Shown one piece after another: positions 1-64,000 of a DNA stretch of 64,000 nt. Under the pieces are notes generated by a model. That model was given only the letters and a program-made list of their open reading frames with translations, searched no databases and was not told the DNA's origin. This DNA comes from Flavobacteriales bacterium (lineage in GTDB: Bacteria > Bacteroidota > Bacteroidia > Flavobacteriales_D > Sanyastnellaceae), in assembly GCA_027491075.1 (NCBI GenBank), contig JAIXWX010000008.1:186001-250000 (forward strand), given 5' to 3'. Positions within the stretch are counted from its first letter, which is position 1. Every line of letters begins with the position of its first letter. The position numbers and the translations under genes were made by a program.

Positions 1-526
1 CTTTTATCTTATCTGAAAAGTTACTGGCTTTATTCCATTCCTTTTTAAGGTTTTCCAAATCGGACAGATAGGTTACCGACTTAATGGATTTGCTTTTGAA
101 GGTAGAAGGCACTGCACATACAGGAACAAGAGAATTGTTGACCAAATATTCAGTATTCGTACCCAATAGTTTTCTTAAAATCCCAGCACCTCTTGTCGAA
201 ATGCAAATCATATCGCATTTGAGTCGCTTTCCTGCCTCGGAAATGGCAGAGGTTGATGTCACAGAATTTTCTACTACGAATTGGATGTCCAAGTTCTTTT
301 TACTAAAAACCGATTTACTAAACTTTTTGAGCTCCTCAATAACGTGGGTTCTTTCTCCCTCCAAGTATTGTTTAAAGTGCTTATCACTCCATGTAGAGGG
401 TTTCATCACTTGAATAGCATGATACACGATTAACTGCGTGTCTGGTGTTTGAGACTTTATCAACTCAGCGAATTTCATTGCAGAGCGCGAATTGGGAGAA
501 AAATCAGTAGTGACTAGTATGCGCAT
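1..526 (-). CDS. Universal stress protein (UspA family), C-terminus cut by window edge
   Basis: Reading the minus strand from the ATG at 526 gives an open frame of 175 codons that runs off the left edge. It begins MRILVTTDFSPNSRSAMKFA, the usual first strand of a Usp domain with its N-terminal aspartate. Near residue 115-130 it has a G-x2-G-x9-G-T ATP-binding pattern (GAGILRKLLGTNTEYL) followed by a V-P-V strand. The sequence then continues into what looks like the start of a second Usp domain, so this is probably the tandem two-domain form (about 270-290 residues) common in Bacteroidota. The family binds ATP or AMP in the cytoplasm and responds to stress; its exact role here is unknown. The 65 bases between this start and the yggS stop hold no clear promoter or terminator. 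Confidence 0.8.
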   Translation of the reverse strand, partial: MRILVTTDFSPNSRSAMKFAELIKSQTPDTQLIVYHAIQVMKPSTWSDKHFKQYLEGERTHVIEELKKFSKSVFSKKNLDIQFVVENSVTSTSAISEAGKRLKCDMICISTRGAGILRKLLGTNTEYLVNNSLVPVCAVPSTFKSKSIKSVTYLSDLENLKKEWNKASNFSDKIK

Positions 527-591
527 AAGACTTAATTTGAGGTTAAATTTAGCTTAAAAGACTTGTTTCTTCTTTTAAAAAAAGATAAATA

Positions 592-1257
592 CTATCTAGT
601 GCCAAAAATGCTTGAGCCAATGCGTACCATTGTACTACCGTGTTCTACAGCAATGGGCCAATCAGCGCTCATTCCCATAGATACTTCCTTAAAGCTTTCT
701 GTATTTGAAAAATACCGCTGCTTGAGATCTAGGAAAATATTCAATAAGGTGTTGAATTCACTTTCGAGCTGCTTTTGATTCTCTACGAAAGAGGCCATTC
801 CCATTACCCCAGCAATCTTTAAGTGCGGAAATCCTTCCCAGGATATTTGGTCTAATACTTCTTGATAATTATGGGCTCTAAATCCAAACTTACTTTCTTC
901 CGTAGCAATATGGAATTGGAGAAGACAGTTGATTATTCGATTATTTTTTTCCGCTTGTTTTTCTAGCTCAACCAATAGTTTTTCGCTGTCCACGGAGTGA
1001 ATGTAATGAATGAAAGGAGCTACAAATTTCACTTTATTAGTTTGAAGGTGTCCGATGGCGTGCCACACGATGTCGGATGGCAAGTGAGGCACCTTTTCGA
1101 GCATTTCCTGAACGTAATTTTCTCCAAAATCTCTTTGACCGGCATCATATGCCAATTGAATATCAGCAACGCTTTTTGTTTTCGATACAGCGATGATTCT
1201 CACTCTGGGTGGAATCATTCTTCTAAGTTCAGCAAGATTGTTTTTTATAGCGGACAT
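592..1257 (-). CDS. YggS/PLPBP-family pyridoxal phosphate homeostasis protein
   Basis: This is a single-domain alanine-racemase-fold protein of the YggS/PROSC family, which binds pyridoxal 5'-phosphate and buffers PLP and amino/keto acid pools without a known catalytic reaction. The PLP lysine sits in the motif AVSKTKS (K26 from the chosen start). It is followed by the family blocks DFGENYVQE and WHAIGHLQTNK, and ends with GMSADWPIAVEHGSTMVRIG. The length of 221 residues is normal. I chose the ATG at 1257, ten bases after the DUF1015 stop. The longer start at 1281 would overlap that gene and add eight residues outside the family N-terminus. It is the last gene of the serC-serA-DUF1015 run, fitting a PLP-related role beside the PLP enzyme SerC. 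Confidence 0.93.
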   Translation of the reverse strand: MSAIKNNLAELRRMIPPRVRIIAVSKTKSVADIQLAYDAGQRDFGENYVQEMLEKVPHLPSDIVWHAIGHLQTNKVKFVAPFIHYIHSVDSEKLLVELEKQAEKNNRIINCLLQFHIATEESKFGFRAHNYQEVLDQISWEGFPHLKIAGVMGMASFVENQKQLESEFNTLLNIFLDLKQRYFSNTESFKEVSMGMSADWPIAVEHGSTMVRIGSSIFGTR

Positions 1258-1267
1258 AAACCAATAG

Positions 1268-2485
1268 TTAGGATAACTCATAAACCACCAAACCGCTTCG
1301 AAGTTTAGGTTCTACCCAAGTACTTTTGGGTGGCATGGTTCCATTTTGATCTGCTATAGATTTTAGTTCTGAAAAGCTCACAGGAAAAAGTCCAAAGCCC
1401 ACAGCGAATTTGTCTTTATCAACCGCTTGCTTTAGTCCTTCGAGTCCTTTTGGACCGTCAATGAAAGAGACTCTTTTATCCTTTCTTAAGTCGTGAATTC
1501 CCAGAATTGGGGATAAAATTTTATCACTTAAGACTTGAGCGTCGAGTTCTTGAGTATGCACTTTTATGGTCAAACAATACCATTCTTTTTCTAAATAGAC
1601 GACAAACTCTCCTTTTTGAATCGGTTTGTACAAGGGCGGGCATTCATTGATGTAGAAGTCTTTTTCAAGTGCCTTGAGAAATGCTTCTTTGGACATGCCG
1701 TTTAAATCTTTAACAAGTCTATTGAATTCGTAGATACGGACGGTATTTTCATCGAGGATGTATGCAAGAAAATAATTCCAAGGAGCATCTGGCTGATGGT
1801 TGTTTTTATTTCTTTTTTCACACAAACTCGCACTGGAAGCACTGCGGTGATGACCATCAGCGATATAGAGCGCGTCCATACCGGCGTAGATCTTGGTCAC
1901 TTTTTCGATGTCTTCTTTTTTTTGAATCAACCACAATTGATGTCGATCTCGGTTGGTGGTCGTAAAATCGTATTCTGGTTTTTCAGAGAGATAATCTGCA
2001 AATAGCTTTTCTAGTTCTATCGAACGTTGTGACATCAATAGAACGGGCTCCGCGTTGATGTCTGTAATATCAAGATATTTAGTGAAGGTCTCTTCTCTTT
2101 TGGAAAGAGTTTGTTCATGAATTTTGATCTTTCCTTCTTGATAGTCTTTTACCGATACAGAAGCAATGATACCTGTGAATGGGTGCCCGTTTTTAATCTG
2201 ACGGTAGATATAGTAACCAGGAACTTCGTCTTTGACTAGAATGTCTTCTTTAAGGAATTCCGCGTATTTTTTTTTCACCATCAAAAACCGATCTTCCAGA
2301 TTCGCCGTTTTATGCAGTTTATGGCTTCCCATATCTGGATGTATAATGTGCAAAAAACTGTAAGGGTTTTCGTACAATTTTGACCGAAGTTGTGGTTTAG
2401 TATAGCTTACATAACTTCTTGAAGCCACCAAGTGTACTTTGTCTGCGGCGGGTCTTACGGCAGCGAACGGTTTTACAACGGCCAT
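1268..2485 (-). CDS. DUF1015 family protein (HTH-containing/ParB-like fold suggested for family)
   Basis: A 405-residue soluble protein matching DUF1015: it starts MAVVKPFAAVRP and carries the diagnostic central motif YIADGHHRSASS at about residues 208-219. The C-terminal part has the conserved ILGIHDLRKDKRV and FIDGPKGLEGL stretches. The biochemical function of the family is not established. It is very often found next to serA/serC in Bacteroidota and other phyla, as here (25 bases after serA on the same strand), so a link to serine or phosphoserine metabolism is an inference from gene neighbourhood. The start is the only reasonable ATG. The yggS gene follows directly and is probably co-transcribed. 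Confidence 0.88.
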   Translation of the reverse strand: MAVVKPFAAVRPAADKVHLVASRSYVSYTKPQLRSKLYENPYSFLHIIHPDMGSHKLHKTANLEDRFLMVKKKYAEFLKEDILVKDEVPGYYIYRQIKNGHPFTGIIASVSVKDYQEGKIKIHEQTLSKREETFTKYLDITDINAEPVLLMSQRSIELEKLFADYLSEKPEYDFTTTNRDRHQLWLIQKKEDIEKVTKIYAGMDALYIADGHHRSASSASLCEKRNKNNHQPDAPWNYFLAYILDENTVRIYEFNRLVKDLNGMSKEAFLKALEKDFYINECPPLYKPIQKGEFVVYLEKEWYCLTIKVHTQELDAQVLSDKILSPILGIHDLRKDKRVSFIDGPKGLEGLKQAVDKDKFAVGFGLFPVSFSELKSIADQNGTMPPKSTWVEPKLRSGLVVYELS

Positions 2486-2509
2486 GATAATTGCATGGGT
2501 TTAGTGTTC

Positions 2510-3472
2510 TTACAACTGATAAATGCGCTTCACATTTTCGGCGATTTCTAGTCCGATTCTTTCTTGTGCTTCAGAAGTAGAAGCTCCGATGTGAGGAGTG
2601 CTAAGCACTAGAGGATGCGCCAGAAGTGCAGCATTTGGTTTGGGTTCACCTACGAACACATCGAGACAAGCGCTTCTAACCAGTCCATTATTGAGTGCAT
2701 CCAGGAGGTCAGTTTCATCAATTACGCCGCCACGAGCTGTGTTAATTAGCACAACATTTTTCTTGACTTTAGCTAATTCTTCTTTTCCAATTACTGCATT
2801 TCCGTTGGGTTGTTTTGGAACGTGCAATGAAATAAAGTCGGATTTTGCCAGTAATTCATCGAAAGTTACCAGTGGAATTTGCGCATTTATTTTTTGTCCT
2901 GCGATATCTATGGTGATGGTTTTGGGCGGAGCATCAGGTCGATCGTTGGCGATGACATTCATGCCACAGCCAAGAGCATAGGAGGCAAGAGCTTGTCCTA
3001 TTCTTCCAAATCCTACGATACCCATAGTTTTTCCACGGAGTTCGAAACCTTTGGCGTATTTCTTTTTGAGGCTCTCAAATTCACTAGCACCATTAGAAGG
3101 CATGTTTGTTCCGGCGTCGTAAACGCCGCGAGCTGCTGCGAATACAAAGGACATGACCAACTCAGCTACTGCTTGAGAACTGCTGGCTGGAGTATTAAAT
3201 ACCTCTATGCCTTTGGATCTGGCGTATTCTGCATCAATATTGTCTATCCCTACTCCTCCTCGTCCGATGAATTTTAAATTTGGACAAGCATCGATCAGTT
3301 CTTTTCTAGCAGTAGTTGCACTTCGCACCAATAAGCCTTCGATTTTTTGATCATTAATAAAGTTGGACAGTTGATCTTGCGCTACTTTCTCTGTAATCAC
3401 TTCAAAACCTAGCGTTTCCAAAGCCGTTTTTCCCCCGTTGTCAATGCCGTCGTTGGCGAGGATTTTTTTCAT
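2510..3472 (-). CDS. serA: D-3-phosphoglycerate dehydrogenase
   Basis: This enzyme oxidises 3-phosphoglycerate to 3-phosphohydroxypyruvate with NAD+, the first step of serine synthesis in the cytoplasm. It shows the D-2-hydroxyacid dehydrogenase layout: an N-terminal substrate domain with GLLVRSATT and the GVGIDNID block, a Rossmann NAD site GIVGFGRIGQALA near residue 145, the catalytic Arg in NTARGGVIDE, and the catalytic His in STPHIGAST. At 320 residues it is the short form with no C-terminal ACT domain, so serine feedback through ACT is not expected. I chose the ATG at 3472, one base after the serC stop. A start at 3493 would overlap serC by 20 bases and add seven non-family residues. It follows serC, which makes the next enzyme of the pathway. 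Confidence 0.95.
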   Translation of the reverse strand: MKKILANDGIDNGGKTALETLGFEVITEKVAQDQLSNFINDQKIEGLLVRSATTARKELIDACPNLKFIGRGGVGIDNIDAEYARSKGIEVFNTPASSSQAVAELVMSFVFAAARGVYDAGTNMPSNGASEFESLKKKYAKGFELRGKTMGIVGFGRIGQALASYALGCGMNVIANDRPDAPPKTITIDIAGQKINAQIPLVTFDELLAKSDFISLHVPKQPNGNAVIGKEELAKVKKNVVLINTARGGVIDETDLLDALNNGLVRSACLDVFVGEPKPNAALLAHPLVLSTPHIGASTSEAQERIGLEIAENVKRIYQL

Positions 3473-3473
3473 C

Positions 3474-4544
3474 TTATCCAAATTTAGTTTCAAATTCTTT
3501 CATAACATCCACCAACACCTGTACGCTTTCAATAGGTAAAGCATTGTACATACTAGCGCGATATCCACCGACAGATCGATGGCCAGCAAGACCGCTGATA
3601 CCCGCAGCCTTCCACATTTTATCAAATTCGACAGACAATGCATCATTGACCAGTGTAAATGTTGCGTTCATCCAAGATCTGGATTCAGGGACGCTGTGAC
3701 CTTTGAAAAGGCTATTTCTGTCTAATTCTCCGTAGAATAATTTTTGTTTGGCGTCATTTCTTTTCTCCATACCATCCAAGCCACCATTTTCTTTTATCCA
3801 TCTCAAAGTAAGCATAGATGCGTACACAGCGAAGACTGGAGGTGTATTATACATTGAATCTTTTTCAATATGCGCTGCTAGGTCTAGGTAAACTGGAAGT
3901 TTTCTTCCGGACTTTCCCAGTATCTCTTTATCTACAATATATAGCACCGTTCCAGCAGGCCCCATGTTTTTTTGAGCGCCAGCATAGATCAAACTAAATT
4001 TTGAAGCATCGAATTTTTTCGAAAAAATATCAGAGCTCATATCACAAACCAAAGGCACATTGCTTTCAGGAAATTGCTGGTATTGTGTTCCGAAAATGGT
4101 ATTGTTGGAAGTGATGTGCAAGTAATCAGCATCACTAGGAACATGGAAGGAAGGAATGTAACTGTGATTCTTATCTGAGGAATCACCAATTACTTCGATG
4201 TTGCCGACAAGTTTCGCTTCTTTAATTGCACCAGTGGCCCACACTCCGGTATTTACGTATGCGGCTTTGCCACCTTCTTTAAGTAAATTCATCGCCACCG
4301 TGTAGAAGCCCAATGTAGCACCGCCTTGTAAGAATAATACTTCATATCTCTCTGGCAGGTGCAGCAGTTCCTTTACCAAGTTTCGAGCTTCGTCCATCAC
4401 CGCTTCGAAGTTTTTGGAGCGGTGTGAGATCTCGATAAGAGATAACCCCATATTATCGAAATCCAAAATGGCTTGAGATGCTTGCTCAATTACTTGTTTG
4501 GGCAGTATGGATGGGCCCGCGCTGAAGTTGTGAATTTTACTCAT
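3474..4544 (-). CDS. serC: Phosphoserine aminotransferase
   Basis: This PLP-dependent class V aminotransferase converts 3-phosphohydroxypyruvate and glutamate to O-phosphoserine and 2-oxoglutarate; the family also acts in PLP synthesis. The start MSKIHNFSAGPSILP is the family signature. The PLP lysine lies in IYAGAQKNMGPAG (about residue 190-200), and the C-terminus carries GLAGHRSVGGYRASMYNA. The length of 356 residues is typical. A TACCTTCG -7 box lies 20 bases upstream of the ATG, so this gene probably has its own promoter and leads the serC-serA-DUF1015-yggS transcript. No serB (phosphoserine phosphatase) is present in the window. Confidence 0.97.
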   Translation of the reverse strand: MSKIHNFSAGPSILPKQVIEQASQAILDFDNMGLSLIEISHRSKNFEAVMDEARNLVKELLHLPERYEVLFLQGGATLGFYTVAMNLLKEGGKAAYVNTGVWATGAIKEAKLVGNIEVIGDSSDKNHSYIPSFHVPSDADYLHITSNNTIFGTQYQQFPESNVPLVCDMSSDIFSKKFDASKFSLIYAGAQKNMGPAGTVLYIVDKEILGKSGRKLPVYLDLAAHIEKDSMYNTPPVFAVYASMLTLRWIKENGGLDGMEKRNDAKQKLFYGELDRNSLFKGHSVPESRSWMNATFTLVNDALSVEFDKMWKAAGISGLAGHRSVGGYRASMYNALPIESVQVLVDVMKEFETKFG

Positions 4545-4564
4545 TTAGCGTTGTTTTTGCGCCA

Positions 4565-4572
4565 CGAAGGTA
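4565..4572 (-). promoter_or_regulatory. -7 promoter box (TACCTTCG) of serC
   Basis: On the minus strand this reads TACCTTCG, matching the Bacteroidota -7 consensus TAnnTTTG with the common C variant. It ends 20 bases before the serC ATG, in the 39-base gap after the DUF4476 gene. Confidence 0.5.
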
Positions 4573-4583
4573 ATTCACTTATC

Positions 4584-5267
4584 TTATTGAAAAAGGACTT
4601 TCAATCGGTTTTTATTTCGCTCCAGGAGAAAATCTTCTTGGAATAAATGCGACCTGTCAATGTCGTAAATGCGGGGCTTGGCTTGTTCTAATAACTTGAT
4701 TTTGTTGTCTTCTAGCTCCATAAAGTTCAATAGAGTTCTCAGTTGGTTAACTGTCAAGCATTCCAACAGTACTATTTTTTTGAGCTCTTCCACTCTTTGT
4801 GATTCAAAGCGGCAGGTATTCATTCTGGTTTTGAGTGCCTCAAACTCTTGCTCATTCAATGGGATTTCACACTGTAGTTGGCCTTGATAAATTTCTATAG
4901 GCGTTTGGGTGATTTCCGTGGTGCTATCTTCTGCAGTAATGAGAAAATCATATTTTGATTCAGCTATTTGAAATAGTAAAAGTTTATTCTTGATTTTACG
5001 AATCTCCCATTGATAAAAGTTGCCCGTTTTCAAGTCTAAGGTCTGTTCGAAAGCAGGGAAGTTTAAGGCTTGAAATGAAACCTTGAATTTTATCTTTCCT
5101 GTTTCGTTTTGTATCCAGGAAACATCTGTAACGGCTGTATTGGTTACATTTCTGTCACCACACTCTAGAAGAAAACTCAACGAGTCAGGAGCGCTCACTC
5201 GCAATTTTACTTGTGAAAAACCCGTGAGAGAAACGCCAAAGAGTATAAGTAGAAAAAGATGCCTCAT
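4584..5267 (-). CDS. Secreted DUF4476 domain protein
   Basis: This 227-residue protein has an N-terminal signal peptide (MRHLFLLILFGVSLTGFSQ), so it is exported to the periplasm or beyond. The N-terminal half is a beta-rich region with no recognised family. The last 90 or so residues fit DUF4476: a helical module with LTVNQLRTLLNFMELEDNKI followed by LLEQAKPRIYDIDR. DUF4476 is nearly confined to Bacteroidota and has no known function. It lies between the flippase (12 bases) and serC (39 bases) on the same strand. Because serC has its own -7 box, the DUF4476 gene probably belongs with the flippase transcript, not with serine synthesis. Confidence 0.75.
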   Translation of the reverse strand: MRHLFLLILFGVSLTGFSQVKLRVSAPDSLSFLLECGDRNVTNTAVTDVSWIQNETGKIKFKVSFQALNFPAFEQTLDLKTGNFYQWEIRKIKNKLLLFQIAESKYDFLITAEDSTTEITQTPIEIYQGQLQCEIPLNEQEFEALKTRMNTCRFESQRVEELKKIVLLECLTVNQLRTLLNFMELEDNKIKLLEQAKPRIYDIDRSHLFQEDFLLERNKNRLKVLFQ

Positions 5268-5279
5268 TGATGGATTGAA

Positions 5280-6812
5280 TTAGTCTTCTTTAGAATTAGA
5301 GTTGAACTTTTGGAACATGGCAGATTGTCGAATTCTTAATGGAAGCAAATCAATAAGTGAAATGTTCTCATAACGCAGTAAAGAAGGGAAAATATAAACA
5401 GCAGCAAGCATAGCTGAGATCCAGACTACAGCCCCAATAAGCAGTATGGACAGAGGAGGTAAGGAATGCATCACATTTTCAAGCAAGAAGGGGCAAAGCA
5501 CTGTAAAGCTTAATGCACCGAGAATCCAGCCTGAGCGTGTGGCTGAATAGAGTCGAAATTGATTTAGTTGAATGAGTGAATTACACATAGCAACCGACAT
5601 GATATAATGAATAGCTGTGGTAAAAACAATAGAAGCAGCAACAATGATCAGACCATATCTCACCGACGCAAGCACGCCAATAATCATTATGAATAGGTAG
5701 ATGAGTTTGTAACCGACTCCTTTCCAAACTGCATTTTTTGCTCGAAGAAGAGCATCCGTAAGTCGACTTAATGACCGGAAGATGATCGCAAAGAAGAGCA
5801 CCGCTAAGACGGGTGCTGCCGAAGAGTACTTCTGTCCGAGATAGATCGTGATGATGGGAAGAGCAAATACGCTAATAAAAACAGTTGATGGAATAATTAC
5901 AATAGAAAGGACGTGTGAAGAAAGCAAAATCAAACGTTGAAGTCGCGCAGTTTCATCCTGCATTTTGGACATACCGCTAAATAAGACGTTATCTGAAAGT
6001 TTTGCCATGATGGTAATGGGCAAAGACATTACATAAGCACTTCTCTCGTACCATCCTGCTTTTTCCATTCCACTAGCTAGATTGTCAGCGGGCAACGTGC
6101 TAGACCATTTAGGAAGAAGCGTAACATCTACCTTGGTAGCCGCATAGTTTAATGCGTTGAATAAGGTACTTGACGCGCCATAAGAAATGAGGTCTTTGGT
6201 AAAAGACCATTTCCAAAACAAAGGGAAGGAGATTCTCTCAAACCACCAATAGCTCATCGTCATGAGTGCATTTTGTGCAAACAAAGCCCACACATATGCC
6301 CATACCCCGAAACCATAGTAGGCTAGTATTAGGCCAACAATAAGGTTTCCTCCGATAATTGAAATCATGCCGCAATAGAAAAATTCTCTAAATTTCATTT
6401 TCTTTAGAATGATATTTCTGGGTACGACACCAAGTGCTGATAGCGTGAAGCTCAAGGATGTAACACTGATTATTGGAGAGAGAAGGGGTGTGTTGTACCA
6501 TGAGGCAATGGATGGAGCAGCTATTACGAAAGCAGAAGTGAAGAGAATACCCAAAATCAACGAAGTATAGAATGCACCGGTAAGGTGCTGGGGGTGAATT
6601 TCCTTCTTTTGAATAAGTGCGGGACCGATGCCCACTTGAGAAAAAATTTCTGCAAAACCCACTAGGCTTAATACAATCCCCATTATTGCAAAAGCTTCTG
6701 GAGCTACCATTCTAGCGAGAATCGCTGTATATACGGTTTGAATAATAACTTGAAAAACTACCGTTGCAGTATTCCAACTAAGTCCTGATATGAATTGCTG
6801 TTTACTGGACAC
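5280..6812 (-). CDS. Lipopolysaccharide/oligosaccharide flippase (Wzx-like, MOP superfamily)
   Basis: A 510-residue integral membrane protein with about 12-14 hydrophobic segments and the N-terminal pattern of polysaccharide-synthesis flippases (FISGLSWNTATVVFQVIIQT, then VAPEAFAIMGIVLSLVGFAEIFSQVGIGPALIQ). Members move undecaprenyl-linked oligosaccharides or similar lipid-linked sugars across the inner membrane. The substrate cannot be told from sequence, and the protein is not inside a complete polysaccharide locus here. The start codon is GTG (6810-6812 read in reverse), and a TATATTTG -7 box lies 17 bases upstream, supporting that start. The divergently oriented neighbour is the C2-like lipoprotein gene. 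Confidence 0.87.
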   Translation of the reverse strand: MSSKQQFISGLSWNTATVVFQVIIQTVYTAILARMVAPEAFAIMGIVLSLVGFAEIFSQVGIGPALIQKKEIHPQHLTGAFYTSLILGILFTSAFVIAAPSIASWYNTPLLSPIISVTSLSFTLSALGVVPRNIILKKMKFREFFYCGMISIIGGNLIVGLILAYYGFGVWAYVWALFAQNALMTMSYWWFERISFPLFWKWSFTKDLISYGASSTLFNALNYAATKVDVTLLPKWSSTLPADNLASGMEKAGWYERSAYVMSLPITIMAKLSDNVLFSGMSKMQDETARLQRLILLSSHVLSIVIIPSTVFISVFALPIITIYLGQKYSSAAPVLAVLFFAIIFRSLSRLTDALLRAKNAVWKGVGYKLIYLFIMIIGVLASVRYGLIIVAASIVFTTAIHYIMSVAMCNSLIQLNQFRLYSATRSGWILGALSFTVLCPFLLENVMHSLPPLSILLIGAVVWISAMLAAVYIFPSLLRYENISLIDLLPLRIRQSAMFQKFNSNSKED

Positions 6813-6829
6813 CCGCCTGAGGTTTGATG

Positions 6830-6837
6830 CAAATATA
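6830..6837 (-). promoter_or_regulatory. -7 promoter box (TATATTTG) of the flippase gene
   Basis: The minus strand reads TATATTTG, an exact TAnnTTTG box, 17 bases before the GTG start of the flippase gene. Confidence 0.5.
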
Positions 6838-6863
6838 GAAGCGGTCCGAACGGCAACTTCGTT

Positions 6864-6871
6864 TATTTTCG
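6864..6871 (+). promoter_or_regulatory. -7 promoter box (TATTTTCG) of the C2-like lipoprotein gene
   Basis: The plus strand reads TATTTTCG, a TAnnTTCG variant, 23 bases before the ATG at 6895, in the divergent spacer shared with the flippase promoter. Confidence 0.4.
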
Positions 6872-6894
6872 TGCTTCATTAACACTTGAAAGTT

Positions 6895-7407
6895 ATGAAA
6901 CGTCTTTTGTTTTGCGCCTTTTTGATTTTAATCTTTAGCATAACAGCTTGCAAATCTTCCAAGCCTGGGGGAGCTTCTGGCGCAAGAGTTTTTAAAAGAC
7001 AGGTGCTTGTTGGGGTGAATATTCAATCCATTGAAGTTCTTAAGTTTCCATTGTACGGAAGAGATGGAGAGAAATGGGATCCAATGGCTCCGTTTGCTAC
7101 AGAACCTGATCTATACATTCAAATGAGTCAGTTGGGGAATATGATCTTCAAAAGTGAAGTAAAGGAAGACGTCAAGGGATCCACAGGGATTGAATTTGTT
7201 TCTAACTTGCCTTTTGAGATTAGAGCTTATACCAATGAAGTGGTATTAGAGCTTTTTGATGAAGACGGGATAAGTACGGATGATAATGTAGGCTACATAT
7301 CCTTTCGTCCGTATGACTATGAAAAGAAGAACACCATTGAACTTACCTCCTCGGATCAAAGCATGATCGTTCGCTTGGGAGTATCATGGATTTATGTGGA
7401 TAAATAA
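6895..7407 (+). CDS. Lipoprotein with C2-like domain, function unknown
   Basis: From the ATG at 6895 this is a 170-residue protein with a lipoprotein signal (hydrophobic stretch ending in SITACKS, cysteine near residue 19). A TTG at 6886 would add only three residues. The mature part resembles a C2-type beta-sandwich: a strand with GVNIQSIEVLKFP, a DPYLY-like motif (EPDLYIQM), and a late loop VVLELFDEDGISTDDNVGYI whose acidic residues look like the calcium-binding loop of C2 domains. The C2 assignment comes from pattern only. It stands alone between the flippase (divergent) and rny (convergent), with a hairpin terminator behind it. Confidence 0.7.
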   Translation: MKRLLFCAFLILIFSITACKSSKPGGASGARVFKRQVLVGVNIQSIEVLKFPLYGRDGEKWDPMAPFATEPDLYIQMSQLGNMIFKSEVKEDVKGSTGIEFVSNLPFEIRAYTNEVVLELFDEDGISTDDNVGYISFRPYDYEKKNTIELTSSDQSMIVRLGVSWIYVDK

Positions 7408-7417
7408 AAGAGGGTTG

Positions 7418-7454
7418 TTGAATCTCGTCAAGCCTTTGGCCAGACGAGATTCAA
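7418..7454. terminator. Bidirectional hairpin terminator between the lipoprotein gene and rny
   Basis: A perfect 12-base-pair stem (TTGAATCTCGTC at 7418-7429 paired with GACGAGATTCAA at 7443-7454) with a 13-nt loop lies in the 62-base gap between two convergent genes. There is no long U run, so termination strength is uncertain, but the position between convergent stops supports the role. Confidence 0.6.
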
Positions 7455-7469
7455 TCAACTACTTCTGTA

Positions 7470-9011
7470 TTATCTTGCTACACCAACAGCTCGTTTTTCA
7501 CGGATTACGGTTACACGAACTTGTCCAGGGTAGGTCATTTCTGTCTCAATTCTACCGGCGAGTGACACGGCAAGAGCGTCAGCTTGGTCGTCGCTTACTT
7601 TATCTGCTTCAACCATCACCCTCAATTCTCGGCCTGCTTGAATGGCAAATGACTTTGATACTCCGGGGTATTCCATAGCCATGTTTTCAAGGTCTCGTAA
7701 TCTTTGGATGTAAGCTTCTACCACCTCTCTTCGTGCTCCAGGGCGGGCACCGCTGATGGCATCACACACCTGAATGATCGGAGCCATCATGGTTTTCATT
7801 TCAATTTCATCATGGTGAGCACCAATCGCGTTGCATACGTCTGGTTTTTCTCCATATTTTTCTGCTAGCTTCATTCCCAGAATTGCGTGAGGCAATTCAC
7901 TTTCATCGTCTGGTACTTTTCCGATATCGTGAAGCAATCCAGCACGTTTAGCCGCTTTTGGGTTCAATCCGAGTTCACTTGCCATGGTAGCACAAAGGTT
8001 TGCCACCTCACGGGAGTGTTGTAGGAGGTTTTGGCCATACGAAGAGCGGTACTTCATGCGTCCAACCATTCGGATTAATTCCGAGTGAAGACCATGGATC
8101 CCTAGTTCTATACAGGTACGTTTTCCAACTTCTACGATTTCCTCTTCAATATTTTTGCGGACTTTAGCTACGACCTCTTCGATGCGTTGAGGGTGGATAC
8201 GACCGTCGGTGACCAATTGATGGAGCGACAATCGAGCGATTTCTCTTCTCACAGGATCGAAGCAGGAAAGCACGATCGCTTCTGGTGTGTCGTCGACGAT
8301 GATTTCAACTCCTGTTGCTGCTTCTAGTGCTCGAATATTACGACCCTCTCGACCGATAATACGACCTTTCATTTCATCGTTCTCGATGTTAAATACACTC
8401 ACACTATTCTCTACCGCATGTTCTACGGCGGTGCGTTGAATGGTTTGGATAACAATCTTCTTCGCCTCTTGATTGGCCTTTACTTTTGCCTCATCTACGA
8501 TGTTTTGAATTTGTGATGCTGCAGAAATACGGGCATCCTCTTTCAATTGTTCCATCAGTTGTGCCTTGGCTTGATCAGGCGACATTTTTGCGATATCTTC
8601 GAGCAATGACACCGCTTTTTCTTTGGCTTTATCCAAATCCAGCTGTTTTTTCTGGTTGAACTCTACCATTTTTTGAAGATTTTCCTTTTGGCCTTCCAAA
8701 TCCTTTTCCTTTCTCTTGTATTGTTCTATTTGTTGAGAAAGTTCTCGTTCCTTGTTTTTAAAACGATCTTCCGCTTGCTGGAGTTTTTTATTTCTCTCCT
8801 GCACATCGCGGTCATGTTGAGATTTTAGTTCGAGAAACTTCTCCTTGGCTTGAAGAATTTTTTTCTCTTTAATAGTTTCACCTTCTTTGGCTGCCTCTGC
8901 GAGGATGTTCTCCTTTTTCTTATTGAAGACGCTATTGAGTAGAAACCATGCGGCCCCACCTCCAACAACGACTCCTACAAGCGCAACTACGGCCATGTAC
9001 ATTCCGTCCAT
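7470..9011 (-). CDS. rny: Ribonuclease Y
   Basis: A membrane-anchored endoribonuclease that starts mRNA decay. From the ATG at 9011 it is 513 residues: one N-terminal transmembrane segment (about residues 5-25), a long charged coiled coil to about residue 200, a KH RNA-binding domain with [20 protein letters not shown], and an HD phosphohydrolase domain with the metal motif LLHDIGKV and upstream HSREVA. The length is standard for RNase Y. I prefer 9011 over 9053 because [13 protein letters not shown] is the usual membrane-anchor start and a hairpin lies in the extra region. It follows zapA at about 80 bases; this pairing near zapA is common in Bacteroidota. Confidence 0.95.
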
Positions 9012-9043
9012 GTTATAAATATTATTTAGTAAATAAAAGCTAG

Positions 9044-9061
9044 CGGTATGCACTCATACCG
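9044..9061 (-). terminator. Hairpin between zapA and rny (attenuator or weak terminator)
   Basis: A perfect 7-base-pair stem with a 4-nt loop (CGGTATG/CATACCG around CACT) lies in the rny leader. On the minus strand it is followed by a T-rich stretch (CTAGCTTTTATTT). It may terminate part of the zapA transcript or shape the rny leader. Function is inferred. Confidence 0.4.
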
Positions 9062-9093
9062 ATACAGAAGATCAAATAGAAATTGGATCGGGC

Positions 9094-9411
9094 TTATTGC
9101 AGATAGGAGTCGATTAGATTTTCCAAGTGGTAGAGCTCATCCGAAAAGTCTTGATGCACGGGCACTTCAACTCTTTCTACAATTTTTTCTACCACTGTTT
9201 CAGTACCTGCACTAGCTACTTGGAGGGCAGCCATTGCTAATAGGTCCTGTTTATCTTTTACCGCATAATTGCGTTGGAAAACACTAAGACTGTCTTCAAT
9301 TTTTTTCTCTGCCTTACGAATAACATCCTCTTGCTCGGGTGCGACCGTCAAAGGATACGTTCTTCCGGCAATGGTCACTTTAACTGATATTTCGTTCATT
9401 TCCGGGTTCAT
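9094..9411 (-). CDS. zapA: Cell division protein ZapA
   Basis: A 105-residue protein with the ZapA fold: an N-terminal beta region EISVKVTIAGRTYPLTV and a helix with EEDVIRKAEKKIEDSL, then a coiled-coil tail containing LLAMAALQVAS. ZapA binds FtsZ and bundles protofilaments at the division ring in the cytoplasm. The start overlaps the stop of the upstream coiled-coil gene by four bases (ATGA), indicating translational coupling. The ATG at 9411 gives the normal family length. Confidence 0.87.
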   Translation of the reverse strand: MNPEMNEISVKVTIAGRTYPLTVAPEQEDVIRKAEKKIEDSLSVFQRNYAVKDKQDLLAMAALQVASAGTETVVEKIVERVEVPVHQDFSDELYHLENLIDSYLQ

Positions 9412-9707
9412 TTATTGAGTAAGGCGAGGCACTCATCAATTTCTTTCACCAGTTCGTTGATCCTCTGTTTGGTAGCCTGTTTGAAATCTTCTTGAACGGG
9501 CTGAGACGAACGGGTCAATTCGAGTTCACGATTTTTTTCTCCTAGAACCTCTAATTGTTGCAGCAGCTCCTTGTTGATGCGATAGAGTGAGGCCGTTTCG
9601 TCTTGCATTTTAGTAAGACGTGCATCTAACTCCAGCTTTGCCTCGCCCAATTGACGGACTTTGGCTTCAATACGGGATATTATTTCTGCTTGATCTAGTG
9701 GGTTCAT
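9408..9707 (-). CDS. Small coiled-coil protein, cotranscribed with zapA
   Basis: From the ATG at 9707 this is a 99-residue, almost entirely helical protein rich in Glu, Leu, Lys and Gln with heptad spacing (SRIEAKVRQLGEAKLELDAR, then LLQQLEVLGEKNRELE). The C-terminal helix ends IDECLALLNK. I do not recognise a named family. It sits directly before zapA with an ATGA overlap, so a role in the division ring, perhaps like the ZapB coiled coil, is an inference from context. The start at 9707 is preferred over 9722 because a TACCTTTG -7 box lies 25 bases upstream and the added residues MIGVF break the helix. Confidence 0.72.
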   Translation of the reverse strand: MNPLDQAEIISRIEAKVRQLGEAKLELDARLTKMQDETASLYRINKELLQQLEVLGEKNRELELTRSSQPVQEDFKQATKQRINELVKEIDECLALLNK

Positions 9708-9732
9708 GAATACTCCAATCATCGAATCGTGT

Positions 9733-9740
9733 CAAAGGTA
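9733..9740 (-). promoter_or_regulatory. -7 promoter box (TACCTTTG) of the coiled-coil/zapA operon
   Basis: The minus strand reads TACCTTTG, an exact TAnnTTTG box, 25 bases before the ATG at 9707. The rest of the 9741-9870 spacer to the divergent M23 gene shows nothing else I can support. Confidence 0.5.
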
Positions 9741-9870
9741 TAACTTTCATTGGATTTTTCATCATCGCACTTATTCAATTTTGATGTTGATATTTCATAA
9801 TCAGCAGGTTTAGTTGAGTTGGGTACGATGCTTGATTTTTGCTTTTTCCAGAGAATAATAAGAATAGGGA

Positions 9871-11595
9871 ATGGTGAAGACGAGATTTGTTTTGATTTTA
9901 TTGGTGGCGCTTTTCGCAGTGCCCTTCTTCTTTTTTGGCCAGCAGAATGTTCCTCAGGGTTATTTTGGTTCTCCTCTTGATATTCCCCTTCAGCTTTCGG
10001 GAAATTTTGGAGAACTTCGGACCAATCACTTCCATGCGGGTATTGATATAAAAACACAACAACGAGAAGGTCTCAAGGTCTTTGCCGCCGCTGAGGGGTA
10101 TGTAAGTCGAATTAAGGTGTCTCCTGTTGGTTATGGTTATGCCCTTTATATTGATCATCCGAATGGGTATACCACTGTTTATGGACATTTAAAGTCGTAT
10201 AGTCCAAAGATTGATGCCTACGTTAAAACGCAACAATACAAACTTGAATCATTTAGTGTAGATCTCTTTCCTGAACCAACAGCACTTCCACTATTCAAGG
10301 GAGAGTTGATAGGATTGTCAGGAAACTCCGGGGGAAGCGGTGGACCGCATCTTCATTTTGAAATTAGAGAAACAAAAACAGAGAAGGTTTTGAATCCGAT
10401 GCTTTTCGGCTTTGATATCAAAGACAAAATTCCGCCCTCGGTAATGGGTATTTGGATCGTACCAATGAATGAAAGTGCTTTTGTGAATGGAGGTAGACTG
10501 CCGCTTTCTTTTGAAACCAAAGGTTTTTCTGGGAAAATCGGATTAAAAAGCCCGACGTTGCCAGTGGTTCATGGTGATGTTGCTTTCGCAATACACACTA
10601 GCGACATGCTGGACGGCAATAGCAATCGATGTGGAATCTATCGTATAGAACTTTGGGTGGACGGCATTCAAGTGTACGGTCAACGAATGGATCGTTTGGA
10701 TTTTACAACCAATCGAGCAATGAACGCACATACCATCTATGAGCGATTCAAGAAAGATCGAAGTCAAATTCATGGTAGCTATCGATTACCGGGGAATCCC
10801 TTGGATATCTATGACAATCTTGTCAATGATGGAATTGTATCATTCAATGATGGTAAGATTCATCAATTGGACTATGTGGTGATTGACATTATGGGAAATA
10901 GAACCTCCGTCAGTTTTAATGTTCAGTCACTTTCATCACCACCAATCAAAGCAGCGACCAATAAAAGTTTCCTTGCGAAGTGGAATTGGGAAGAAAACAA
11001 TGAATACAAGGACGATCGTGTTCATTTGAAAATACCGGCATATACCTTATATGAAGATTTAGATTTAACCATTGAAGGAGCTAACCTACTTCCAAAGAGT
11101 GTATGTCCTGCTTTGAAGGTGGCTAGTCCTTATGAGCCAGTACACAATAAGTTTACATTGGGTTTAAAAGCTAATATTCCTGCACACTTGGAGTCGAAGG
11201 TTACACTAGTGCGGTGGGATCCTGATAAATCAAAAACCGTGTATGAAGGAGGAAAATTTGAGAATGGTTGGGTTTATGGCGAACCTTCTTACTTAGGGTA
11301 CTTTGGCGTAATGATCGATACGGTAAAACCATCCATAACGAATGTTGACTTTAAGCCAGCCATGAACGGAAGATCGATGTTTACGTTGAAAATATCGGAT
11401 GGCCTTTCAGGAGTGGATCAAATTATTCCAAAAATCGACGGCAAATGGGCATTGATGGAATATGATGCAAAAACCAACCGATTGATGTATTATTTTGACG
11501 AACGCTATATCCAAAAAGGAAAGCATCAATTTGAGCTTACCGTTATAGACGCATGCGGAAATAGCAACTTTTTTAGAGGAAACTTTGATTGGTAA
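9871..11595 (+). CDS. M23 family metallopeptidase (LytM-like), secreted
   Basis: A 574-residue exported protein with a signal peptide (MVKTRFVLILLVALFAVPFF). Near residues 35-170 lies an M23 zinc peptidase domain with the metal motif HFHAGIDIK (H-x3-D), the GYGYALYIDHPNGYTTVYGH block, and the second motif HLHFEI. These residues are the zinc ligands and the general base, so the enzyme should cut peptidoglycan cross-links in the periplasm. The remaining 400 residues are beta-rich, look like immunoglobulin-type domains, and are not recognised. This large C-terminal extension is usual for Bacteroidota M23 proteins. It is a single gene between the divergent zapA operon and the convergent ACMSD-like gene, whose stop lies one base away. 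Confidence 0.9.
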   Translation: MVKTRFVLILLVALFAVPFFFFGQQNVPQGYFGSPLDIPLQLSGNFGELRTNHFHAGIDIKTQQREGLKVFAAAEGYVSRIKVSPVGYGYALYIDHPNGYTTVYGHLKSYSPKIDAYVKTQQYKLESFSVDLFPEPTALPLFKGELIGLSGNSGGSGGPHLHFEIRETKTEKVLNPMLFGFDIKDKIPPSVMGIWIVPMNESAFVNGGRLPLSFETKGFSGKIGLKSPTLPVVHGDVAFAIHTSDMLDGNSNRCGIYRIELWVDGIQVYGQRMDRLDFTTNRAMNAHTIYERFKKDRSQIHGSYRLPGNPLDIYDNLVNDGIVSFNDGKIHQLDYVVIDIMGNRTSVSFNVQSLSSPPIKAATNKSFLAKWNWEENNEYKDDRVHLKIPAYTLYEDLDLTIEGANLLPKSVCPALKVASPYEPVHNKFTLGLKANIPAHLESKVTLVRWDPDKSKTVYEGGKFENGWVYGEPSYLGYFGVMIDTVKPSITNVDFKPAMNGRSMFTLKISDGLSGVDQIIPKIDGKWALMEYDAKTNRLMYYFDERYIQKGKHQFELTVIDACGNSNFFRGNFDW

Positions 11596-12603
11596 TTAGA
11601 GTAATTCTTCCTTTTTCATATTCAACCATTCTAAAGCAGAATTACAAAAAACATCTTCGATGATTTCTTTTGTAAGCCCCATTTCCTCTATGAACTTACC
11701 TATTTCTAAATCCCCTAAAGGAAAAGGATAGTCTGTTCCGAGGCTGACTTTTCGAGATCCTTGATGTTTGAGGATATAATTCAGTAAATCGGGATCGTGG
11801 GTAGCACTGTCGACCCAGAATTTTCCTATATAATTTCTAGGATTGATATCATTGTCGATTGCCACTAGATCTGGACGACAGTTGAAACCGTGTTCTATGC
11901 GTCCAATGGTTGGAATAAACGATCCTCCTGCATGAGCAAAATTGAATCTTACTTTTGGGAAGCGCTCCATTATACCACCAAAAATCAAAGAACAAATGGC
12001 ACGAGTGGTTTCCGCTGGCATGCCAACCAACCAAGGAAGCCAGTATTTTTTCATTTGATCTTCTCCCATCATTTCCCAAGGGTGCACCAAAACACACATG
12101 TCGAGTTCTTCCAGCGCGCTCCATAAAGGATAAAATTCGGGCTCACTTAGATTTTTAGAGTTGATATTACTTCCTATCTGAATTCCTTTCATGCCGATAG
12201 CCTTGCAGCGGTGAAGCTCTTGCACTGCCAACTCTATATCCTGCATCGGAAGGGTAGCAAGACCAATATAATTTTTAGGATACTTGGTAATTAATTCTCC
12301 AATATCATCATTGAGAAACTTAGAAACTTCTAAGCCATCTGCGGGCTTGGCCCAATAAGCAAATAGCACAGGTATCGTGCAAACCACTTGAACTTGGGTG
12401 TCAAATTTCAAGTAGTCATTGATGCGCAATTCAGCATCCCAACAATTGGATTCAATTTCTCGAAAAAACTTTTCCCCTTGCATCATTCGGGCGAAGCCTT
12501 CACGGTGATGGTCTAAATGAATGAAATTTCCATATCCAAATTTCTTTGTCCAATCGGGCAAATTTTTTGGAATAATATGGGTATGCATGTCAATTTTAAG
12601 CAC
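11596..12603 (-). CDS. ACMSD-like amidohydrolase (2-amino-3-carboxymuconate-6-semialdehyde decarboxylase)
   Basis: At 335 residues it matches the length and nearly every conserved block of ACMSD, the zinc enzyme that decarboxylates the kynurenine-pathway intermediate ACMS and diverts it from NAD synthesis. Visible motifs are the metal pair DMHTH (H7, H9), FGYGNFIHLDHH, NCWDAELRINDY, VPVLFAYWAKP-like TIPVLFAYWAKP, HPWEMM (metal His), YWLPWLVGMPAETT, FAHAGGSF and the metal Asp in LGTDYPFPLGD. The start is GTG at 12601-12603. The next internal ATG lies inside the metal motif, so the GTG must be used. No other kynurenine-pathway gene is in the window. The neighbouring peptide-binding lipoprotein, 23 bases upstream on the same strand, has no obvious link. 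Confidence 0.87.
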   Translation of the reverse strand: MLKIDMHTHIIPKNLPDWTKKFGYGNFIHLDHHREGFARMMQGEKFFREIESNCWDAELRINDYLKFDTQVQVVCTIPVLFAYWAKPADGLEVSKFLNDDIGELITKYPKNYIGLATLPMQDIELAVQELHRCKAIGMKGIQIGSNINSKNLSEPEFYPLWSALEELDMCVLVHPWEMMGEDQMKKYWLPWLVGMPAETTRAICSLIFGGIMERFPKVRFNFAHAGGSFIPTIGRIEHGFNCRPDLVAIDNDINPRNYIGKFWVDSATHDPDLLNYILKHQGSRKVSLGTDYPFPLGDLEIGKFIEEMGLTKEIIEDVFCNSALEWLNMKKEELL

Positions 12604-12626
12604 GGCGCAGAAATTACAGGGCGAAG

Positions 12627-14243
12627 CTAGTGTATCTTTTTTACTTTTTTCAAGTCAATCATATTTATGGGATTGATTTCCCAATCCATAATTTTTGGAG
12701 AGACAAAGTGTGTCACTTGATCATAGTATAAAGGTATTACAGGGACCTCAGAGGCTACAAGTTCATTGATGGCCGCAAAGCATTCAAGTCGGGAGGAATC
12801 GGGTAATCCGCTATTCGATTTTGCATAAAGAGCCTCGATGTTTTCATTGAAAAAATGGGTATAATTGGGACCGTCAGGGGAAAAATTCTTTTTGAGAAAA
12901 AGGCCTGTGAAGTTTTCTGCGTCAGGATAATCGGCAAGCCAACTTTTTCTAAAAACAGGCAATGTGCCTTTTGCGGAAGCTTCCCTTAGAGTCGGGCCTT
13001 GAAGAATATTGATGGATATTTTTATTCCGTTTAACGCTAGTTGATGTTGCATGTATTCGAGAAGATCGGCATAATCTGCGGTCGCAGCTAAGGGTATTTC
13101 AGGCAGACCTTGTCCTTTTGGAAATCCAGCCTCAGTTAATAAATCCTGTGCTTTTTGTGGGTTGTACTCGTTATGTAACTGAGGTGAATGCAATAACGCA
13201 GGAGGAATGAAACCTTGATTGGCGGCGACTACGGTATTGTTTTTTAAGTAACGCACCATTTCCTCCTTATTAATGCTTAGTTCTATTGCTTTTCGTATTC
13301 GCACATCTTGTAGCGCCTTCATTGTTGATGCGGAAGTGTTTTCTCCAAGATAAAATCCGAGGTAATCCGTTTTTATAAATGGAGTTTTATAAAAATTGAT
13401 TTTGCTTTCAAACTGCGCATTCAATTCCCCTTTGGGCGTGAGGAGTTCGTCTTTGTATGCTGGGTGAATGCCTGATATAAAATCATAGTTCCCTAGCAGA
13501 AAATTTTGATATTCTACAGCAACATCTTTTATAAAGTCTATTTTTATTCCATCTAGATACGGCAGGGTTATGCCACTAGAGTCTGTTTGCCAATAAGAAA
13601 TATGCTTGTGAAAAACCAAAGAGGTGCCTTCATACCAGAATGCAAATTTGAAAGGACCTGTACCAATTGGATTTGATCTGAAATCTGGTCCAAAGTGTTC
13701 CACCACTTCTTTTGGAACCACATTACAGTATTGCATGGTGAGTATAGAGAGGAAGGGATGAAAGGGTTCTTTTAGTTGAATTATTAAGGTAGTGTCATTT
13801 GGAGCTTGAAATCCATTTTCCAAAGGATCATTGATCTTGTCAAATATCCATGCTCCCGGTGACGCTAAAGCAGGATCGACGATTCTTCTAAAAGAGTATA
13901 CGAAGTCTTGCGCAGTTACATAACGTTCTTCAGGGTTGCTAAATAAAGGTGAAGGGTGAAATCTGACATTGTTTCTTAGATTGAAGGTATACGCTCGCCC
14001 ATCTTCCGAAACTTTCCACGACTTGGCAATGCAGGGAATTAAGTTGAGGTCTTTGTCAAACTCGACCAGTCCATCAAATAGTTGATTGGTTGCCCACATG
14101 ATTTCCAAGTCTCTCGCAAATGCGGGATCAAGTGTTGTAATACTGTTGTTTTCATTATAGAAGAAAACGTTGGATTCATCGGGAAGATTCGATTGGCAAC
14201 CCAGAAGCAGGGCAATAAGAGCGAAGGGTAAAACAAACTTCAT
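12627..14243 (-). CDS. ABC transporter substrate-binding lipoprotein, family 5 (peptide/nickel type)
   Basis: A 538-residue lipoprotein with signal MKFVLPFALIALLLGCQS (lipobox LLGC). It shows the family 5 layout: NSITTLDPAFARDLEIMWAT near the start, LFDGLVEFDKDLN, AKSWKVSEDGRAYTFNLR, the pore-facing VRFHPS and NPIGTGPFKF, then YNPQKAQDLLTEAGFPKGQG. Such proteins bind oligopeptides (DppA/OppA) in the periplasm and deliver them to an ABC permease. The permease and ATPase genes are not in the window. A TACCTTTG -7 box ends eight bases before the ATG. The ligand cannot be predicted from sequence. Confidence 0.92.
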   Translation of the reverse strand: MKFVLPFALIALLLGCQSNLPDESNVFFYNENNSITTLDPAFARDLEIMWATNQLFDGLVEFDKDLNLIPCIAKSWKVSEDGRAYTFNLRNNVRFHPSPLFSNPEERYVTAQDFVYSFRRIVDPALASPGAWIFDKINDPLENGFQAPNDTTLIIQLKEPFHPFLSILTMQYCNVVPKEVVEHFGPDFRSNPIGTGPFKFAFWYEGTSLVFHKHISYWQTDSSGITLPYLDGIKIDFIKDVAVEYQNFLLGNYDFISGIHPAYKDELLTPKGELNAQFESKINFYKTPFIKTDYLGFYLGENTSASTMKALQDVRIRKAIELSINKEEMVRYLKNNTVVAANQGFIPPALLHSPQLHNEYNPQKAQDLLTEAGFPKGQGLPEIPLAATADYADLLEYMQHQLALNGIKISINILQGPTLREASAKGTLPVFRKSWLADYPDAENFTGLFLKKNFSPDGPNYTHFFNENIEALYAKSNSGLPDSSRLECFAAINELVASEVPVIPLYYDQVTHFVSPKIMDWEINPINMIDLKKVKKIH

Positions 14244-14251
14244 AATACCTT

Positions 14252-14259
14252 CAAAGGTA
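14252..14259 (-). promoter_or_regulatory. -7 promoter box (TACCTTTG) of the family 5 SBP gene
   Basis: The minus strand reads TACCTTTG, ending eight bases before the ATG at 14243; this predicts a very short leader. Confidence 0.45.
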
Positions 14260-14313
14260 ATGCACTTGAATTATCGTATATTCTGTGCATCTTGCGGAAT
14301 ATTTCACAGATAT

Positions 14314-15369
14314 ATGAAGAATATGAAATCGGTATTTTTAGTTTTGGTCGCATTGATCATGTGGGGTGCTTCGTGCAAGGATGTAGCAAGTGGGGAGAAG
14401 GAAAAGATAAAATTGAATAAATCAGTTAATGATCTGACGATTGGCTTTTACAATGTCGAGAATATTTATGATACATCAGATGATCCAAACACCTTAGACA
14501 ATGATTTTACGCCTTCGGGAAAGTATGAGTGGACACCTGACCGGTACAAAACGAAATTGGATCGAGTATCAGAGGTATTGTCACTAATGGATAATGACCT
14601 TCCAGATATCGTAGGTTTATGTGAGATTGAGAACAAGGGAGTTTTGGAAGACTTGATTGCTACTTCTCTTTTGCGACCTGGTCAATATGGGATTGTTCAT
14701 TACGATAGTCCAGATGAGCGAGGTATCGATGTGGCTTTAATCTATAAGCGATCCGTTTTGGAGCTGGAGCATTCAGAAAAGATCAAAGTTGTTCTTCCCG
14801 TGAATGAAGATCCGAATACACGAGATATTCTATATGTAAGAGCGAAGGCTGGCGGACAAGCCCTTCATTTTTTTGTGAATCATTGGCCGAGTAGACGCGC
14901 AGGTCAACAGGAATCGGAGCCTTCCAGGATAAAAGCTGCGGAAATTGTAAAGACGAGAATGGATGCGATTCTTTCTTCAGATCCTTCTGCACGGATATTA
15001 ATGATGGGGGATTTCAATGATTATCCTACAGATAAAAGTATTCGTGAAGTTATTGGAGCTTCTGGAAATAGAGCCGGTCTTTTCTATAATACAGTAGATT
15101 CATTGAACGCAATTGGCCAAGGCAGCTATTGGTATAAAGGCGCTTGGAATGCTTTGGATCAAATTATTATCTCCAATTCACTTGTTAGCGGGAATGAAGG
15201 TTGGGTTTTAGATAATAGTCGTCCGGTTCGATTTATAAATGATGAGCGATTGTTATTCAGAGATAGAGAAGGAGTAGCTCGTCCAAATCGCACCTATGTT
15301 GGGGATGATTACAAAGGAGGCTACAGTGATCATTTGGCCGTAGTGAGTTATTTTAAGAGAAAGGAATGA
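14314..15369 (+). CDS. Endonuclease/exonuclease/phosphatase-fold lipoprotein
   Basis: From the ATG at 14314 this is 351 residues with a hydrophobic leader ending WGASCKD, a probable lipoprotein signal with a slightly weak lipobox. The body is the DNase I-like fold: FYNVENIYDT (metal Asn/Glu region), DIVGLCEIENKG (catalytic Glu), HFFVNHWPSRRAG (catalytic His), MMGDFNDYPTD (Asp/Asn), and the terminal GYSDHLAVV with the second catalytic His. All key residues are present. The substrate (nucleic acid or a phosphoester) is not predictable. An upstream open frame to 14170 would overlap the divergent SBP gene and precede the leader peptide, so I discarded that start. A strong terminator follows. Confidence 0.88.
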   Translation: MKNMKSVFLVLVALIMWGASCKDVASGEKEKIKLNKSVNDLTIGFYNVENIYDTSDDPNTLDNDFTPSGKYEWTPDRYKTKLDRVSEVLSLMDNDLPDIVGLCEIENKGVLEDLIATSLLRPGQYGIVHYDSPDERGIDVALIYKRSVLELEHSEKIKVVLPVNEDPNTRDILYVRAKAGGQALHFFVNHWPSRRAGQQESEPSRIKAAEIVKTRMDAILSSDPSARILMMGDFNDYPTDKSIREVIGASGNRAGLFYNTVDSLNAIGQGSYWYKGAWNALDQIIISNSLVSGNEGWVLDNSRPVRFINDERLLFRDREGVARPNRTYVGDDYKGGYSDHLAVVSYFKRKE

Positions 15370-15374
15370 AAATA

Positions 15375-15404
15375 AAAAAGCCTGTTCGCAAGAACAGGCT
15401 TTTT
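15375..15404. terminator. Intrinsic bidirectional terminator, 13-bp stem with GCAA loop
   Basis: AAAAAGCCTGTTC (15375-15387) pairs perfectly with GAACAGGCTTTTT (15392-15404) across a GCAA tetraloop of the GNRA type. T runs lie on both strands, so it can stop the endonuclease-fold gene on the plus strand and the H1-like gene on the minus strand. Confidence 0.9.
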
Positions 15405-15422
15405 ACTTTCATCGAAATTCGA

Positions 15423-15764
15423 TTAGTTTGAAGCTGGTGTAGAAGGAGCAGCTTTCTTAGCAGCAGCTTTCTTCTTAGGAGCAGCCTTCTTAACTGCCTT
15501 CTTAGGAGCAGCCTTTTTAGCTACTTTCTTAGCAGCCTTCTTAGGAGCAGCCTTCTTAGCTACTTTCTTGGCAGCTTTCTTAGGAGCAGCCTTTTTAGCA
15601 ACTTTCTTAGCAGCAGCCTTCTTAGGAGCAGCCTTCTTAGCTACTTTTTTAGCGGCTTTCTTTGGAGCAGCTTTTTTAGCAGCAGCCTTCTTCTTAGGTG
15701 CAGCCTTCTTAGCAGCTTTCTTTGCAGCCTTTGGAGCCGCAGCTGATTTTGACTTTGTTTTCAT
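15423..15764 (-). CDS. Histone H1-like Lys/Ala-rich DNA-binding protein
   Basis: A 113-residue, very basic, low-complexity protein made almost entirely of Lys, Ala and Pro, built from repeats of the type AAPKKAAKKVAKK. It has no globular domain. Bacterial proteins of this kind (Hc1/AlgP-like, also frequent in Bacteroidota) resemble the C-terminal tail of histone H1 and bind DNA without sequence preference, compacting the nucleoid. The N-terminus MKTKSKSAAAPKAAKKA and the C-terminus APSTPASN are the only non-repeat parts. It is a single gene flanked by a strong terminator. Repeat number is likely to vary between strains. Confidence 0.85.
   Translation of the reverse strand: MKTKSKSAAAPKAAKKAAKKAAPKKKAAAKKAAPKKAAKKVAKKAAPKKAAAKKVAKKAAPKKAAKKVAKKAAPKKAAKKVAKKAAPKKAVKKAAPKKKAAAKKAAPSTPASN
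15438..15750 (-). repeat. Tandem repeats encoding KKAAPKKAAKK-type units
   Basis: The coding sequence of the H1-like protein is a tandem array of near-identical short units; on the plus strand GGAGCAGCCTT and CTTAGC(A/T) recur every 15-48 bases. Slippage or assembly collapse is possible here. Confidence 0.75.
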
Positions 15765-15806
15765 TTTAGTAACGGTTGATTTGTTTCCTAATTTGTTATT
15801 TTAATT

Positions 15807-15834
15807 TTTGAAGTGGCTATTACGCAACTTCAAA
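15807..15834 (-). terminator. Possible hairpin behind the DUF2279 gene
   Basis: TTTGAAGT (15807-15814) and ACTTCAAA (15827-15834) form an 8-base-pair stem with a 12-nt loop, 15 bases past the DUF2279 stop on the minus strand. There is no U tract after it on that strand, so the call is weak. Confidence 0.3.
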
Positions 15835-15848
15835 CTTTTTGTTCGCTT

Positions 15849-16748
15849 TTAAAAAAACAATGCGTGCATTTTCACTCTTCCGTCACTTCGCATTTCTAAG
15901 GTGGGCGATGGTAGTTTGATGAAGCTTAAAATTCGTGCTGTCACCTTCATCCACTTTCTCGGCCATCTTATCTTATTCAAATCTGCATCAAATGATAAAT
16001 AGAATTCACGCGTGCGTTGAAAATTATTAACACTATTCACATTGAAATTTGCACCTGTCATTCCATTCGCTCCATAACCGAATGCAACATTTATCCAACT
16101 CGGGAAATCCGCGTCAGAAGCCAGAAAGCGAGAGATGTTACATGAGGCCCAATATGTTTGTCCATTGTAGTCCTTCAAAACGCGTTGTTGAAAATTACGA
16201 CCTAGTTGATCGGAATTCAACATTGCAAAACTTGAATTTGAATATGAAAATTTCAAAGTGATGAATTGATCTTGAAGAAATTTTTGTTGTAAAATGAAAA
16301 GTGTTGAACCAGAAAAATTCGCCAATTGATCGCCCCAAGAAAATCCCCATTGCGCAGAATGACCATCTAATAATTCTATTCCTGTGAGATAAATAAATCC
16401 GATGCTTCCGCCGATCCATAAACTTGCATTCTCGGAGTAGCCGCTCCACTTCATCGCTTCATATCCCATTTGTCCGATGTAGTAGGATGACATGATATGA
16501 CCTACTTTATCCATTTGAAGCCATTCTCTGTTGTCATTTATCGTTTGAAAACGAGATCGAGGATAATTTTTATACCACAATGCATTCAGGCCGATAATGG
16601 AACCACTTGCCATAGTACCTCCAAGGCTAGTGATGAAAATTTTTCGCGTGCGCAGTGTGTCAGGTTTTGTTCGTTGGGCCGGGACACCGATTGAAATGGC
16701 AATTAAGCAGGCCAATAGAAAGAATCTTATCCTGTGCTCGATCGTCAT
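15849..16748 (-). CDS. DUF2279 family membrane-associated protein (YfiM-like)
   Basis: A 299-residue exported protein with signal peptide (FFLLACLIAISIGVPAQ). It carries the DUF2279 pattern: a DKVGHIMSSYYIGQMGYEAMKWSG block near residue 80, a hydrophobic segment with SLWIGGSIGFIYLTGIELLDG, and WGFSWGDQLANFSGS. The family is common in Bacteroidota and related to the lipoprotein YfiM. Its function is unknown, although the conserved polar residues within hydrophobic stretches suggest a membrane-embedded role. The gene is divergent from the histidine kinase that follows. No -7 box is evident for it. Confidence 0.8.
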   Translation of the reverse strand: MTIEHRIRFFLLACLIAISIGVPAQRTKPDTLRTRKIFITSLGGTMASGSIIGLNALWYKNYPRSRFQTINDNREWLQMDKVGHIMSSYYIGQMGYEAMKWSGYSENASLWIGGSIGFIYLTGIELLDGHSAQWGFSWGDQLANFSGSTLFILQQKFLQDQFITLKFSYSNSSFAMLNSDQLGRNFQQRVLKDYNGQTYWASCNISRFLASDADFPSWINVAFGYGANGMTGANFNVNSVNNFQRTREFYLSFDADLNKIRWPRKWMKVTARILSFIKLPSPTLEMRSDGRVKMHALFF

Positions 16749-16751
16749 GAT

Positions 16752-16759
16752 TATATTTG
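16752..16759 (+). promoter_or_regulatory. -7 promoter box (TATATTTG) of the first hybrid kinase gene
   Basis: An exact TAnnTTTG box on the plus strand, ending 26 bases before the ATG at 16786 in the divergent spacer. Confidence 0.45.
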
Positions 16760-16785
16760 GTTCGCTACTATAATTAATAACACTA

Positions 16786-18837
16786 ATGTACGGTATCTTA
16801 TCTGGCCGCAGAGAAGGCAGAGCGAGAAAAGTTTACTCTTATACTGCCTTGGCAGGCGCTGTTTGCGCTATTTGCCTTCCGATCTTACTAGAGTTTATTG
16901 CTCCAGAAATTCGGCACTTGCCTTTTCTCAGCGCTACAGTTTTTTTCGTGTCCGCTTTTTTCGCATGGCAAGGATATAGGAAAGTATGGACTGATGTGAT
17001 CTACTTCAAGAGAATAGTTCCATACTTATATATATATACCTTTCATCTTATTGTGCTGAGCTGGTACAATGATTTTCATCTACTTTATTTTGTTGTCCTG
17101 CTTTTTGGAATTCAATTGTGTTCATTTTCTTTCCGTGAAGACAAACCCGCATGGCGTTATTTAATTATCGCCTGTGCAATTTCCATGATTACGATTGCTT
17201 TATCGGGATCATTATTAATAGGTCAGAAAGTCCAATATTCTATTCTTGTGATATTCTGCCTTATAACAGAGTATGTCCTTTCTGGCAATAAAGCGGCGAT
17301 TATTTCTCATATGAGGATACATAGAGATGTGCTTGTTGCGCTTTCTCAAAAAACGGAAAATGCACTATTCGTTACTTCTCTTAATGGTAAAATAATAGAT
17401 ATGAATTTGGTTTCGCACGATATGTTTGGCTACTCTGCGGATGAATTGATCAACCAGGATTTTGAAATTCTCAGAAAAACCCCTTTAACTAAAGTAGAAA
17501 TTGAATTCGGTCTGGAAGCCATTCGAAAGGATTCTTTTTGGACTTCGCAGACGATACTAAAAACAAAATCTGGTGAAGAAATGCACGCCTACATTTCTAT
17601 CGGAAAAATAGAACAGTCAGATTTGCAATTTTTGGTTTATCGTGTTCGAGATATTACAGCACAAATAAAATCGCAGGAGGAACTGATTCGAGCAAAGGAA
17701 ACGGCTGAAGCGGCTGTAATTGCCAAGTCCAGATTCGTTGCTACCATGAGTCACGAAATCAGAACTCCGCTGAACGGGGTAATTGGTATGGCCAATCTCC
17801 TGCAACAAACCAATCTCTCGGAAAGACAGCAAGATTATGCGGATACCATACAAAAAAGTGGTCAAAGCTTAATGGTTTTGATCAACGATATTTTGGACTA
17901 CTCCAAATTGGAAAGTGGCAAGCTGATTTTGGAGGAGCAAAGAGCCGACATTCGGGAAATAATATTTGAAGTGTGCAGTCTCCTGCGGCCTCACGCTGAA
18001 AAGAAAGGCCTGAAGCTAACATTGGAAGTAGATCAACAGGTACCAGACTTCTTTTCTCTTGATATCGCACGCCTTAAGCAGATGCTTCTCAACCTTATTG
18101 GAAATGCTGTCAAGTTTACGGATAAAGGATTCGTCAAAGTGGTATGTCGATCTCAAAATCTTTACGAGCAATGGTATCAACTGAACATTGATATAATAGA
18201 CTCGGGTATAGGCATTCCCGCGGATAAAATAAATTCTCTTTTCGAGTTGTTTTCCCAAGTGGATTCTTCGACTTCGCGTAAATACGGTGGCACGGGATTG
18301 GGGCTCACCATTTCCAGACAGATCGCAGAGCTCATGAATGGCTCTATTCTCGTGTCATCAAAACCTCAATCAGGATCCACCTTCACCATTCAAATTCGAG
18401 CTAAAGAAAATACTTTCACTCCTACTTCGGAGATAGAGGTTCAAGAGAAATTACAAATGGATGGATTGTCTGATAAGAAGTTCTTAATCGTAGAAGACAA
18501 TTCGGTAAATCAAAAGGTATTATCTTATATGTTGGATCTTATAGGAATAGAGGCTGATATCGTTTCCAATGGAAAGCTCGCGGTAGAGGCAATCCTAAAT
18601 GGTAATTATGATCTTGTATTTATGGATGTTCAAATGCCAGAAATGGATGGAATTGAAGCAACAAGGGTTATAAAAGGAAAGATTGAAAACACTCCTTACA
18701 TTATAGCCATTACGGCAAACCATAGCCCTGAGGATCGGAATAAATGCCTGGATGCAGGGATGGACGATTTCATCAGCAAACCTTTCGTTGCGACACAAAT
18801 ACGGACAGCTTTAAATAATTGGAAACAAGAGAGTTAA
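16786..18837 (+). CDS. Hybrid sensor histidine kinase with PAS and receiver domains
   Basis: A 683-residue inner-membrane kinase. The first 165 or so residues hold five to six hydrophobic segments, with no large periplasmic sensor. A PAS domain follows (about 185-300; TENALFVTSLNGKIIDMN, FGYSADELI). The HisKA helix has the phospho-His in MSHEIRTPLNG (H323). The HATPase domain has an intact N box (NLIGNAVKFT), G1 (DSGIGI) and G2 (GGTGLGLTI). A receiver domain ends the protein, with phospho-acceptor D614 in VFMDVQMPEMDG and the KP motif FISKPF. All catalytic residues are intact, so it should signal. Its output partner is not in the window. The downstream gene is a second hybrid kinase 59 bases away, probably related in function. 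Confidence 0.95.
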   Translation: MYGILSGRREGRARKVYSYTALAGAVCAICLPILLEFIAPEIRHLPFLSATVFFVSAFFAWQGYRKVWTDVIYFKRIVPYLYIYTFHLIVLSWYNDFHLLYFVVLLFGIQLCSFSFREDKPAWRYLIIACAISMITIALSGSLLIGQKVQYSILVIFCLITEYVLSGNKAAIISHMRIHRDVLVALSQKTENALFVTSLNGKIIDMNLVSHDMFGYSADELINQDFEILRKTPLTKVEIEFGLEAIRKDSFWTSQTILKTKSGEEMHAYISIGKIEQSDLQFLVYRVRDITAQIKSQEELIRAKETAEAAVIAKSRFVATMSHEIRTPLNGVIGMANLLQQTNLSERQQDYADTIQKSGQSLMVLINDILDYSKLESGKLILEEQRADIREIIFEVCSLLRPHAEKKGLKLTLEVDQQVPDFFSLDIARLKQMLLNLIGNAVKFTDKGFVKVVCRSQNLYEQWYQLNIDIIDSGIGIPADKINSLFELFSQVDSSTSRKYGGTGLGLTISRQIAELMNGSILVSSKPQSGSTFTIQIRAKENTFTPTSEIEVQEKLQMDGLSDKKFLIVEDNSVNQKVLSYMLDLIGIEADIVSNGKLAVEAILNGNYDLVFMDVQMPEMDGIEATRVIKGKIENTPYIIAITANHSPEDRNKCLDAGMDDFISKPFVATQIRTALNNWKQES

Positions 18838-18856
18838 TCGCTCTTGTATTTTTTGG

Positions 18857-18864
18857 TATCTTCG
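18857..18864 (+). promoter_or_regulatory. -7 promoter box (TATCTTCG) of the second hybrid kinase gene
   Basis: A TAnnTTCG box on the plus strand, 32 bases before the ATG at 18897, indicating that the second kinase can be transcribed separately from the first. Confidence 0.4.
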
Positions 18865-18896
18865 CATTCCGTTCGGATAGAGTTAGAGGGACTTTT

Positions 18897-21047
18897 ATGA
18901 ATACCAAGTTTCGGTTTCTAATCAGTATCTATATTCTAGGCATTCTGACATGTGTATTGTTGTCAGGGGCCATCGCCTTTCTTACACACAAAGATGCGAA
19001 TGAATATACCGCAGGCGTGAGCGTATCAACACGTCAAAAAGCACAAGCTTTTGAACTCGGACAGAATCTAACACTGCTCTATAATAAGTCGCAACATACC
19101 ATATTATCTTCGGAGGAGAAGGAGTCCATTCGAAATATGATTTTTAAATGGGAGCTAGCGCAAAAGGCTCTCGTTAATGGCAATGAAGCCTACGGAACGG
19201 CCAATCAAAAGTCCCCAGAATTTGTATCCAAACTTCAGGTCACTTCTTTACCCTTCGTGAATGTGACAGAACGAGTGAAACAAATGCTTGATAAGAACGG
19301 AGCATGGAATATGGAGGATTTGAATTTTGTTGTAAGCAATATTGAGTCCTACACGGAAGGCATGAATGATGTGACTGGACAACTGAATAAAGAAAGCGAT
19401 GAGGTCTTGCTATGGCGCTTTTTTCAGTTTTTGATTTTGGCAACAATTACATTGATTTTTGCGATTGTCGGCTTTTTCTTGTTCTTAAGACCGATTCTTA
19501 GGAAAGGTGAGGAAGCAGAGGAGATAAAGCGAACAGTAGCAGATGAATTGGATCGGTATAAAACTTCCCGAACTGAGTTTCTTACCAATTTCGGACATGA
19601 GGTGCGCGCACCGCTGGACGGGCTTATTGGAATGATGGAGCTATTAGCCCAAACTCAATTGAATGAAGAACAAGGGAAATATGTTCGAAGCATGAAAGGC
19701 AGCTCTGGCCATTTGCAAAATATAGTCAATGAGATCATTGATCATACTAAATTAGATCAGGGGGAAATCGAAATAAATAAAGCAAAGTTTGATTTACACG
19801 ACACGCTTGAGCAAGTTGCCGACATGATGAAACCGGGTGCCGTCGATAAGCGTTTGGAGTTAATAACGGATATAGATCCCACCTGTCCAGAAGAATTTCT
19901 TCAAGATGAAAGAAGAATCCGACAAGTGCTTGTCCATCTTTTAGGCAACGCTTTGAAGTACACGCAACAAGGTGAAGTAGTGCTCAAAGCTGAAGTTTTA
20001 AATCAAGAAGGGGAATTTGTTCAGATGAAATTCTCAGTGATTGATACCGGTATCGGTATGGATGAAATGTCCAGCAGAAGGGCATTTGAATCCTTTCAGT
20101 CGGAGCACTCAGCAAGTGGTTTGAGTCTTTCTATCGCTAAACGACTCGTTACTAAAATGGGAGGAAGAATCTGGATAGAAAGCACGCCAGGTTCGGGTAC
20201 AACCGTAAGTTTTACAGTGGTAGGAGAAATGGCTGGAGGTCTGGATTTGTCGAAAGTAAGCCTGCTGAACGGGAAAAAAGTACTGGTGGTGGATGGAAAC
20301 AGAACGACGCTGAAGGTGCTTGTGAAACAGCTTTCAGTATGGGGAGTGCAGGCAATTCCATTTAATAGTCCTGAATTGGTGACGGACATGATCGATAACT
20401 TGACCAAGTTTGATTTTGCAATTATAGATCATCAAATACCACCTGTAGACGGAATGACACTTTTGGATCGCATTCGACTCAAGTATGATTCTCAGGAATT
20501 ACCCGTTATTGTTATTTCAAACAATTCTCTGAGTCTAGTGGAGGGACAGACATTCGATCAATACCTAACAAAGCCGGTGCGACAGTCTGCTCTGCTAGAA
20601 GCTATATTGAAAGTGCTCAAAATGGAGAAAACGGCGCCTCATCGTGGTAATCACGAAGGAACTTTCTCCAAGAATAACTTGAAAATTCTTATAGCACACG
20701 ACAATGATTTGACCCGCGCCATTACAGAACGAAACCTTCAGATTTTGGGTCATAAGTGTGTGAGTGTGAACAACGGTATCGATGTCATAGAACAAGGCGG
20801 AAAAGGACAATTCGATCTTCTTCTCGTGGACACGGAACTGCATGGAGTGAATGGCGTTGAGGCGGTTCAGAAACTTCGAAAAATCACCCAAGAAGATCAG
20901 TTGCCTTTGATTTTTGGATTAAGTGACTCAGGGGAAAGCGAGAAAAAGCGCTTGCTGAAATTGGGTATGGATGAAGTGATCGATCGCAAGGCCGAAGTCG
21001 ACGTGATTCAAAAGAAAATTGAAGAGTGGTTCGCTTCTTCTAATTAA
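18897..21047 (+). CDS. Hybrid histidine kinase with two receiver domains and degenerate motifs
   Basis: A 716-residue protein with two transmembrane segments (residues about 5-27 and 180-205) enclosing a roughly 150-residue helical periplasmic sensor. The HisKA His is kept (GHEVRAPLDG, H234). The HATPase domain keeps the N box (LLGNALKYT) and G1 (DTGIGM), but the G2 lid reads SASGLSLSI in place of GGTGLGLTI. The first receiver has D511 (FAIIDHQIPPVDG) and the TKP motif, but only one Asp of the acidic pair. The second has D645 (LLLVDTELHGVNG) but lacks a clear Lys-Pro switch. Kinase activity may therefore be reduced. I chose 18897 because it starts the membrane segment (MNTKFRFLISIYILG) and follows a -7 box; the frame from 18819 overlaps the first kinase. 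Confidence 0.88.
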   Translation: MNTKFRFLISIYILGILTCVLLSGAIAFLTHKDANEYTAGVSVSTRQKAQAFELGQNLTLLYNKSQHTILSSEEKESIRNMIFKWELAQKALVNGNEAYGTANQKSPEFVSKLQVTSLPFVNVTERVKQMLDKNGAWNMEDLNFVVSNIESYTEGMNDVTGQLNKESDEVLLWRFFQFLILATITLIFAIVGFFLFLRPILRKGEEAEEIKRTVADELDRYKTSRTEFLTNFGHEVRAPLDGLIGMMELLAQTQLNEEQGKYVRSMKGSSGHLQNIVNEIIDHTKLDQGEIEINKAKFDLHDTLEQVADMMKPGAVDKRLELITDIDPTCPEEFLQDERRIRQVLVHLLGNALKYTQQGEVVLKAEVLNQEGEFVQMKFSVIDTGIGMDEMSSRRAFESFQSEHSASGLSLSIAKRLVTKMGGRIWIESTPGSGTTVSFTVVGEMAGGLDLSKVSLLNGKKVLVVDGNRTTLKVLVKQLSVWGVQAIPFNSPELVTDMIDNLTKFDFAIIDHQIPPVDGMTLLDRIRLKYDSQELPVIVISNNSLSLVEGQTFDQYLTKPVRQSALLEAILKVLKMEKTAPHRGNHEGTFSKNNLKILIAHDNDLTRAITERNLQILGHKCVSVNNGIDVIEQGGKGQFDLLLVDTELHGVNGVEAVQKLRKITQEDQLPLIFGLSDSGESEKKRLLKLGMDEVIDRKAEVDVIQKKIEEWFASSN

Positions 21048-21049
21048 TG

Positions 21050-22072
21050 CTATCGAATGTTGTTTTCGTTGAGCCAACGATGATAGGCTTTCGCGAATTG
21101 AAGGTGCTTAGCATAAGTTTCGGAAAAGTCATGTAGTCCCGTTGCCCCTGGCTGAGCGCACATGAACACATATAAATGTTTTTCAGCATCCAACACGGCC
21201 TCTATATACACTGGTTCTGTGAAGAAAATTGGTCCAGGCGGAAGTCCGACATTTTTATAGGTATTGTAAGGAGAATCAAAAGTCAAGTCTGCGTGATATA
21301 GACGCTCAGCACCTTTCAGTTGTTTGGCAAAAGAAACCGTAGGATCTGCCTCGAGCTTCATTCCTTTTTTCAATCGATTTAAGTATAGACCAGCAATTTT
21401 AGGAGCCTCTTCTTTTTTGACCGTTTCCCCTTTAACAATGCTTGCCAACGTTATCGCTTCAAATTTGGTAAGATTGATTTCTTTCAGCTGTTCAATGCGA
21501 TCTCCATTCCAAAAATCCGTATGTATTTGTTCCATGCGTTCCATGAATTCTCTGGGCGAAACGGTCCAGTAGAAGTCATATACATTGGGAAGAATGAGTC
21601 CAGAAAGATTCTCTATTCCTATTTTGAATTTGCTTAAGCGCTCGGGATTTTTAAATTCTTCTATAAAGTCAGAAGAGTCTGCTAGAAGCTGTTTTCCAAG
21701 TGATCCCGCCAATTGATAAATTGTTCGTACTCCGTCAACCTTGATCATTATGGGTGTTTGATTGCCGCTGCGAAATGTATTGATCAATCCATTGATAGGA
21801 GTGTTTTTGTTTATAAGATACTTACCTTTTTTCGCTGTTTCAAAAGACTTTAATGAAGACAATGCATTCCATTGAAGTACATTTTTTTCACTAATTACCG
21901 AGTCTTTCTTCAATTTTTCGAGTAATTCTTGCTGGGGAATATCTGTTTCAAGGGTAATCCACTTTTTATTGCTCAAGAAGAAACTGTCTGTCTTTGCTTT
22001 CCATATGTACAGAATAGTAAGCACCACAATGATGAGCAAGGAAGAAAATAGAATAAGAAAGCGTTTTCTCAT
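21050..22072 (-). CDS. mltG: Endolytic murein transglycosylase MltG
   Basis: A 340-residue protein with one N-terminal membrane anchor (LFSSLLIIVVLTILYIW). It carries the YceG/MltG domain: ASIVKGETVKKEEAPKIAGLYLNRL with the catalytic Glu, then GMKLEADPTVSF and SPYNTYKNVGLPPGPI. MltG cleaves nascent glycan strands at the inner membrane and sets glycan length. The length is normal for the family. Its start overlaps the stop of the upstream acetyltransferase gene by four bases (ATGA-type), so the two are translationally coupled. It converges on the second hybrid kinase with only two bases between stops. Confidence 0.95.
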   Translation of the reverse strand: MRKRFLILFSSLLIIVVLTILYIWKAKTDSFFLSNKKWITLETDIPQQELLEKLKKDSVISEKNVLQWNALSSLKSFETAKKGKYLINKNTPINGLINTFRSGNQTPIMIKVDGVRTIYQLAGSLGKQLLADSSDFIEEFKNPERLSKFKIGIENLSGLILPNVYDFYWTVSPREFMERMEQIHTDFWNGDRIEQLKEINLTKFEAITLASIVKGETVKKEEAPKIAGLYLNRLKKGMKLEADPTVSFAKQLKGAERLYHADLTFDSPYNTYKNVGLPPGPIFFTEPVYIEAVLDAEKHLYVFMCAQPGATGLHDFSETYAKHLQFAKAYHRWLNENNIR

Positions 22073-22566
22073 GTTAATTCAAGATGAAATTGATACACTT
22101 TTTTTTCTTTGAAATAAGAAACGCCTTGTGTTTTGAAGTTATTCTTTTCAAAAAGCCGGACGCTGCTGTGATTGTCAATATGAACGATACAGTGAAGTGA
22201 TTTAAACTTCAGTGTATCCGTTGCGAAATGTATGAATAGTTCAAGAGCTTCACTGGCAAAGCCTTTGTTTCGATGCTGTTTTTCAGCAATAAGAATTCCG
22301 ATGCCAGAGGATTTCTTTTGATGGTTGAAGTCAAACACATCAAGTGCTCCAATGGGTTGGTCCTCTAAGTCACAAATCATCCACCTCATTTGATTTTGAC
22401 GAAAGACGTTGTGGCTGGTACGAATAAACTCAGCTATTTCACTTCTTGAGAAAGGCCCGGGAGTTTCTGTTACTGACCAAAGCTCAGGATTATTCTCCCA
22501 ATGCAGCACAACATCGATATCTCGCATAGCTACTGGGCGCAAGTATATTCTTTCGCCTTTTATCAT
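22069..22566 (-). CDS. GNAT family N-acetyltransferase (RimJ/SpeG-like)
   Basis: From the ATG at 22566 this is 165 residues with the GNAT fold: the start MIKGERIYLRPVAMRDIDVV, the substrate-side WENNPELW, the acetyl-CoA loop GILIAEKQHRNKGFASEAL (R/Q-x-x-G-x-G/A type), and the late LHCIVHIDNHSSVRLFEKNNF. This arrangement is that of RimJ/RimL or spermidine acetyltransferases; the acceptor is unknown. The upstream ATG at 22602 would extend into the CoA-binding gene. The chosen start shares a base with the stop of that gene (TAATG), which signals coupling. It precedes mltG. Confidence 0.88.
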   Translation of the reverse strand: MIKGERIYLRPVAMRDIDVVLHWENNPELWSVTETPGPFSRSEIAEFIRTSHNVFRQNQMRWMICDLEDQPIGALDVFDFNHQKKSSGIGILIAEKQHRNKGFASEALELFIHFATDTLKFKSLHCIVHIDNHSSVRLFEKNNFKTQGVSYFKEKKVYQFHLELT

Positions 22567-22940
22567 TAGTATTGGTTTAATGATAGCATAACAAGCGTGC
22601 AAGCCTCAATGCATTCAATACCTTCATTCAAAAATAAGTTGTTGGCTTCTTTATCGAATGTTCCTGGGTTAAAGATGATACGTTTGGGTTTGAGTTGAAT
22701 AATATAAGCTATCCAATCTTTCAGCCTCTCTGGTCCGACATATAAGGTGATGGTATGCACATCCATTAATGCAGGACGGCCTAGTATAATTTCTTTTTCC
22801 AGAATAAAACCCTTGCGGATTCCTATAGGAAAAACTTCTACACCTTTATTGAGAAGTGCAACAGTTGCCTTATAGCTATACCTCTCTGGATCTGGGCTTG
22901 CACCAATTACTACAGTTGATTTTTGAATATCAGAAATCAT
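22566..22940 (-). CDS. CoA-binding domain protein (YccU-like)
   Basis: A 124-residue protein consisting of one Rossmann-type CoA-binding domain. The nucleotide loop is VVIGASPDPERYSYKAT, followed by GVEVFPIGIRKG and the late IIFNPGTFDKEANN. Stand-alone domains of this kind are common, and their physiological role is not settled. It is the first gene of a three-gene run with the GNAT and mltG. Upstream, a near-match to the -7 box (GATATTTG, minus strand, 22945-22952) ends only four bases before the ATG. Confidence 0.85.
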   Translation of the reverse strand: MISDIQKSTVVIGASPDPERYSYKATVALLNKGVEVFPIGIRKGFILEKEIILGRPALMDVHTITLYVGPERLKDWIAYIIQLKPKRIIFNPGTFDKEANNLFLNEGIECIEACTLVMLSLNQY

Positions 22941-22963
22941 GAGGCAAATATCGGTGAATCACT

Positions 22964-22971
22964 TACCTTTG
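22964..22971 (+). promoter_or_regulatory. -7 promoter box (TACCTTTG) of the export lipoprotein operon
   Basis: An exact TAnnTTTG box on the plus strand that ends 21 bases before the ATG at 22993. It supports that start over the ATG at 22939. Confidence 0.5.
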
Positions 22972-22992
22972 GGCATTATTCCATATAGAAAT

Positions 22993-23748
22993 ATGAGGTT
23001 TTTTATTTTTTTAATCGCTATAATTATTGGTGCCAGTTCCTGCACGATCAATAAAGACATTATGTTTAAAACGGACTCTGAGTACGTTTTTGATACCCCA
23101 AAACGAGATACTACGGGTGGTCAGTTTCGTTTGGCTCCCAATGACATTATTTCCTTTGATATTTTTACCAATGAGGGTAGTGTAATTATTGAAGCTTCTA
23201 CTGCGCGCGAACGTGTTCAGCTTGGAGGTAGAAGCTTATTGGATCAGTATACAGTTAGGCCTGATGGGCAAGTAGAATTGCCTTTAGTAGGACTCGTTTA
23301 TGCTTCTGGAAAGTCTATTGTTGAGTTTCAAGCTGAATTAGAACAGCTGTATGCGAAAGTGCTGGTCAATCCATATTGTGTGGTTAGAGTAATAAATAGA
23401 AGAGTATTGGTGTTCACTGGAAATGGAAGCTCTGGTATGGTGGTTGGACTTGAAAACAACAACGTACGACTTATAGAAGCCCTCGCCCTTGCTGGTGGTT
23501 TACAGGCAAGAGCTCATGCAGGGCGAATAAAGCTTATGAGAAAGGTGGATGGTGAGGATCAGGTATACCGAATCGATTTATCAAGAATTGAGGGTCTTCA
23601 ACAGGCCAATATGATAGTAGAAAACGGCGATATCATCTACGTTGAACCCACCCCAAGTTTGGCGAGGGAATTCCTTGCAGACGTTGCTCCAGTTGTACAG
23701 TTTGCATCCACGCTGGTGCTTTTAGTAGCAGTACTTTCCAGATTCTAA
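22993..23748 (+). CDS. Polysaccharide export outer-membrane lipoprotein (Wza-like)
   Basis: From the ATG at 22993 it is 251 residues with a lipoprotein signal (MRFFIFLIAIIIGASSCTIN, Cys17). A polysaccharide-export domain follows (LAPNDIISFDIFTNEG, QYTVRPDGQVELPLVGLVYASG, EFQAELEQLYAKVLVNPYCVV), then one SLBB-type unit (RLIEALALAGGL, GDIIYVEP) and a hydrophobic C-terminal helix that may cross the outer membrane as in Wza. It should form the outer-membrane channel for an exported polysaccharide. The matching tyrosine kinase/chain-length protein is not next to it. It is followed one base later by rfbC, so both belong to one transcript for surface polysaccharide. Confidence 0.9.
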   Translation: MRFFIFLIAIIIGASSCTINKDIMFKTDSEYVFDTPKRDTTGGQFRLAPNDIISFDIFTNEGSVIIEASTARERVQLGGRSLLDQYTVRPDGQVELPLVGLVYASGKSIVEFQAELEQLYAKVLVNPYCVVRVINRRVLVFTGNGSSGMVVGLENNNVRLIEALALAGGLQARAHAGRIKLMRKVDGEDQVYRIDLSRIEGLQQANMIVENGDIIYVEPTPSLAREFLADVAPVVQFASTLVLLVAVLSRF

Positions 23749-23749
23749 T

Positions 23750-24298
23750 ATGAGAATTGAGAAAACGGCTTTTGAAGGACTTTTGATCCTGCATCCAACC
23801 ATTATCGCAGACGATAGAGGATATTTTTTCGAGTCCTTCAGCGAGGGCAAGTTCCGTGTAGAAACAGGAAAGAATATGTCTTTTGTCCAAGATAATGAAA
23901 GCATGTCCAATAAAGGTGTGCTAAGAGGATTACACTTTCAAGTTCCTCCAAAGAGCCAAGCAAAACTTATTCGTGTGACCAAGGGAGCGGTGTTGGATGT
24001 GGTGGTTGACTTAAGAGTCACTCAACCTACGTTCGGTCAACACTTCAAAATGATCCTTGATGATAAGGAGAAGAAACAATTGTTCATTCCCGAAGGATTT
24101 GCCCATGGTTTTTGTGTCTTGGAGGATGAGACCATTTTTTCCTATAAATGCACGAATTATTATAGTAAGGATCATGATCGTTCTTTGCTCTGGTGTGATC
24201 CAACCTTGAATATTGATTGGGAAATAAATCATCCAATTGTTTCAGAAAAAGATATGAATGGCCAGAAGTTTGAGCATTTTCAAGATGTGTTTTTCTAA
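23750..24298 (+). CDS. rfbC: dTDP-4-dehydrorhamnose 3,5-epimerase
   Basis: A 182-residue cupin-fold enzyme that epimerises dTDP-4-keto-6-deoxyglucose at C3 and C5 in the dTDP-L-rhamnose pathway. Conserved blocks are DDRGYFFESFSE, VLRGLHFQVPP with the catalytic His, LDVVVDLR, FIPEGFAHGFCVLED and YKCTNYYS with the catalytic Tyr. Its length matches RmlC/RfbC. The other rhamnose genes (rfbA, rfbB, rfbD) are not in this window. It sits between the Wza-like gene and the lytic transglycosylase on the same strand. Confidence 0.95.
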   Translation: MRIEKTAFEGLLILHPTIIADDRGYFFESFSEGKFRVETGKNMSFVQDNESMSNKGVLRGLHFQVPPKSQAKLIRVTKGAVLDVVVDLRVTQPTFGQHFKMILDDKEKKQLFIPEGFAHGFCVLEDETIFSYKCTNYYSKDHDRSLLWCDPTLNIDWEINHPIVSEKDMNGQKFEHFQDVFF

Positions 24299-24310
24299 AC
24301 AATATCATTC

Positions 24311-25243
24311 ATGAAAAATCTCTTTCAGAAAATTGGTGTTCCTGCAATTGCCGGAATACTCGGTGCTGTGCTGGTGCTTCTCGTTTATTCATTTTTCATT
24401 CCTGGCACTCCAAGCAAGCAGGAGAATGAAGAGTATCTGAGGCATATCAACGAGAAGTACCGAATTTTTTCTTTACCACTTCCAGAAGAGGCGAATTTTG
24501 CTGGGGAGAGAATTCCGCTGGAAACAGCGGACATAGCCGAGAAAATGGATCGTGAGTTATTGGTAAACTCCTATTGGCACAGCAATACGTTGTTGGCAAT
24601 TAAGCGATCTCAGCGCTGGTTTCCTGTTATCGAACCCATTCTAAAAGAACAAGGCGTACCGGACGATTTTAAGTTCCTTTCTTTGATTGAAAGTAATTTT
24701 AGCAACGCCGTTTCTCCTGCAGGAGCAGTAGGTTTTTGGCAATTTCTCCCTGAAACTGCCAAAGAATTTGGTCTAGAAGTCAATGATGAAGTGGATGAAA
24801 GATACCACGTGGAAAAGAGTACCAGAGCCGCTTGTAAGTACATCAAGGATGCATACGCCAAGTTTGGTTCATGGTCGCTCGTGGCTGCTTCATACAATAT
24901 GGGAATTGGTGGCGTCGAAAAACAAATAGGTCGACAACAGCAAAAAGATTATCACGCTTTATTGCTCAATGAAGAAACTTCAAGATATGTGTTTCGTATC
25001 GCAGCGATGAAGGAAATTCTGAATAATGCCGATAAGTATGGATTTGTAATACGTCCTTCTGACTTGTACAAACCTCTTCAATATTCAACAATAACGATTA
25101 ATTCGGAAATCGAGGATTTTGCAACTTTTGCTGCGGAACACGATATCACTTATAAGGAATTGAAATTGTTTAATCCGTGGTTGCGTCAGGCCTATTTGAA
25201 AAATAAATCTGGAAGGATTTATGAAATTAAGATTCCTTCTTGA
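24311..25243 (+). CDS. Membrane-anchored lytic transglycosylase (SLT domain)
   Basis: A 310-residue protein with a single N-terminal membrane segment (GVPAIAGILGAVLVLLVYSF) and an SLT goose-lysozyme-type domain at about 110-230. Motif I contains the catalytic Glu in SLIESNFSN, motif II reads AVGFWQFLPETAKEFG, and motif III is AASYNMGIGG. A LysM-like end (TINSEIEDFATFAAEHDITYKELKLFNPWLR) follows, giving an MltD-like layout with one degenerate LysM. It should cleave peptidoglycan glycan strands in the periplasm. The gene end overlaps the convergent CoA-transferase gene by 17 bases. It may be cotranscribed with rfbC, 12 bases upstream. Confidence 0.9.
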   Translation: MKNLFQKIGVPAIAGILGAVLVLLVYSFFIPGTPSKQENEEYLRHINEKYRIFSLPLPEEANFAGERIPLETADIAEKMDRELLVNSYWHSNTLLAIKRSQRWFPVIEPILKEQGVPDDFKFLSLIESNFSNAVSPAGAVGFWQFLPETAKEFGLEVNDEVDERYHVEKSTRAACKYIKDAYAKFGSWSLVAASYNMGIGGVEKQIGRQQQKDYHALLLNEETSRYVFRIAAMKEILNNADKYGFVIRPSDLYKPLQYSTITINSEIEDFATFAAEHDITYKELKLFNPWLRQAYLKNKSGRIYEIKIPS

Positions 25244-26297
25244 TTTCTTCGAATGCGATGCCTGATACCCGGAAGGTTATTTCTCCATTGACTACTTCCT
25301 TTAGTACCATCGATTGAGCAACAGAACTTTCAAACACACTGTCCATCGATCGCACCATTCCGATGGGTACGTTTTCTCGAATTGCATTCTCTAATATTTC
25401 TTGGCTGTCTTTCATCACAAATGCCTTTTCTAGGTAGTGTGAAAGGCTTGAACGATGGAGCACTCGAGAGGAATTGGTTTGAAATTGTGGTAGACTTTTT
25501 ACCTCAGGGATGTCCAAGAAAGTGCAGAGCTTTTCAAATTGACCATCGCTACCAATGGCTAAAACGAGCCACTTATTGTCTTTCGTACAAAAAGTCTCTC
25601 CATAGGGCGCAATGTTCGGGTGCAGGCTGCCTTCTCTTTGTGGAATCATACCCGACATAAGATAGTTGGAGGCCTGATTGACCAATGAGCTAATGCCTGA
25701 CTTTTCCAAGGAGGCTGTAACAACAGTGCCTTCTCCTGTTTTTTCTCTTTGATATAATGCGCAAAGAATGGCTTCTTTGAGTTGATGTGCAGCAAGCACA
25801 TCCATCATAGCTACGGGCATTTTCAATGGCGGAGTTTCTTGCATGCCATTCATAAACATAAAGCCAGTTTCAGCTTGAAGAACTACATCGTAGGCTACTC
25901 TTCTAGGGTTGGACTTAAATCCAGTAATAGATGCTTGAATGAGTTTAGGAAACTCTTCCCTTAGTATTTGGGGCGTCAGTCCGAATTTTTCGGCATCACC
26001 GAATTTGAAATTGGTGATCAGGATATCGGATGTAGCCAGCAGTTCTTTTATGTAAGAAATGTTTTCTCCAATATCGAGAAACTCTATTTGTTTTGCATAA
26101 TTGACACTCGACCAGTAAGCACTTACAGCAGTTTTTTCCTGCGGAAGCTTCCAAGACCTGGTAACATCACCATGGGTCTTCGGGTTCTCAATTTTGATGA
26201 CCGATGCTCCGAGTTCTGCGAAAAAAGTGGCTACGGAAGGCCCCGCCAGCACAGAGGATAAGTCTAATACTCGAAGGTCTTTGAAGAGTTGATTCAT
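25227..26297 (-). CDS. Class III CoA-transferase (CaiB/BaiF family)
   Basis: From the ATG at 26297 it is 356 residues. Family blocks are the opening LRVLDLSSVLAGPSVATFFAEL GASVIKIE region, then YDVVLQAETGFMFMNG, the catalytic Asp in PVAMMDVLAAHQLKEA (as in formyl-CoA transferase D169), and LHPNIAPYGETFCTKDNKWLVLA. It moves CoA between acyl groups; the acids are not predictable and no catabolic partner gene is nearby. A longer start at 26312 adds five residues before the family start. The downstream end overlaps the convergent lytic transglycosylase. Confidence 0.9.
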   Translation of the reverse strand: MNQLFKDLRVLDLSSVLAGPSVATFFAELGASVIKIENPKTHGDVTRSWKLPQEKTAVSAYWSSVNYAKQIEFLDIGENISYIKELLATSDILITNFKFGDAEKFGLTPQILREEFPKLIQASITGFKSNPRRVAYDVVLQAETGFMFMNGMQETPPLKMPVAMMDVLAAHQLKEAILCALYQREKTGEGTVVTASLEKSGISSLVNQASNYLMSGMIPQREGSLHPNIAPYGETFCTKDNKWLVLAIGSDGQFEKLCTFLDIPEVKSLPQFQTNSSRVLHRSSLSHYLEKAFVMKDSQEILENAIRENVPIGMVRSMDSVFESSVAQSMVLKEVVNGEITFRVSGIAFEEIKKES

Positions 26298-26314
26298 GCT
26301 CAAAAATAGCACAA

Positions 26315-27622
26315 CTATTCACTGAGTGCTTTTTTGAAAGTCTCCAAACAACGATTCCGAGCAAAGGTGTGTTCTACGATGGGCTTAGGGTAAGCGGGTG
26401 TTCCATATTCTGGTACCCATTTCTTAATGTAGTGCTTCTGTGGATCGAATTTTTCCATTTGACTGGTAGGATTAAATACTCGGAAGTAGGGAGCTGCGTC
26501 ACAGCCGCTGCCTGCTGCCCATTGCCAGCCACCAATGTTGGAGGCCAACTCAAAGTCCAACAGTTTTTTAGCAAAATAACTTTCTCCTAGCCTCCAATCC
26601 ATCAAAAGGTGTTTGGTGAGAAAGCTTGCTACAACCATGCGCACGCGATTGTGCATAAACCCAGTTTCATTGAGTTCGCGCATTCCCGCATCGACGATAG
26701 GATAGCCTGTTTTTCCCTCACACCATTTTCGAAAAAGGGCTTCATCGTTAATCCAAGGGATGCGATCGTACGCAGGTTTGAATGCATTTTTCGCGCTATG
26801 GGGAAAGTGATATATGATCATTTGGTAGAAGTCGCGCCAAATCAATTCATTCAACCATTTTTCACTTGTTTCTAAAGCGATTTTGCATAATTGTCGAATG
26901 CTGACTGTACCAAATCGCAAATGAACACTCAGCCTTGTAGTGCCTTTGACAGAAGGAATGTCCCTTGTATTCTCATAGTTTTTGATAAGAGAATAATCGA
27001 GATTGATTTTGGGAATTTCAAACTCCCCTTCACTGAATCCCATTTCTTGTAATGAAATAAATGGAGCAGGAGTCGTCTTCAAAAAATGATCGAAGAAATC
27101 CCCATTAGGGTATGGAGCATAGTGTGAAGGAGTAAGGAGACTTTTCCATTTTCTGCTGTATGGAGTAAAAACGGTATATGGTTTTCCATCGTCTTTTATC
27201 ACTTCACCTTTCTCAAAAATCACATGATCTTTTGCTCCTTTCATTTCAATTCCGTTTTGAGAAAGCAGCTTCTGAATGGATTCATCTCTTTCTTGCGCAT
27301 AGGGTTCGTAATCCCTATTGAGCCATACTTCACTGATACTATAAGTCCGAACAAGTTCATTGAATGCTTCAGTAGGAGTGGAGTAGAATACTCTTAAAGT
27401 ACTTCCTAGTTCTTCTAGTCGGCTTTTCATCGCTTGAAGTGTTTCATGAAGAAAGGCTACGCGACTATCTTTTTGATTATCTAGTTTATTGAGAATGTTC
27501 TTATCAAAAATAAAAATAGGAAGTACTGGACTTCCCGACTTTAAAGCCTTAAACAATCCTGCATTATCATCCAATCGCAGATCTCTTCTGAACCAGAAGA
27601 TGGTAATTTTTTGTGCATTCAT
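26315..27622 (-). CDS. phrB: Deoxyribodipyrimidine photolyase (class I, cryptochrome/photolyase family)
   Basis: A 435-residue flavoprotein that repairs cyclobutane pyrimidine dimers with blue light. The N-terminal Rossmann antenna domain starts IFWFRRDLRLDDNAGL. The FAD domain carries TTRLSVHLRFGTVSIRQL, the WLNELIWRDFYQMI block, GYPIVDAGMRELNETGFMHNR, RMVVASFLTKHLL, DWRLGE and WQWAAGSGCDAAPYFRVFNP. The length and motifs are those of class I CPD photolyases; (6-4) enzymes are longer and differ here. Its start overlaps the stop of the upstream oxidoreductase by four bases (ATGA). Pairing of these two genes is common in Bacteroidota, consistent with a light-stress operon. Confidence 0.95.
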   Translation of the reverse strand: MNAQKITIFWFRRDLRLDDNAGLFKALKSGSPVLPIFIFDKNILNKLDNQKDSRVAFLHETLQAMKSRLEELGSTLRVFYSTPTEAFNELVRTYSISEVWLNRDYEPYAQERDESIQKLLSQNGIEMKGAKDHVIFEKGEVIKDDGKPYTVFTPYSRKWKSLLTPSHYAPYPNGDFFDHFLKTTPAPFISLQEMGFSEGEFEIPKINLDYSLIKNYENTRDIPSVKGTTRLSVHLRFGTVSIRQLCKIALETSEKWLNELIWRDFYQMIIYHFPHSAKNAFKPAYDRIPWINDEALFRKWCEGKTGYPIVDAGMRELNETGFMHNRVRMVVASFLTKHLLMDWRLGESYFAKKLLDFELASNIGGWQWAAGSGCDAAPYFRVFNPTSQMEKFDPQKHYIKKWVPEYGTPAYPKPIVEHTFARNRCLETFKKALSE

Positions 27623-28527
27623 TTTTTCTCAAATAACTGTTGCAAGGCTGAATCGATGGTTTGGTATTGAAACTTAAAGCCTGCTTCTTGTATTTTTTTT
27701 GAACTGATGTTTTGACTATTCAATAGCATTGAACTCATTTCACCGAATAGCAGTTTTAGTGCGAATTCGGGAATAGCGGGCAAGAAAAAAGGACGATTTA
27801 AAGCGTGGGCCAGTGCTTTTGAATAAGCAGCATTGGTGACAGGTGCTGGTGCAACAGCATTATATACACCCTGTATGTTTGGTTGATCTAACGCAAAGAG
27901 ATACATATTAGCCAAATCATGTAAGTGAATCCAACTCATCCATTGCTTTCCACTTCCGGTTGCACTTCCTAATCCCAGATTAAAGAAGGGAACCATCTTG
28001 GCCACTGCTCCGTCTTTTTTATCCATCACAACCCCAACGCGAAGTATGACAGATCGAATTGGCATAGATTTCAAAGGTTGTAAAACTCGTTCCCATTGTT
28101 CAGATAAGTCGGCGAGAAATCCTTGTCCAGCGGAAGCGGTCTCATCTTGAAGATGAAAAGAAGAGGAATAATACCCACTCGCTCCCGTGCTGATGAAAAT
28201 TTTAGGCGCATGGGTTGCTTTCAAACATCCATCGACAAGGAGTTTTGTTGAATGCATGCGGCTATCTACAATTTTCTTTTTGTTTTGCTCCGTCCACCGA
28301 TTCGCGACATTAAAACCCGCTAAGTTGATTATCGCATCCACATTTTCAAGAATGCTGCTGTTAAACATTCCTTGTTCAGGATTCCAATATATATGGGTCA
28401 ATCCTTTTTGAGTAGAGGGATAATTTTTTCGAGTCGTAAGGTTATATACTTCGTCGCCTCGTTCCAGTAATTTTCGGATAATTTCCGAGCCTACTAAGCC
28501 AGTACCGCCGCTAATTAAAACTTTCAT
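27619..28527 (-). CDS. TIGR01777 family NAD(P)-dependent epimerase/oxidoreductase
   Basis: An atypical SDR of 302 residues from the ATG at 28527 (a TTG at 28533 is possible but adds only two residues). The nucleotide loop is VLISGGTGLVGSEIIRKL. Family features are DAIINLAGFNVANRWTEQNKK, ISTGASGYY, RVGVVMDKKDGAVAKM, the WMSWIHLHDL block, GVYNAVAPAPVTNAAYSKAL, and a C-terminal DUF1731 region with FALKLLFGEMSSMLLNSQ. The reaction is unknown. It is coupled to the photolyase gene by a four-base overlap, which suggests a shared light- or DNA-damage-linked transcript. Confidence 0.92.
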   Translation of the reverse strand: MKVLISGGTGLVGSEIIRKLLERGDEVYNLTTRKNYPSTQKGLTHIYWNPEQGMFNSSILENVDAIINLAGFNVANRWTEQNKKKIVDSRMHSTKLLVDGCLKATHAPKIFISTGASGYYSSSFHLQDETASAGQGFLADLSEQWERVLQPLKSMPIRSVILRVGVVMDKKDGAVAKMVPFFNLGLGSATGSGKQWMSWIHLHDLANMYLFALDQPNIQGVYNAVAPAPVTNAAYSKALAHALNRPFFLPAIPEFALKLLFGEMSSMLLNSQNISSKKIQEAGFKFQYQTIDSALQQLFEKK

Positions 28528-28589
28528 GCTCAATAAACCAATTCCACGACGCTCGGTTCACTGTGTGAAATTATTTACATCTTTGTTGA

Positions 28590-30227
28590 ATGAGGTTGCA
28601 CCGCTTACTACTGGTTTTTTTCTTGCAGAACGCTTTGTTGGGTTTTTCCCAAGTTCCTTGTGAGTTCGGAACGGCCGCTGGGTATGAATGCAAGAACATC
28701 GATTTTTGGTCCCATGTTCCGCCTGCAGTTTTTGGCGGAGGCACCACCAATGAGGTGTGGGGCTGGACGGATCCTCTGGATGGAAAAGAGTACGTATTGC
28801 TTGGAACTTCCTCTGGCGTGGCGTTTTTCGATATTGAATTACCCGATCAACCGCTTTATCTCGGGAAGTTACCTACACAAACCAGCAACTCGCTTTGGAG
28901 AACATTGAGGGTGTTCAATAACCATTTATTTGTGGGAAGTGAAGCCAACAATCACGGTTTGCAAGTTTTTGACCTAACGCAATTGAGAAACGTATTTAAT
29001 CCACCTGCCACTTTTTCGAATACTGCATTTTATTCAGGATTTGGAAGGTGCCACACCCTGACGATTCATGAACCAACGGGGGTGCTTTACGCTTGCGGAA
29101 CAAATACCTTTTCAGGAGGATTGCATGCAGTGGACATCAGCAATCCGTTGTCTCCCCAGATTCTTGGAGGATTTAGTGAAGACGGATATACCCATGAGGC
29201 TCAAGTGATCACCTACAATGGTCCAGATGAAGACTATCAAAACGAAATAATTGTTTTTTGTTACAATGGCAATGCCCCTGCTAATCTTACCATTGTCAAA
29301 GCCACTGATCCCACCGACATCAGTACCATATCCATAACTCCCTATCCCAATAGTGCATATTGTCATCAAGGTTGGTTAACCGCAGACAAAAAGTACTTAT
29401 TGATGAATGACGAACTAGACGAGTATAACGGATTTAGTTCACAGACGCGGACACTCATTTGGAACGTGGAAGATTTGGATGATCCCGTTTATGTGGGTGA
29501 TTTTTTGCATGAAACAGAGAGTATCGATCATAACTTATATGTGGTAGATCATTTGTGTTATCAAAGTAACTACACCGCTGGATTAAGGGTTTTGGATGTT
29601 CAAAACATTGCAGATTTGGATTTAGAAGAAGTAGCTTTTTTCGATCATTTCCCTGACAACAATGCGGCCACCTTTGATGGCACTTGGATGCACTATCCCT
29701 ATTTTGAAAGCGGAGTAATTCCTGTGTCGGATATCGATCAAGGGCTGTTTCTTGTTGAGCTGAATTTATTGCACGTGGATCCTATCATGCAGATGGTAGC
29801 ACAAGGTGAGAACGCCTATTTTCAAGTAGTAGTGAGCGACGGTTTTTCCTCCGAGGTCAATTTATCGCTTGCTGGAATCAATGGGGATGAATTTGATTTT
29901 ACCTTGAACAACGCTGAAGCTCCGTACACCTCATTGCTTACCATTTCAACCGCTTCATTCCCAGAAGGTACTTATAATTTCGAAGTGATTGGTGCGGCAG
30001 GGACACAGGAGTATCGTCGAAGCATTCAGATGGTTGTAACAGTACCCACAAATTATTGCGCAGACATTGATGAGAATGGAGTGGTGGGTGCAGGTGATTG
30101 GCTATTACTAAACAACGATTGGGATTGTGCTCAAGGCTGCATTGGAGATATCAACCAAGACGGACAGACGAACACCTTGGATCTCCTGATTTTACTAGAG
30201 GATTATGGTTCAAGTTGTGCTCCTTGA
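28590..30227 (+). CDS. Choice-of-anchor B family protein with dockerin-like C-terminal repeats
   Basis: A 545-residue secreted protein with signal peptide MRLHRLLLVFFLQNALLGFSQ. Residues about 25-390 form an LVIVD/beta-propeller-like domain of the choice-of-anchor B type (NIDFWSHVPP, NEVWGWTDP, CHTLTIHEPTGVLYACGTNT, GYTHEAQVITYNGPDEDY, DHNLYVVDHLCYQSNYTAGL). Instead of a typical T9SS sorting domain, the C-terminus has two EF-hand-like dockerin repeats separated by paired cysteines (CADIDENGVVGAGDWLLL and GDINQDGQTNTLDLLILL). These could bind calcium and anchor or retain the protein outside the cell. A near -7 box (CATCTTTG at 28578-28585) ends four bases before the ATG. The end overlaps the convergent ABC gene by 25 bases. 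Function is unknown. Confidence 0.85.
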   Translation: MRLHRLLLVFFLQNALLGFSQVPCEFGTAAGYECKNIDFWSHVPPAVFGGGTTNEVWGWTDPLDGKEYVLLGTSSGVAFFDIELPDQPLYLGKLPTQTSNSLWRTLRVFNNHLFVGSEANNHGLQVFDLTQLRNVFNPPATFSNTAFYSGFGRCHTLTIHEPTGVLYACGTNTFSGGLHAVDISNPLSPQILGGFSEDGYTHEAQVITYNGPDEDYQNEIIVFCYNGNAPANLTIVKATDPTDISTISITPYPNSAYCHQGWLTADKKYLLMNDELDEYNGFSSQTRTLIWNVEDLDDPVYVGDFLHETESIDHNLYVVDHLCYQSNYTAGLRVLDVQNIADLDLEEVAFFDHFPDNNAATFDGTWMHYPYFESGVIPVSDIDQGLFLVELNLLHVDPIMQMVAQGENAYFQVVVSDGFSSEVNLSLAGINGDEFDFTLNNAEAPYTSLLTISTASFPEGTYNFEVIGAAGTQEYRRSIQMVVTVPTNYCADIDENGVVGAGDWLLLNNDWDCAQGCIGDINQDGQTNTLDLLILLEDYGSSCAP

Positions 30228-32077
30228 TCTCGTTGCTGCTGTTCATACATAAACGCATACAAGCCTTTTTTTGAAAGCAAGGTGGAATGATCTCCTTCCT
30301 CTACAAGTCTGCCTTTTTCCATTACGATAATGTGATCCGCATTTTTGATGCTACTGATTCGATGTGAAATAATGATCCCCGTTTTGCCTTTCATTTCACG
30401 TTCCAAACTCTGAAGAATGTGCTCTTCTGTTTCGGTATCTACGGCACTAAGACAGTCATCAAATATGAAAATTTCGGGGTTTTTTATGAATGCGCGAGCG
30501 ATAGAAACCCTTTGTTTTTGACCTCCGGATAAGTTGATTCCACGCTCTCCCAGTAGGGTTTTATATTGTTGTGGGAATTTGACAATATTTTCATGCACTG
30601 CTGCATCTGCGGCAGCGGCGTGAATTCGCTGTTCTTCAGGTTCGTCTACACCAAATGCAATATTGTTTTCAATGGTGTCTGAAAAAAGAAAAACCTCTTG
30701 AGGCACGTATCCTGTTTTTCTACGAAGCTCCTCTAAGTTCACTTGTCGAATGTCTTTTTCATCGAGGAGTATTTGACCAGAAGTGACATCGAATGTTCGC
30801 AAAAGCAATTGAGCGATAGTACTTTTTCCACTGCCTGTTTTTCCAACGATGGCAAGTTTTTTTCCGGGTTCAAGGGTAAAGGAAATGTTATGTAAAGCCT
30901 CAATGCCAGTGTCGGGATAGGTAAACGAAACATTTTTAAAAACAATTTTCCCTTTCAAGGAAAGAGGCTCATGATTCGGATTGTCGATCGCAGAATTTGT
31001 ATTTAAAAATTCGTTGATTCGCTGTTGCGAGGCTTCCGCTTTTTGAACCAAACTAGTGACCCAACCAACACTCGCAAATGGCCATGTGAGTTGATTTACA
31101 TAGAATACGAATTGGACAATCACTCCATAGGACAATTCGCCTGCAATTACTTTATTTGCGCCGACATAGATGGTCAGAATCGTACTCAGACCAACGAGCA
31201 ATGCTATTACTGGCATGAACAACGCATCCGCTTTTACCAATGAAAGTTGCTTGGTTTTATAATCATCACTTTCTGCTTGAAATGCTTGATCAAAATACTT
31301 TTCTCTTCGAAAAGCTTTCAGAACCCGAATACCGCTGATGGACTCTTGCACGATGGAAGAGAGTTTGGATTGTTGCTCCTGAACTTGCTCTGTCCTTTTA
31401 TTGATCATGGTGCTAACGTAGAAGATCAATAGCATCATAAATGGCAAGGGGCTTAACGTATACAATGTCAACTCTGCATCGATTCTCCACATCACGAGGA
31501 TACACATCACCACTAGAATAATTAGGTTAATGGTGTACATCACCGCTGGGCCTAGATACATTCTCACGCGGCTCACATCCTCGCTAATGCGATTCATCAA
31601 GTCACCTGTTCTATTTCTTTTATAAAATCCAGCATCAAGTTTTTGATAGTGATCATAGATTTCGTTTTTCAAATCATACTCAATGTACCTAGACATCACG
31701 ATGATGGTTTGTCTTTGATAAAAAAGAAAAATACCTTTTAGGATATAAAAGAGAAAGTAGGCCAGGGCTAATAGCAATCCAATACGAATGAGTTGATGGG
31801 AAAGATTAGAGGCATTCACAACCACATCGTTCGGTGCCGTTTGGAAAATCGATAGCAGGAAATAGAAACTTTGTGGAGCTTTAAGCGTCACTTCACCTCC
31901 CGTGTTTTTGATCTCTTGAGATGCTTTGATTCCTTCGGCTAGAAAATCGATTCCATCACCAACAATAACTGGGGCGTAAACATTAAAAATATTAGCTAAA
32001 AGAATAAAGAAGAATCCCATGAACAATCGTCCTCGGTACTTCCAAAAGTATTTATTAAGATAACGGAGGTGTTTCAT
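30203..32077 (-). CDS. ABC exporter, fused permease-ATPase (MsbA/MdlB-like)
   Basis: A 624-residue half-transporter. The N-terminal type IV exporter membrane domain (about 1-330, six helices, LKNEIYDHYQKLDAGFYKRNR and GDLMNRISEDV coupling region) is followed by an ATPase domain with Walker A GKTGSGKST, Q-loop PQEVFLFSDTI, signature LSGGQKQR, Walker B IFIFDDCLSAVD (with Asp-Asp where Asp-Glu is usual at the catalytic carboxylate) and H-switch ISHRIS. Such homodimers export lipids, drugs or peptides; the substrate is not predictable. The DD replacement is common in one subunit of heterodimers, so this protein might pair with another. A TACCTTCG box lies ten bases before the ATG. Confidence 0.92.
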   Translation of the reverse strand: MKHLRYLNKYFWKYRGRLFMGFFFILLANIFNVYAPVIVGDGIDFLAEGIKASQEIKNTGGEVTLKAPQSFYFLLSIFQTAPNDVVVNASNLSHQLIRIGLLLALAYFLFYILKGIFLFYQRQTIIVMSRYIEYDLKNEIYDHYQKLDAGFYKRNRTGDLMNRISEDVSRVRMYLGPAVMYTINLIILVVMCILVMWRIDAELTLYTLSPLPFMMLLIFYVSTMINKRTEQVQEQQSKLSSIVQESISGIRVLKAFRREKYFDQAFQAESDDYKTKQLSLVKADALFMPVIALLVGLSTILTIYVGANKVIAGELSYGVIVQFVFYVNQLTWPFASVGWVTSLVQKAEASQQRINEFLNTNSAIDNPNHEPLSLKGKIVFKNVSFTYPDTGIEALHNISFTLEPGKKLAIVGKTGSGKSTIAQLLLRTFDVTSGQILLDEKDIRQVNLEELRRKTGYVPQEVFLFSDTIENNIAFGVDEPEEQRIHAAAADAAVHENIVKFPQQYKTLLGERGINLSGGQKQRVSIARAFIKNPEIFIFDDCLSAVDTETEEHILQSLEREMKGKTGIIISHRISSIKNADHIIVMEKGRLVEEGDHSTLLSKKGLYAFMYEQQQRDQGAQLEP

Positions 32078-32087
32078 GTTCTTGTGG

Positions 32088-32095
32088 CGAAGGTA
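32088..32095 (-). promoter_or_regulatory. -7 promoter box (TACCTTCG) of the ABC exporter gene
   Basis: The minus strand reads TACCTTCG, ending ten bases before the ATG at 32077. The remaining spacer to 32226 is AT-rich and shows no other clear element. Confidence 0.45.
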
Positions 32096-32226
32096 TGCTC
32101 CCGGCTGCTTTTTTTGTTTAGAGCAAAGGCTTTTTTTACGAGATTTTCAAATGTTAATCATTTGTTATAGTTGTTTGCGGCTTAATATGGAATACTGAAA
32201 TTCGAATATCTAAAAACTTTAACAAA

Positions 32227-33545
32227 ATGAAAAAACTTTCGATATTACTCTTGGCCCTCCTTATTTTTTCAAATTGTAATAAACAAGATCTTTCGAATGA
32301 AGAGAGTTTAGACTTTCAGGGAGAGTTTTATCCCCTTGATGGTCGTTTGTGCTTTCGAGATGTTCAAGCTCTACAAACATTCTACACTGAGATAGTAGAA
32401 ATGTGTGAACAAAGAGATACCTCGCGTTTTCCTGATCCGGAGGACTTTTTAAATTATTTTTCTTGTGCAACGGGCATTAAATCTGCCTTAAGCAGATTAA
32501 GGGTTGAATCTAACGGCAACTTGATTGAAAGGGAAGAGGAGGATTCAGATAACTGGCTTTTGGATGAGTACAGATTGGCATTATTGAATGAGTTTTATGA
32601 GATAACAATTGGGGATAATGTATATGTTTATTTGAGTGAGAATCAGGTTTACAAGGTGCCTTATGATGATAGTGAATCTCTTGAGGTACTTCGTCAGTCC
32701 GTCAAGGGCGATGATATGACTACTCCCTCAGGACTTGGCTCTGGTGTTGAATTAATATCCGCAATCAAATTATTAAGCAACGGAGCAACTCGTGGCGGAG
32801 GCATGGATGCTGGTACGATGCAGATGCACCTATTACCTTGATAGATTGTGATCCATTATCAAGAGGGAGATTGTTGTTGCTAAAACAAACATTGCAATTA
32901 AACAGTATAGAAGGAAGTCCACTAACCCATCCGGCAACGTGGACAGTAGAGTGGGGAGACGGAACATATGACAATTATCAAGTTATGTCGGAGTATAACG
33001 CCATTCACACCTATCCTAATATTGGAACTTATACTTCGAAAGTATCATACAGCTTTATCAACTGTTTTGGTATGGAGGAGTATGTGGAAAATGAACCAGG
33101 CTTGACAAAGCAAATAGAGATAGGAGGTGAAGGATTATGCTCTTCCGCTAATAGACATAAAATAAAATCTTATACGGAGGGTATCAGAAAAATAAAGGCG
33201 GAATTATGGAGGAAAAAAGATATCTTCGGAAATCATCAAGTAGCAAAGACCACGTCATACCGCTGGGAATCAACGTTATTCGATTCTGAAATGAAGTGGA
33301 GAAAGTAAATATCTTATGTAAAAGCAGAAGTCAATTATGAATTTGTGGACCCTGACGATTGCACCATTACTGAAAGTGGTTTAGAAACAGATTGGGGTAC
33401 TTTATCGTTCTCCCAAAGAGCAGGTAAAACGAATCCAAATAATGATGCTAGTGCCATAATAGACGGTAGTGTTCATTCGTATCATGAGATTGAAGCAAAT
33501 CAGAATAATCTTAGCCTCCAATTGGTTTTGAACATATGCGATTAA
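32227..33545 (+). pseudogene. Broken lipoprotein gene with PKD-like region (one frameshift, one in-frame stop)
   Basis: Three open segments line up as one gene of about 440 residues. The first (32227-32841) begins with a lipoprotein signal (MKKLSILLLALLIFSNCNKQ). Near 32813 the frame must shift back by one base to continue DAG-YDADAPITLIDCDPLS; restoring one T in GGT(T)ACGAT does this exactly. The second segment has a PKD-like core (WTVEWGDGTYDNYQ, HTYPNIGTYTSKVSYSF). At 33306-33308 a TAA interrupts an otherwise coding frame (MKWRK stop ISYVKAEVNYEF), and the frame then runs to 33545, overlapping the next start by ten bases. Two independent lesions favour a real, recent pseudogene over a single read error. 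No family is recognised beyond the PKD-like fold. Confidence 0.72.
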
Positions 33546-34372
33546 TAAAACTTATATTTTTGCTACAATTCCTTTTAGGCCTCAATAATTCAATATTCGG
33601 GCAAACAATTTCAAAGAGACTTGTTGCAGAATTTACTCCTCAGCAGTGGAGCGTTTTTCCTAGTTATAGAGCACGCTTTGAAGAAGATAAATTTGAGTTG
33701 ATGTCTTGGCAGGCTTGGTCACCGTCTCTAGGAGTCAACCTTTTTTGGGATAAGTCGAAATGGAGTTTTGGAATTGGAATCAACTTATTTTATTCTTCAG
33801 ACTACATATATGTAAACTACCTTGACAAGAAGAATCACTTTCCTGCTCTAGAAAGAGATATGGATGGTTTTTATTCCATGAGCCAATTCATTTCCGGATT
33901 ACATTTTTGTCTTTCGAAAAAAATAAGAAGATTAAATTATGGATTAAAAATAGGCCTACAAAACACAATGTTTAGACGGCTTTCCTATACAGATGAAGTC
34001 TCAAAAATTTATTTAAGCTATATAGTAGAGAATGGAGAGCTGCAAGGAACACGCAGAGCAAGTTTAGAAAGATCTTTTAATAATGACTCTCCATTCTGTG
34101 GCTTTATAGAATGGAACATTTTCTTTCAAATGAATAAGGTATGGGGAGTAGGTTTTAGCTGTTCTTATAGATATTTTGTGCATTCTTTGAATAAACCTTT
34201 AATGACCCTGACAGCATACATGGATGAGGATTTTTTAGAACAACCTCGCGCAGATATTCCAAAAATTTTTGAAATGCAATTCGCGCATCAAAGATTACAT
34301 TCTGGGGTTTTTCTAACCTATTCTTTTTTTAATAAAAAAAGGGTAAATGAACAGTTAAAGGAGGTTGAATGA
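33536..34372 (+). CDS. Secreted protein of unknown function, paralogue 1 (possible outer-membrane barrel)
   Basis: A 278-residue protein with signal peptide (LIKLIFLLQFLLGLNNSIFG). The mature part alternates short hydrophobic strands and turns (SPSLGVNLFWDKSKWSFGIG, GLHFCLSKKIRRLNYGLKIG, HSGVFLTYSF), the pattern of a small outer-membrane beta-barrel. I do not recognise a family. Its layout aligns with the next gene (shared FTP opening, SPSL strand, K-W-x-F-G-x-G, DG-x-YS, GLH), so the two are diverged tandem duplicates. The start overlaps the end of the broken lipoprotein gene by ten bases and its own end overlaps the next start by four, so all three form one transcript. Base content is noticeably more AT-rich than flanking genes. 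Confidence 0.65.
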   Translation: MRLIKLIFLLQFLLGLNNSIFGQTISKRLVAEFTPQQWSVFPSYRARFEEDKFELMSWQAWSPSLGVNLFWDKSKWSFGIGINLFYSSDYIYVNYLDKKNHFPALERDMDGFYSMSQFISGLHFCLSKKIRRLNYGLKIGLQNTMFRRLSYTDEVSKIYLSYIVENGELQGTRRASLERSFNNDSPFCGFIEWNIFFQMNKVWGVGFSCSYRYFVHSLNKPLMTLTAYMDEDFLEQPRADIPKIFEMQFAHQRLHSGVFLTYSFFNKKRVNEQLKEVE

Positions 34373-35151
34373 AAATTCTTTTTTTAATACAGCACTATTC
34401 AAGATTTATTGCTGTAGTCCTTTTCTTATTTGCGTATCGACCTTCGTATGCTCAAGTGGATACATCGCATGTTTTTTGGATTGATTTTACCCCGCATTCA
34501 TTCGTCAACGCAGGGATGATAAGCATGGAGGTGAATCCATTGTATATGGACGCCAATTATCAAATGATGCCGTCACCTTCACTCGATTTGACCTATGTTA
34601 GGGACTATAACAAATGGCGTTTTGGTGTAGGAGGAAATTTAATGTTGCTCCGAAGTAAACTCTTTCTCAATTGGAAGCCATCGGGTAGGGTGAATGAATT
34701 AATAGATGGAATTTATTCTATTAATCAACACAGAAACGGTTTGCATCTTTTGGTAGCTTATACAACAGCTCGTGCTGAATTTAGCTTGAAACTCGCAGTT
34801 TCCGGAACTTTTGAGGAAGTTAGAGACTCTACTTTTAAAGCATACACGTCTTCTCAAGAAATGTTGGGCAGTGGAATCTTTAGGAGGACATCAGTAGATA
34901 CAGATTTCAAATGGTTCACTCACCAAGCTCGTCAAAGCATAATAAAAATAGAGGGAGCGTATCTTGTAACTACTAGACTTGGTTTAGGAATGAATAGTAT
35001 GTTTTGGCTTAATGGGGCGACCAATTTTTCATTAAACATGAAAACGGATGTGTTTTTGAATTCTACTGCTGTTGATTCTTTTGATGCTGCAAACATTAGA
35101 ATTAGACAACCCAAGTTCCAGTTAGGATTTTTTCTGAGGTATAAATTTTAA
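34369..35151 (+). CDS. Secreted protein of unknown function, paralogue 2 (possible outer-membrane barrel)
   Basis: A 260-residue protein with signal peptide ending SYAQ. Like its upstream neighbour it opens with an aspartate/FTP block (FWIDFTPHSF), has SPSLDLTYVRDYNKWRFGVG, then DGIYSINQHRNGLHLLVAY, and ends in a terminal aromatic strand (LGFFLRYKF) as outer-membrane barrels do. Identity to paralogue 1 is low but ordered. It is translationally coupled to paralogue 1 (ATGA) and its last four bases overlap the convergent TonB receptor gene. Function is unknown; with the PKD-like lipoprotein it forms a small surface locus. Confidence 0.65.
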   Translation: MKILFLIQHYSRFIAVVLFLFAYRPSYAQVDTSHVFWIDFTPHSFVNAGMISMEVNPLYMDANYQMMPSPSLDLTYVRDYNKWRFGVGGNLMLLRSKLFLNWKPSGRVNELIDGIYSINQHRNGLHLLVAYTTARAEFSLKLAVSGTFEEVRDSTFKAYTSSQEMLGSGIFRRTSVDTDFKWFTHQARQSIIKIEGAYLVTTRLGLGMNSMFWLNGATNFSLNMKTDVFLNSTAVDSFDAANIRIRQPKFQLGFFLRYKF

Positions 35152-35162
35152 AACTTAAAATT
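35144..35162. repeat. AT-only inverted repeat across the convergent gene ends
   Basis: AATTTTAA (35144-35151) and TTAAAATT (35155-35162) form an 8-base-pair inverted repeat with a 3-nt spacer. It contains both stop codons of two convergent outer-membrane genes. A terminator role is doubtful because the stem has no G-C pairs. Confidence 0.4.
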
Positions 35163-37568
35163 CCAAGTAACACTGGGTAGTATTGGAAATAGGCTCACTT
35201 GATAGGCCTTTATCTCTAGGTTACCGTTTTGAATTTGTCCGTCGTTTCCGAAATAAATGAAATACGGATTCATTCTATTGTAAAGATTATATACACTGAA
35301 ATTCCAGTTGTTTTCAAAATTGCGTTTTTTCAATATCTCTTTTCCGTTTTCGTCTTTGATGGCCTTGTATTTTGGTTTAGGATAGTAGGTTCCACTGATA
35401 TCTGCTCTGTGATATGGTGCCATTCTGAAACTATTTCGAGCTCCGTATACATCAACTACGCGATTTTCATAAATATATCGTTCTTGCGGAAGGGTTATAG
35501 CATTGCCTGTTCCATACACGAAAACAAATCCAAACTCCCACCGGTCGCTGAGCTTATAGCTCATCACAAAGCTCACGTCATGGGTACGGTCCCATCGAGA
35601 GGGAAACCACTCTCCCAAATTCAAGTTGTCAAATCTTCGCTCGGTACGAGATAGAGTGTATCCTATCCAGCCGTTCCATTTTCCAAGTCTTTTCTTAATA
35701 AAAAACTCCGCACCGTAACTTCTACCAATTCCAAAAATGAGCAGGTTATCAATATTGTCGTTTACAGTATTTTCCGGTTGTGCTCCCTCTCTGTATTCAC
35801 TCTGATTGTCCATCGTTTTGTAGTAGAGTTCAACGCTCGTTTCAAACATGTCTTTGTTGAAGTTGCGGAAGTAACCAATGCTAAACTGCTGTCCAATTTG
35901 TGGGCGCAATCTTTCAGTACTCGGCAACCATACATCTGTTGGCAACGAGGTTGGACTTAAGCTGGTCAAATGAATGAATTGATAATTGCGCATGTATCCA
36001 CCCTTAATGCTGGAATACTTATCTAGAGTAAACCGAACGTTTATTCGGGGTTCAAATCCGCCGTAGTCACCTACCAATTCATTGGTATCATAAATTGTTT
36101 GGGCTGCAGGAGCGGTTTGTCCAAAACCACTGTTATTGGCAGGAGTGAATCGCGTAAAAGGACCTACGTGCGCGAAGTATGAATACCGCAATCCAGCATT
36201 GATGCGAAGTTTCTCAGTGATGTCAAATTCATCCAAAACATAACCACTCACTTCATGGGAAAACAAACGGGTCTTTTCTCCTGTATTAAATTCGGTATCC
36301 CCACTTCGGGCATATACACTATTAGGGGTGAAAATATGATAGGTATAGTCCAGGCCCCATTTAATGTTATGTCGGTAATTGGGATAATAATTCCATTGAA
36401 TTTTTGCTCCCCAATCTTGTATGCCACTGTTCAATGAAAACTCAAACTCTTCCTGTTCGCCTTGAAAAGAAAATTTATAATCAGTGAAAGTAAGAATGGT
36501 ATTCATGAATAGTTTCTCATTGACAATTCGATTCCATCGAATGGTTCCTGTGGCGTTACCCCATGGGATGCGTGTGCTAAATCCGGAACTTTCGCTATTG
36601 AATCCAAATACATCTCTCCCGAAATAACCACTAATGAATACCTGGTCTCTTCGGGAAAGTTTATAATTCATCTTGGCATTCAAGTCATAAAAGAAATATC
36701 CAGATCCATTGAAGTTGCTTTCCTCTGAAATGAATGGCTTGAGAAGCACATCGATATAGGTTCTTCTTCCGCTTATAATAAATGAGGATGTGTCTTTTTT
36801 TATGGGGCCCTCAATGGTAAAACGCGAAGAAATAAGTCCAATTCCTCCTTCTCCATGAAACTCTTTACTATTACCTTCTTTCAAAGTTACATCCAAGACC
36901 GAAGCCAAACGACCTCCATAATTAGCGGGCACTCCGCCTTTGGTCAGCTCTAAATTCTTTACAGCATCTGCATTAAAGACTGAGAAAAAGCCGAAAAGGT
37001 GAGAGGCGTTGTATACCGTCGCATTATCCAGAAGTATCAAATTTTGATCAATGCCTCCGCCTCGTACATAAAATCCTGCATTTCCTTCGCCCGCGCTTTG
37101 TACGCCGGGTAAAAGGGTAATGGTTTTCAAAATATCAATTTCTCCAAATAGAACAGGTAGCTTTTTTACTTGGTCTATATCTAAGGCAATTTTTCCTATC
37201 TCGGTGCTTTGGACATTTTTTGATTTATCCGCAGTAATTTCTATGACCTCTGTTGTCTTGAATTCTGTAGAAAGTGAAATGTCAAGCTGTTGATCTTTGT
37301 TTAAATCAATGGTTTTGGTTTGGGCAATAAATCCAGTGAAACTAAACTCTACTTGATACACCCCGGCGGGCAAGGTGATAGAATAGAATCCATAAGGATT
37401 TGCAACTACTGCGCGGTCGATGGGTGTTGCTTTTATAACTGCACCAGGTAATGTTTCTCCATTTTCCTCGTCGCGTATTGTGCCAGAAAGGGTGGTGTTT
37501 TGAGCCACAACGGAATCCGCTAAGGTTAAGGTGCACAATAAAAGGAACAAACGAAGAACTATATTCAT
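35148..37568 (-). CDS. TonB-dependent receptor with carboxypeptidase-like N-domain
   Basis: From the ATG at 37568 it is 806 residues: signal peptide (LRLFLLLCTLTLADSVVAQ), a carboxypeptidase regulatory-like domain (about 24-105; TLSGTIRDEENGETLPGAVI), a plug domain (ILKTITLLPGVQSAGEGNAG FYVRGGG region), and a 22-strand barrel ending SVTWNFKF with the C-terminal aromatic. It takes up a substrate across the outer membrane using TonB energy. There is no SusD partner, so it is not a typical glycan-utilisation pair; the ligand is unknown. The upstream start at 37625 would precede the signal peptide. An exact TACCTTTG box ends ten bases before the chosen ATG. Confidence 0.92.
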   Translation of the reverse strand: MNIVLRLFLLLCTLTLADSVVAQNTTLSGTIRDEENGETLPGAVIKATPIDRAVVANPYGFYSITLPAGVYQVEFSFTGFIAQTKTIDLNKDQQLDISLSTEFKTTEVIEITADKSKNVQSTEIGKIALDIDQVKKLPVLFGEIDILKTITLLPGVQSAGEGNAGFYVRGGGIDQNLILLDNATVYNASHLFGFFSVFNADAVKNLELTKGGVPANYGGRLASVLDVTLKEGNSKEFHGEGGIGLISSRFTIEGPIKKDTSSFIISGRRTYIDVLLKPFISEESNFNGSGYFFYDLNAKMNYKLSRRDQVFISGYFGRDVFGFNSESSGFSTRIPWGNATGTIRWNRIVNEKLFMNTILTFTDYKFSFQGEQEEFEFSLNSGIQDWGAKIQWNYYPNYRHNIKWGLDYTYHIFTPNSVYARSGDTEFNTGEKTRLFSHEVSGYVLDEFDITEKLRINAGLRYSYFAHVGPFTRFTPANNSGFGQTAPAAQTIYDTNELVGDYGGFEPRINVRFTLDKYSSIKGGYMRNYQFIHLTSLSPTSLPTDVWLPSTERLRPQIGQQFSIGYFRNFNKDMFETSVELYYKTMDNQSEYREGAQPENTVNDNIDNLLIFGIGRSYGAEFFIKKRLGKWNGWIGYTLSRTERRFDNLNLGEWFPSRWDRTHDVSFVMSYKLSDRWEFGFVFVYGTGNAITLPQERYIYENRVVDVYGARNSFRMAPYHRADISGTYYPKPKYKAIKDENGKEILKKRNFENNWNFSVYNLYNRMNPYFIYFGNDGQIQNGNLEIKAYQVSLFPILPSVTWNFKF

Positions 37569-37578
37569 AACAGGAAAG

Positions 37579-37586
37579 CAAAGGTA
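37579..37586 (-). promoter_or_regulatory. -7 promoter box (TACCTTTG) of the TonB receptor gene
   Basis: The minus strand reads TACCTTTG, ending ten bases before the ATG at 37568; it decides this start over 37625, which lies upstream of the box. Confidence 0.5.
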
Positions 37587-37664
37587 CGGACAGCCGCGTA
37601 TCCCGTGGAAAAAACCGTTGGTCATTTTAGTTGTTCAATCGTTCGTAAGGTTCTTTTCCTCCCT

Positions 37665-37672
37665 TAACTTCG
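37665..37672 (+). promoter_or_regulatory. -7 promoter box (TAACTTCG) of the DUF5916 gene
   Basis: A TAnnTTCG box on the plus strand ending 12 bases before the first TTG of the DUF5916 reading frame. Confidence 0.45.
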
Positions 37673-37684
37673 CACGCTTTTATT

Positions 37685-40195
37685 TTGTTGGTGAATTCTA
37701 TTTTTCGCATATCTCTGATTTTTATCATGCAAGGTCTCTTGCATGGAATCGCTATTGGTCAGAATGGAGATAAGTCGCTGGAGGCATTCAAGACGGAAGT
37801 CGCTCCAAAGTTGGATGGTTTGTTGAACGATCCCTGTTGGGTATCGGCGCCGAAAACTTCTGGATTTACTATTCTGCGTCCAACCCCTGGCAAACCGTTG
37901 CCTCACGAAACAGAAGTTCAAATTGTATATACGGATGACGCGATGTACATCGGCTTTATGAACTATGATACTGCTCCAGATAGCATTCTACAACAGTTGT
38001 CTGGACGTGATGGTGATGGAAATACGGATTACGTAGGTATCACTTTTTCATGTTATAGAGATGGAATAAATGGATTCACTTTTAGCATGACTCCCACGGG
38101 TGAGCAATGGGACGCTCGACTCACCAACAGCAATGATGAGGATGTCAGTTGGAATGCAGTTTGGGACGGTAGGTGTAAAATAGTAGATAATGGTTGGATT
38201 GCGGAGTTTAAAATTCCTTTTGCAGCCATTCGCTTTCCCGATGCTCCCGAACAAATTTGGGATATTAATTTCTTTCGAGAAGTAAGAAGAAGTAGGGAGT
38301 TCGCTTTTTGGAGTCCAGTTCAGCCGGGCAATGCAGGTCAGTTGGTTCAAATGGGCAAACTCACTGGAATCAAAGATATCAAGCCTCCTACACGCGTTTT
38401 CCTTACTCCCTATGCCTCCTTCTATCATAATATTGCGGAGCAATCGCAAGGCAAGGCCAAGCAAGAAAGCAGTTGGAATGTAGGTGCAGATTTGAAATTG
38501 GGATTGAACGACGCTTTCACGCTGGACGCTACGCTCATTCCTGATTTTGGACAAGTAATTAGCGATCAGCAGATCTTAAACCTCACACCATTTGAGGTAC
38601 AGTTTCAAGACAATCGACAGTTTTTTATTGAGGGAACGGAATTGTTTTCAAAGGCAGGGATATTTTATACAAGAAGAATAGGGTACTTGCCAGATGGCTA
38701 TGTCCCGAACATTCAACTGGCAGAGGGAGAGCGAATTACATCGCTGCCATTTCAGCAACAGTTATTAAATGCATCCAAGGTTTCAGGAAGAAATGCGAAA
38801 GGTCTAGGTATAGGGGTTTTTAATGCAGTAACCGCAAGATCGGAAGCGGTTGTGACCAATGAAGAGGGAGTAAGTCGAAATGTTGAAATTTACCCATTGA
38901 CCAATTACAACGTAACGGTATTTGACCAGAATCTAAAAAATAACAGTTCGGTTTCACTCATAAATACGAATGTCCTTCGCAATGGTAATACCTACGATGC
39001 CAATGTTACAGGCACCCAATTCGATTTTCGGGACAAAAAGAATTCTTTTAGCATCAACGGTTCTGGAGCCTACAATATCAAGTTTGGTGGAATCTTTGAA
39101 GGAAATACGAGCACTAATGATGGGTTTACACAAAACGTAAGTTTTAATAAGATTAGCGGTAATTTTATTTTCTCCCTTGGTCAATCGATGGAGTCGGATA
39201 CATACGACCCCACCGATTTAGGATTTCTACAAGCGAATAATTCCCGCAACCAGTATCTATGGATGCAGTATCGAACCTTCGAGCCCTTCTGGAAATTGAA
39301 CAGTGTTAGTTCTAGTTTCTTAGTTGATTATAATCGGTTGTACGCCCCCAATGAATTTACTAATTTGTTTCTGGAGAGCGAATCCTTTATCAACACGAAG
39401 AAATTTACAACGTACTATATAAATTTATTCTCTAGTCCTGTTCGTGGACAAGATTTTTTTGAGCCTCGAACGGATGGAATGTTCTTTAAGACTTTCCGGA
39501 ACACGGGTATCGCTGGTTGGATTAGCACGGATTATAGAAAGCCCCTCGCAATAGATGCTGGAGGCGGGTACACGGCCTTTGAAAATGAAGGGCGATACGA
39601 GTACAACTGGAGATTCGCACCCCGGATGAGATTTAGCGACAAGCTTTTTGTGGTGTATGTCTACCGTCAAACGCATCATGTGAATGATCTTGGATATGCC
39701 ATCCGTGGGCAGAGTGGGGAGCCTGTTTTTGGAAGACGAAATGTCGTTACTCATACCAATACGCTGACCATCAACTATAGTTTTAACCCGTTGATGACGA
39801 TATTATGCAGGGTACGGCACTATTGGGGCTTTTCGAAGTATAAAGAGTTTTTCGGACTTGAACAATCTGGTGAGCTAAGTGCGAGCGATTTTCAGGGGTT
39901 TGTCAATGAATCGGGCGAGTCCATTGGGCACAGTGTTGCCGACCGCAGTTTTAATTCATTTACCATTGATTTTATCTACAGATGGATTTTCATCCCCGGC
40001 AGCGAAGTCAGCATCGTTTGGAAGAACGATATTACTAAAGCGGATTTTGGAGTGCCCATCCCTCGGAATTTATGGGACGATTTGGACTACAATTTAGGCT
40101 TGCCACAAAACAATAATTTCAGTATTCGTTGTCTTTATTTCCTTGATTATCATAGTCTAAAAAGAAAAAAATCAAGGGGCGGTGCAACCTCCTAA
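37685..40195 (+). CDS. DUF5916 outer-membrane protein with N-terminal CBM9-like domain
   Basis: About 836 residues. An N-terminal carbohydrate-binding-family-9-like sandwich (about 35-220; APKLDGLLNDPCWVSAP, DDAMYIGFMNYD, GFTFSMTPTGEQWDA, GWIAEFKIPFAAIRF) is followed by the DUF5916 region, which looks like an outer-membrane barrel (PDFGQVISDQQILNL, QFFIEGTELFSKAGIFYTRRIG). The family is widespread in Bacteroidota and of unknown function. The start codon is not ATG: TTG 37685, TTG 37688 or GTG 37691 all give a proper signal peptide ending IAIGQ. The first ATG (37727) would leave only 11 residues of it. It is divergent from the TonB receptor, with which it may share regulation. Confidence 0.88.
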   Translation: MLVNSIFRISLIFIMQGLLHGIAIGQNGDKSLEAFKTEVAPKLDGLLNDPCWVSAPKTSGFTILRPTPGKPLPHETEVQIVYTDDAMYIGFMNYDTAPDSILQQLSGRDGDGNTDYVGITFSCYRDGINGFTFSMTPTGEQWDARLTNSNDEDVSWNAVWDGRCKIVDNGWIAEFKIPFAAIRFPDAPEQIWDINFFREVRRSREFAFWSPVQPGNAGQLVQMGKLTGIKDIKPPTRVFLTPYASFYHNIAEQSQGKAKQESSWNVGADLKLGLNDAFTLDATLIPDFGQVISDQQILNLTPFEVQFQDNRQFFIEGTELFSKAGIFYTRRIGYLPDGYVPNIQLAEGERITSLPFQQQLLNASKVSGRNAKGLGIGVFNAVTARSEAVVTNEEGVSRNVEIYPLTNYNVTVFDQNLKNNSSVSLINTNVLRNGNTYDANVTGTQFDFRDKKNSFSINGSGAYNIKFGGIFEGNTSTNDGFTQNVSFNKISGNFIFSLGQSMESDTYDPTDLGFLQANNSRNQYLWMQYRTFEPFWKLNSVSSSFLVDYNRLYAPNEFTNLFLESESFINTKKFTTYYINLFSSPVRGQDFFEPRTDGMFFKTFRNTGIAGWISTDYRKPLAIDAGGGYTAFENEGRYEYNWRFAPRMRFSDKLFVVYVYRQTHHVNDLGYAIRGQSGEPVFGRRNVVTHTNTLTINYSFNPLMTILCRVRHYWGFSKYKEFFGLEQSGELSASDFQGFVNESGESIGHSVADRSFNSFTIDFIYRWIFIPGSEVSIVWKNDITKADFGVPIPRNLWDDLDYNLGLPQNNNFSIRCLYFLDYHSLKRKKSRGGATS

Positions 40196-40219
40196 TACCC
40201 ACTTAAGTCTTTGAAGTGT

Positions 40220-40771
40220 ATGGAGGAAGTTAAGAGCCTAATAGACGGGTGCATGAAGGGAGAACGCCGTTCTCAGGATTTGCTTTACCGGAAATATGCC
40301 TCTTTGCTTTTCGGAGTTTGCCTTCGTTATGCGAAAAACAAAATGGAAGCAGAAGACGTACTCCAGGAGGTGTTTGTGAAAATATACAACAATATCAGCA
40401 GCTATCATCACGACGGAAGTTTTGAAGGATGGCTCCGAAGAATAGCGGTGAATACGAGTATTACGCATTATCGTAAAAACTTGAAACATGCATTCCAAGA
40501 AGATATTGATAATGTAGTTTTTCAGCAAAATGACCCAGCTCAGTTCAATGAGTTAGAATATACGCAGGAAGAGATGATGTCGTGTATTGCGAAACTCCCA
40601 ACGGGCTACAGAACAGTATTCAACCTTTACGTAGTGGAAGGTTTTATGCACAAAGAGATAGCGGATATGCTGAATATAGACGTGAACACCTCAAAGTCAC
40701 AACTATCAAGAGCTAAAGCATACTTGCAAAAAGAATTAGAAGACATAAGCAAAATAAAAACGACAGCATGA
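40220..40771 (+). CDS. ECF-type RNA polymerase sigma factor (first)
   Basis: A 183-residue sigma-70 family protein from the ATG at 40220. Region 2 is visible as LLFGVCLRYAKNKMEAEDVLQEVF and region 4 as EGFMHKEIADMLNIDVNTSKSQLSRAK, with the usual short linker. It should direct RNA polymerase to a stimulus-specific promoter. The next gene, coupled by a four-base overlap, encodes a membrane protein in the position of an anti-sigma factor, followed by a barrel protein. A TTG at 40211 would add three residues and is less likely. No clear -7 box lies in the 24 bases upstream, so transcription may come from its own sigma or read through from DUF5916. Confidence 0.93.
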   Translation: MEEVKSLIDGCMKGERRSQDLLYRKYASLLFGVCLRYAKNKMEAEDVLQEVFVKIYNNISSYHHDGSFEGWLRRIAVNTSITHYRKNLKHAFQEDIDNVVFQQNDPAQFNELEYTQEEMMSCIAKLPTGYRTVFNLYVVEGFMHKEIADMLNIDVNTSKSQLSRAKAYLQKELEDISKIKTTA

Positions 40772-41346
40772 TGAGTGAGGAAAAATTCTATCAAAACATA
40801 CGCGAACAAATGTTCAGTTACGCCCCAGAAGTGCCTGAGAGAGTGTACACTGGCATGCGTCGCAAGTATGCAGTAGGAAAGTTTTTTCAATGGAACTTAT
40901 CTACATTCAACGCTTGGTATTTGTCTGCATTAGTGTTGATTTCAGGGGCTACTGTTTTTGGATGGGGCGCTCAGGAAGTTACGGCGGACAGAGGGTTGAA
41001 CAATGGATTTGAATTAATGGAATTTTCAACTTCCACGGCAAGTGTATATGCACCAGCGCTGCAAGCACCTGCATGTAAAGAACAAAAAGTTTGTTCCAAT
41101 GAAGGGACGTGTACAACCAACATAAAGAAGACGTGCACAGCAAAGGATACCCCAACACCTGCAATTATGGAGAATGTCATTACGACTCCTTTATCTGAAG
41201 AATCTATTCAGGTAACAAATGTAGAGGCAGAAGAAGCGGTGCCACAACCTATAGAAGAGGTACAAGCACCAATTGAAACTCCAATTCAAAAGAAGAAAGC
41301 AAAAGACAGGAAGCTTGCCGTTCCTGTTCTAAAAGACAATAAATAA
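40768..41346 (+). CDS. Putative anti-sigma factor, single-pass membrane protein with Cys cluster
   Basis: A 192-residue protein coupled to the ECF gene by an ATGA overlap. The cytoplasmic N-terminus of about 48 residues starts MMSEEKFYQNIREQMFSYAP. One transmembrane segment follows (WYLSALVLISGATVFGW, about 51-68). The outer part is Pro/Glu/Thr-rich and holds four cysteines spaced C-x5-C-x5-C-x7-C between about residues 106 and 126. No anti-sigma family is recognised from sequence; the call rests on topology and gene order. The cysteines could form disulfides or bind a metal in the periplasm, which would suit a redox or metal signal. That is inference. Confidence 0.65.
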   Translation: MMSEEKFYQNIREQMFSYAPEVPERVYTGMRRKYAVGKFFQWNLSTFNAWYLSALVLISGATVFGWGAQEVTADRGLNNGFELMEFSTSTASVYAPALQAPACKEQKVCSNEGTCTTNIKKTCTAKDTPTPAIMENVITTPLSEESIQVTNVEAEEAVPQPIEEVQAPIETPIQKKKAKDRKLAVPVLKDNK

Positions 41347-41382
41347 ACCCACCTATATTAGCCCGGACAAAACATTCACGGG

Positions 41383-42342
41383 ATGACTACTACAGGTGTG
41401 AAACCAAAAATGATAAGCAACATAATTGCGGTTATGTTGCTTTTTCTTTTTGTATCCCCTTTGTTCGCAAGTCATGTATGGAAACTAAGTGGAGATACGC
41501 TTATCCTCGATGGAGAAGTGATAGAAATAGAAAAAAGAGAAGAAAAAACGAATATCGATTCGCTCCAGGAGGTCTTAAACAACGATCAGAAAGAACCTAA
41601 TAAACAGTGGAGGTATTATGCTGGCGCAGAGTGGAGCATCGGCGCACATCTTTCTGAATTAACATACAATAATTCTGGATTCACCGAGCTTGCTGATTTT
41701 TTAGGCGATAAGTATCCGGCAGCTATGGCGATGGGAGGGAGCTTGAAGGCGGGGATTGATATCTCTGATTATGTATCTGTTTATGGAAGATTTTTCTACG
41801 GAAATTATCTTATAAAGGGAGCCATATTCGATGAATCCTCTCTGAGTCCTGACGAACTTCGCTCTGCTTTTGAAACGAGTGATGGCAGGCTCTTTGAACG
41901 ATATGTGGTCTTTATTGATCCAGGTTTTGAAGAGAGGATAGAAGAACGTTCAGTAAATGAATACCGAATAGGTATTCGGTCGTGGAGCCTAGGGCTGAAT
42001 GCCCGGTTCTATCTAACTGGAAGAGATAAACCACAAACTCCCTTTGTCGATTTAGGACTGATCCATAGAGATCTCAAAATGGAAGAAGATGAAACTGTTT
42101 TTGGATTGAATTCATCTGGGGAATGGACTAAAACGGTCATTTCAAAGGATCAGGGTAAACAGAAAAGCTGGATGGCGCAAATGGCAGTAGGTTATTTGCT
42201 AGAGATGAAAAGAGGACATCTTCTTGAAGCCTCCCTGTTCTATGAAGGCCTACCACGAGAGGTGTATAATAGCACAACCTCAGAGCGGAATTCATCGGTA
42301 ATCGGATTGAGGCTGGGATATTCTTTTAGTTTTTTTCAATAG
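41383..42342 (+). CDS. Outer-membrane beta-barrel-like protein of unknown function
   Basis: A 319-residue exported protein. Both ATGs (41383 and 41410) leave a signal peptide (IIAVMLLFLFVSPLFAS); I keep the first. The mature part has an acidic leader and then amphipathic strands with repeated G/aromatic patterns (QWRYYAGAEWSIGAHLSEL, DYVSVYGRFFYGNYLIKG, RSWSLGLNARFYLTG, GHLLEASLFYEGLP, IGLRLGYSFSFFQ). The terminal aromatic strand fits outer-membrane insertion. No family is recognised. It follows the ECF and anti-sigma genes by 36 bases and is a plausible target or sensor partner of that sigma system. Confidence 0.65.
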   Translation: MTTTGVKPKMISNIIAVMLLFLFVSPLFASHVWKLSGDTLILDGEVIEIEKREEKTNIDSLQEVLNNDQKEPNKQWRYYAGAEWSIGAHLSELTYNNSGFTELADFLGDKYPAAMAMGGSLKAGIDISDYVSVYGRFFYGNYLIKGAIFDESSLSPDELRSAFETSDGRLFERYVVFIDPGFEERIEERSVNEYRIGIRSWSLGLNARFYLTGRDKPQTPFVDLGLIHRDLKMEEDETVFGLNSSGEWTKTVISKDQGKQKSWMAQMAVGYLLEMKRGHLLEASLFYEGLPREVYNSTTSERNSSVIGLRLGYSFSFFQ

Positions 42343-42407
42343 CATACAACCTTTACAGTTGAATTTGTTGTCTTGTTAGTGAATTGGTGATATTTCTATT
42401 CTAATTA

Positions 42408-43502
42408 ATGAGTTATTTCATTCGTTTTCTTATATTTACCACACCAAACCTCAACATCGTGAAGACAAGTTGGACCTTTTTATTGATAGTACTGGCTACG
42501 ACGGTAGGTCGTGCTCAGCTTATCAATCCAGGATTCGAGTCGTACTCTTCACTTCCTTCCAATACAGGTCAATTCAGCAGAGCTTTAGGTTGGTACAACG
42601 CGGGAAGTACTGTTGCCTCCCCAGATTATTATCATTATTCAGCGTCGGCAGCTGCGGATCTGCCGCAAACCCCGATGGCTTATTTGGATACCTACGAGGG
42701 GAACGGCTTGATGGGTTTTTGTGCTACAGGTAGACCTGGTGACGGCTTTAGAGAGTATATAAGCACCCAGTTCGACGCTCCTTTGGAAGTGGGTAAAGAG
42801 TATATTGTATCTTGGCGAATGACCAATGGAGCAAAAACGGATGTTGCAACTTCAGGACTCGGGACTTCAAAAATGGGTATTCACTTTTCTACCCTGGCTC
42901 CTGCTCAGAGCGGAACTTCTCCCTTGAATGGAATTCCTCAATTTCGTATTGACACATTGTGGTACTCTCCAAGTTGGAAATTAGTATCTTTTCAATTCGT
43001 AGCGGATCAACCATACAGCCACCTAACATTGGGGGTGTTTTTTAATGACGCAGAAATTCAAATCATCGACAAGGTGCCCGGCAATTCGCAATATGCATAC
43101 TACTTTGTGGACGATTTTTTCCTAAAGCAAGTGCCGACGGGCTTTGATCCAATTGATGCAGTACCCCCACGAGATGATCGGCCTAACCCTCGCCCTGAAA
43201 TTGTTGAAACTCCCCTAGAACCATTCTTTATTCCGAATAGTTTCACCCCTAATGACGATGGCCAAAATGATGTTTTCATTCCAGTTGCTGGAACTGTAAA
43301 GCAATGGGAGATCTGTATATACAGCCATTGGGGAGACAAGGTGTTCTCTTCTAACGATACTTCCATTGGTTGGGATGGTTTTTATGAAGGCAGAATTGCA
43401 CCCGCAGGATGTTATGTCTGGGAAGTCTCCTACGTTGTGGTAACCGACGAGTTTGGAGAGGGAAGAAAGTCCAGAAGAGGCTTACTTCATTTGATTCGCT
43501 AA
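42408..43502 (+). CDS. T9SS cargo protein with gliding-motility-type C-terminal domain (type B)
   Basis: A 364-residue secreted protein. Residues about 38-230 form an unnamed beta-sandwich (LINPGFESYSSLPSNTGQFS, DTYEGNGLMGFCATGRPGDG, GKEYIVSWRMTNG) like those before sorting domains in Flavobacteriales cell-surface proteins. The last 90 residues are the type B sorting domain (IPNSFTPNDDGQNDVFIP, IYSHWGDKVFSS, GWDGFYEGRIAPAGCYVWEV), so export should use the type IX system with cell-surface attachment. The GTG at 42459 (VKTSWTFLLIVLATTVGRAQ) gives a cleaner signal peptide than the ATG at 42408; either could be the start. No link to the ECF operon upstream is proven. Confidence 0.85.
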   Translation: MSYFIRFLIFTTPNLNIVKTSWTFLLIVLATTVGRAQLINPGFESYSSLPSNTGQFSRALGWYNAGSTVASPDYYHYSASAAADLPQTPMAYLDTYEGNGLMGFCATGRPGDGFREYISTQFDAPLEVGKEYIVSWRMTNGAKTDVATSGLGTSKMGIHFSTLAPAQSGTSPLNGIPQFRIDTLWYSPSWKLVSFQFVADQPYSHLTLGVFFNDAEIQIIDKVPGNSQYAYYFVDDFFLKQVPTGFDPIDAVPPRDDRPNPRPEIVETPLEPFFIPNSFTPNDDGQNDVFIPVAGTVKQWEICIYSHWGDKVFSSNDTSIGWDGFYEGRIAPAGCYVWEVSYVVVTDEFGEGRKSRRGLLHLIR

Positions 43503-43534
43503 TTTTTTTACCCGAAGCTTTTCTTTTGAATGCA

Positions 43535-43542
43535 TACCTTCG
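43535..43542 (+). promoter_or_regulatory. -7 promoter box (TACCTTCG) six bases before bshC
   Basis: A TAnnTTCG box that ends only six bases before the bshC ATG, predicting an almost leaderless mRNA. Confidence 0.45.
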
Positions 43543-43548
43543 CTCACG

Positions 43549-45117
43549 ATGAAGGTAGAAGAATATTCACTCCAGAAATACGCTCCATTAAGTGTCCTAA
43601 TCAAGGACTATCTTAGTGAAAAAATGGAATTGGCTCCATTTATACTTGGGTATCAGAACATGGAAACCCTTGGTCTTGCCATTCAGCAACGATCGAACTT
43701 TTCACTCGCTCAACGTGAACTTTTGGTGCATCAACTGTTGCGTCAAAATGACTTCAAGGGAAATGAAAAAGTGATCAAGAATATTCTTGAGTTAAAAGAT
43801 ACAAATGCTTTCACGGTGACTACTGGTCACCAGCTGTGTTTAGCTACGGGCCCGCTGTTCAGCATTTATAAAATAGCATCAACCATTGCTTCTGCGCGTC
43901 TCTTTAATCGTTATTTTCCAGAGAAGAAGTTTATTCCAATCTTTTGGATGGCCTCTGAAGACCATGATGTAGACGAAATAAATCATCTTTTTTTTACTGG
44001 AAATAAGATTAAATGGGCTACCGAACAAAATGGTGCAGTAGGAAGATTTTCTTGTGAAGGGATTCAAGATGTTTTAATGGAAGTTGAAGGTGGCGAGAAC
44101 GCTTTTTTTAAGTTGTGTACTGAATGTTACGCATCAAGCAATTCACTCGCAGAGGCGCATCGAAAGTTGGTCTATGAAATTTTTGGCACAGAAGAACTGG
44201 TAGTTCTTGATGGCGATGAGCCTGAGTGGAAGAAGGCCTTTTCCTCTATCATGGAAGAAGAGATAAAGAACCAACCTTCGGAATCGTTGGTAAAAAAGAC
44301 ATCCGCTGAACTGGAAGAAATAGGTTATAAACCTCAGGTTTTTCCGAGAAAAATTAATCTATTTGAATTGGGACCTAACATGCGAGAACGCATCAAGACT
44401 CCTGAGGAAGGAGGTAGGAATTCAGAGGAATATGTATCGCTTTTGAAATCATCTCCAGCATCTTTTTCGCCCAATGTTATTCTAAGACCAGTTTATCAAG
44501 AGTTCATTCTGCCAAATGTCGCGTATATCGGTGGGCCTGGAGAATTGTCTTATTGGATGCAACTCAAAGGAGTTTTTGACCACTATCATGTTCCATTTCC
44601 TGCCATCCTACTTCGTGATAGCGCAATCATTCTTCAATCTTCTTCTTTGAAAAAAATGGATAAACTCAGCTTGAATAGCCTTCAGCTTTTTCAACCCAAA
44701 AACGCTATTGTGGATGGTTGGATGCAGGAGCTTGGAGTTCAAGATTTAGCGATAATCAAAGAAAAATTGGGGATCCTTTTTGATGAAATGATAGAAAAGG
44801 CAACTGCTGTGGATGCAACTTTGAAACAAGCCGCGGCTGCCGAATGTAGCAAAGCGCTGTCTGGAATCGAGCATTTAGAAAAGAAAATGCTAAAGTCTCA
44901 GAAGCAAAAAGAGGATGTGCGCATTCAGCAGCTGGATAAACTGTATAATGATCTTTTTCCCAATGGAGAATGGCAAGAAAGGGTTGAGAACATCGGTCGT
45001 TTTTGGAAGGAATTAGGACAAGAAGGAATTCAAGAAATAATCGAGAGCTTCAATCCATTGGAAAAAAGCTTGAAGATTATTTCATTGGCGAGTAATCCAG
45101 AAAAGACTGCAGAATAA
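43549..45117 (+). CDS. bshC: Bacillithiol biosynthesis cysteine-adding enzyme
   Basis: A 522-residue enzyme that adds cysteine to glucosaminyl-malate in the last step of bacillithiol synthesis in the cytoplasm. Recognisable blocks are TVTTGHQLCLATGPLFSIYK, FIPIFWMASEDHDVDEINH, FPRKINLFEL, ILRPVYQEFILPNVAYIGGPGE and SYWMQLKGVF. The C-terminal third is a coiled coil (KLGILFDEMIEKATAV through KQKEDVRIQQLDK). The length is normal. Its presence implies that the cell makes bacillithiol, as many Bacteroidota do. The last 41 bases overlap the convergent ruvX gene. Confidence 0.95.
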   Translation: MKVEEYSLQKYAPLSVLIKDYLSEKMELAPFILGYQNMETLGLAIQQRSNFSLAQRELLVHQLLRQNDFKGNEKVIKNILELKDTNAFTVTTGHQLCLATGPLFSIYKIASTIASARLFNRYFPEKKFIPIFWMASEDHDVDEINHLFFTGNKIKWATEQNGAVGRFSCEGIQDVLMEVEGGENAFFKLCTECYASSNSLAEAHRKLVYEIFGTEELVVLDGDEPEWKKAFSSIMEEEIKNQPSESLVKKTSAELEEIGYKPQVFPRKINLFELGPNMRERIKTPEEGGRNSEEYVSLLKSSPASFSPNVILRPVYQEFILPNVAYIGGPGELSYWMQLKGVFDHYHVPFPAILLRDSAIILQSSSLKKMDKLSLNSLQLFQPKNAIVDGWMQELGVQDLAIIKEKLGILFDEMIEKATAVDATLKQAAAAECSKALSGIEHLEKKMLKSQKQKEDVRIQQLDKLYNDLFPNGEWQERVENIGRFWKELGQEGIQEIIESFNPLEKSLKIISLASNPEKTAE

Positions 45118-45496
45118 TTGCTGCACTTACCTTGTCTAAATTTCCTTTTTCTCGACGATCCGATTTTTTCATTCCGCCCATAACAAGCGCTTGAGAAGCC
45201 ATTTTACTCGTAAACATTTCGTCTACTTCGTGAAGGGGTACATTTGGAAATTCTTTTTTCAGCCGTTCGCAAAATTGATATTGCATACGAGTCGTGTCAG
45301 AAGCTTGTCCGTCGGCATGCTTGGCGATACCTACCACAAACGCTACGATTTTTTCTTTCTGCACTAAATTTTTTAAGGAGTCAAATAATCGGGAAGTTTC
45401 TACCGTGATTAATGGACTGGCGATGATACGCGCCGCGTCAGTAATGGCGAGACCTGTTCGCTTTTGTCCATAGTCGATTCCAAGTATTTTTGACAT
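45077..45496 (-). CDS. ruvX: Putative pre-16S rRNA nuclease / Holliday junction resolvase (RuvX/YqgF)
   Basis: A 139-residue RNase H-fold protein from the ATG at 45496. It starts ILGIDYGQKRTGLAITD with the catalytic Asp in the first strand, and has FVVGIAKHADGQ and LHEVDEMFTSKMA with the second acidic site. The end is DRREKGNLDKVSAAIILQSFLD with the last acidic residue. YqgF trims the 16S rRNA 5' end in E. coli; resolvase activity has also been proposed. The longer frame to 45553 crosses the promoter and is rejected: an exact TACCTTTG box ends four bases before the chosen ATG. Its final 41 bases overlap bshC on the other strand. Confidence 0.93.
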   Translation of the reverse strand: MSKILGIDYGQKRTGLAITDAARIIASPLITVETSRLFDSLKNLVQKEKIVAFVVGIAKHADGQASDTTRMQYQFCERLKKEFPNVPLHEVDEMFTSKMASQALVMGGMKKSDRREKGNLDKVSAAIILQSFLDYSPMK

Positions 45497-45500
45497 GCTA

Positions 45501-45508
45501 CAAAGGTA
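45501..45508 (-). promoter_or_regulatory. -7 promoter box (TACCTTTG) four bases before ruvX
   Basis: The minus strand reads TACCTTTG and ends four bases before the ATG at 45496, predicting a leaderless or nearly leaderless transcript; it also excludes the longer ruvX frame. Confidence 0.5.
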
Positions 45509-45558
45509 CACACACACAGAGGATGTACAATTGATGAAAAATGAGCTCAGCATCGCTG

Positions 45559-45566
45559 TATTTTTG
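45559..45566 (+). promoter_or_regulatory. -7 promoter box (TATTTTTG) of dapD
   Basis: An exact TAnnTTTG box ending 15 bases before the dapD ATG at 45582; it supports that start over 45495. Confidence 0.5.
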
Positions 45567-45581
45567 TCAAGAATAAATTTT

Positions 45582-46397
45582 ATGGAAACAAGAGAATTAA
45601 TTGAAAGTGCTTGGGAAGACAGAAGTCTTCTTCAAGATCAAACCTATAGAACTGCTATTGATAAAGTCATTGCAGATTTGGATGAGGGAATACTTCGTGT
45701 GGCCGAACCATTAGAAAATGGAGAATGGAGGGTAAATGAATGGGTGAAGAAAGCCGTTGTGCTTTACTTTCCAATACGTCAAATGCAAGTAATTGAAGTA
45801 GGCCCTTTCGTATTCCATGATAAAATGGCCTTAAAAACGAATTATGCGGAACTTGGAGTGAGAGTCGTTCCACATGCCATTGCTCGATATGGTGCCTTTT
45901 TAGCGAAGGGAGTTATCATGATGCCTTCTTATGTGAATATCGGTGCCTACGTTGACTCCGGTACAATGGTCGATACTTGGGCCACGGTAGGCAGTTGTGC
46001 TCAAATAGGAAAGGATGTTCACCTTAGCGGTGGAGTAGGTATCGGTGGCGTGTTGGAGCCTTTGCAAGCTGCTCCGGTTATCATCGAAGACGGTTGCTTT
46101 ATCGGTTCAAGGTCTATCGTTGTTGAAGGAGTACACGTGAGGAAACAAGCTGTTTTGGGAGCAAACGTCGTTCTTACAAAAAGCACCAAGATCATTGATG
46201 TGTCGGGTAGTTCTCCAGTAACATACATGGGAGAAGTTCCCGAGCGATCTGTCGTAATTCCGGGAAGTTATACCAAGAAATTCCCAGCAGGGGAGTATCA
46301 GGTCAATTGTGCTTTGATCATTGGAAAAAGAAAAGAATCAACGGATTTGAAGACTTCGCTAAATGATGCGTTAAGAGATTTTGAAGTAGCTGTATAA
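45582..46397 (+). CDS. dapD: 2,3,4,5-tetrahydropyridine-2,6-dicarboxylate N-succinyltransferase
   Basis: A 271-residue left-handed beta-helix enzyme that succinylates tetrahydrodipicolinate in the diaminopimelate/lysine pathway, using succinyl-CoA. The N-terminal domain (ETRELIESAWEDRSLLQD, WRVNEWVKKAVVLYFP) leads to hexapeptide repeats (VMMPSYVNIGAYVDSGTMVD, TWATVGSCAQIGKDVHLSGG, VGIGGVLEPLQAAPVIIEDG), all signature blocks for DapD. Diaminopimelate is needed for peptidoglycan, in keeping with the envelope theme. The start at 45582 follows a -7 box; the upstream frame to 45495 overlaps ruvX. It is coupled to the GT9 gene by a one-base TAATG overlap. Confidence 0.96.
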   Translation: METRELIESAWEDRSLLQDQTYRTAIDKVIADLDEGILRVAEPLENGEWRVNEWVKKAVVLYFPIRQMQVIEVGPFVFHDKMALKTNYAELGVRVVPHAIARYGAFLAKGVIMMPSYVNIGAYVDSGTMVDTWATVGSCAQIGKDVHLSGGVGIGGVLEPLQAAPVIIEDGCFIGSRSIVVEGVHVRKQAVLGANVVLTKSTKIIDVSGSSPVTYMGEVPERSVVIPGSYTKKFPAGEYQVNCALIIGKRKESTDLKTSLNDALRDFEVAV

Positions 46398-47371
46398 TGA
46401 AGAAAGTATTGATCATCCAAACAGCATTTATCGGCGACGTCATTCTAGCTACGGGGATGGTGGAGACCATTTGTGCGGGTGTTTCGGATGTTCAAGTTTC
46501 AATGGTCGTAAGAAAGGGAAACGAGGGGTTGTTTACGAATCATCCGCTGGTACATGAAGTATTTGTTTGGGATAAAAAGAAAGGCAAATACAAATCTCTT
46601 TTTTCATTGATTCAGCAGATCCGAAAGAAACATTTTGATGTCGTCATAAACGCACAACGCTTTGCGTCCTCTGGTCTACTAACGGTGTTGTCGGGCGCTG
46701 CACAAACCATAGGATTTAAGAAGAATCCCTGGTCTTTTTTGTTTTCTAAAAAAATTGATCATATCATAGATGTCCATGCTGGAATGCATGAGACGGATAG
46801 GAATCATGAATTGGTTAAAGCAATTTTCCCTACAGAAAAAAGAAAACCTAAATTGTACGTGCCAGAGATTCCCTGGACCGAGACAAATTATATCACTATA
46901 AGTCCTGCGAGTGTTTGGGAAACAAAAAAACTTCCCGTTGAAAAATGGATAGAACTTATTCTTCTTCATAAAAATGAGAAGTTCTTTTTAATGGGTGGAC
47001 CCGCTGATGTGGACTTGTGCAAAGAGATTGCGTCGAGGGCGAATATCGGTGAAGACAAAGTCTTAGCTGGGAAGTTTTCATTGTTGCAAAGTGCGGCAAT
47101 AATGAAGGGTGCTCGAATGAATTATGTGAATGATAGTGGTCCTTTGCACTTATGCACTGCTACAGACGCTCCCGTTACTGCCGTTTTTTGCAGCACAATT
47201 CCTGAATTCGGATTTGGCCCACTTTCTACGCGGCAAGTTGTGATAGAAGCCAATCCACGTCCCGCTTGCAAACCTTGTGGTTTACACGGGAAGAAGGCTT
47301 GTCCGCTAGGGCATTTCAATTGTGGATATAAAATAACTATTGAACAACTGAGCGCAGTGCTTCCCTCATGA
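46397..47371 (+). CDS. Glycosyltransferase family 9 (heptosyltransferase-like)
   Basis: A 324-residue GT-B enzyme of the ADP-heptose:LPS heptosyltransferase family (WaaF/RfaF type). Motifs are VLIIQTAFIGDVILATGMVE at the start, FDVVINAQRFASSGLL, ITISPASVWETKKLPVEKW in the nucleotide domain, FFLMGGPADVDLC, and MNYVNDSGPLHLCTATDAPV near the active site. It ends with a Cys-rich block (PACKPCGLHGKKACPLGHFNC) typical of this family. It should add heptose or a related sugar to the LPS core. It is coupled to dapD before and to the GSCFA gene after (ATGA). Confidence 0.88.
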   Translation: MKKVLIIQTAFIGDVILATGMVETICAGVSDVQVSMVVRKGNEGLFTNHPLVHEVFVWDKKKGKYKSLFSLIQQIRKKHFDVVINAQRFASSGLLTVLSGAAQTIGFKKNPWSFLFSKKIDHIIDVHAGMHETDRNHELVKAIFPTEKRKPKLYVPEIPWTETNYITISPASVWETKKLPVEKWIELILLHKNEKFFLMGGPADVDLCKEIASRANIGEDKVLAGKFSLLQSAAIMKGARMNYVNDSGPLHLCTATDAPVTAVFCSTIPEFGFGPLSTRQVVIEANPRPACKPCGLHGKKACPLGHFNCGYKITIEQLSAVLPS

Positions 47372-48297
47372 CTTCCTTTAGAACAGAAATAAAGTTTGAA
47401 GAATGGCGACTCAATGGCAATCACCAGAATGTGTTTTTGACATTTGGAAGTTGTTTCGCTGACTTAATACGCGCCTCCTTGGCCCGCCATTTTTTCGAAG
47501 CTCCTCATCCCAGCCATGGTGTTATTTATCATCCTACAGCCCTTGCTCAAGCAGCAAGAGAAGTGCTCAATAATCGCAGTTACCGCTCAGACGATTTGTT
47601 ATTTCATGAGGGCCTATTCAAAAGCCTAAATCATCACGGTGCCTTTTCAGCTCGATCAGCGCAAGAGGCCTTGGATCGTATAAATCACAGAATAGAGGAT
47701 TGCCACAACAAGCTGAGTGATCAGGCCATCATCATTGTCACATTTGGAAGTGCAATGGCTTATGTACACAAAGCCACCAATAAAGTAGTAGCCAACTGTC
47801 ATCGATTACCGCAGCAAGACTTTAGTCGTTCGTTAACAGACCTGGATACCATGATTTCTGATTGGGAAGAACTCGTTGCGTGCTTTAAGGAGAAGTTTCC
47901 AAAACTGCAATGGATCTTCACTGTCAGCCCAGTGAGGCATTTGAAGGAAGGCTTTATAGAGAATCAACGCTCTAAAGCTCGCTTGATCATGTTGTGTGAA
48001 GCATTGAGCAATTACAGCAATTGCCATTATTTCCCTTCCTATGAAATTATGATGGATGACCTTAGAGACTATCGATTCTACGGAGAGGATTTCATCCATC
48101 CCACTTCATTTGCGGTAGAATACATACGCTCTATTTTTTACAAGAATACAATGAGTGAAAGCACACTCAATGACATTAAACAGATGGAGCCATTCATCAA
48201 AACAATAGAACATCGAGGCCTGCACGAGAACACGGAGCAAACGGAAAAAAGAAAAGCCGCAGCTCTAGAAGAGGTGCGGCTTATATTGAATCGTTAG
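47368..48297 (+). CDS. GSCFA domain protein
   Basis: A 309-residue soluble protein with the family-naming motif FLTFGSCFADLIR near residue 30 and the nearby GVIYHPTALAQAAREVL. Further matches are FHEGLFKSLNHHGAFSA, IIVTFGSAMAYVHK, and FTVSPVRHLKEGFIENQRSK, then a FIHPTSFAVEYI end. The domain is SGNH-hydrolase-like, with Ser in GSCFA and Asp/His in the last block as likely catalytic residues. The substrate is unknown. It is coupled to the GT9 gene, so a role in LPS or glycan modification is plausible. Its 3' end contains a hairpin that looks like the terminator of the convergent small gene. Confidence 0.9.
   Translation: MTSFRTEIKFEEWRLNGNHQNVFLTFGSCFADLIRASLARHFFEAPHPSHGVIYHPTALAQAAREVLNNRSYRSDDLLFHEGLFKSLNHHGAFSARSAQEALDRINHRIEDCHNKLSDQAIIIVTFGSAMAYVHKATNKVVANCHRLPQQDFSRSLTDLDTMISDWEELVACFKEKFPKLQWIFTVSPVRHLKEGFIENQRSKARLIMLCEALSNYSNCHYFPSYEIMMDDLRDYRFYGEDFIHPTSFAVEYIRSIFYKNTMSESTLNDIKQMEPFIKTIEHRGLHENTEQTEKRKAAALEEVRLILNR
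48243..48282 (-). terminator. Intrinsic terminator of the small secreted gene, inside the GSCFA coding end
   Basis: On the minus strand AAGCCGCA...TGCGGCTT (48282-48275 paired with 48261-48254) forms an 8-base-pair GC-rich stem, with a short inner CTC/GAG pairing, followed at once by TTTTCTTTTTT. This is a classical Rho-independent terminator for the gene at 48306-48665, lying wholly inside the coding sequence of the convergent GSCFA gene. Confidence 0.75.
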
Positions 48298-48305
48298 AAT
48301 CTTAA

Positions 48306-48665
48306 TTATTCGCAGCTTCCAATACAGTCAGCCACGAACTTGTTATTTTCTTTATGCAATCTGAAGCTTGCCTTTGAATTAGGAACGGTTAACTCGATCA
48401 TTCCCGTTTGTCCAAGCAAATCACCTCCTGTTCTTTTGAGTATAAACGCAATGCCAGTAAGCTGTCTGTTTTGATTGAAACGAGGCGTATAATTGAATTC
48501 AATTCCCTGCTCTAAACATTGTGTGCGGATCGCAGATAAATCTTCTCTGCTGGTAGCAGCGGATATATTTACCTGGATGTTTTCAGCAGTAATGGTGTTT
48601 TGCGCTGAAAGCGTGCCTGAAATAGTAACCAAGGCAAGGGCAAGTAAAAAAGCTAATTTTTTCAT
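48306..48665 (-). CDS. Small secreted protein of unknown function
   Basis: A 119-residue protein with signal peptide MKKLAFLLALALVTISGTLSAQ. The mature 97 residues start with a helix-strand region (ISAATSREDLSAIRTQCLEQGIEF split over two segments) and contain FNQNRQLTGIAFILKR. They resemble the short periplasmic domain found at the C-terminus of some Bacteroidota M56/BlaR1-like proteins, though I cannot assign a family. There are three cysteines, two in the terminal DCIGSCE. A -7 box (TACTTTCG) lies 27 bases upstream and a strong terminator lies just past the stop, so it is a single-gene transcript. Confidence 0.65.
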   Translation of the reverse strand: MKKLAFLLALALVTISGTLSAQNTITAENIQVNISAATSREDLSAIRTQCLEQGIEFNYTPRFNQNRQLTGIAFILKRTGGDLLGQTGMIELTVPNSKASFRLHKENNKFVADCIGSCE

Positions 48666-48692
48666 TTGATTTCGATTTCGTTAACAAGACTA

Positions 48693-48700
48693 CGAAAGTA
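48693..48700 (-). promoter_or_regulatory. -7 promoter box (TACTTTCG) of the small secreted gene
   Basis: The minus strand reads TACTTTCG, a TAnnTTCG box, ending 27 bases before the ATG at 48665. Confidence 0.4.
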
Positions 48701-48727
48701 ATTGAAAAGTTGCCTGTTAAAGAATAT

Positions 48728-48735
48728 TATATTTG
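48728..48735 (+). promoter_or_regulatory. -7 promoter box (TATATTTG) four bases before the HEAT-like gene
   Basis: An exact TAnnTTTG box ending four bases before the ATG at 48740. It predicts a leaderless transcript and rules out the frame start at 48710. Confidence 0.5.
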
Positions 48736-48739
48736 CCGC

Positions 48740-49276
48740 ATGTCAACTTCAGGTAAATCAAGGGTTCAGGAAGAAATAAAGCGCGATTTGTTCAGCGGGG
48801 ATGATAAGGTGGTGATGGCAGCGATTCATAGAGCAAAAGAAGAAGGGACTTCGGCTTTGGTTGAGCCACTCATTGCGGTATATGCTAGTTCTAACAATGC
48901 AGTTATTCTTGGGGAAATTGGTGATATGCTTTCTTCGCTGAAAGTATCTAACACCGAGGAGTCTTTTATTATGGCGCTCGAGAATCCAGACTACAAAGCC
49001 ATAAGAAAAGATCTTCTTGGCTTTATATGGAATTCAGGCATCCAGCCTGTAAATGCAGTCGCTTTGCTCTCAGAAATAGCCGTTGAGGGTTCTTTTGAAG
49101 AAGCGTTGGAATGCCTGACCATCGTTGAAAGCCTGGAAGAGGGTGTTCCGGAAGAACAGATTCTAGAAGCGGGGTCTTTGCTTCGCTCGTTCATTGGCAA
49201 TCATAGAGAGGATCCCAAAGTACACCTCTTGGCTGATCTGCTTGTGGCCATTGAAAATAGATCTGAATTGGACTAA
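48740..49276 (+). CDS. HEAT-repeat-like helical protein
   Basis: From the ATG at 48740 this is a 178-residue all-helical cytoplasmic protein. Helical pairs such as VVMAAIHRAKEEGTSALVEPLI and VILGEIGDMLSSLKV suggest three to four HEAT-type repeats. No catalytic motif is present, so it is probably a scaffold or adaptor. Similar short HEAT proteins occur in many Bacteroidota without known function. The -7 box ends only four bases before the start codon. It converges on the CpeT-like gene with two bases between stops. Confidence 0.7.
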   Translation: MSTSGKSRVQEEIKRDLFSGDDKVVMAAIHRAKEEGTSALVEPLIAVYASSNNAVILGEIGDMLSSLKVSNTEESFIMALENPDYKAIRKDLLGFIWNSGIQPVNAVALLSEIAVEGSFEEALECLTIVESLEEGVPEEQILEAGSLLRSFIGNHREDPKVHLLADLLVAIENRSELD

Positions 49277-49278
49277 AG

Positions 49279-49920
49279 TTATTTCTTCTTTTTAAAGATA
49301 TACCCGCCCTTTGTGGCACCCCACACTTGCTGGTCGTTTTTATCCCAGCCCTGATCCCAACTGATCATTTGGTCGTTATAAATATTGACTCTGCTAGTAG
49401 TATAGGAGGCTCCATTTCTGTCACTTGGACACGCTCTGTCTTTCGTACTTCCTCCAAAACTCTGTGTGGCTTTATCATAGGTGAGATATACTTCACACCC
49501 GTCTTTGATTTGTAAAGAGTCAGGAGTGAGCTGCTTAAAGATGGGGTCTTGAGCATTTTTATTGGTGAGGCGCTCTGGTCCTTGTACAGTGAATATGCGA
49601 CTGATGATTTCTCCTTGCTCAGTCAATTCTACTCGATATACTCTTTGGCGATATGGCTTTTCTACACTGGTGGCAACGGCTTGTTCGACATACAAGTAAA
49701 ATGTACGGGAAGTGGAAGCGGATTCCCAAATTGGAACCATTCTGAGTCGAATATCAAAAAAATCACTATCGTTTTTACTTTGTTCTTCACTACTAAAGTC
49801 TCCACTCATACACGCTTTGAGATAGCGAAATTCTTTCACGGATGCTTTTTCTGTGTTGCGATGTAGGCGACAAGACAGAAATATTACAAAACAAAATGAA
49901 ATAAAAAAGTACTTATGCAT
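49279..49920 (-). CDS. CpcT/CpeT-family lipoprotein
   Basis: A 213-residue lipoprotein from the ATG at 49920 (signal MHKYFFISFCFVIFLSCRL, lipobox FLSC). The mature part matches the CpcT/CpeT fold: IRLRMVPIWESASTSRTFYL, YVEQAVATSVEKPYRQRVYR, CEVYLTYDKATQSFGGST, and DQGWDKNDQQVWGATKGGY. In cyanobacteria CpcT attaches bilin to phycobiliproteins; Bacteroidota carry homologues with no phycobilisome, so another ligand-binding or unknown role is likely. The longer start at 49947 precedes the signal. A possible weak -7 box (TACCTTGC) lies just upstream. Confidence 0.8.
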   Translation of the reverse strand: MHKYFFISFCFVIFLSCRLHRNTEKASVKEFRYLKACMSGDFSSEEQSKNDSDFFDIRLRMVPIWESASTSRTFYLYVEQAVATSVEKPYRQRVYRVELTEQGEIISRIFTVQGPERLTNKNAQDPIFKQLTPDSLQIKDGCEVYLTYDKATQSFGGSTKDRACPSDRNGASYTTSRVNIYNDQMISWDQGWDKNDQQVWGATKGGYIFKKKK

Positions 49921-49975
49921 AGAGCAAGCAAGGTATGGATTATCCATATAATCACAAAAGGATAGCGCTAGAAAC

Positions 49976-50026
49976 GAAGATGCCTAGTGTCGCAGTGCAG
50001 GTAGCAAAACGAGACTAGGCATCTTC
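49976..50026 (-). terminator. Long-stem hairpin behind the large T9SS cargo gene
   Basis: GAAGATGCCTAGT (49976-49988) pairs perfectly with ACTAGGCATCTTC (50014-50026), a 13-base-pair stem with a 25-nt loop. It begins 34 bases past the stop of the gene at 50060 on the minus strand. No clear U run follows, so it may be a terminator or a 3'-end stabiliser. Confidence 0.55.
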
Positions 50027-50059
50027 AGTATAACTTCTTAAAGAATATTTCGCAGTTTC

Positions 50060-53000
50060 TTATCGAATAACTTGAATAGTTCCAGTTCTTTCGATGGCTT
50101 CATTTTTATATCCCTTGATGGTCAGTTTAAACAAGTACAGACCATTGCCAACAAAGGTATCTGCTGCCTGATCGTTGTCTCCCAACCAAACTTTTTCCGA
50201 GTCAGTTGTTTCAAAAACGACATCACCCCATCTATTGAAAATTTGAAGTTTGAAAATCGCGTCTCCATTGGCTTCTACTTTGAAGACATCATTGATGCCG
50301 TCTCCATTCGGGGTGAATGAATTGGGCATATAAACAATTGGACTTGGCAGTATATCGGAATTCGTGCTGCTCATACATCCGATTTCATTGTATACTTTCA
50401 ATTCCACATTGTATGTATCCAATCCATCAAACTGATGCTCGAATGTTGCACCTCCTGCTACTATTTCTCCATCAATTAACCAGATCGCTGAGAAAATCTC
50501 ATCTTCGGGCGTGCTATATGAAGTGAAGAGGTACAAATCATCATCGATTTCTTCTTGCGTGAAGATGGCTTCAACAGATTGCACATCCACAAAGATGGAG
50601 GCTGTAGCTTCTCTACCACACACGTCGGTTGCAGTGATCTCAATGGTTTGTGATTCTGCAAATCCAGGGAAGTTCACAAACGAAGTGTCAAGCCCTGTGT
50701 GGCTCCACTGTAAATCCAAGTCTCCTTCTCCACCGCTGGCATTCGCAAAAAGAGGAACCAAAGCTCCACGACAAACACTGGTGTCAGGAGAAGTGATGAT
50801 GGTTATTGGTAAATCCAAAATTTGAAGAACCTTCACATCGGTGGCAACGGTTCCACACAAATCGGTTACAGCAAGTTGAACAGGCAACGTTTCGAATGTT
50901 TGAAGTTCAATGGTATTATCGTCGCTGTATAGGGTGTCAGCAATGATCCATGCAAATGTGAATGCACCGCTTCCGCCGGATAAGGTTGGAACAACGAGTG
51001 TAGTATCCAAACATGAAACAACTACATCTGGACCGAGGTCCAAATTAATCCCAGGATTTACTATATCGATTTCAACTGATTTGGTAGTGGAAGCGCTGCA
51101 AGCGTCACTGATAGTCAAGTTAACAACGGTGTCACCTGCATAATTATCTGTAAGCGTGGCTGTGGTTCCGAGTGTTGTTCCGTTGGATGTCCATAGATAG
51201 GCATATCCACCACTTCCTTGAATGTTGGTTGGAGTAAGAGAGATCATCGTAGTACAATCTCCTGTTGCCGTCTCTGGAAGATCAAATGTTACCTCAGGTG
51301 CTTCGATGGTGTAAGGAATATTTGTTATTTGCGATTGACCACAACCATCAAATACGGTAAGGGTAACAACACCAGGTTCGTTAGCAGTAAAGTTGAAGGT
51401 ATTGGACCACTGCGCCCAATCAAATACTCCATTCAGCTGCCATTGGTAATTGTAAGTCGGTTGTCCACCGCTAACATCAGCTACGATTACTTCGTTCGTA
51501 TTACACTGCACTGCAACAGTTGCAGGCACATCAATAATCAAATCTGGTACATTCAGAGTGACGGTAACCATGTCGGTCGCCGTAAATCCGCAACCATCTG
51601 TAACTTCTACGTTGATTTCACCTTCGCCATTCCATGAACCATAGAAGAGAGAGTTATTCCAACCCCAAAGGTTGTTACCATTCTCATCAAACCAAGAGTA
51701 AGTGTAAATTCCATCTCCTCCCTGCGCTTGGGCGAGAACATCCACGGTACCATTGCATTCCAATAAAATATCACCATTGGTAATAGAGACTTCCAAAGGA
51801 GGATACGTCAACACCTGAATATTAAATACGGCATCGTCGGACGGCATTCCGCAGGTGTCGCTCACCGTTAAGAAATAATCAGTGGTCACTGTAGGATGAA
51901 CGAATATGGTGTCTGCATTCGAACCTGTGCTCCAATCGTAGACATAGTTTCCATAACCTCCAGTTATTTCGGGGATCAAAGCAATGGTGTCTCCAGCGCA
52001 TATCACTGTGGTGAAATCTGCTACTTGCAGTGGCTCAGGAAAGTCATTGATGAAAAACTCAAAGTTAGATACCAAGCCAGAGCCATTGCAGGCACCGAGA
52101 TTCAAAATGGCTAAGCTCACTGTTTCTACGCCTTCAATCGACCCGTCTACAAAGGCGTCAATATCTAAAACGATTTCTGAAACTCCGATGGGGAATAGGA
52201 TTGTATCAGGCATGTTGGTATAGTCCGCTCCCATGGTGGCAGTGCCTCCCCATTCTACAATCACCATGTCTTCAACATCCAAACTAGAAATAGGAGGGCG
52301 AGTAAATGTTAACACCGCTTCTCCACAATCCTCGTAGAGCGTCTCGGCATTTGGACCTCCAACGTTCAAGGCAAGATTTACATCTACCACTGCATTGGAA
52401 CTAAAACTTCCTTCTTCAAGAATAACGAAGCTTCCAAGAGCTGTATCTGATCCATCCGCAATGGCTAATTTGATGTGATAAGTTTCACCGCAAACCACTT
52501 CTGCAATTGCTTCCAACACAATGGTCATTCCATCATAATTGGTAACGCTGATGTCTGGCACAGTGTAATATTCGCTATTCAGGGTGCTGTTTACCGATGA
52601 AATTGTAATAGGAAGAAAAGGATCACTTTCTGGAATACCAGCAATGTTCATCGCACCGCCGGGGAAACCGGGAGGAGCATCATAGGGTCCAGTAATTTCA
52701 GGACCACTTAAAAAGAAAGCGAAAATGTCGTTGTACTGTGTATTTTCAAAAGCATTGTATTCTTCTGATCCAAAAACATATTTAAACCGCAGGGTATCTC
52801 CCGTTGGAACAAAGTCGAATTCAAGAATGGCTACATCCTGCACGCTTCCAACAGAAAAGCTCTGTCCAATAAGGGGAGGAACGCTATTCGCGATGGAAAG
52901 CAAATCCGGCTCCCCAGAAGTGGTAGGACACTCTGTTGGATTCATCCAATAACTAGGTTCCGCAATAGGAATATTCTGAACGGCATCAGAGGCCAATATG

Positions 53001-53221
53001 ATTCCGCTTTCTATACCGAAACCAGAATCCATTCCACCTTGCAAATAACCCACTTGCATTAAACAACCAGTAAAACTGATATTGGTGGCTTGTACGCCGC
53101 TACCCAAGAGAACATCTTGAACGTATTCTTCTATGGATAGGGAATCTATCACCAATTGGGCTTGCACACGACCTGTAAATAACAATGCAGTCATCAACAG
53201 TATATTAGTTACTCTTCTCAT
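50060..53221 (-). CDS. Large T9SS cargo protein: choice-of-anchor L domain, Ig/SprB-like repeats, type B sorting domain
   Basis: A 1053-residue secreted adhesin-like protein. After the signal peptide comes a choice-of-anchor L domain (about 25-260; VQDVLLGSGVQATNISFTG, FKYVFGSEEYNAFENTQYND, IAGIPESDPFLPITI). A Calx-beta-like region follows (about 285-385), then four or more Ig-like units with the SprB-type pattern of GG-x-G-x-Y-x-Y-x-W (GGYGNYVYDW, GGDGIYTYSW, GGQPTYNYQW, GSGGYAYLW, GGSGAFTFAW). The end is the gliding-type sorting domain (MPNSFTPNGDGINDVFKV, IFNRWGDVVFET). It should be exported by T9SS and displayed on the surface, perhaps for gliding or adhesion. A TAGATTTG box lies 30 bases upstream. 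Confidence 0.92.
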   Translation of the reverse strand: MRRVTNILLMTALLFTGRVQAQLVIDSLSIEEYVQDVLLGSGVQATNISFTGCLMQVGYLQGGMDSGFGIESGIILASDAVQNIPIAEPSYWMNPTECPTTSGEPDLLSIANSVPPLIGQSFSVGSVQDVAILEFDFVPTGDTLRFKYVFGSEEYNAFENTQYNDIFAFFLSGPEITGPYDAPPGFPGGAMNIAGIPESDPFLPITISSVNSTLNSEYYTVPDISVTNYDGMTIVLEAIAEVVCGETYHIKLAIADGSDTALGSFVILEEGSFSSNAVVDVNLALNVGGPNAETLYEDCGEAVLTFTRPPISSLDVEDMVIVEWGGTATMGADYTNMPDTILFPIGVSEIVLDIDAFVDGSIEGVETVSLAILNLGACNGSGLVSNFEFFINDFPEPLQVADFTTVICAGDTIALIPEITGGYGNYVYDWSTGSNADTIFVHPTVTTDYFLTVSDTCGMPSDDAVFNIQVLTYPPLEVSITNGDILLECNGTVDVLAQAQGGDGIYTYSWFDENGNNLWGWNNSLFYGSWNGEGEINVEVTDGCGFTATDMVTVTLNVPDLIIDVPATVAVQCNTNEVIVADVSGGQPTYNYQWQLNGVFDWAQWSNTFNFTANEPGVVTLTVFDGCGQSQITNIPYTIEAPEVTFDLPETATGDCTTMISLTPTNIQGSGGYAYLWTSNGTTLGTTATLTDNYAGDTVVNLTISDACSASTTKSVEIDIVNPGINLDLGPDVVVSCLDTTLVVPTLSGGSGAFTFAWIIADTLYSDDNTIELQTFETLPVQLAVTDLCGTVATDVKVLQILDLPITIITSPDTSVCRGALVPLFANASGGEGDLDLQWSHTGLDTSFVNFPGFAESQTIEITATDVCGREATASIFVDVQSVEAIFTQEEIDDDLYLFTSYSTPEDEIFSAIWLIDGEIVAGGATFEHQFDGLDTYNVELKVYNEIGCMSSTNSDILPSPIVYMPNSFTPNGDGINDVFKVEANGDAIFKLQIFNRWGDVVFETTDSEKVWLGDNDQAADTFVGNGLYLFKLTIKGYKNEAIERTGTIQVIR

Positions 53222-53251
53222 CGGAAATTTTAGTTAACGCTTCTTAGACTA

Positions 53252-53259
53252 CAAATCTA
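53252..53259 (-). promoter_or_regulatory. -7 promoter box (TAGATTTG) of the large T9SS cargo gene
   Basis: The minus strand reads TAGATTTG, an exact TAnnTTTG box, 30 bases before the ATG at 53221. Confidence 0.45.
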
Positions 53260-53303
53260 AGTAAGAAGGTTGCATACAAAACAGGATTTAACGTGTGAGA
53301 GAG

Positions 53304-53311
53304 TAATTTTG
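53304..53311 (+). promoter_or_regulatory. -7 promoter box (TAATTTTG) four bases before the methyltransferase gene
   Basis: An exact TAnnTTTG box that ends four bases before the ATG at 53316, predicting a leaderless transcript. Confidence 0.5.
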
Positions 53312-53315
53312 TACC

Positions 53316-54035
53316 ATGAGTGGAAGAGCAGATGCCATTAAACGTGATCCATTGGGCGCAGCCATTGCGGATTTTTATCAATCTGGGAGGGATGTGCCCA
53401 TTGAAGTGCGCATCAATGGAAAGCAAGACGCACCGATGTTGCCTTCTCTTTTTTTTAGGACGTATGCAAAAATGAAGGGATACGAACGCCTTGCGTTACG
53501 GATGTGTAGGGGAAGTGTTCTAGATATTGGAGCGGCGGCAGGCTGTCATTCAGTTATTCTTCAGAAACGAAATCTCGATGTTACGGCGCTGGAAATATCT
53601 CCTTTGGCTTGTGCGGTTCTCGCATCGAGGGGTGTGCGTAGAATATTGAATGAGAACATTTTTGATGTGAAGGGTATCGAGTTCAATACTATTTTAATGC
53701 TGATGAATGGCCTTGGAATGGCGGGATCGGAAGAAGGTACTGCTAAACTGCTGCGTCACTTGAAGCGAATGCTCGCTCACAAAGGAATGATCTTAGGGGA
53801 TTCAACAGATATCCTATACAATACCATGGATGTCAACAAGGCCTTTGACGAAAAAGAAAACTATTATGGTCAGGTAGAGTTTCGTCTAAAATACAACGGG
53901 GTCGAGGCGGATCCATTTCAATGGATTTACCTCGACCCCGCTTTATTAGCTGAACTTTGTGATAAAGTGGGTCTTCAGTGCCAAATATTACACCGAGATG
54001 AGAACTTTCATTATCTGGCGAAGATTACCAAGTAA
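53316..54035 (+). CDS. Class I SAM-dependent methyltransferase
   Basis: A 239-residue cytoplasmic protein with the Rossmann SAM motif VLDIGAAAGCHSVILQKRNL near residue 70, motif II as VTALEISPLACAVLASRG, and the NTILMLMNGLGMAGSEEG block in the substrate/post-II position. After this comes ILGDSTDILYN. The substrate (small molecule, lipid or protein) is unknown. The last part contains a strong hairpin that may terminate the convergent sigma gene. The two genes abut with no bases between the stops. Confidence 0.87.
   Translation: MSGRADAIKRDPLGAAIADFYQSGRDVPIEVRINGKQDAPMLPSLFFRTYAKMKGYERLALRMCRGSVLDIGAAAGCHSVILQKRNLDVTALEISPLACAVLASRGVRRILNENIFDVKGIEFNTILMLMNGLGMAGSEEGTAKLLRHLKRMLAHKGMILGDSTDILYNTMDVNKAFDEKENYYGQVEFRLKYNGVEADPFQWIYLDPALLAELCDKVGLQCQILHRDENFHYLAKITK
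53898..53939 (-). terminator. GC-rich hairpin in the methyltransferase coding end, possible terminator of the sigma gene
   Basis: GGGGTCGAGG (53898-53907) pairs with CCTCGACCCC (53930-53939), and inside it ATCCAT/ATGGAT forms a second stem with a TTCA loop. On the minus strand it is followed by a T-rich GTTGTATTTT. It lies about 97 bases past the stop of the ECF gene, inside the methyltransferase gene. Confidence 0.5.
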
Positions 54036-54536
54036 TTAGCGAAAATCCTTCAAATCGTCCATCAAGCGCTTTCTTGCGTGAAAGATTCTGCTCTTCACTG
54101 TACCCATCGGTATGGACATAGCGGAAGCAATCTCGTCATAATGATAGCCATCCAAAAACATTTGGAAGGGAGTCTTGAACTCATACGTCAAACCAGCAAT
54201 CGCTTTATTGATGTCTTTTTCGTTTACTCGGGTATTTACCAAATCCTCGCTCACCTTACCGTAGTTTATGTAAAACTGATTGGTAGTTTGATCGGTAATG
54301 GTGTTTTGAAGCTTCTTTCTTTTATAGTTATTGATAAAGATATTTCTCATGATTGTAAACAACCAGCCTTTGAAGTTGGTGCCTTCTTGGAAATGATCTT
54401 TATATCGAAGTGCTTTCAACATGGTGTCTTGTAGCAAATCCTCAGCATCCTCTACATTTCGGGTAAAGTTGTATGCAAAGCCCTTGAGATACTTGGCGTT
54501 GCTTGTCAACATCTGATTAAACTCAATGGTACTCAT
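54036..54536 (-). CDS. ECF-type RNA polymerase sigma factor (second)
   Basis: A 166-residue sigma-70 family protein. Region 2 (FAYNFTRNVEDAEDLLQDTMLKALRY, including WLFTIMRNIFINNYKRK) and region 4 (LDGYHYDEIASAMSIPMGTVKSRIFHARKRL) are intact, with 183-like spacing shortened. This sigma type is widespread in Bacteroidota and often lies beside a B12-type MerR gene, as here. There is no adjacent anti-sigma gene. A promoter with -33 TTTG and -7 TAATCTTTG, and two inverted-repeat pairs, lie in the 164-base upstream spacer, so its transcription is probably under repressor control. Confidence 0.93.
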   Translation of the reverse strand: MSTIEFNQMLTSNAKYLKGFAYNFTRNVEDAEDLLQDTMLKALRYKDHFQEGTNFKGWLFTIMRNIFINNYKRKKLQNTITDQTTNQFYINYGKVSEDLVNTRVNEKDINKAIAGLTYEFKTPFQMFLDGYHYDEIASAMSIPMGTVKSRIFHARKRLMDDLKDFR

Positions 54537-54545
54537 TTCGGTGTT

Positions 54546-54575
54546 TGTTTAAATATTCAGGACAAAGATTAAACA
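54546..54575. promoter_or_regulatory. Inverted-repeat operator 1: TGTTTAA-N16-TTAAACA
   Basis: TGTTTAA (54546-54552) and TTAAACA (54569-54575) form an inverted pair with 16 bases between. The right arm overlaps the TA of the ECF -7 box, so a bound regulator would block the promoter. The second pair has the same arms. Confidence 0.65.
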
Positions 54576-54594
54576 GAAATCGGCCCGCGCCAAA
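54563..54594 (-). promoter_or_regulatory. Promoter of the second ECF gene (-33 TTTG, N19, -7 TAATCTTTG)
   Basis: On the minus strand TTTG (54594-54591) is followed after 19 bases by TAATCTTTG (54571-54563), one base longer than the TAnnTTTG consensus. The box ends 26 bases before the ATG. Confidence 0.5.
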
Positions 54595-54598
54595 TTTT

Positions 54599-54629
54599 TG
54601 TTTAACTATTTTGTAAAAAAAATTAAACA
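54599..54629. promoter_or_regulatory. Inverted-repeat operator 2: TGTTTAA-N17-TTAAACA
   Basis: TGTTTAA (54599-54605) and TTAAACA (54623-54629) repeat the same arms with 17 bases between, five bases upstream of the -33 element. The left arms of the two operators are 53 bases apart, the right arms 54, or about five helical turns. Confidence 0.65.
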
Positions 54630-54700
54630 AAGTTCCGCCACCCTACGCTCATACGGGTTTCGGTAAATGTAAGGAATATGATATTGAAAATCAAAATTAT

Positions 54701-55585
54701 TTATAACCCCTTCACCAATTCTTCTGAATTTGGGAAGATGGTTACCACGGATGGATCAGGCGACTTGACTCCATGTAAGTTATTGCCTGTCAGGTAGAAA
54801 TGACAATCTGTGTCGGCAAATTGAGCAACAATTTTCTTTAAATAATCGGGGATTAAAACTGTTGAAGGATTTGTCGTAAAAATTGAAACAAAATTCACCG
54901 ATCCCAAACGTTGATACACTTGCATCAGGTCGTCGAATGGTACACTTTGCCCTAAAAATATGCTGCGATACCCTCTCAATTTGAGAATGTAATGCATCAT
55001 AATCAGGGAGATTTCATGGATCTCTAGTTCTGGCAAATACAAGACATAAGGAGTCACAGCTTCTTTGGGTGTCAAGGGCAAACGATCAATCTGAGAAAAT
55101 ATCTTCTGACGAACCATGCCGGATATGAAATGCTCCTGGGCAGGACAAATGACATTGGCTTGCCACAGGATCCCGATTTGCTTCATAAATGGAATGACAA
55201 CTTCTTTAAAAGTACGCTCCAATCCGCTTTCTTCAATGTACTTCTCTATTACGTCGTTAAAAAGCTCTTCGTCATAATTCAACATCGAGATCTTTAACAT
55301 ATGTAAGAAATGCTGCTCTGGTTGCTGAGCCGCTGCATGCTTACTGATGGTTTCACGCATCTGATCCTCAGACATGGAGGCTATTTGAGAAATCTTATAT
55401 CCCAAATTATTCAATAAGCTTACATTGAGAAGAAACTTTAAGTCTTTGTCGGTGTACTTACGAATGTTTGTGTCAGAGCGATCGGGTGCCAAGAGTCCAT
55501 AGCGTTGCTCCCATATACGTATGGTGTGCGCCTTGATCCCAGAAAAATTCTCGAGATCTTTAATAGTAAACTCTTGCATTTTCAT
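54701..55585 (-). CDS. MerR-family regulator with B12-binding-type domain (CarH/LitR-like)
   Basis: A 294-residue transcription factor. The MerR helix-turn-helix is at residues 1-72 (TIKDLENFSGIKAHTIRIWE, RYGLLAPDRSDTNIRKYTD). A four-helix bundle (about 90-165) keeps the CarH-type W141-x9-E151-H152 signature that contacts the upper face of adenosylcobalamin. A Rossmann-like cobalamin domain (about 178-285) follows. Its E-x-H motif is present (LEIHEIS, H190), but the usual Gly after it is Ser. In CarH/LitR the protein is a light-sensitive B12-bound repressor. A strong Shine-Dalgarno site precedes the ATG. It lies upstream of the second ECF gene on the same strand and is the obvious candidate to bind the inverted repeats between them; that is inference. 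Confidence 0.9.
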   Translation of the reverse strand: MKMQEFTIKDLENFSGIKAHTIRIWEQRYGLLAPDRSDTNIRKYTDKDLKFLLNVSLLNNLGYKISQIASMSEDQMRETISKHAAAQQPEQHFLHMLKISMLNYDEELFNDVIEKYIEESGLERTFKEVVIPFMKQIGILWQANVICPAQEHFISGMVRQKIFSQIDRLPLTPKEAVTPYVLYLPELEIHEISLIMMHYILKLRGYRSIFLGQSVPFDDLMQVYQRLGSVNFVSIFTTNPSTVLIPDYLKKIVAQFADTDCHFYLTGNNLHGVKSPDPSVVTIFPNSEELVKGL

Positions 55586-55590
55586 CTTTA

Positions 55591-55597
55591 TCCTCCT
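55591..55597 (-). promoter_or_regulatory. Canonical Shine-Dalgarno site (AGGAGGA) before the MerR gene
   Basis: AGGAGGA on the minus strand lies five bases before the ATG at 55585. Strong Shine-Dalgarno sites are rare in Bacteroidota, and most starts in this window lack one. Confidence 0.65.
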
Positions 55598-55607
55598 GTA
55601 TGCTGTT

Positions 55608-55615
55608 CAAACATA
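55608..55615 (-). promoter_or_regulatory. -7 promoter box (TATGTTTG) of the MerR gene
   Basis: The minus strand reads TATGTTTG, an exact TAnnTTTG box, 22 bases before the ATG and just ahead of the Shine-Dalgarno site. No TGTTTAA arm is present here. Confidence 0.5.
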
Positions 55616-55725
55616 GGATATTGATAAAAGTTCATTTGACTTTTTTCATAATTGTTTTTTATTGTAAAATGTGAATTTGTTGATTCTCAAAATGATTAAT
55701 AATTCCCAGAAAACATGGCCTTTGG

Positions 55726-55733
55726 TATATTTG
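55726..55733 (+). promoter_or_regulatory. -7 promoter box (TATATTTG) of the polysaccharide operon
   Basis: An exact TAnnTTTG box ending 20 bases before the ATG at 55754; it is the only promoter-like element ahead of the operon and excludes the longer start at 55715. Confidence 0.55.
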
Positions 55734-55753
55734 CCGGCCTTAACACACAACCT

Positions 55754-56761
55754 ATGATCAACGTGGCCATTGTGGGATTCGGATATTGGGGTCCCAATCT
55801 CGTACGAAATTTTTCTGCCATAAAAGATGTCCGCGTGAAAAAAGTAGTGGATCTCCGAAGCGAACGCCTTCAAGCGGTCCAATCCAACTACCCTTCTGTT
55901 GAAGTGTCCAATGATGTAGATTCTTTGTGGAATGATGCAACCATCGATGCAGTCATCATTGCTACTCCTGTATTTACGCATTATCCTCTCGGTAAAAAGG
56001 CGTTGGAAGCGGGAAAGCATGTGTTGCTTGAAAAACCAATGACGGATACCGTGGAGCACGCCAATGAACTCATTGAGTTGGCTTTGAAGAAAAACAAGGT
56101 CCTTATGGTGGATCATACTTTTCTATACACTCCAGCAGTTCGAAAAATGAAGCAGTTAATTGATTCAGGGGATATCGGTGCTGTAAGGTATTTCGATTCT
56201 ACAAGAATTAATTTGGGACTCATCCAACAAGATGTGAATGTGCTCTGGGATCTAGCACCGCATGATATTTCGATTCTCGACTATCTTGTAAATGAAATGC
56301 CGGCAAGTGTGAATGCACGAGGAGTTTCGCACATCCACAATGGTATAGAGAACATCGCTTACCTCACCGTAAATTATACTTCCAATTTCTTGGCTCATTT
56401 TAATTGCTCCTGGTCTTCTCCTGTCAAAATAAGAATGATGCTGGTAGGTGGGGATAAGAAAATGATTGTCTTCAATGATATGGAGCCCACTGAGAAAATT
56501 AGATTGTATGACACCGCACACAGCGTGAGCTCAGAGGAAGATAAAAGACGTGTCTTGGTGGATTATCGAGTCGGGGATGTTTATATTCCAAAGCTCGACA
56601 GCAAGGAGGCATTGGGCGGAATGGCGTCGGACTTCGTTTCGGCGATCCTAAATGGAACAACTCCCATCGCATCATGGAAGAGTGGCTTGAATACTATAAA
56701 AATATTGGAGGCCGCTCAACAATCTATCAAGCAAGGTGGAAAAGAGATTAATATCGCATAA
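55754..56761 (+). CDS. Gfo/Idh/MocA-family sugar-nucleotide oxidoreductase (WbpB-like)
   Basis: From the ATG at 55754 it is 335 residues. The NAD(P) Rossmann motif is VAIVGFGYWGPNLVRNF, and the conserved sugar-binding EKPMTD and the DHTFLYTPAVRKMKQL block follow. In the WbpB/WlbA group the enzyme oxidises C3 of a UDP-HexNAc uronate to the 3-keto sugar, using NAD+. The next two genes are an acyltransferase and an aminotransferase, the order and set used to make UDP-2,3-diacetamido uronic acids or related 3-acetamido sugars. The start follows a -7 box; the frame from 55715 adds 13 residues with no homology to the Rossmann start. Confidence 0.9.
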   Translation: MINVAIVGFGYWGPNLVRNFSAIKDVRVKKVVDLRSERLQAVQSNYPSVEVSNDVDSLWNDATIDAVIIATPVFTHYPLGKKALEAGKHVLLEKPMTDTVEHANELIELALKKNKVLMVDHTFLYTPAVRKMKQLIDSGDIGAVRYFDSTRINLGLIQQDVNVLWDLAPHDISILDYLVNEMPASVNARGVSHIHNGIENIAYLTVNYTSNFLAHFNCSWSSPVKIRMMLVGGDKKMIVFNDMEPTEKIRLYDTAHSVSSEEDKRRVLVDYRVGDVYIPKLDSKEALGGMASDFVSAILNGTTPIASWKSGLNTIKILEAAQQSIKQGGKEINIA

Positions 56762-56764
56762 TGG

Positions 56765-57262
56765 ATGGAAACAGTTACAATCAATAACGATAAACAATCC
56801 CTTAATAATGTCAAAATAGGGAAGGACGTAAAGATCTTTAACTTCGTAAATGCGTACGGTTGTTCTATCGATGACGGATCAAAGGTGGGCGCATTCGTAG
56901 AGATTCAAAAGGGCGTCTCGATTGGCAAGAACTGCAAAATCAGCAGCCATTCATTCATCTGCGAAGGCGTGGTCATAGAAGATAACGTATTTGTTGGACA
57001 CAATGTGACTTTTATCAATGACCGATTTCCTCGAGCAACAAACGCAGATGGTAGCATGCAAACGGAAGCGGATTGGAGTGTAGAAAAAACAATCGTGAAA
57101 ACAGGAGCGTCCATTGGAAGCTCTGTCACTGTTTTGTGCGGCGTGACCATTGGAGAACATGCCATTATCGGCGCGGGATCTGTTGTCACCAAGAATGTTG
57201 AACCCTACACCATTGTAGCTGGAAATCCAGCAAAGTTTTTAAAGAAAGTAAACGATAGATAA
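56765..57262 (+). CDS. Sugar N-acetyltransferase, left-handed beta-helix (WbpD/FdtC-like)
   Basis: A 165-residue hexapeptide-repeat acyltransferase ([82 protein letters not shown]). Members of the WbpD/WlbB/FdtC group transfer an acetyl group from acetyl-CoA to the 3-amino group of a UDP- or dTDP-sugar. The catalytic His of the family falls in the first part of the [10 protein letters not shown] loop region; the loop [18 protein letters not shown] is typical. It is three bases after the oxidoreductase gene and three before the aminotransferase, so the three genes are tightly coupled. Confidence 0.88.
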
Positions 57263-57265
57263 AAT

Positions 57266-58390
57266 ATGAATACCTCGACACAGCAGTTGGTAAAGATTCC
57301 ATGTCTTGATCTGAAAGGTCAGCATGCATTGATTAAGAAGGAGGTTTTTGAGCTGTTTGAACAGGTTTATGATCAAACTGCATTTAGCGGTGGACCTTTT
57401 GTGGAGAGTTTTGAAAAGCAATTTAGCGAATACACGAAGGTGTCCTACACTGTGGGTGTAAGCAATGGAACTACCGCTTTGCATCTCGCCATGTTGGCAT
57501 TGGGCATTGGTCCAGGGGATGAGGTGATTCTTCCAGCAAATACCTTTATCGCAACAGTATGGGGAGTTTCTCACGTAGGAGCTACGCCTGTTTTTGTGGA
57601 TTGTGATGCTCACACTTGGGAAATTGATGCGGCTGCAATTGAGGCGAAAATCACTCCGAAAACCAAGGCTATTGCAGGAGTTCATCTCTATGGACAGCCC
57701 TTTGACATTGATGCAGTGATGAGTATTTGTAAAAAATACAATATCTATTTATTGGAAGATGCTGCACAAGCTCAGGGAGCACGCTACAAAGGCACCACAG
57801 TAGGCGGGTTTGGTGAAATGGCTTGCTTTAGTTTTTACCCTGGAAAAAATCTGGGTGCTTGTGGCGAAGCGGGCGGAATTACGACCAATAACGAACAGTA
57901 CGCTGCGCATCTTCGCAGCCTTCGCAATCATGGAAGTGTGGTTAGATACTATCACGATGAAATTGGATACAACTACAGAATGGGGGGATTGGAAGGCGCG
58001 TCTTTGCAAGTAAAAATGCGTTATTTAGAACAATGGAATAATAGAAGACGCAGCATTGCAAAAGAGTATCTTTCAAAGATCACCAACCCCAATGTGAAAA
58101 TGCAACATCAACCGAGTTGGGCTGATTCAGTATTCCATTTATTCGTAATTACAGTGGAGAATAGAGATGCATTTATAAAGCACCTCAATGCTTTGGAAAT
58201 CTATCCAGCTTTGCATTATCCCGTTCCTTGTCATCTTCAAAAAGCGTATTCGTACCTCGGCCATAAAGTGGGGGATTTTCCAAATTCGGAATATCTCGCA
58301 GCGCATTGTGTATCACTACCAATGTATGCTGAACTGACAGATGAAATGGTGCAAAGGGTGATTGATGCAGTTAATGCATATCAAATATGA
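57266..58390 (+). CDS. DegT/DnrJ/EryC1-family sugar aminotransferase (WbpE-like)
   Basis: A 374-residue PLP enzyme of the sugar-nucleotide aminotransferase family. Motifs are the opening IPCLDLKGQHALIKKE, GVSNGTTALHLAMLALGIG, GDEVILPANTFIATVWGV, the LLEDAAQAQGARY Asp, and the PLP lysine in FYPGKNLGACGEAG. Next to a WbpB-like dehydrogenase and a WbpD-like acetyltransferase, it should add the 3-amino group to a 3-keto sugar nucleotide. Stereochemistry and the final sugar cannot be read from sequence. It is coupled to the next gene by ATGA. Confidence 0.92.
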   Translation: MNTSTQQLVKIPCLDLKGQHALIKKEVFELFEQVYDQTAFSGGPFVESFEKQFSEYTKVSYTVGVSNGTTALHLAMLALGIGPGDEVILPANTFIATVWGVSHVGATPVFVDCDAHTWEIDAAAIEAKITPKTKAIAGVHLYGQPFDIDAVMSICKKYNIYLLEDAAQAQGARYKGTTVGGFGEMACFSFYPGKNLGACGEAGGITTNNEQYAAHLRSLRNHGSVVRYYHDEIGYNYRMGGLEGASLQVKMRYLEQWNNRRRSIAKEYLSKITNPNVKMQHQPSWADSVFHLFVITVENRDAFIKHLNALEIYPALHYPVPCHLQKAYSYLGHKVGDFPNSEYLAAHCVSLPMYAELTDEMVQRVIDAVNAYQI

Positions 58391-59433
58391 AAGCAGAGAT
58401 TTTTTCTCTTGATAAATCAAACGAACACGAATTAATCGCCTTTCTTAATAGGGTTTCTGCGGTGAACCATTCGGTATTGGGATATCATTATCCGCAATAT
58501 TTGAAGATTCTTGAAAAAATTGAAGTGGGTAAGCTTCATCTCATTGCTGTAAAAAATGAATCCAATCAGTGGATGGCTTTTTTACCGGGCATGATTAAAA
58601 CAACCTCCATTGGAACGGCCTATTCGTCGCTTCCTTTTTTTGGACCGAACGCAGGAATAATAGCCGATCCAGTGGATTTAGCAGAGGATGAACTCATTCA
58701 GATGACTTTCGATTTTTTGAAGAGCTCATTGAGCGAGCTAGATATTGTATCTACCTCAATTTATTCTCCGTTGGATGATTTGAAGGCACAAGCATCGTAT
58801 GAGAAAGCGCTTCGTCCCGATGAAATAGTTGAAAAATTTACCTCTTTCATTCGGTTGGATCATCTACAGCTAAGCACTTCATTGCTCTATGATTTGAGAA
58901 AAGCGGAGAAAAGTGGAGTAGAGATTCGCGTTGGAAATTTTAAGGGAGCCTCGGAACAAATTTTTTCTATCTACGCAAAAAACTGTGAAGACTACGGAAT
59001 CCCATTAAAACCAAAGGAGTGCATTCAGGAATTAGTGCACCAGAGCCAATCAGATTCATTCACTGAAACATATACTGCATGGGTTGATGGCAAAATGATC
59101 GGTGCATTGGTCATGGTTTTTTCACCGAGCACTGCAAGTTATTATTTGCCTTGTTCTCTTCATGAATATCGATCCTTTCAGCCTACAACACTGTTAATTA
59201 AATATGCCATGGATCTATCCAAAGAACGTGGAATGCGAATTTGGAATTGGGAATCGAGCCCTTCGAAAGATTCAGGGGTATTTAAATTCAAAATGAAGTG
59301 GGGATCGGAAGATGGTACCTACAAAATTTTTATAAATACATACAAGCCTCACGAATTTTTTGGAGAGTTGGGACAAAGTTCTATTTCTTCAGAATTTCCG
59401 TTTTTCTTTGTGTTTCCATTTAATCGCCTTTAA
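58387..59433 (+). CDS. FemAB-like GNAT-superfamily transferase in the polysaccharide operon
   Basis: A 348-residue protein of the FemAB/Acetyltransf_6 group (double GNAT fold). Motifs include the N-terminal FLNRVSAVNHSVLGYHYPQY, YDLRKAEKSGVEIRVGN, and the C-terminal EYRSFQPTTLLIKYAMDLSK, WNWESSPSKDSGVFKFKMKWG. FemAB-type enzymes transfer an amino acid from tRNA, or an acyl group, to an amino group. Inside a surface-sugar operon, the likely acceptor is an aminosugar made by the neighbouring enzymes, giving an acylated or aminoacylated residue; this is inference. The length is normal and it is coupled to the aminotransferase before it. Confidence 0.8.
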   Translation: MKAEIFSLDKSNEHELIAFLNRVSAVNHSVLGYHYPQYLKILEKIEVGKLHLIAVKNESNQWMAFLPGMIKTTSIGTAYSSLPFFGPNAGIIADPVDLAEDELIQMTFDFLKSSLSELDIVSTSIYSPLDDLKAQASYEKALRPDEIVEKFTSFIRLDHLQLSTSLLYDLRKAEKSGVEIRVGNFKGASEQIFSIYAKNCEDYGIPLKPKECIQELVHQSQSDSFTETYTAWVDGKMIGALVMVFSPSTASYYLPCSLHEYRSFQPTTLLIKYAMDLSKERGMRIWNWESSPSKDSGVFKFKMKWGSEDGTYKIFINTYKPHEFFGELGQSSISSEFPFFFVFPFNRL

Positions 59434-59445
59434 CCTACCAAGTAA

Positions 59446-60390
59446 ATGCCTGAAAACACAAGCATAAGTGTTATTATACCGGTGTATTTCGAGGGAGTAA
59501 TTGTACACACCGCGTTTGAACGTGTTCACAAAGCTTTGAAAGATCACTACCCAAACTATGAGGTGATTTTTGTTGACGACGGCAGCGGTGACAATACCTT
59601 TGAGGAACTTCAAAAATTGGCTTCTAAAGAGAGTCGCGTTAAAGTAATTCGTTTTTCTACCAATGCGGGTTCGCACATGGCCATTCGAGCGGGAATGGAT
59701 TATGCTTCAGGAGATATGGTTGGATTCCTCGCCTGCGACATGCAAGAACCACCGGAGCTTTTACTTGACATGGCTAAGCTTATCGGAAAACCCAATGAAA
59801 TCGTTTGGGCCGTGCGCAATTCCAGAAAGGATAGCCCGCTTTCTGTCCTCTTCTCGAATACTTTTTATTTTTTAGCAAGAAGAATTGTTTCTAAAAATAT
59901 ACCCCCAAAGGGCGCAAGCATGTTTTTAGTTTCTCGAAAAGTGGTTGAAGCGATTCGACGATACCATGAGCGAAATCTGACGTTGGAGGGGTTGATGGCC
60001 ACTATCGGCTACAAAAGCGCTCATATCCTGTATAATCGGGAAGAAAGAATTGCGGGTAAATCAAAATGGACGATTCAAAAGAAGTTGAAGCTCTTTGTCG
60101 ACTTTTTTGTTGCGTATTCGTATGCCCCGATTCGCTTTATCAGTGTCACCGGAATTGTTTTGTCGCTGCTAGGCTTCGCATGGACCATTTACATCGTTTT
60201 AAGGCATTTCATCGTCGGTGATTTGAGCGATGGATGGCCAGCGCTGATATCGGTGCTCTTGGTTGGATTTGGGATTACTAATATTTCATTAGGCATCATG
60301 GCGGAGTATCTTTGGAGAACCTTGGACGAAACAAGAAAGCGTCCGAATTATATCGTTGAACAAGAATTAAATTTTTCTAACAAAAAATGA
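59446..60390 (+). CDS. Family 2 glycosyltransferase with C-terminal membrane pair (DPM1/ArnC-like)
   Basis: A 314-residue GT-A enzyme. The catalytic domain starts ISVIIPVYFEG, has the first acidic motif IFVDDGSGDNTF and the second LACDMQEPPE (usual DxD replaced by C-D-M), then two C-terminal transmembrane helices (about 230-250 and 265-290; FISVTGIVLSLLGFAWTIYI, ALISVLLVGFGITNISLGI). This architecture belongs to polyprenyl-phosphate glycosyltransferases of the DPM1/ArnC/GtrB kind, which load a sugar onto undecaprenyl phosphate at the inner membrane. It is 12 bases after the FemAB-like gene and coupled to the epimerase gene by ATGA. Confidence 0.88.
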   Translation: MPENTSISVIIPVYFEGVIVHTAFERVHKALKDHYPNYEVIFVDDGSGDNTFEELQKLASKESRVKVIRFSTNAGSHMAIRAGMDYASGDMVGFLACDMQEPPELLLDMAKLIGKPNEIVWAVRNSRKDSPLSVLFSNTFYFLARRIVSKNIPPKGASMFLVSRKVVEAIRRYHERNLTLEGLMATIGYKSAHILYNREERIAGKSKWTIQKKLKLFVDFFVAYSYAPIRFISVTGIVLSLLGFAWTIYIVLRHFIVGDLSDGWPALISVLLVGFGITNISLGIMAEYLWRTLDETRKRPNYIVEQELNFSNKK

Positions 60391-61376
60391 AAGCAGTAGT
60401 TACCGGTGGTGCCGGTTTTATAGGTTCTCACCTCGTCGATGAACTATTGAATCGAGGACATCAGGTGCTTGCTATAGATAATTTAGTCAATGGGAAAATA
60501 GAAAACTTACTGCAGGCGCAAACGTTTTCTTCTTTTCAATTCGAGGAGGCGGATATATTGGAGCCTTCCAAAATGAATGATCTATTCAAGGATGCGGACG
60601 TGGTCTTTCATTTGGCTTGTCTTGGTGTAAGACATAGTATTCACAGCCCTTATGAAAATCACCTGGTCAACGCTGAGGGTTCATTAAATGTCTTGGAAGC
60701 AGCTCGTGCAAACAAAGTAAAGAAGTTTTTTTACATATCTACTTCGGAAATTTATGGAGATATAAAGGTGTTTCCAATCAGCGAGGCGGGAGTTCCATTG
60801 CCAAAAACAGTATATGGAAGTTCTAAGTTGGCTGGAGAAAACTATGCGTATTCCTATCACAAGTGTTATGACTTGGACGTTACTATCACAAGAATCTTCA
60901 ATAACTACGGTCCGCGAGCACACTATGAAGGCGATGCTGGAGAAGTCATTCCAAGAAGTATCGTACAAATGTTATACGGCAAAGCTCCTATTATCTTCGG
61001 TGATGGCAGTGTCACGAGAGACTTCTTTTTTGTAAAAGACACCGCCCGCGCATTGTGTGATTTATGGGATAGAAAGGGACTTAATGGTGAAATCATCAAT
61101 ATAGGAACGGGAGAAGAAATCACCATGAAGCAATTGATGATCGCTTTGATTCAAGGCATGGGCTTGGAGAATAAAATGGAGATAGAATACCTTGAAGATC
61201 GTCCCGCCGATGTGCCACGTTTATGGGTGGACGCTACAAAATTCAATCAGTTGATTGCTTTCAAACCTTCTGTTACCTTCGAACAAGGATTGATGGAAAC
61301 CATTGCATATTATCGCGATCTTGCTGAGACAAAGAATTTGATGGATGAAATTCAAATAAAGAATTGGGAGAAATGA
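60387..61376 (+). CDS. NAD-dependent sugar epimerase/dehydratase (extended SDR)
   Basis: A 329-residue extended SDR acting on a sugar nucleotide. The NAD loop is VTGGAGFIGSHLVDELLNRG, the catalytic Tyr-Lys pair is in VYGSSKLAGENYA (Y-x3-K), and the STSEIYGDI block carries the Ser/Thr. Further motifs are ITRIFNNYGPRAHYEGDAGE and FGDGSVTRDFFFVKDTARAL. The last shape resembles UDP-glucuronate decarboxylases and 4-epimerases; the sugar cannot be fixed. It is coupled by a four-base overlap to the GT2 gene before and to the aminotransferase gene after. Confidence 0.92.
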   Translation: MKAVVTGGAGFIGSHLVDELLNRGHQVLAIDNLVNGKIENLLQAQTFSSFQFEEADILEPSKMNDLFKDADVVFHLACLGVRHSIHSPYENHLVNAEGSLNVLEAARANKVKKFFYISTSEIYGDIKVFPISEAGVPLPKTVYGSSKLAGENYAYSYHKCYDLDVTITRIFNNYGPRAHYEGDAGEVIPRSIVQMLYGKAPIIFGDGSVTRDFFFVKDTARALCDLWDRKGLNGEIINIGTGEEITMKQLMIALIQGMGLENKMEIEYLEDRPADVPRLWVDATKFNQLIAFKPSVTFEQGLMETIAYYRDLAETKNLMDEIQIKNWEK

Positions 61377-62524
61377 ACACATTGATAGGGATGAAGATTC
61401 CAGTGGCTAAACCTTATTTAGGAAAAGAAGAAGCGCAATTGGCTTATGATACGATTCTAACCAATTGGGTTACACAAGGACCCAGAGTGCAAGAGTTCGA
61501 AGAGAAATTCGCTGAATATGTCGGTTCCAAATATGCCGTTGCTGTGAGCAATTGTACTACTGGCCTACATCTAGCAATGATCGTCGCGGGGATTCAAGAA
61601 GGGGATGAAGTGATTTGTCCTTCAATGAGCTATATCGCTACTGCGAATTGTATCATGTATGTTGGTGCTACGCCTGTTTTTGCGGAGGTGAACCCAAAAA
61701 CATACAATTTGGATGTGGAAGATGCAGCAAAGAAGATTACCGCTAGAACCAAAGCCATATTGATAGTTCATCAGATTGGAATGCCTGCTGATATTGATGC
61801 ATTTCGCAAACTTTGCGATGAACATAATTTGATTTTAATTGAAGATGCCGCATGCGCAGCAGGTAGCGCATACATAGGAAAAAAAATTGGTTCGCATTCA
61901 GATTTAGTATGTTTTAGCTTTCATCCTAGAAAGGTAATTACTACCGGGGATGGTGGGATGGTTACTACTTCTCGCGAAGATTATTATCAACGCATCAAAC
62001 TCCTCCGCCAGCATGGAATGAGTATCAATGATCGTGTAAGGCATTTAAGTGATAAGGTAATGATAGAAGATCACCTTGAAGTTGGGTTCAATTATAGAAT
62101 GACCGATATTCAAGCAGCAGTGGGAATAAAGCAATTGGAAAGACTGGATGATATCATTGCGGAAAGAAGGAAAATAGCATTTCGCTATTTGAATGAACTA
62201 AAAGATATTTCTGGAATTCGCTTGCCGCATGAGCCAGAAGGATTCTTCACAAATTTTCAAAGTTTTAGTATTTACCTATTGCCAGAAAACAAACTGGATC
62301 GCAATGAGGTGATGCAGCAACTCCTCGATAGAGGAATTTCTACTCGTCGAGGTGTAATGACCTCCCATCGCGAAACAGCATACAAAGATGCCTGTAAGGA
62401 TCTGTCTTTGCCAGTATCTGAAGATGCAAGTGACAGAAGCATCGTTATTCCTTTGTACGTTCCTATGTCAGATCAAGAAGTGGAGTATGTAATTCATCAC
62501 CTGAAAGAAGTGTTGAAAGGATGA
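61373..62524 (+). CDS. DegT/DnrJ-family aminotransferase, second (perosamine-synthase-like)
   Basis: A 383-residue PLP enzyme. Motifs are VAKPYLGKEEAQLAYDTILT, YAVAVSNCTTGLHLAMIVAG, GDEVICPSMSYIATANCIMY, the Asp in LIEDAACAAGSAY, the PLP lysine in FSFHPRKVITTGDGGMV, and YRMTDIQAAVGIKQLERLD. This pattern is that of the perosamine/4-amino-sugar branch more than of WbpE. It follows an epimerase/dehydratase gene that could supply a 4-keto sugar. The start at 61373 overlaps the epimerase stop (ATGA); an internal ATG at 61391 is less likely. It is coupled to the membrane-protein gene downstream. Confidence 0.92.
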   Translation: MNTLIGMKIPVAKPYLGKEEAQLAYDTILTNWVTQGPRVQEFEEKFAEYVGSKYAVAVSNCTTGLHLAMIVAGIQEGDEVICPSMSYIATANCIMYVGATPVFAEVNPKTYNLDVEDAAKKITARTKAILIVHQIGMPADIDAFRKLCDEHNLILIEDAACAAGSAYIGKKIGSHSDLVCFSFHPRKVITTGDGGMVTTSREDYYQRIKLLRQHGMSINDRVRHLSDKVMIEDHLEVGFNYRMTDIQAAVGIKQLERLDDIIAERRKIAFRYLNELKDISGIRLPHEPEGFFTNFQSFSIYLLPENKLDRNEVMQQLLDRGISTRRGVMTSHRETAYKDACKDLSLPVSEDASDRSIVIPLYVPMSDQEVEYVIHHLKEVLKG

Positions 62525-63945
62525 AGTCAAGAATCAAATCACTTTTAGAGTCCAATCGCTCTTTCTCTTTTTGGATTCTGGTCATCTTAGGTATTAAGCT
62601 GCTTCTCTTCGCTTATTTTGCTCTTCAGTTTTCCAACTTTTGGGAAAAAGAAATGCTGGGCAATCATCTTGTTGTAAAAACAGGTGACTCCTACGGATAC
62701 TATGCGCCAGCCGAGAATGCAGTAACAGAAGGAGATTACAATTCTACTTGTAGAATGCCCGGGGCATTGCCCATTTATTGGACACTTCGGCTGTGCTTGA
62801 ATGCTTCTCATGCAGAAGTTGGTGTGATAGTAATTCAATTTCTAATTTCATGCATTTCGGTATTTGTACTAGGATTATTTGCAGAAAGTGTTTTCAAGAA
62901 GAAATGGATTTTTCCTATTACCATATTGATTTACGCATTAAGTTCTTTTGTTAGTATTTGGGACCATTATCTTCTATCAGATAGTTTGTCTACTTCCTTC
63001 AGTATTTTTTGTGTTTATTTTCTCAAGAAATATTTCGATATAACGTCGCGTATTTCTCTCCTCATCTCGTCGTTGTTTTTAATCTGGGCCATTTTCTTTA
63101 GGCAAATATTCTTGGTTTTTTTTCCTATAGTAGCAATCATCATTCTTGTGTTGAACTGGAAATCTCCCAAGCGTTGGATTGTAGATGGCTTATTGTATAT
63201 TTTACCATTTCTTCTAGCGGTATTCTTCTGGTCCGAGTATACGAAGTCAATTTCTGGTAAAAGAATTTTACTCACTTCTCCCATTTCTGAATGCTTCAGT
63301 ACTTACAGTCCCGCCTATATGAGCATAACCTCTCTTTTGATTGATATGGGATACGGTGAACCATTCTGGACGGAAGGTTCCATTACACAATGGATCATTA
63401 GGAGTAAAGAAGAAGCTCCAATGCCTTTGGTACCACAAAGGCACTTTAACAGTCAGATGAACGAGGATTCCTTGGCGCGACTTCGTTCAAATTATAGAAA
63501 TTTTTTGAAAGCGGAAGGGAGCATTCGGGACAGTTTGCAAACGGTCATTCTGGAATCGACCCATCGATTTGCAAACGTGTATCGCCAAGAAAATGCGGGG
63601 AGTTATTATTTTTTGAATAAACTAAGACATTTAAAAATATTCGTATTCCCTTTGCGTCTGGATAACTTGCCTGGTCCTGCATTCTCTGAAATGAATTTCT
63701 TTCAGAAAGGGGTGAAGGTATTTTATCTCTTACTGTATACCTTGGTGGGAAGCATTGGGTTCATCCTATTGTTATTTTCTTGGGGGAGCTTCAACGGAAC
63801 ACAAAGATTGTTTATGCTTTTTCCTGCAGTATTGGTGTTTTCATTGGCCGTAATTCTCGGTTTTGTAGAACAACGGTATTTTGTTCCAGTGTATCCGTTC
63901 CTTGTGGTGTTAATCGCCTATTATATACAGCGCTTTTTTAAATAG
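62521..63945 (+). CDS. Multi-spanning membrane protein, probable GT-C glycosyltransferase
   Basis: A 474-residue protein with about ten to eleven membrane segments. After the first one comes a loop with TGDSYGYYAPAENAV and RMPGALPIYW, the acidic/Arg-Pro pattern of GT-C enzymes such as ArnT/PMT family members, which use polyprenyl-phosphate sugars. The middle holds a soluble region (about 245-350) and the end is hydrophobic again. I do not assign a family with certainty. Its four-base coupling to the aminotransferase gene places it in the polysaccharide operon; acting with the DPM1-like GT2 (which would make the lipid-linked sugar) is an attractive inference. Confidence 0.7.
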   Translation: MKSRIKSLLESNRSFSFWILVILGIKLLLFAYFALQFSNFWEKEMLGNHLVVKTGDSYGYYAPAENAVTEGDYNSTCRMPGALPIYWTLRLCLNASHAEVGVIVIQFLISCISVFVLGLFAESVFKKKWIFPITILIYALSSFVSIWDHYLLSDSLSTSFSIFCVYFLKKYFDITSRISLLISSLFLIWAIFFRQIFLVFFPIVAIIILVLNWKSPKRWIVDGLLYILPFLLAVFFWSEYTKSISGKRILLTSPISECFSTYSPAYMSITSLLIDMGYGEPFWTEGSITQWIIRSKEEAPMPLVPQRHFNSQMNEDSLARLRSNYRNFLKAEGSIRDSLQTVILESTHRFANVYRQENAGSYYFLNKLRHLKIFVFPLRLDNLPGPAFSEMNFFQKGVKVFYLLLYTLVGSIGFILLLFSWGSFNGTQRLFMLFPAVLVFSLAVILGFVEQRYFVPVYPFLVVLIAYYIQRFFK

Positions 63946-63952
63946 AAGTGGT

Positions 63953-63960
63953 TAACTTTG
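63953..63960 (+). promoter_or_regulatory. -7 promoter box (TAACTTTG) before the last, cut-off gene
   Basis: An exact TAnnTTTG box ending 20 bases before the ATG at 63981, eight bases after the stop of the GT-C-like gene. Confidence 0.4.
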
Positions 63961-63980
63961 TAGGAGTTAACTAGAAGAAA

Positions 63981-64000
63981 ATGCAAGCTGTTCTTTTTGA
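63981..64000 (+). CDS. Start of a gene cut by the right window edge
   Basis: An ATG at 63981 begins a frame reading MQAVLF before the window ends. A TAnnTTTG box lies 20 bases upstream. The fragment is too short to name. Confidence 0.4.

Follow-up and report, generated by a model that had tools for sequence, protein, structure and literature searches.

Among the known systems nearest to the regulator analysed here are CarH and class I LitR of Thermus thermophilus, Bacillus megaterium, and Myxococcus xanthus, which have the same MerR, four-helix, and B12 domains and the same fold as that predicted for our protein. The genes litR and litS of Streptomyces coelicolor adjoin, and LitS is of the ECF type. 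The operator of CarH consists of three to four tandem 11-bp direct repeats, published as nAnnTnnACAn (PMC8156234; this and the other cited reports were available only in part, and statements drawn from them are limited to the available parts). In S. coelicolor, a B12-type MerR protein controls the sigma factor that drives the carotenoid genes (PMC12705666), as is proposed here for a different phylum. The class II LitR proteins PplR1 and PmlR2 of Pseudomonas keep only the four-helix domain, receive the light signal from a LOV partner, and have two sites per promoter, one at -35 and the other between the transcription start and the ATG (PMC9758184). Flavobacterial crt clusters, such as that of Nonlabens spongiae, carry a MerR gene at their head, and no operator, regulon, or sensor was given for them in the available part of that report (PMC11855829). 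Light-induced carotenoids were described in a Chryseobacterium, with the light-regulated mechanism unknown (PMC7064467), and rhodopsin-bearing flavobacteria were found to have more photolyase genes, without such a regulator being named in the part available (PMC5932025). MliR of Bizionia was considered as a possible relative and set aside because no CarH or B12 link was found in the available text. No operator for the Bacteroidota branch of CarH/LitR-like regulators was found in the open literature, most subscription papers being outside the search.

The window, that is, the whole analysed stretch of 64,000 nucleotides (positions 186,001 to 250,000 of contig JAIXWX010000008.1, Flavobacteriales assembly GCA_027491075.1), contained on its minus strand a gene for a CarH/LitR-like MerR regulator of 294 aa (54701-55585), the presumed operator-binding protein, followed by a 164-base spacer and a gene for an ECF sigma factor of 166 aa with Sigma70_r2 and Sigma70_r4_2 domains (54036-54536). 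The regulator-ECF adjacency of LitR-LitS was thus present at this locus. Two palindromes were located in the spacer, the downstream one being TGTTTAA-N16-TTAAACA (54546-54575), covering the -7 box together with the predicted transcription start, and the upstream one TGTTTAA-N17-TTAAACA (54599-54629), just upstream of the -33 element. The positions given in an earlier sequence-only reading for these two inverted pairs, with their identical 7-base arms and left arms 53 bases apart, were exact; the right arms were 54 bases apart. The -7 element AATCTTTG (54563-54570, minus strand) had the form AATnTTTG in 24 of 25 spacers including our own, and the -33 element TTTG (54591-54594, minus strand) was separated from it by 20 bases and lay between the two palindromes. 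A TTG at N17-23 upstream of the -7 element was found in 14 of the 25 MerR-ECF spacers, ours among them. As had been claimed, one arm (54569-54575, minus strand) overlapped the -7 box at 54570-54563, and the other pair sat just outside the -33 TTTG, its inner half-site (54599-54605, plus strand) being 4 bases from this element and its outer half-site at 54623-54629 (minus strand). The remaining half-site (54546-54552, plus strand), which reads TTAAACA in the direction of transcription, fell in the predicted 5' untranslated region. The pattern TGTTTAAN14-20TTAAACA occurred at two places in the window and in none of 100 dinucleotide shuffles. In classical MerR activators, the palindrome lies inside a promoter spacer of 19-20 bp. 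That layout was not met by the window palindromes, which flanked the 20-base promoter spacer, with only one arm of the downstream palindrome entering it.

A search of 60 genomes, including our own, returned a MerR match at E <= 0.001 in 52, and an ECF match followed the MerR gene in 25 of 30 MerR loci (L005-L034, our own included). Both palindromes were conserved in all 25 of these MerR-ECF spacers, our own included, at no fewer than 10 of the 14 arm letters, with a palindrome-to-palindrome distance of 52-55 bp. The upstream palindrome had the N17 form only in the window and in G001 (L006), while N16 was found in the other 23 loci. The arm register was set by likeness to TGTTTAA, without favouring one position over another, and the upstream arms of L005 and L006 were counted in the N17 register. 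TGTnnA was intact in all 100 arms of the 50 palindromes, and changes were confined to arm positions 4, 5, and 7. Since TGTnnA reads TnnACA on the other strand, the invariant arm bases coincide with the CarH half-site core. The sequence-only reading had likened the operator to the repeated sites of CarH; the half-site core bore this out, whereas the geometry did not, because tandem direct repeats were absent and each of the two palindromes, spaced by about 53 bp, was instead built from inverted half-sites with an arm-to-arm distance of 23-24 bp. The TGTACA core of PplR1/PmlR2 fits both TGTnnA and TnnACA, with cores 18 bp apart (TGTACA-N12-TGTACA) compared with 23 in the window system (PMC9758184, available part), and the arrangement of two sites on one promoter has a close functional counterpart in PmlR2 of Pseudomonas mendocina (same source). 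The distances between palindromes clustered at 42-45, 52-55, and 63. Phasing with the DNA helix was only suggestive, since all 25 distances outside the window's family gave p of about 0.0003-0.0008 but came from related genomes, and the 13 unique distances alone gave p of 0.06-0.32. Equating the operator with an MlrA box was dropped.

Inverted repeats could also act as RNA hairpins, in a terminator or a 5' leader element, and not as protein operators. The arms are complementary, they changed alike at six palindrome positions, and one further pair in the genome, with an N19 spacing at C25:331882, read as an A/T-rich hairpin. Against this, the promoter's -33 element is preceded by the upstream palindrome, the arm spacing was fixed at 23 bp (rarely 24) with TGTnnA never altered, and many unrelated genes had a site in the 200 bp or so before them, so that an RNA role is hardly credible. 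An Rfam scan of L001 and L003 gave a single match, below its gathering score. Taken together, the palindromes form a genuine, conserved operator, with MerR as its inferred binder.

The occurrence of the site was compared with that of the MerR gene in 399 genomes of the order. The exact N16 palindrome was found at 694 places, compared with 25 for the reversed pattern, and was present in 288 genomes; the motif was thus far from random in frequency, and chance occurrence, which would have refuted the earlier proposal, as would a lack of conservation in orthologous spacers, did not hold. When genomes were called MerR-positive by a match to the window's MerR at E <= 1e-20, the exact site was present in 274 of 330 positive and 14 of 69 negative genomes (Fisher p 1.4e-23, uncorrected for ancestry). 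The same trend was seen in the window's family (60/92 versus 1/22) and outside it (214/238 versus 13/47). This link is partly trivial because many sites sit at the MerR locus itself. An unlinked transcription factor that merely shares a light regulon with MerR could in principle occupy the palindromes, as 56 of the MerR-positive genomes had no exact site and the 14 genomes without a detected MerR had one. All 14 of these, however, were at most 93% complete, and the site was absent from MerR-negative genomes of at least 95% completeness (0/19) and rare in those of at least 90% (3/31). In G009, which is 87% complete and in which no MerR was found, a good site preceded crtI. In addition, 66 of 80 named MerR loci of Bacteroidota had a site at a score of at least 18, and the invariant core was that of the CarH half-site. 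An unlinked factor is accordingly given very little weight. At the same G009 locus (L273), the right arm TTGAACA coincided with the -35-like GAAC of an ECF-type element, and the MerR half-site and the putative ECF -35 thereby overlapped.

The named loci had several layouts. Algoriphagus and Pontibacter had MerR-ECF-crtI-crtB with two sites before the ECF gene. In Flavivirga, Algibacter, and Flavobacterium the order was MerR-crtI-crtB and the site preceded crtI, whereas in Zobellia, Winogradskyella, and Aquimarina it preceded MerR itself; the MerR-headed crt arrangement reported for N. spongiae is similar. No ECF gene was found within about 5 kb on either side in the second and third layouts, which indicates that the site goes with MerR and not with ECF. 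Three further loci (L052-L054) had MerR-ECF together with carotenoid genes and one of them (L054) also a photolyase, the genes being named by reading. Loci matching the MerR type were also found under the record titles Klebsiella pneumoniae (L192) and Chryseobacterium gleum (L143, L151), and these titles may be wrong. From co-occurrence, the half-site core, and position, it is inferred with high confidence that MerR is the protein that binds the operator.

To characterize the regulator, an alignment (A1) was built from 33 MerR loci (L005-L034, L052-L054) without L007, which was truncated, and L023 and L034, which had odd starts. The MerR winged helix (PF13411) and the four-helix B12-binding_2 domain (PF02607) were matched in all 30 members, at 3.3e-12 and 2.4e-10 in the window protein. 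The B12-binding domain PF02310 was not matched in the window protein at E <= 0.1; 19 of the 30 members did match it. The best PDB sequence matches of the window protein were Thermus CarH/LitR (1.2e-16). Its AlphaFold model (pLDDT 89.2) superposed on the CarH B12 domain with Z of 17-18 and an rmsd of 2.3-2.5 A over about 195 residues, and the protein is therefore predicted to fold like CarH. Residues W141, E151, H152, and H190, which are equivalent to the AdoCbl contacts W131, E141, H142, and H177 of CarH, were invariant in 30 of 30 members. AdoCbl-contact residues, the half-site core TnnACA, and an association with carotenoid genes are thus common to CarH and the window system. The two differ in the target, which is an ECF sigma gene in the window, and in the score against the CarH equivalog NF052513, where the window protein reached 88.6 bits compared with a cut-off of 400; for this reason it was named CarH/LitR-like and not CarH.

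The published light signature comprises GxxW, EH, GxxH, and GxxxP (PMC11796333, in the part available). GxxW, EH, and GxxxP were present in the window protein, and GxxH was incomplete, with Leu187 in place of a glycine that was found in 11 of the 30 members. The protein also had Gln at the position of CarH H132 and Ser for Gly in ExHxxG. These losses, together with the missing PF02310 match, leave room for the same MerR protein binding the operator under a signal other than photolysed AdoCbl, namely as a B12-independent, CarA-like repressor, through a photosensor partner of the kind used by class II LitR, or with another ligand in the B12-like fold. CarA of M. xanthus has a B12-binding motif and yet needs no B12 (PMC8156234, available part), class II LitR answers to its LOV partner (PMC9758184), and the SCHIC domain of AppA also fitted the model (Z 13.8-13.9). 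However, the four contact residues never varied, CarH fitted better than AppA (Z about 18), the GxxH glycine supplies a main-chain carbonyl, and SasPcob, a tested photoreceptor, likewise carries Gln where CarH has H132 (PMC11796333, available part). A different signal is hence unlikely, though it cannot be disregarded. A cobalamin adenosyltransferase gene was present in 58 of the 60 genomes searched, including our own. The description of the ECF gene product as a light- or B12-gated sigma factor remains an inference, with the AdoCbl-contact residues kept and one signature glycine missing; from residues, fold, and target genes, gating by light and AdoCbl is considered fairly probable. The signal is the main uncertainty, because of that glycine and because CarA works without B12.

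The MerR protein, whose gene lies directly upstream, would use the two palindromes as a paired operator, with TGTnnA/TnnACA half-sites of the CarH type as arms. In darkness, MerR, probably loaded with AdoCbl, would occupy both palindromes of the ECF promoter; one would cover the -7 box and the transcription start and the other would lie just upstream of -33, so that RNA polymerase would be blocked. Light or loss of AdoCbl would release MerR, and the ECF factor would then be made. LitR promotes litS transcription in light (PMC12705666, available part), and MerR might in the same way activate the ECF promoter in light, the upstream palindrome being the activator site. The imperfect -33 element, with TTG suitably spaced in only 14 of 25 spacers, and the position of one palindrome just upstream of -33 fit such activation. 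In 24 of the 25 spacers the other palindrome overlaps the -7 box, which suggests dark repression instead, since protein bound there would block the promoter; PmlR2, which has one site over -35 and another past the start, acts as a repressor (PMC9758184, available part). Activation is considered improbable, and repression of the ECF promoter by MerR, which is inferred from the -7 overlap, likely. The earlier proposal that MerR represses the ECF gene through this operator was supported, with MerR binding itself inferred. As the best overall explanation, a paired operator for the adjoining MerR, with dark repression of the ECF promoter and release by light through AdoCbl, is held with moderate confidence. 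The window protein is probably a CarH/LitR-like, AdoCbl-gated dark repressor of the ECF sigma factor, its binding and its dependence on light and B12 being inferred.

In the whole genome of 3.02 Mb, TGTTTAAN14-20TTAAACA was found at four places (reversed control, 0), namely the two window palindromes, C25:135147 (N16), and the N19 pair at C25:331882. The 32-base N16 form with up to three mismatches gave 57 matches in the genome compared with 81 for the control; relaxed matching was thus at background, the signal was confined to near-exact sites, and a genome-wide regulon through relaxed arms in this genome was ruled out. A position weight matrix was trained on 46 of the 50 palindrome windows, four having too little flank. 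Only the two operators exceeded a score of 14 in the window, and no site at a score of at least 14 was found in the crt, rhodopsin, photolyase, and fasciclin regions of this genome (L069, L260-L263); direct operator control of these genes was therefore rejected. The only other exact N16 palindrome (C25:135147-135176, or L070 7148-7177) lay 140 bp before the gene of a secreted-looking protein of 1058 aa, with a terminator-like hairpin about 200 bases away on its other side. The photolyase-type gene of the window (26315-27622, minus strand) lay directly behind another gene on the same strand, and the 200 bases before it contained neither the operator nor a GAAC-TGTT element. A photolyase-domain match at L252 (G000:C22:232676-233158), which had two internal stops and was near another weaker match, is perhaps a decayed paralogue.

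Sites in relatives lay before genes of several kinds. In 31 inspected loci with 34 exact sites, of which a few belonged to MerR or ECF loci, 25 sites preceded genes for ECF factors (4, assigned by sequence likeness), crtI (2), rhodopsin (4), folE (1), fasciclin-domain proteins (13), or a photolyase-associated row (1). Pfam matches upheld all four rhodopsins, folE, one beta-carotene dioxygenase adjoining a rhodopsin, photolyase genes in four of the inspected loci, and 11 of the 13 fasciclins, the other two being outside the scan. The expectation that the motif would be found before ECF, photolyase-associated, and carotenoid genes was met, and rhodopsin and folE were added to it. The remaining nine sites preceded genes with no clear light role or no name (a short-chain dehydrogenase, DXS, CIA30, DUF4397, PKD/GEVED, two unassigned genes, a sigma-factor-like gene, and the C25 gene of our own genome). 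The sigma-factor-like gene, 227 bp behind an exact operator (L101, G052:C49), read like a primary-type sigma factor. Fasciclin-domain proteins were the commonest neighbours of distal operators, at 13 of the 34 sites (L103, L104, L109, L112, L117-L120, L122, L124, L126, L127, L129). In a scan of 30 rhodopsin loci taken from a longer match list, sharing two genes with the 34 sites, a matrix site at a score of at least 16 was present in 13, always 15-135 bp before the rhodopsin start; no site at this score was found in the other 17 of these 30 loci. In other Bacteroidota, direct targets of MerR may thus also include crtI, folE, and the rhodopsin, photolyase-associated, and fasciclin genes. In Dokdonia PRO95, proteorhodopsin was described as constitutively expressed, which would not fit light gating of rhodopsin there, and the control of flavobacterial rhodopsins was left open with the words 'further work is needed' (PMC3587595, in the part available).

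In contrast to LitR-LitS, our ECF gene stands away from the crt genes. The carotenoid cluster of the genome (L069/L264, G000:C32, about 57-62 kb) was far from the MerR-ECF pair and contained crtI and, by reading, crtB, IDI, and crtZ- and cyclase-like genes. Its crtI was preceded by an ECF-type GAAC-N17-TGTT element. In 15 of 21 regions of the family, the 110 nt before crtI contained the pattern GAAC-N15-18-TGTT, compared with 0.12 expected in shuffles, although this statistic is optimistic because the pattern was first noticed in these same sequences. Before the family's rhodopsins it was present in only 3 of 11, and it was absent at the rhodopsin of our own genome, so no general rule can be drawn. 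The element before crtI looks like an ECF promoter and, by analogy with LitR-LitS, suggests a relay from MerR through ECF to crt. In the window's family, the ECF factor would then probably turn on the carotenoid operon through the GAAC-N16/17-TGTT promoter; this inferred relay is rated somewhat better than even.

What is new here is the arrangement of inverted half-sites and the predicted regulon containing rhodopsin, whereas the kind of light switch is known. The CarH half-site core is shown in a different geometry, and a readable operator code is provided for a widespread Bacteroidota branch of CarH/LitR-like regulators. With the chances evenly balanced, a single light repressor of the B12 type, acting through an inverted-pair operator, may run a regulon for life in the light across Flavobacteriales and other Bacteroidota, comprising carotenoids, pterin/photolyase repair, rhodopsin phototrophy (with a retinal-making gene in some operons), and fasciclin surface proteins, while in the window's family the ECF factor would hand the signal on to dispersed targets. 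If this is true, vitamin B12 status and light would together gate the expression of rhodopsin.
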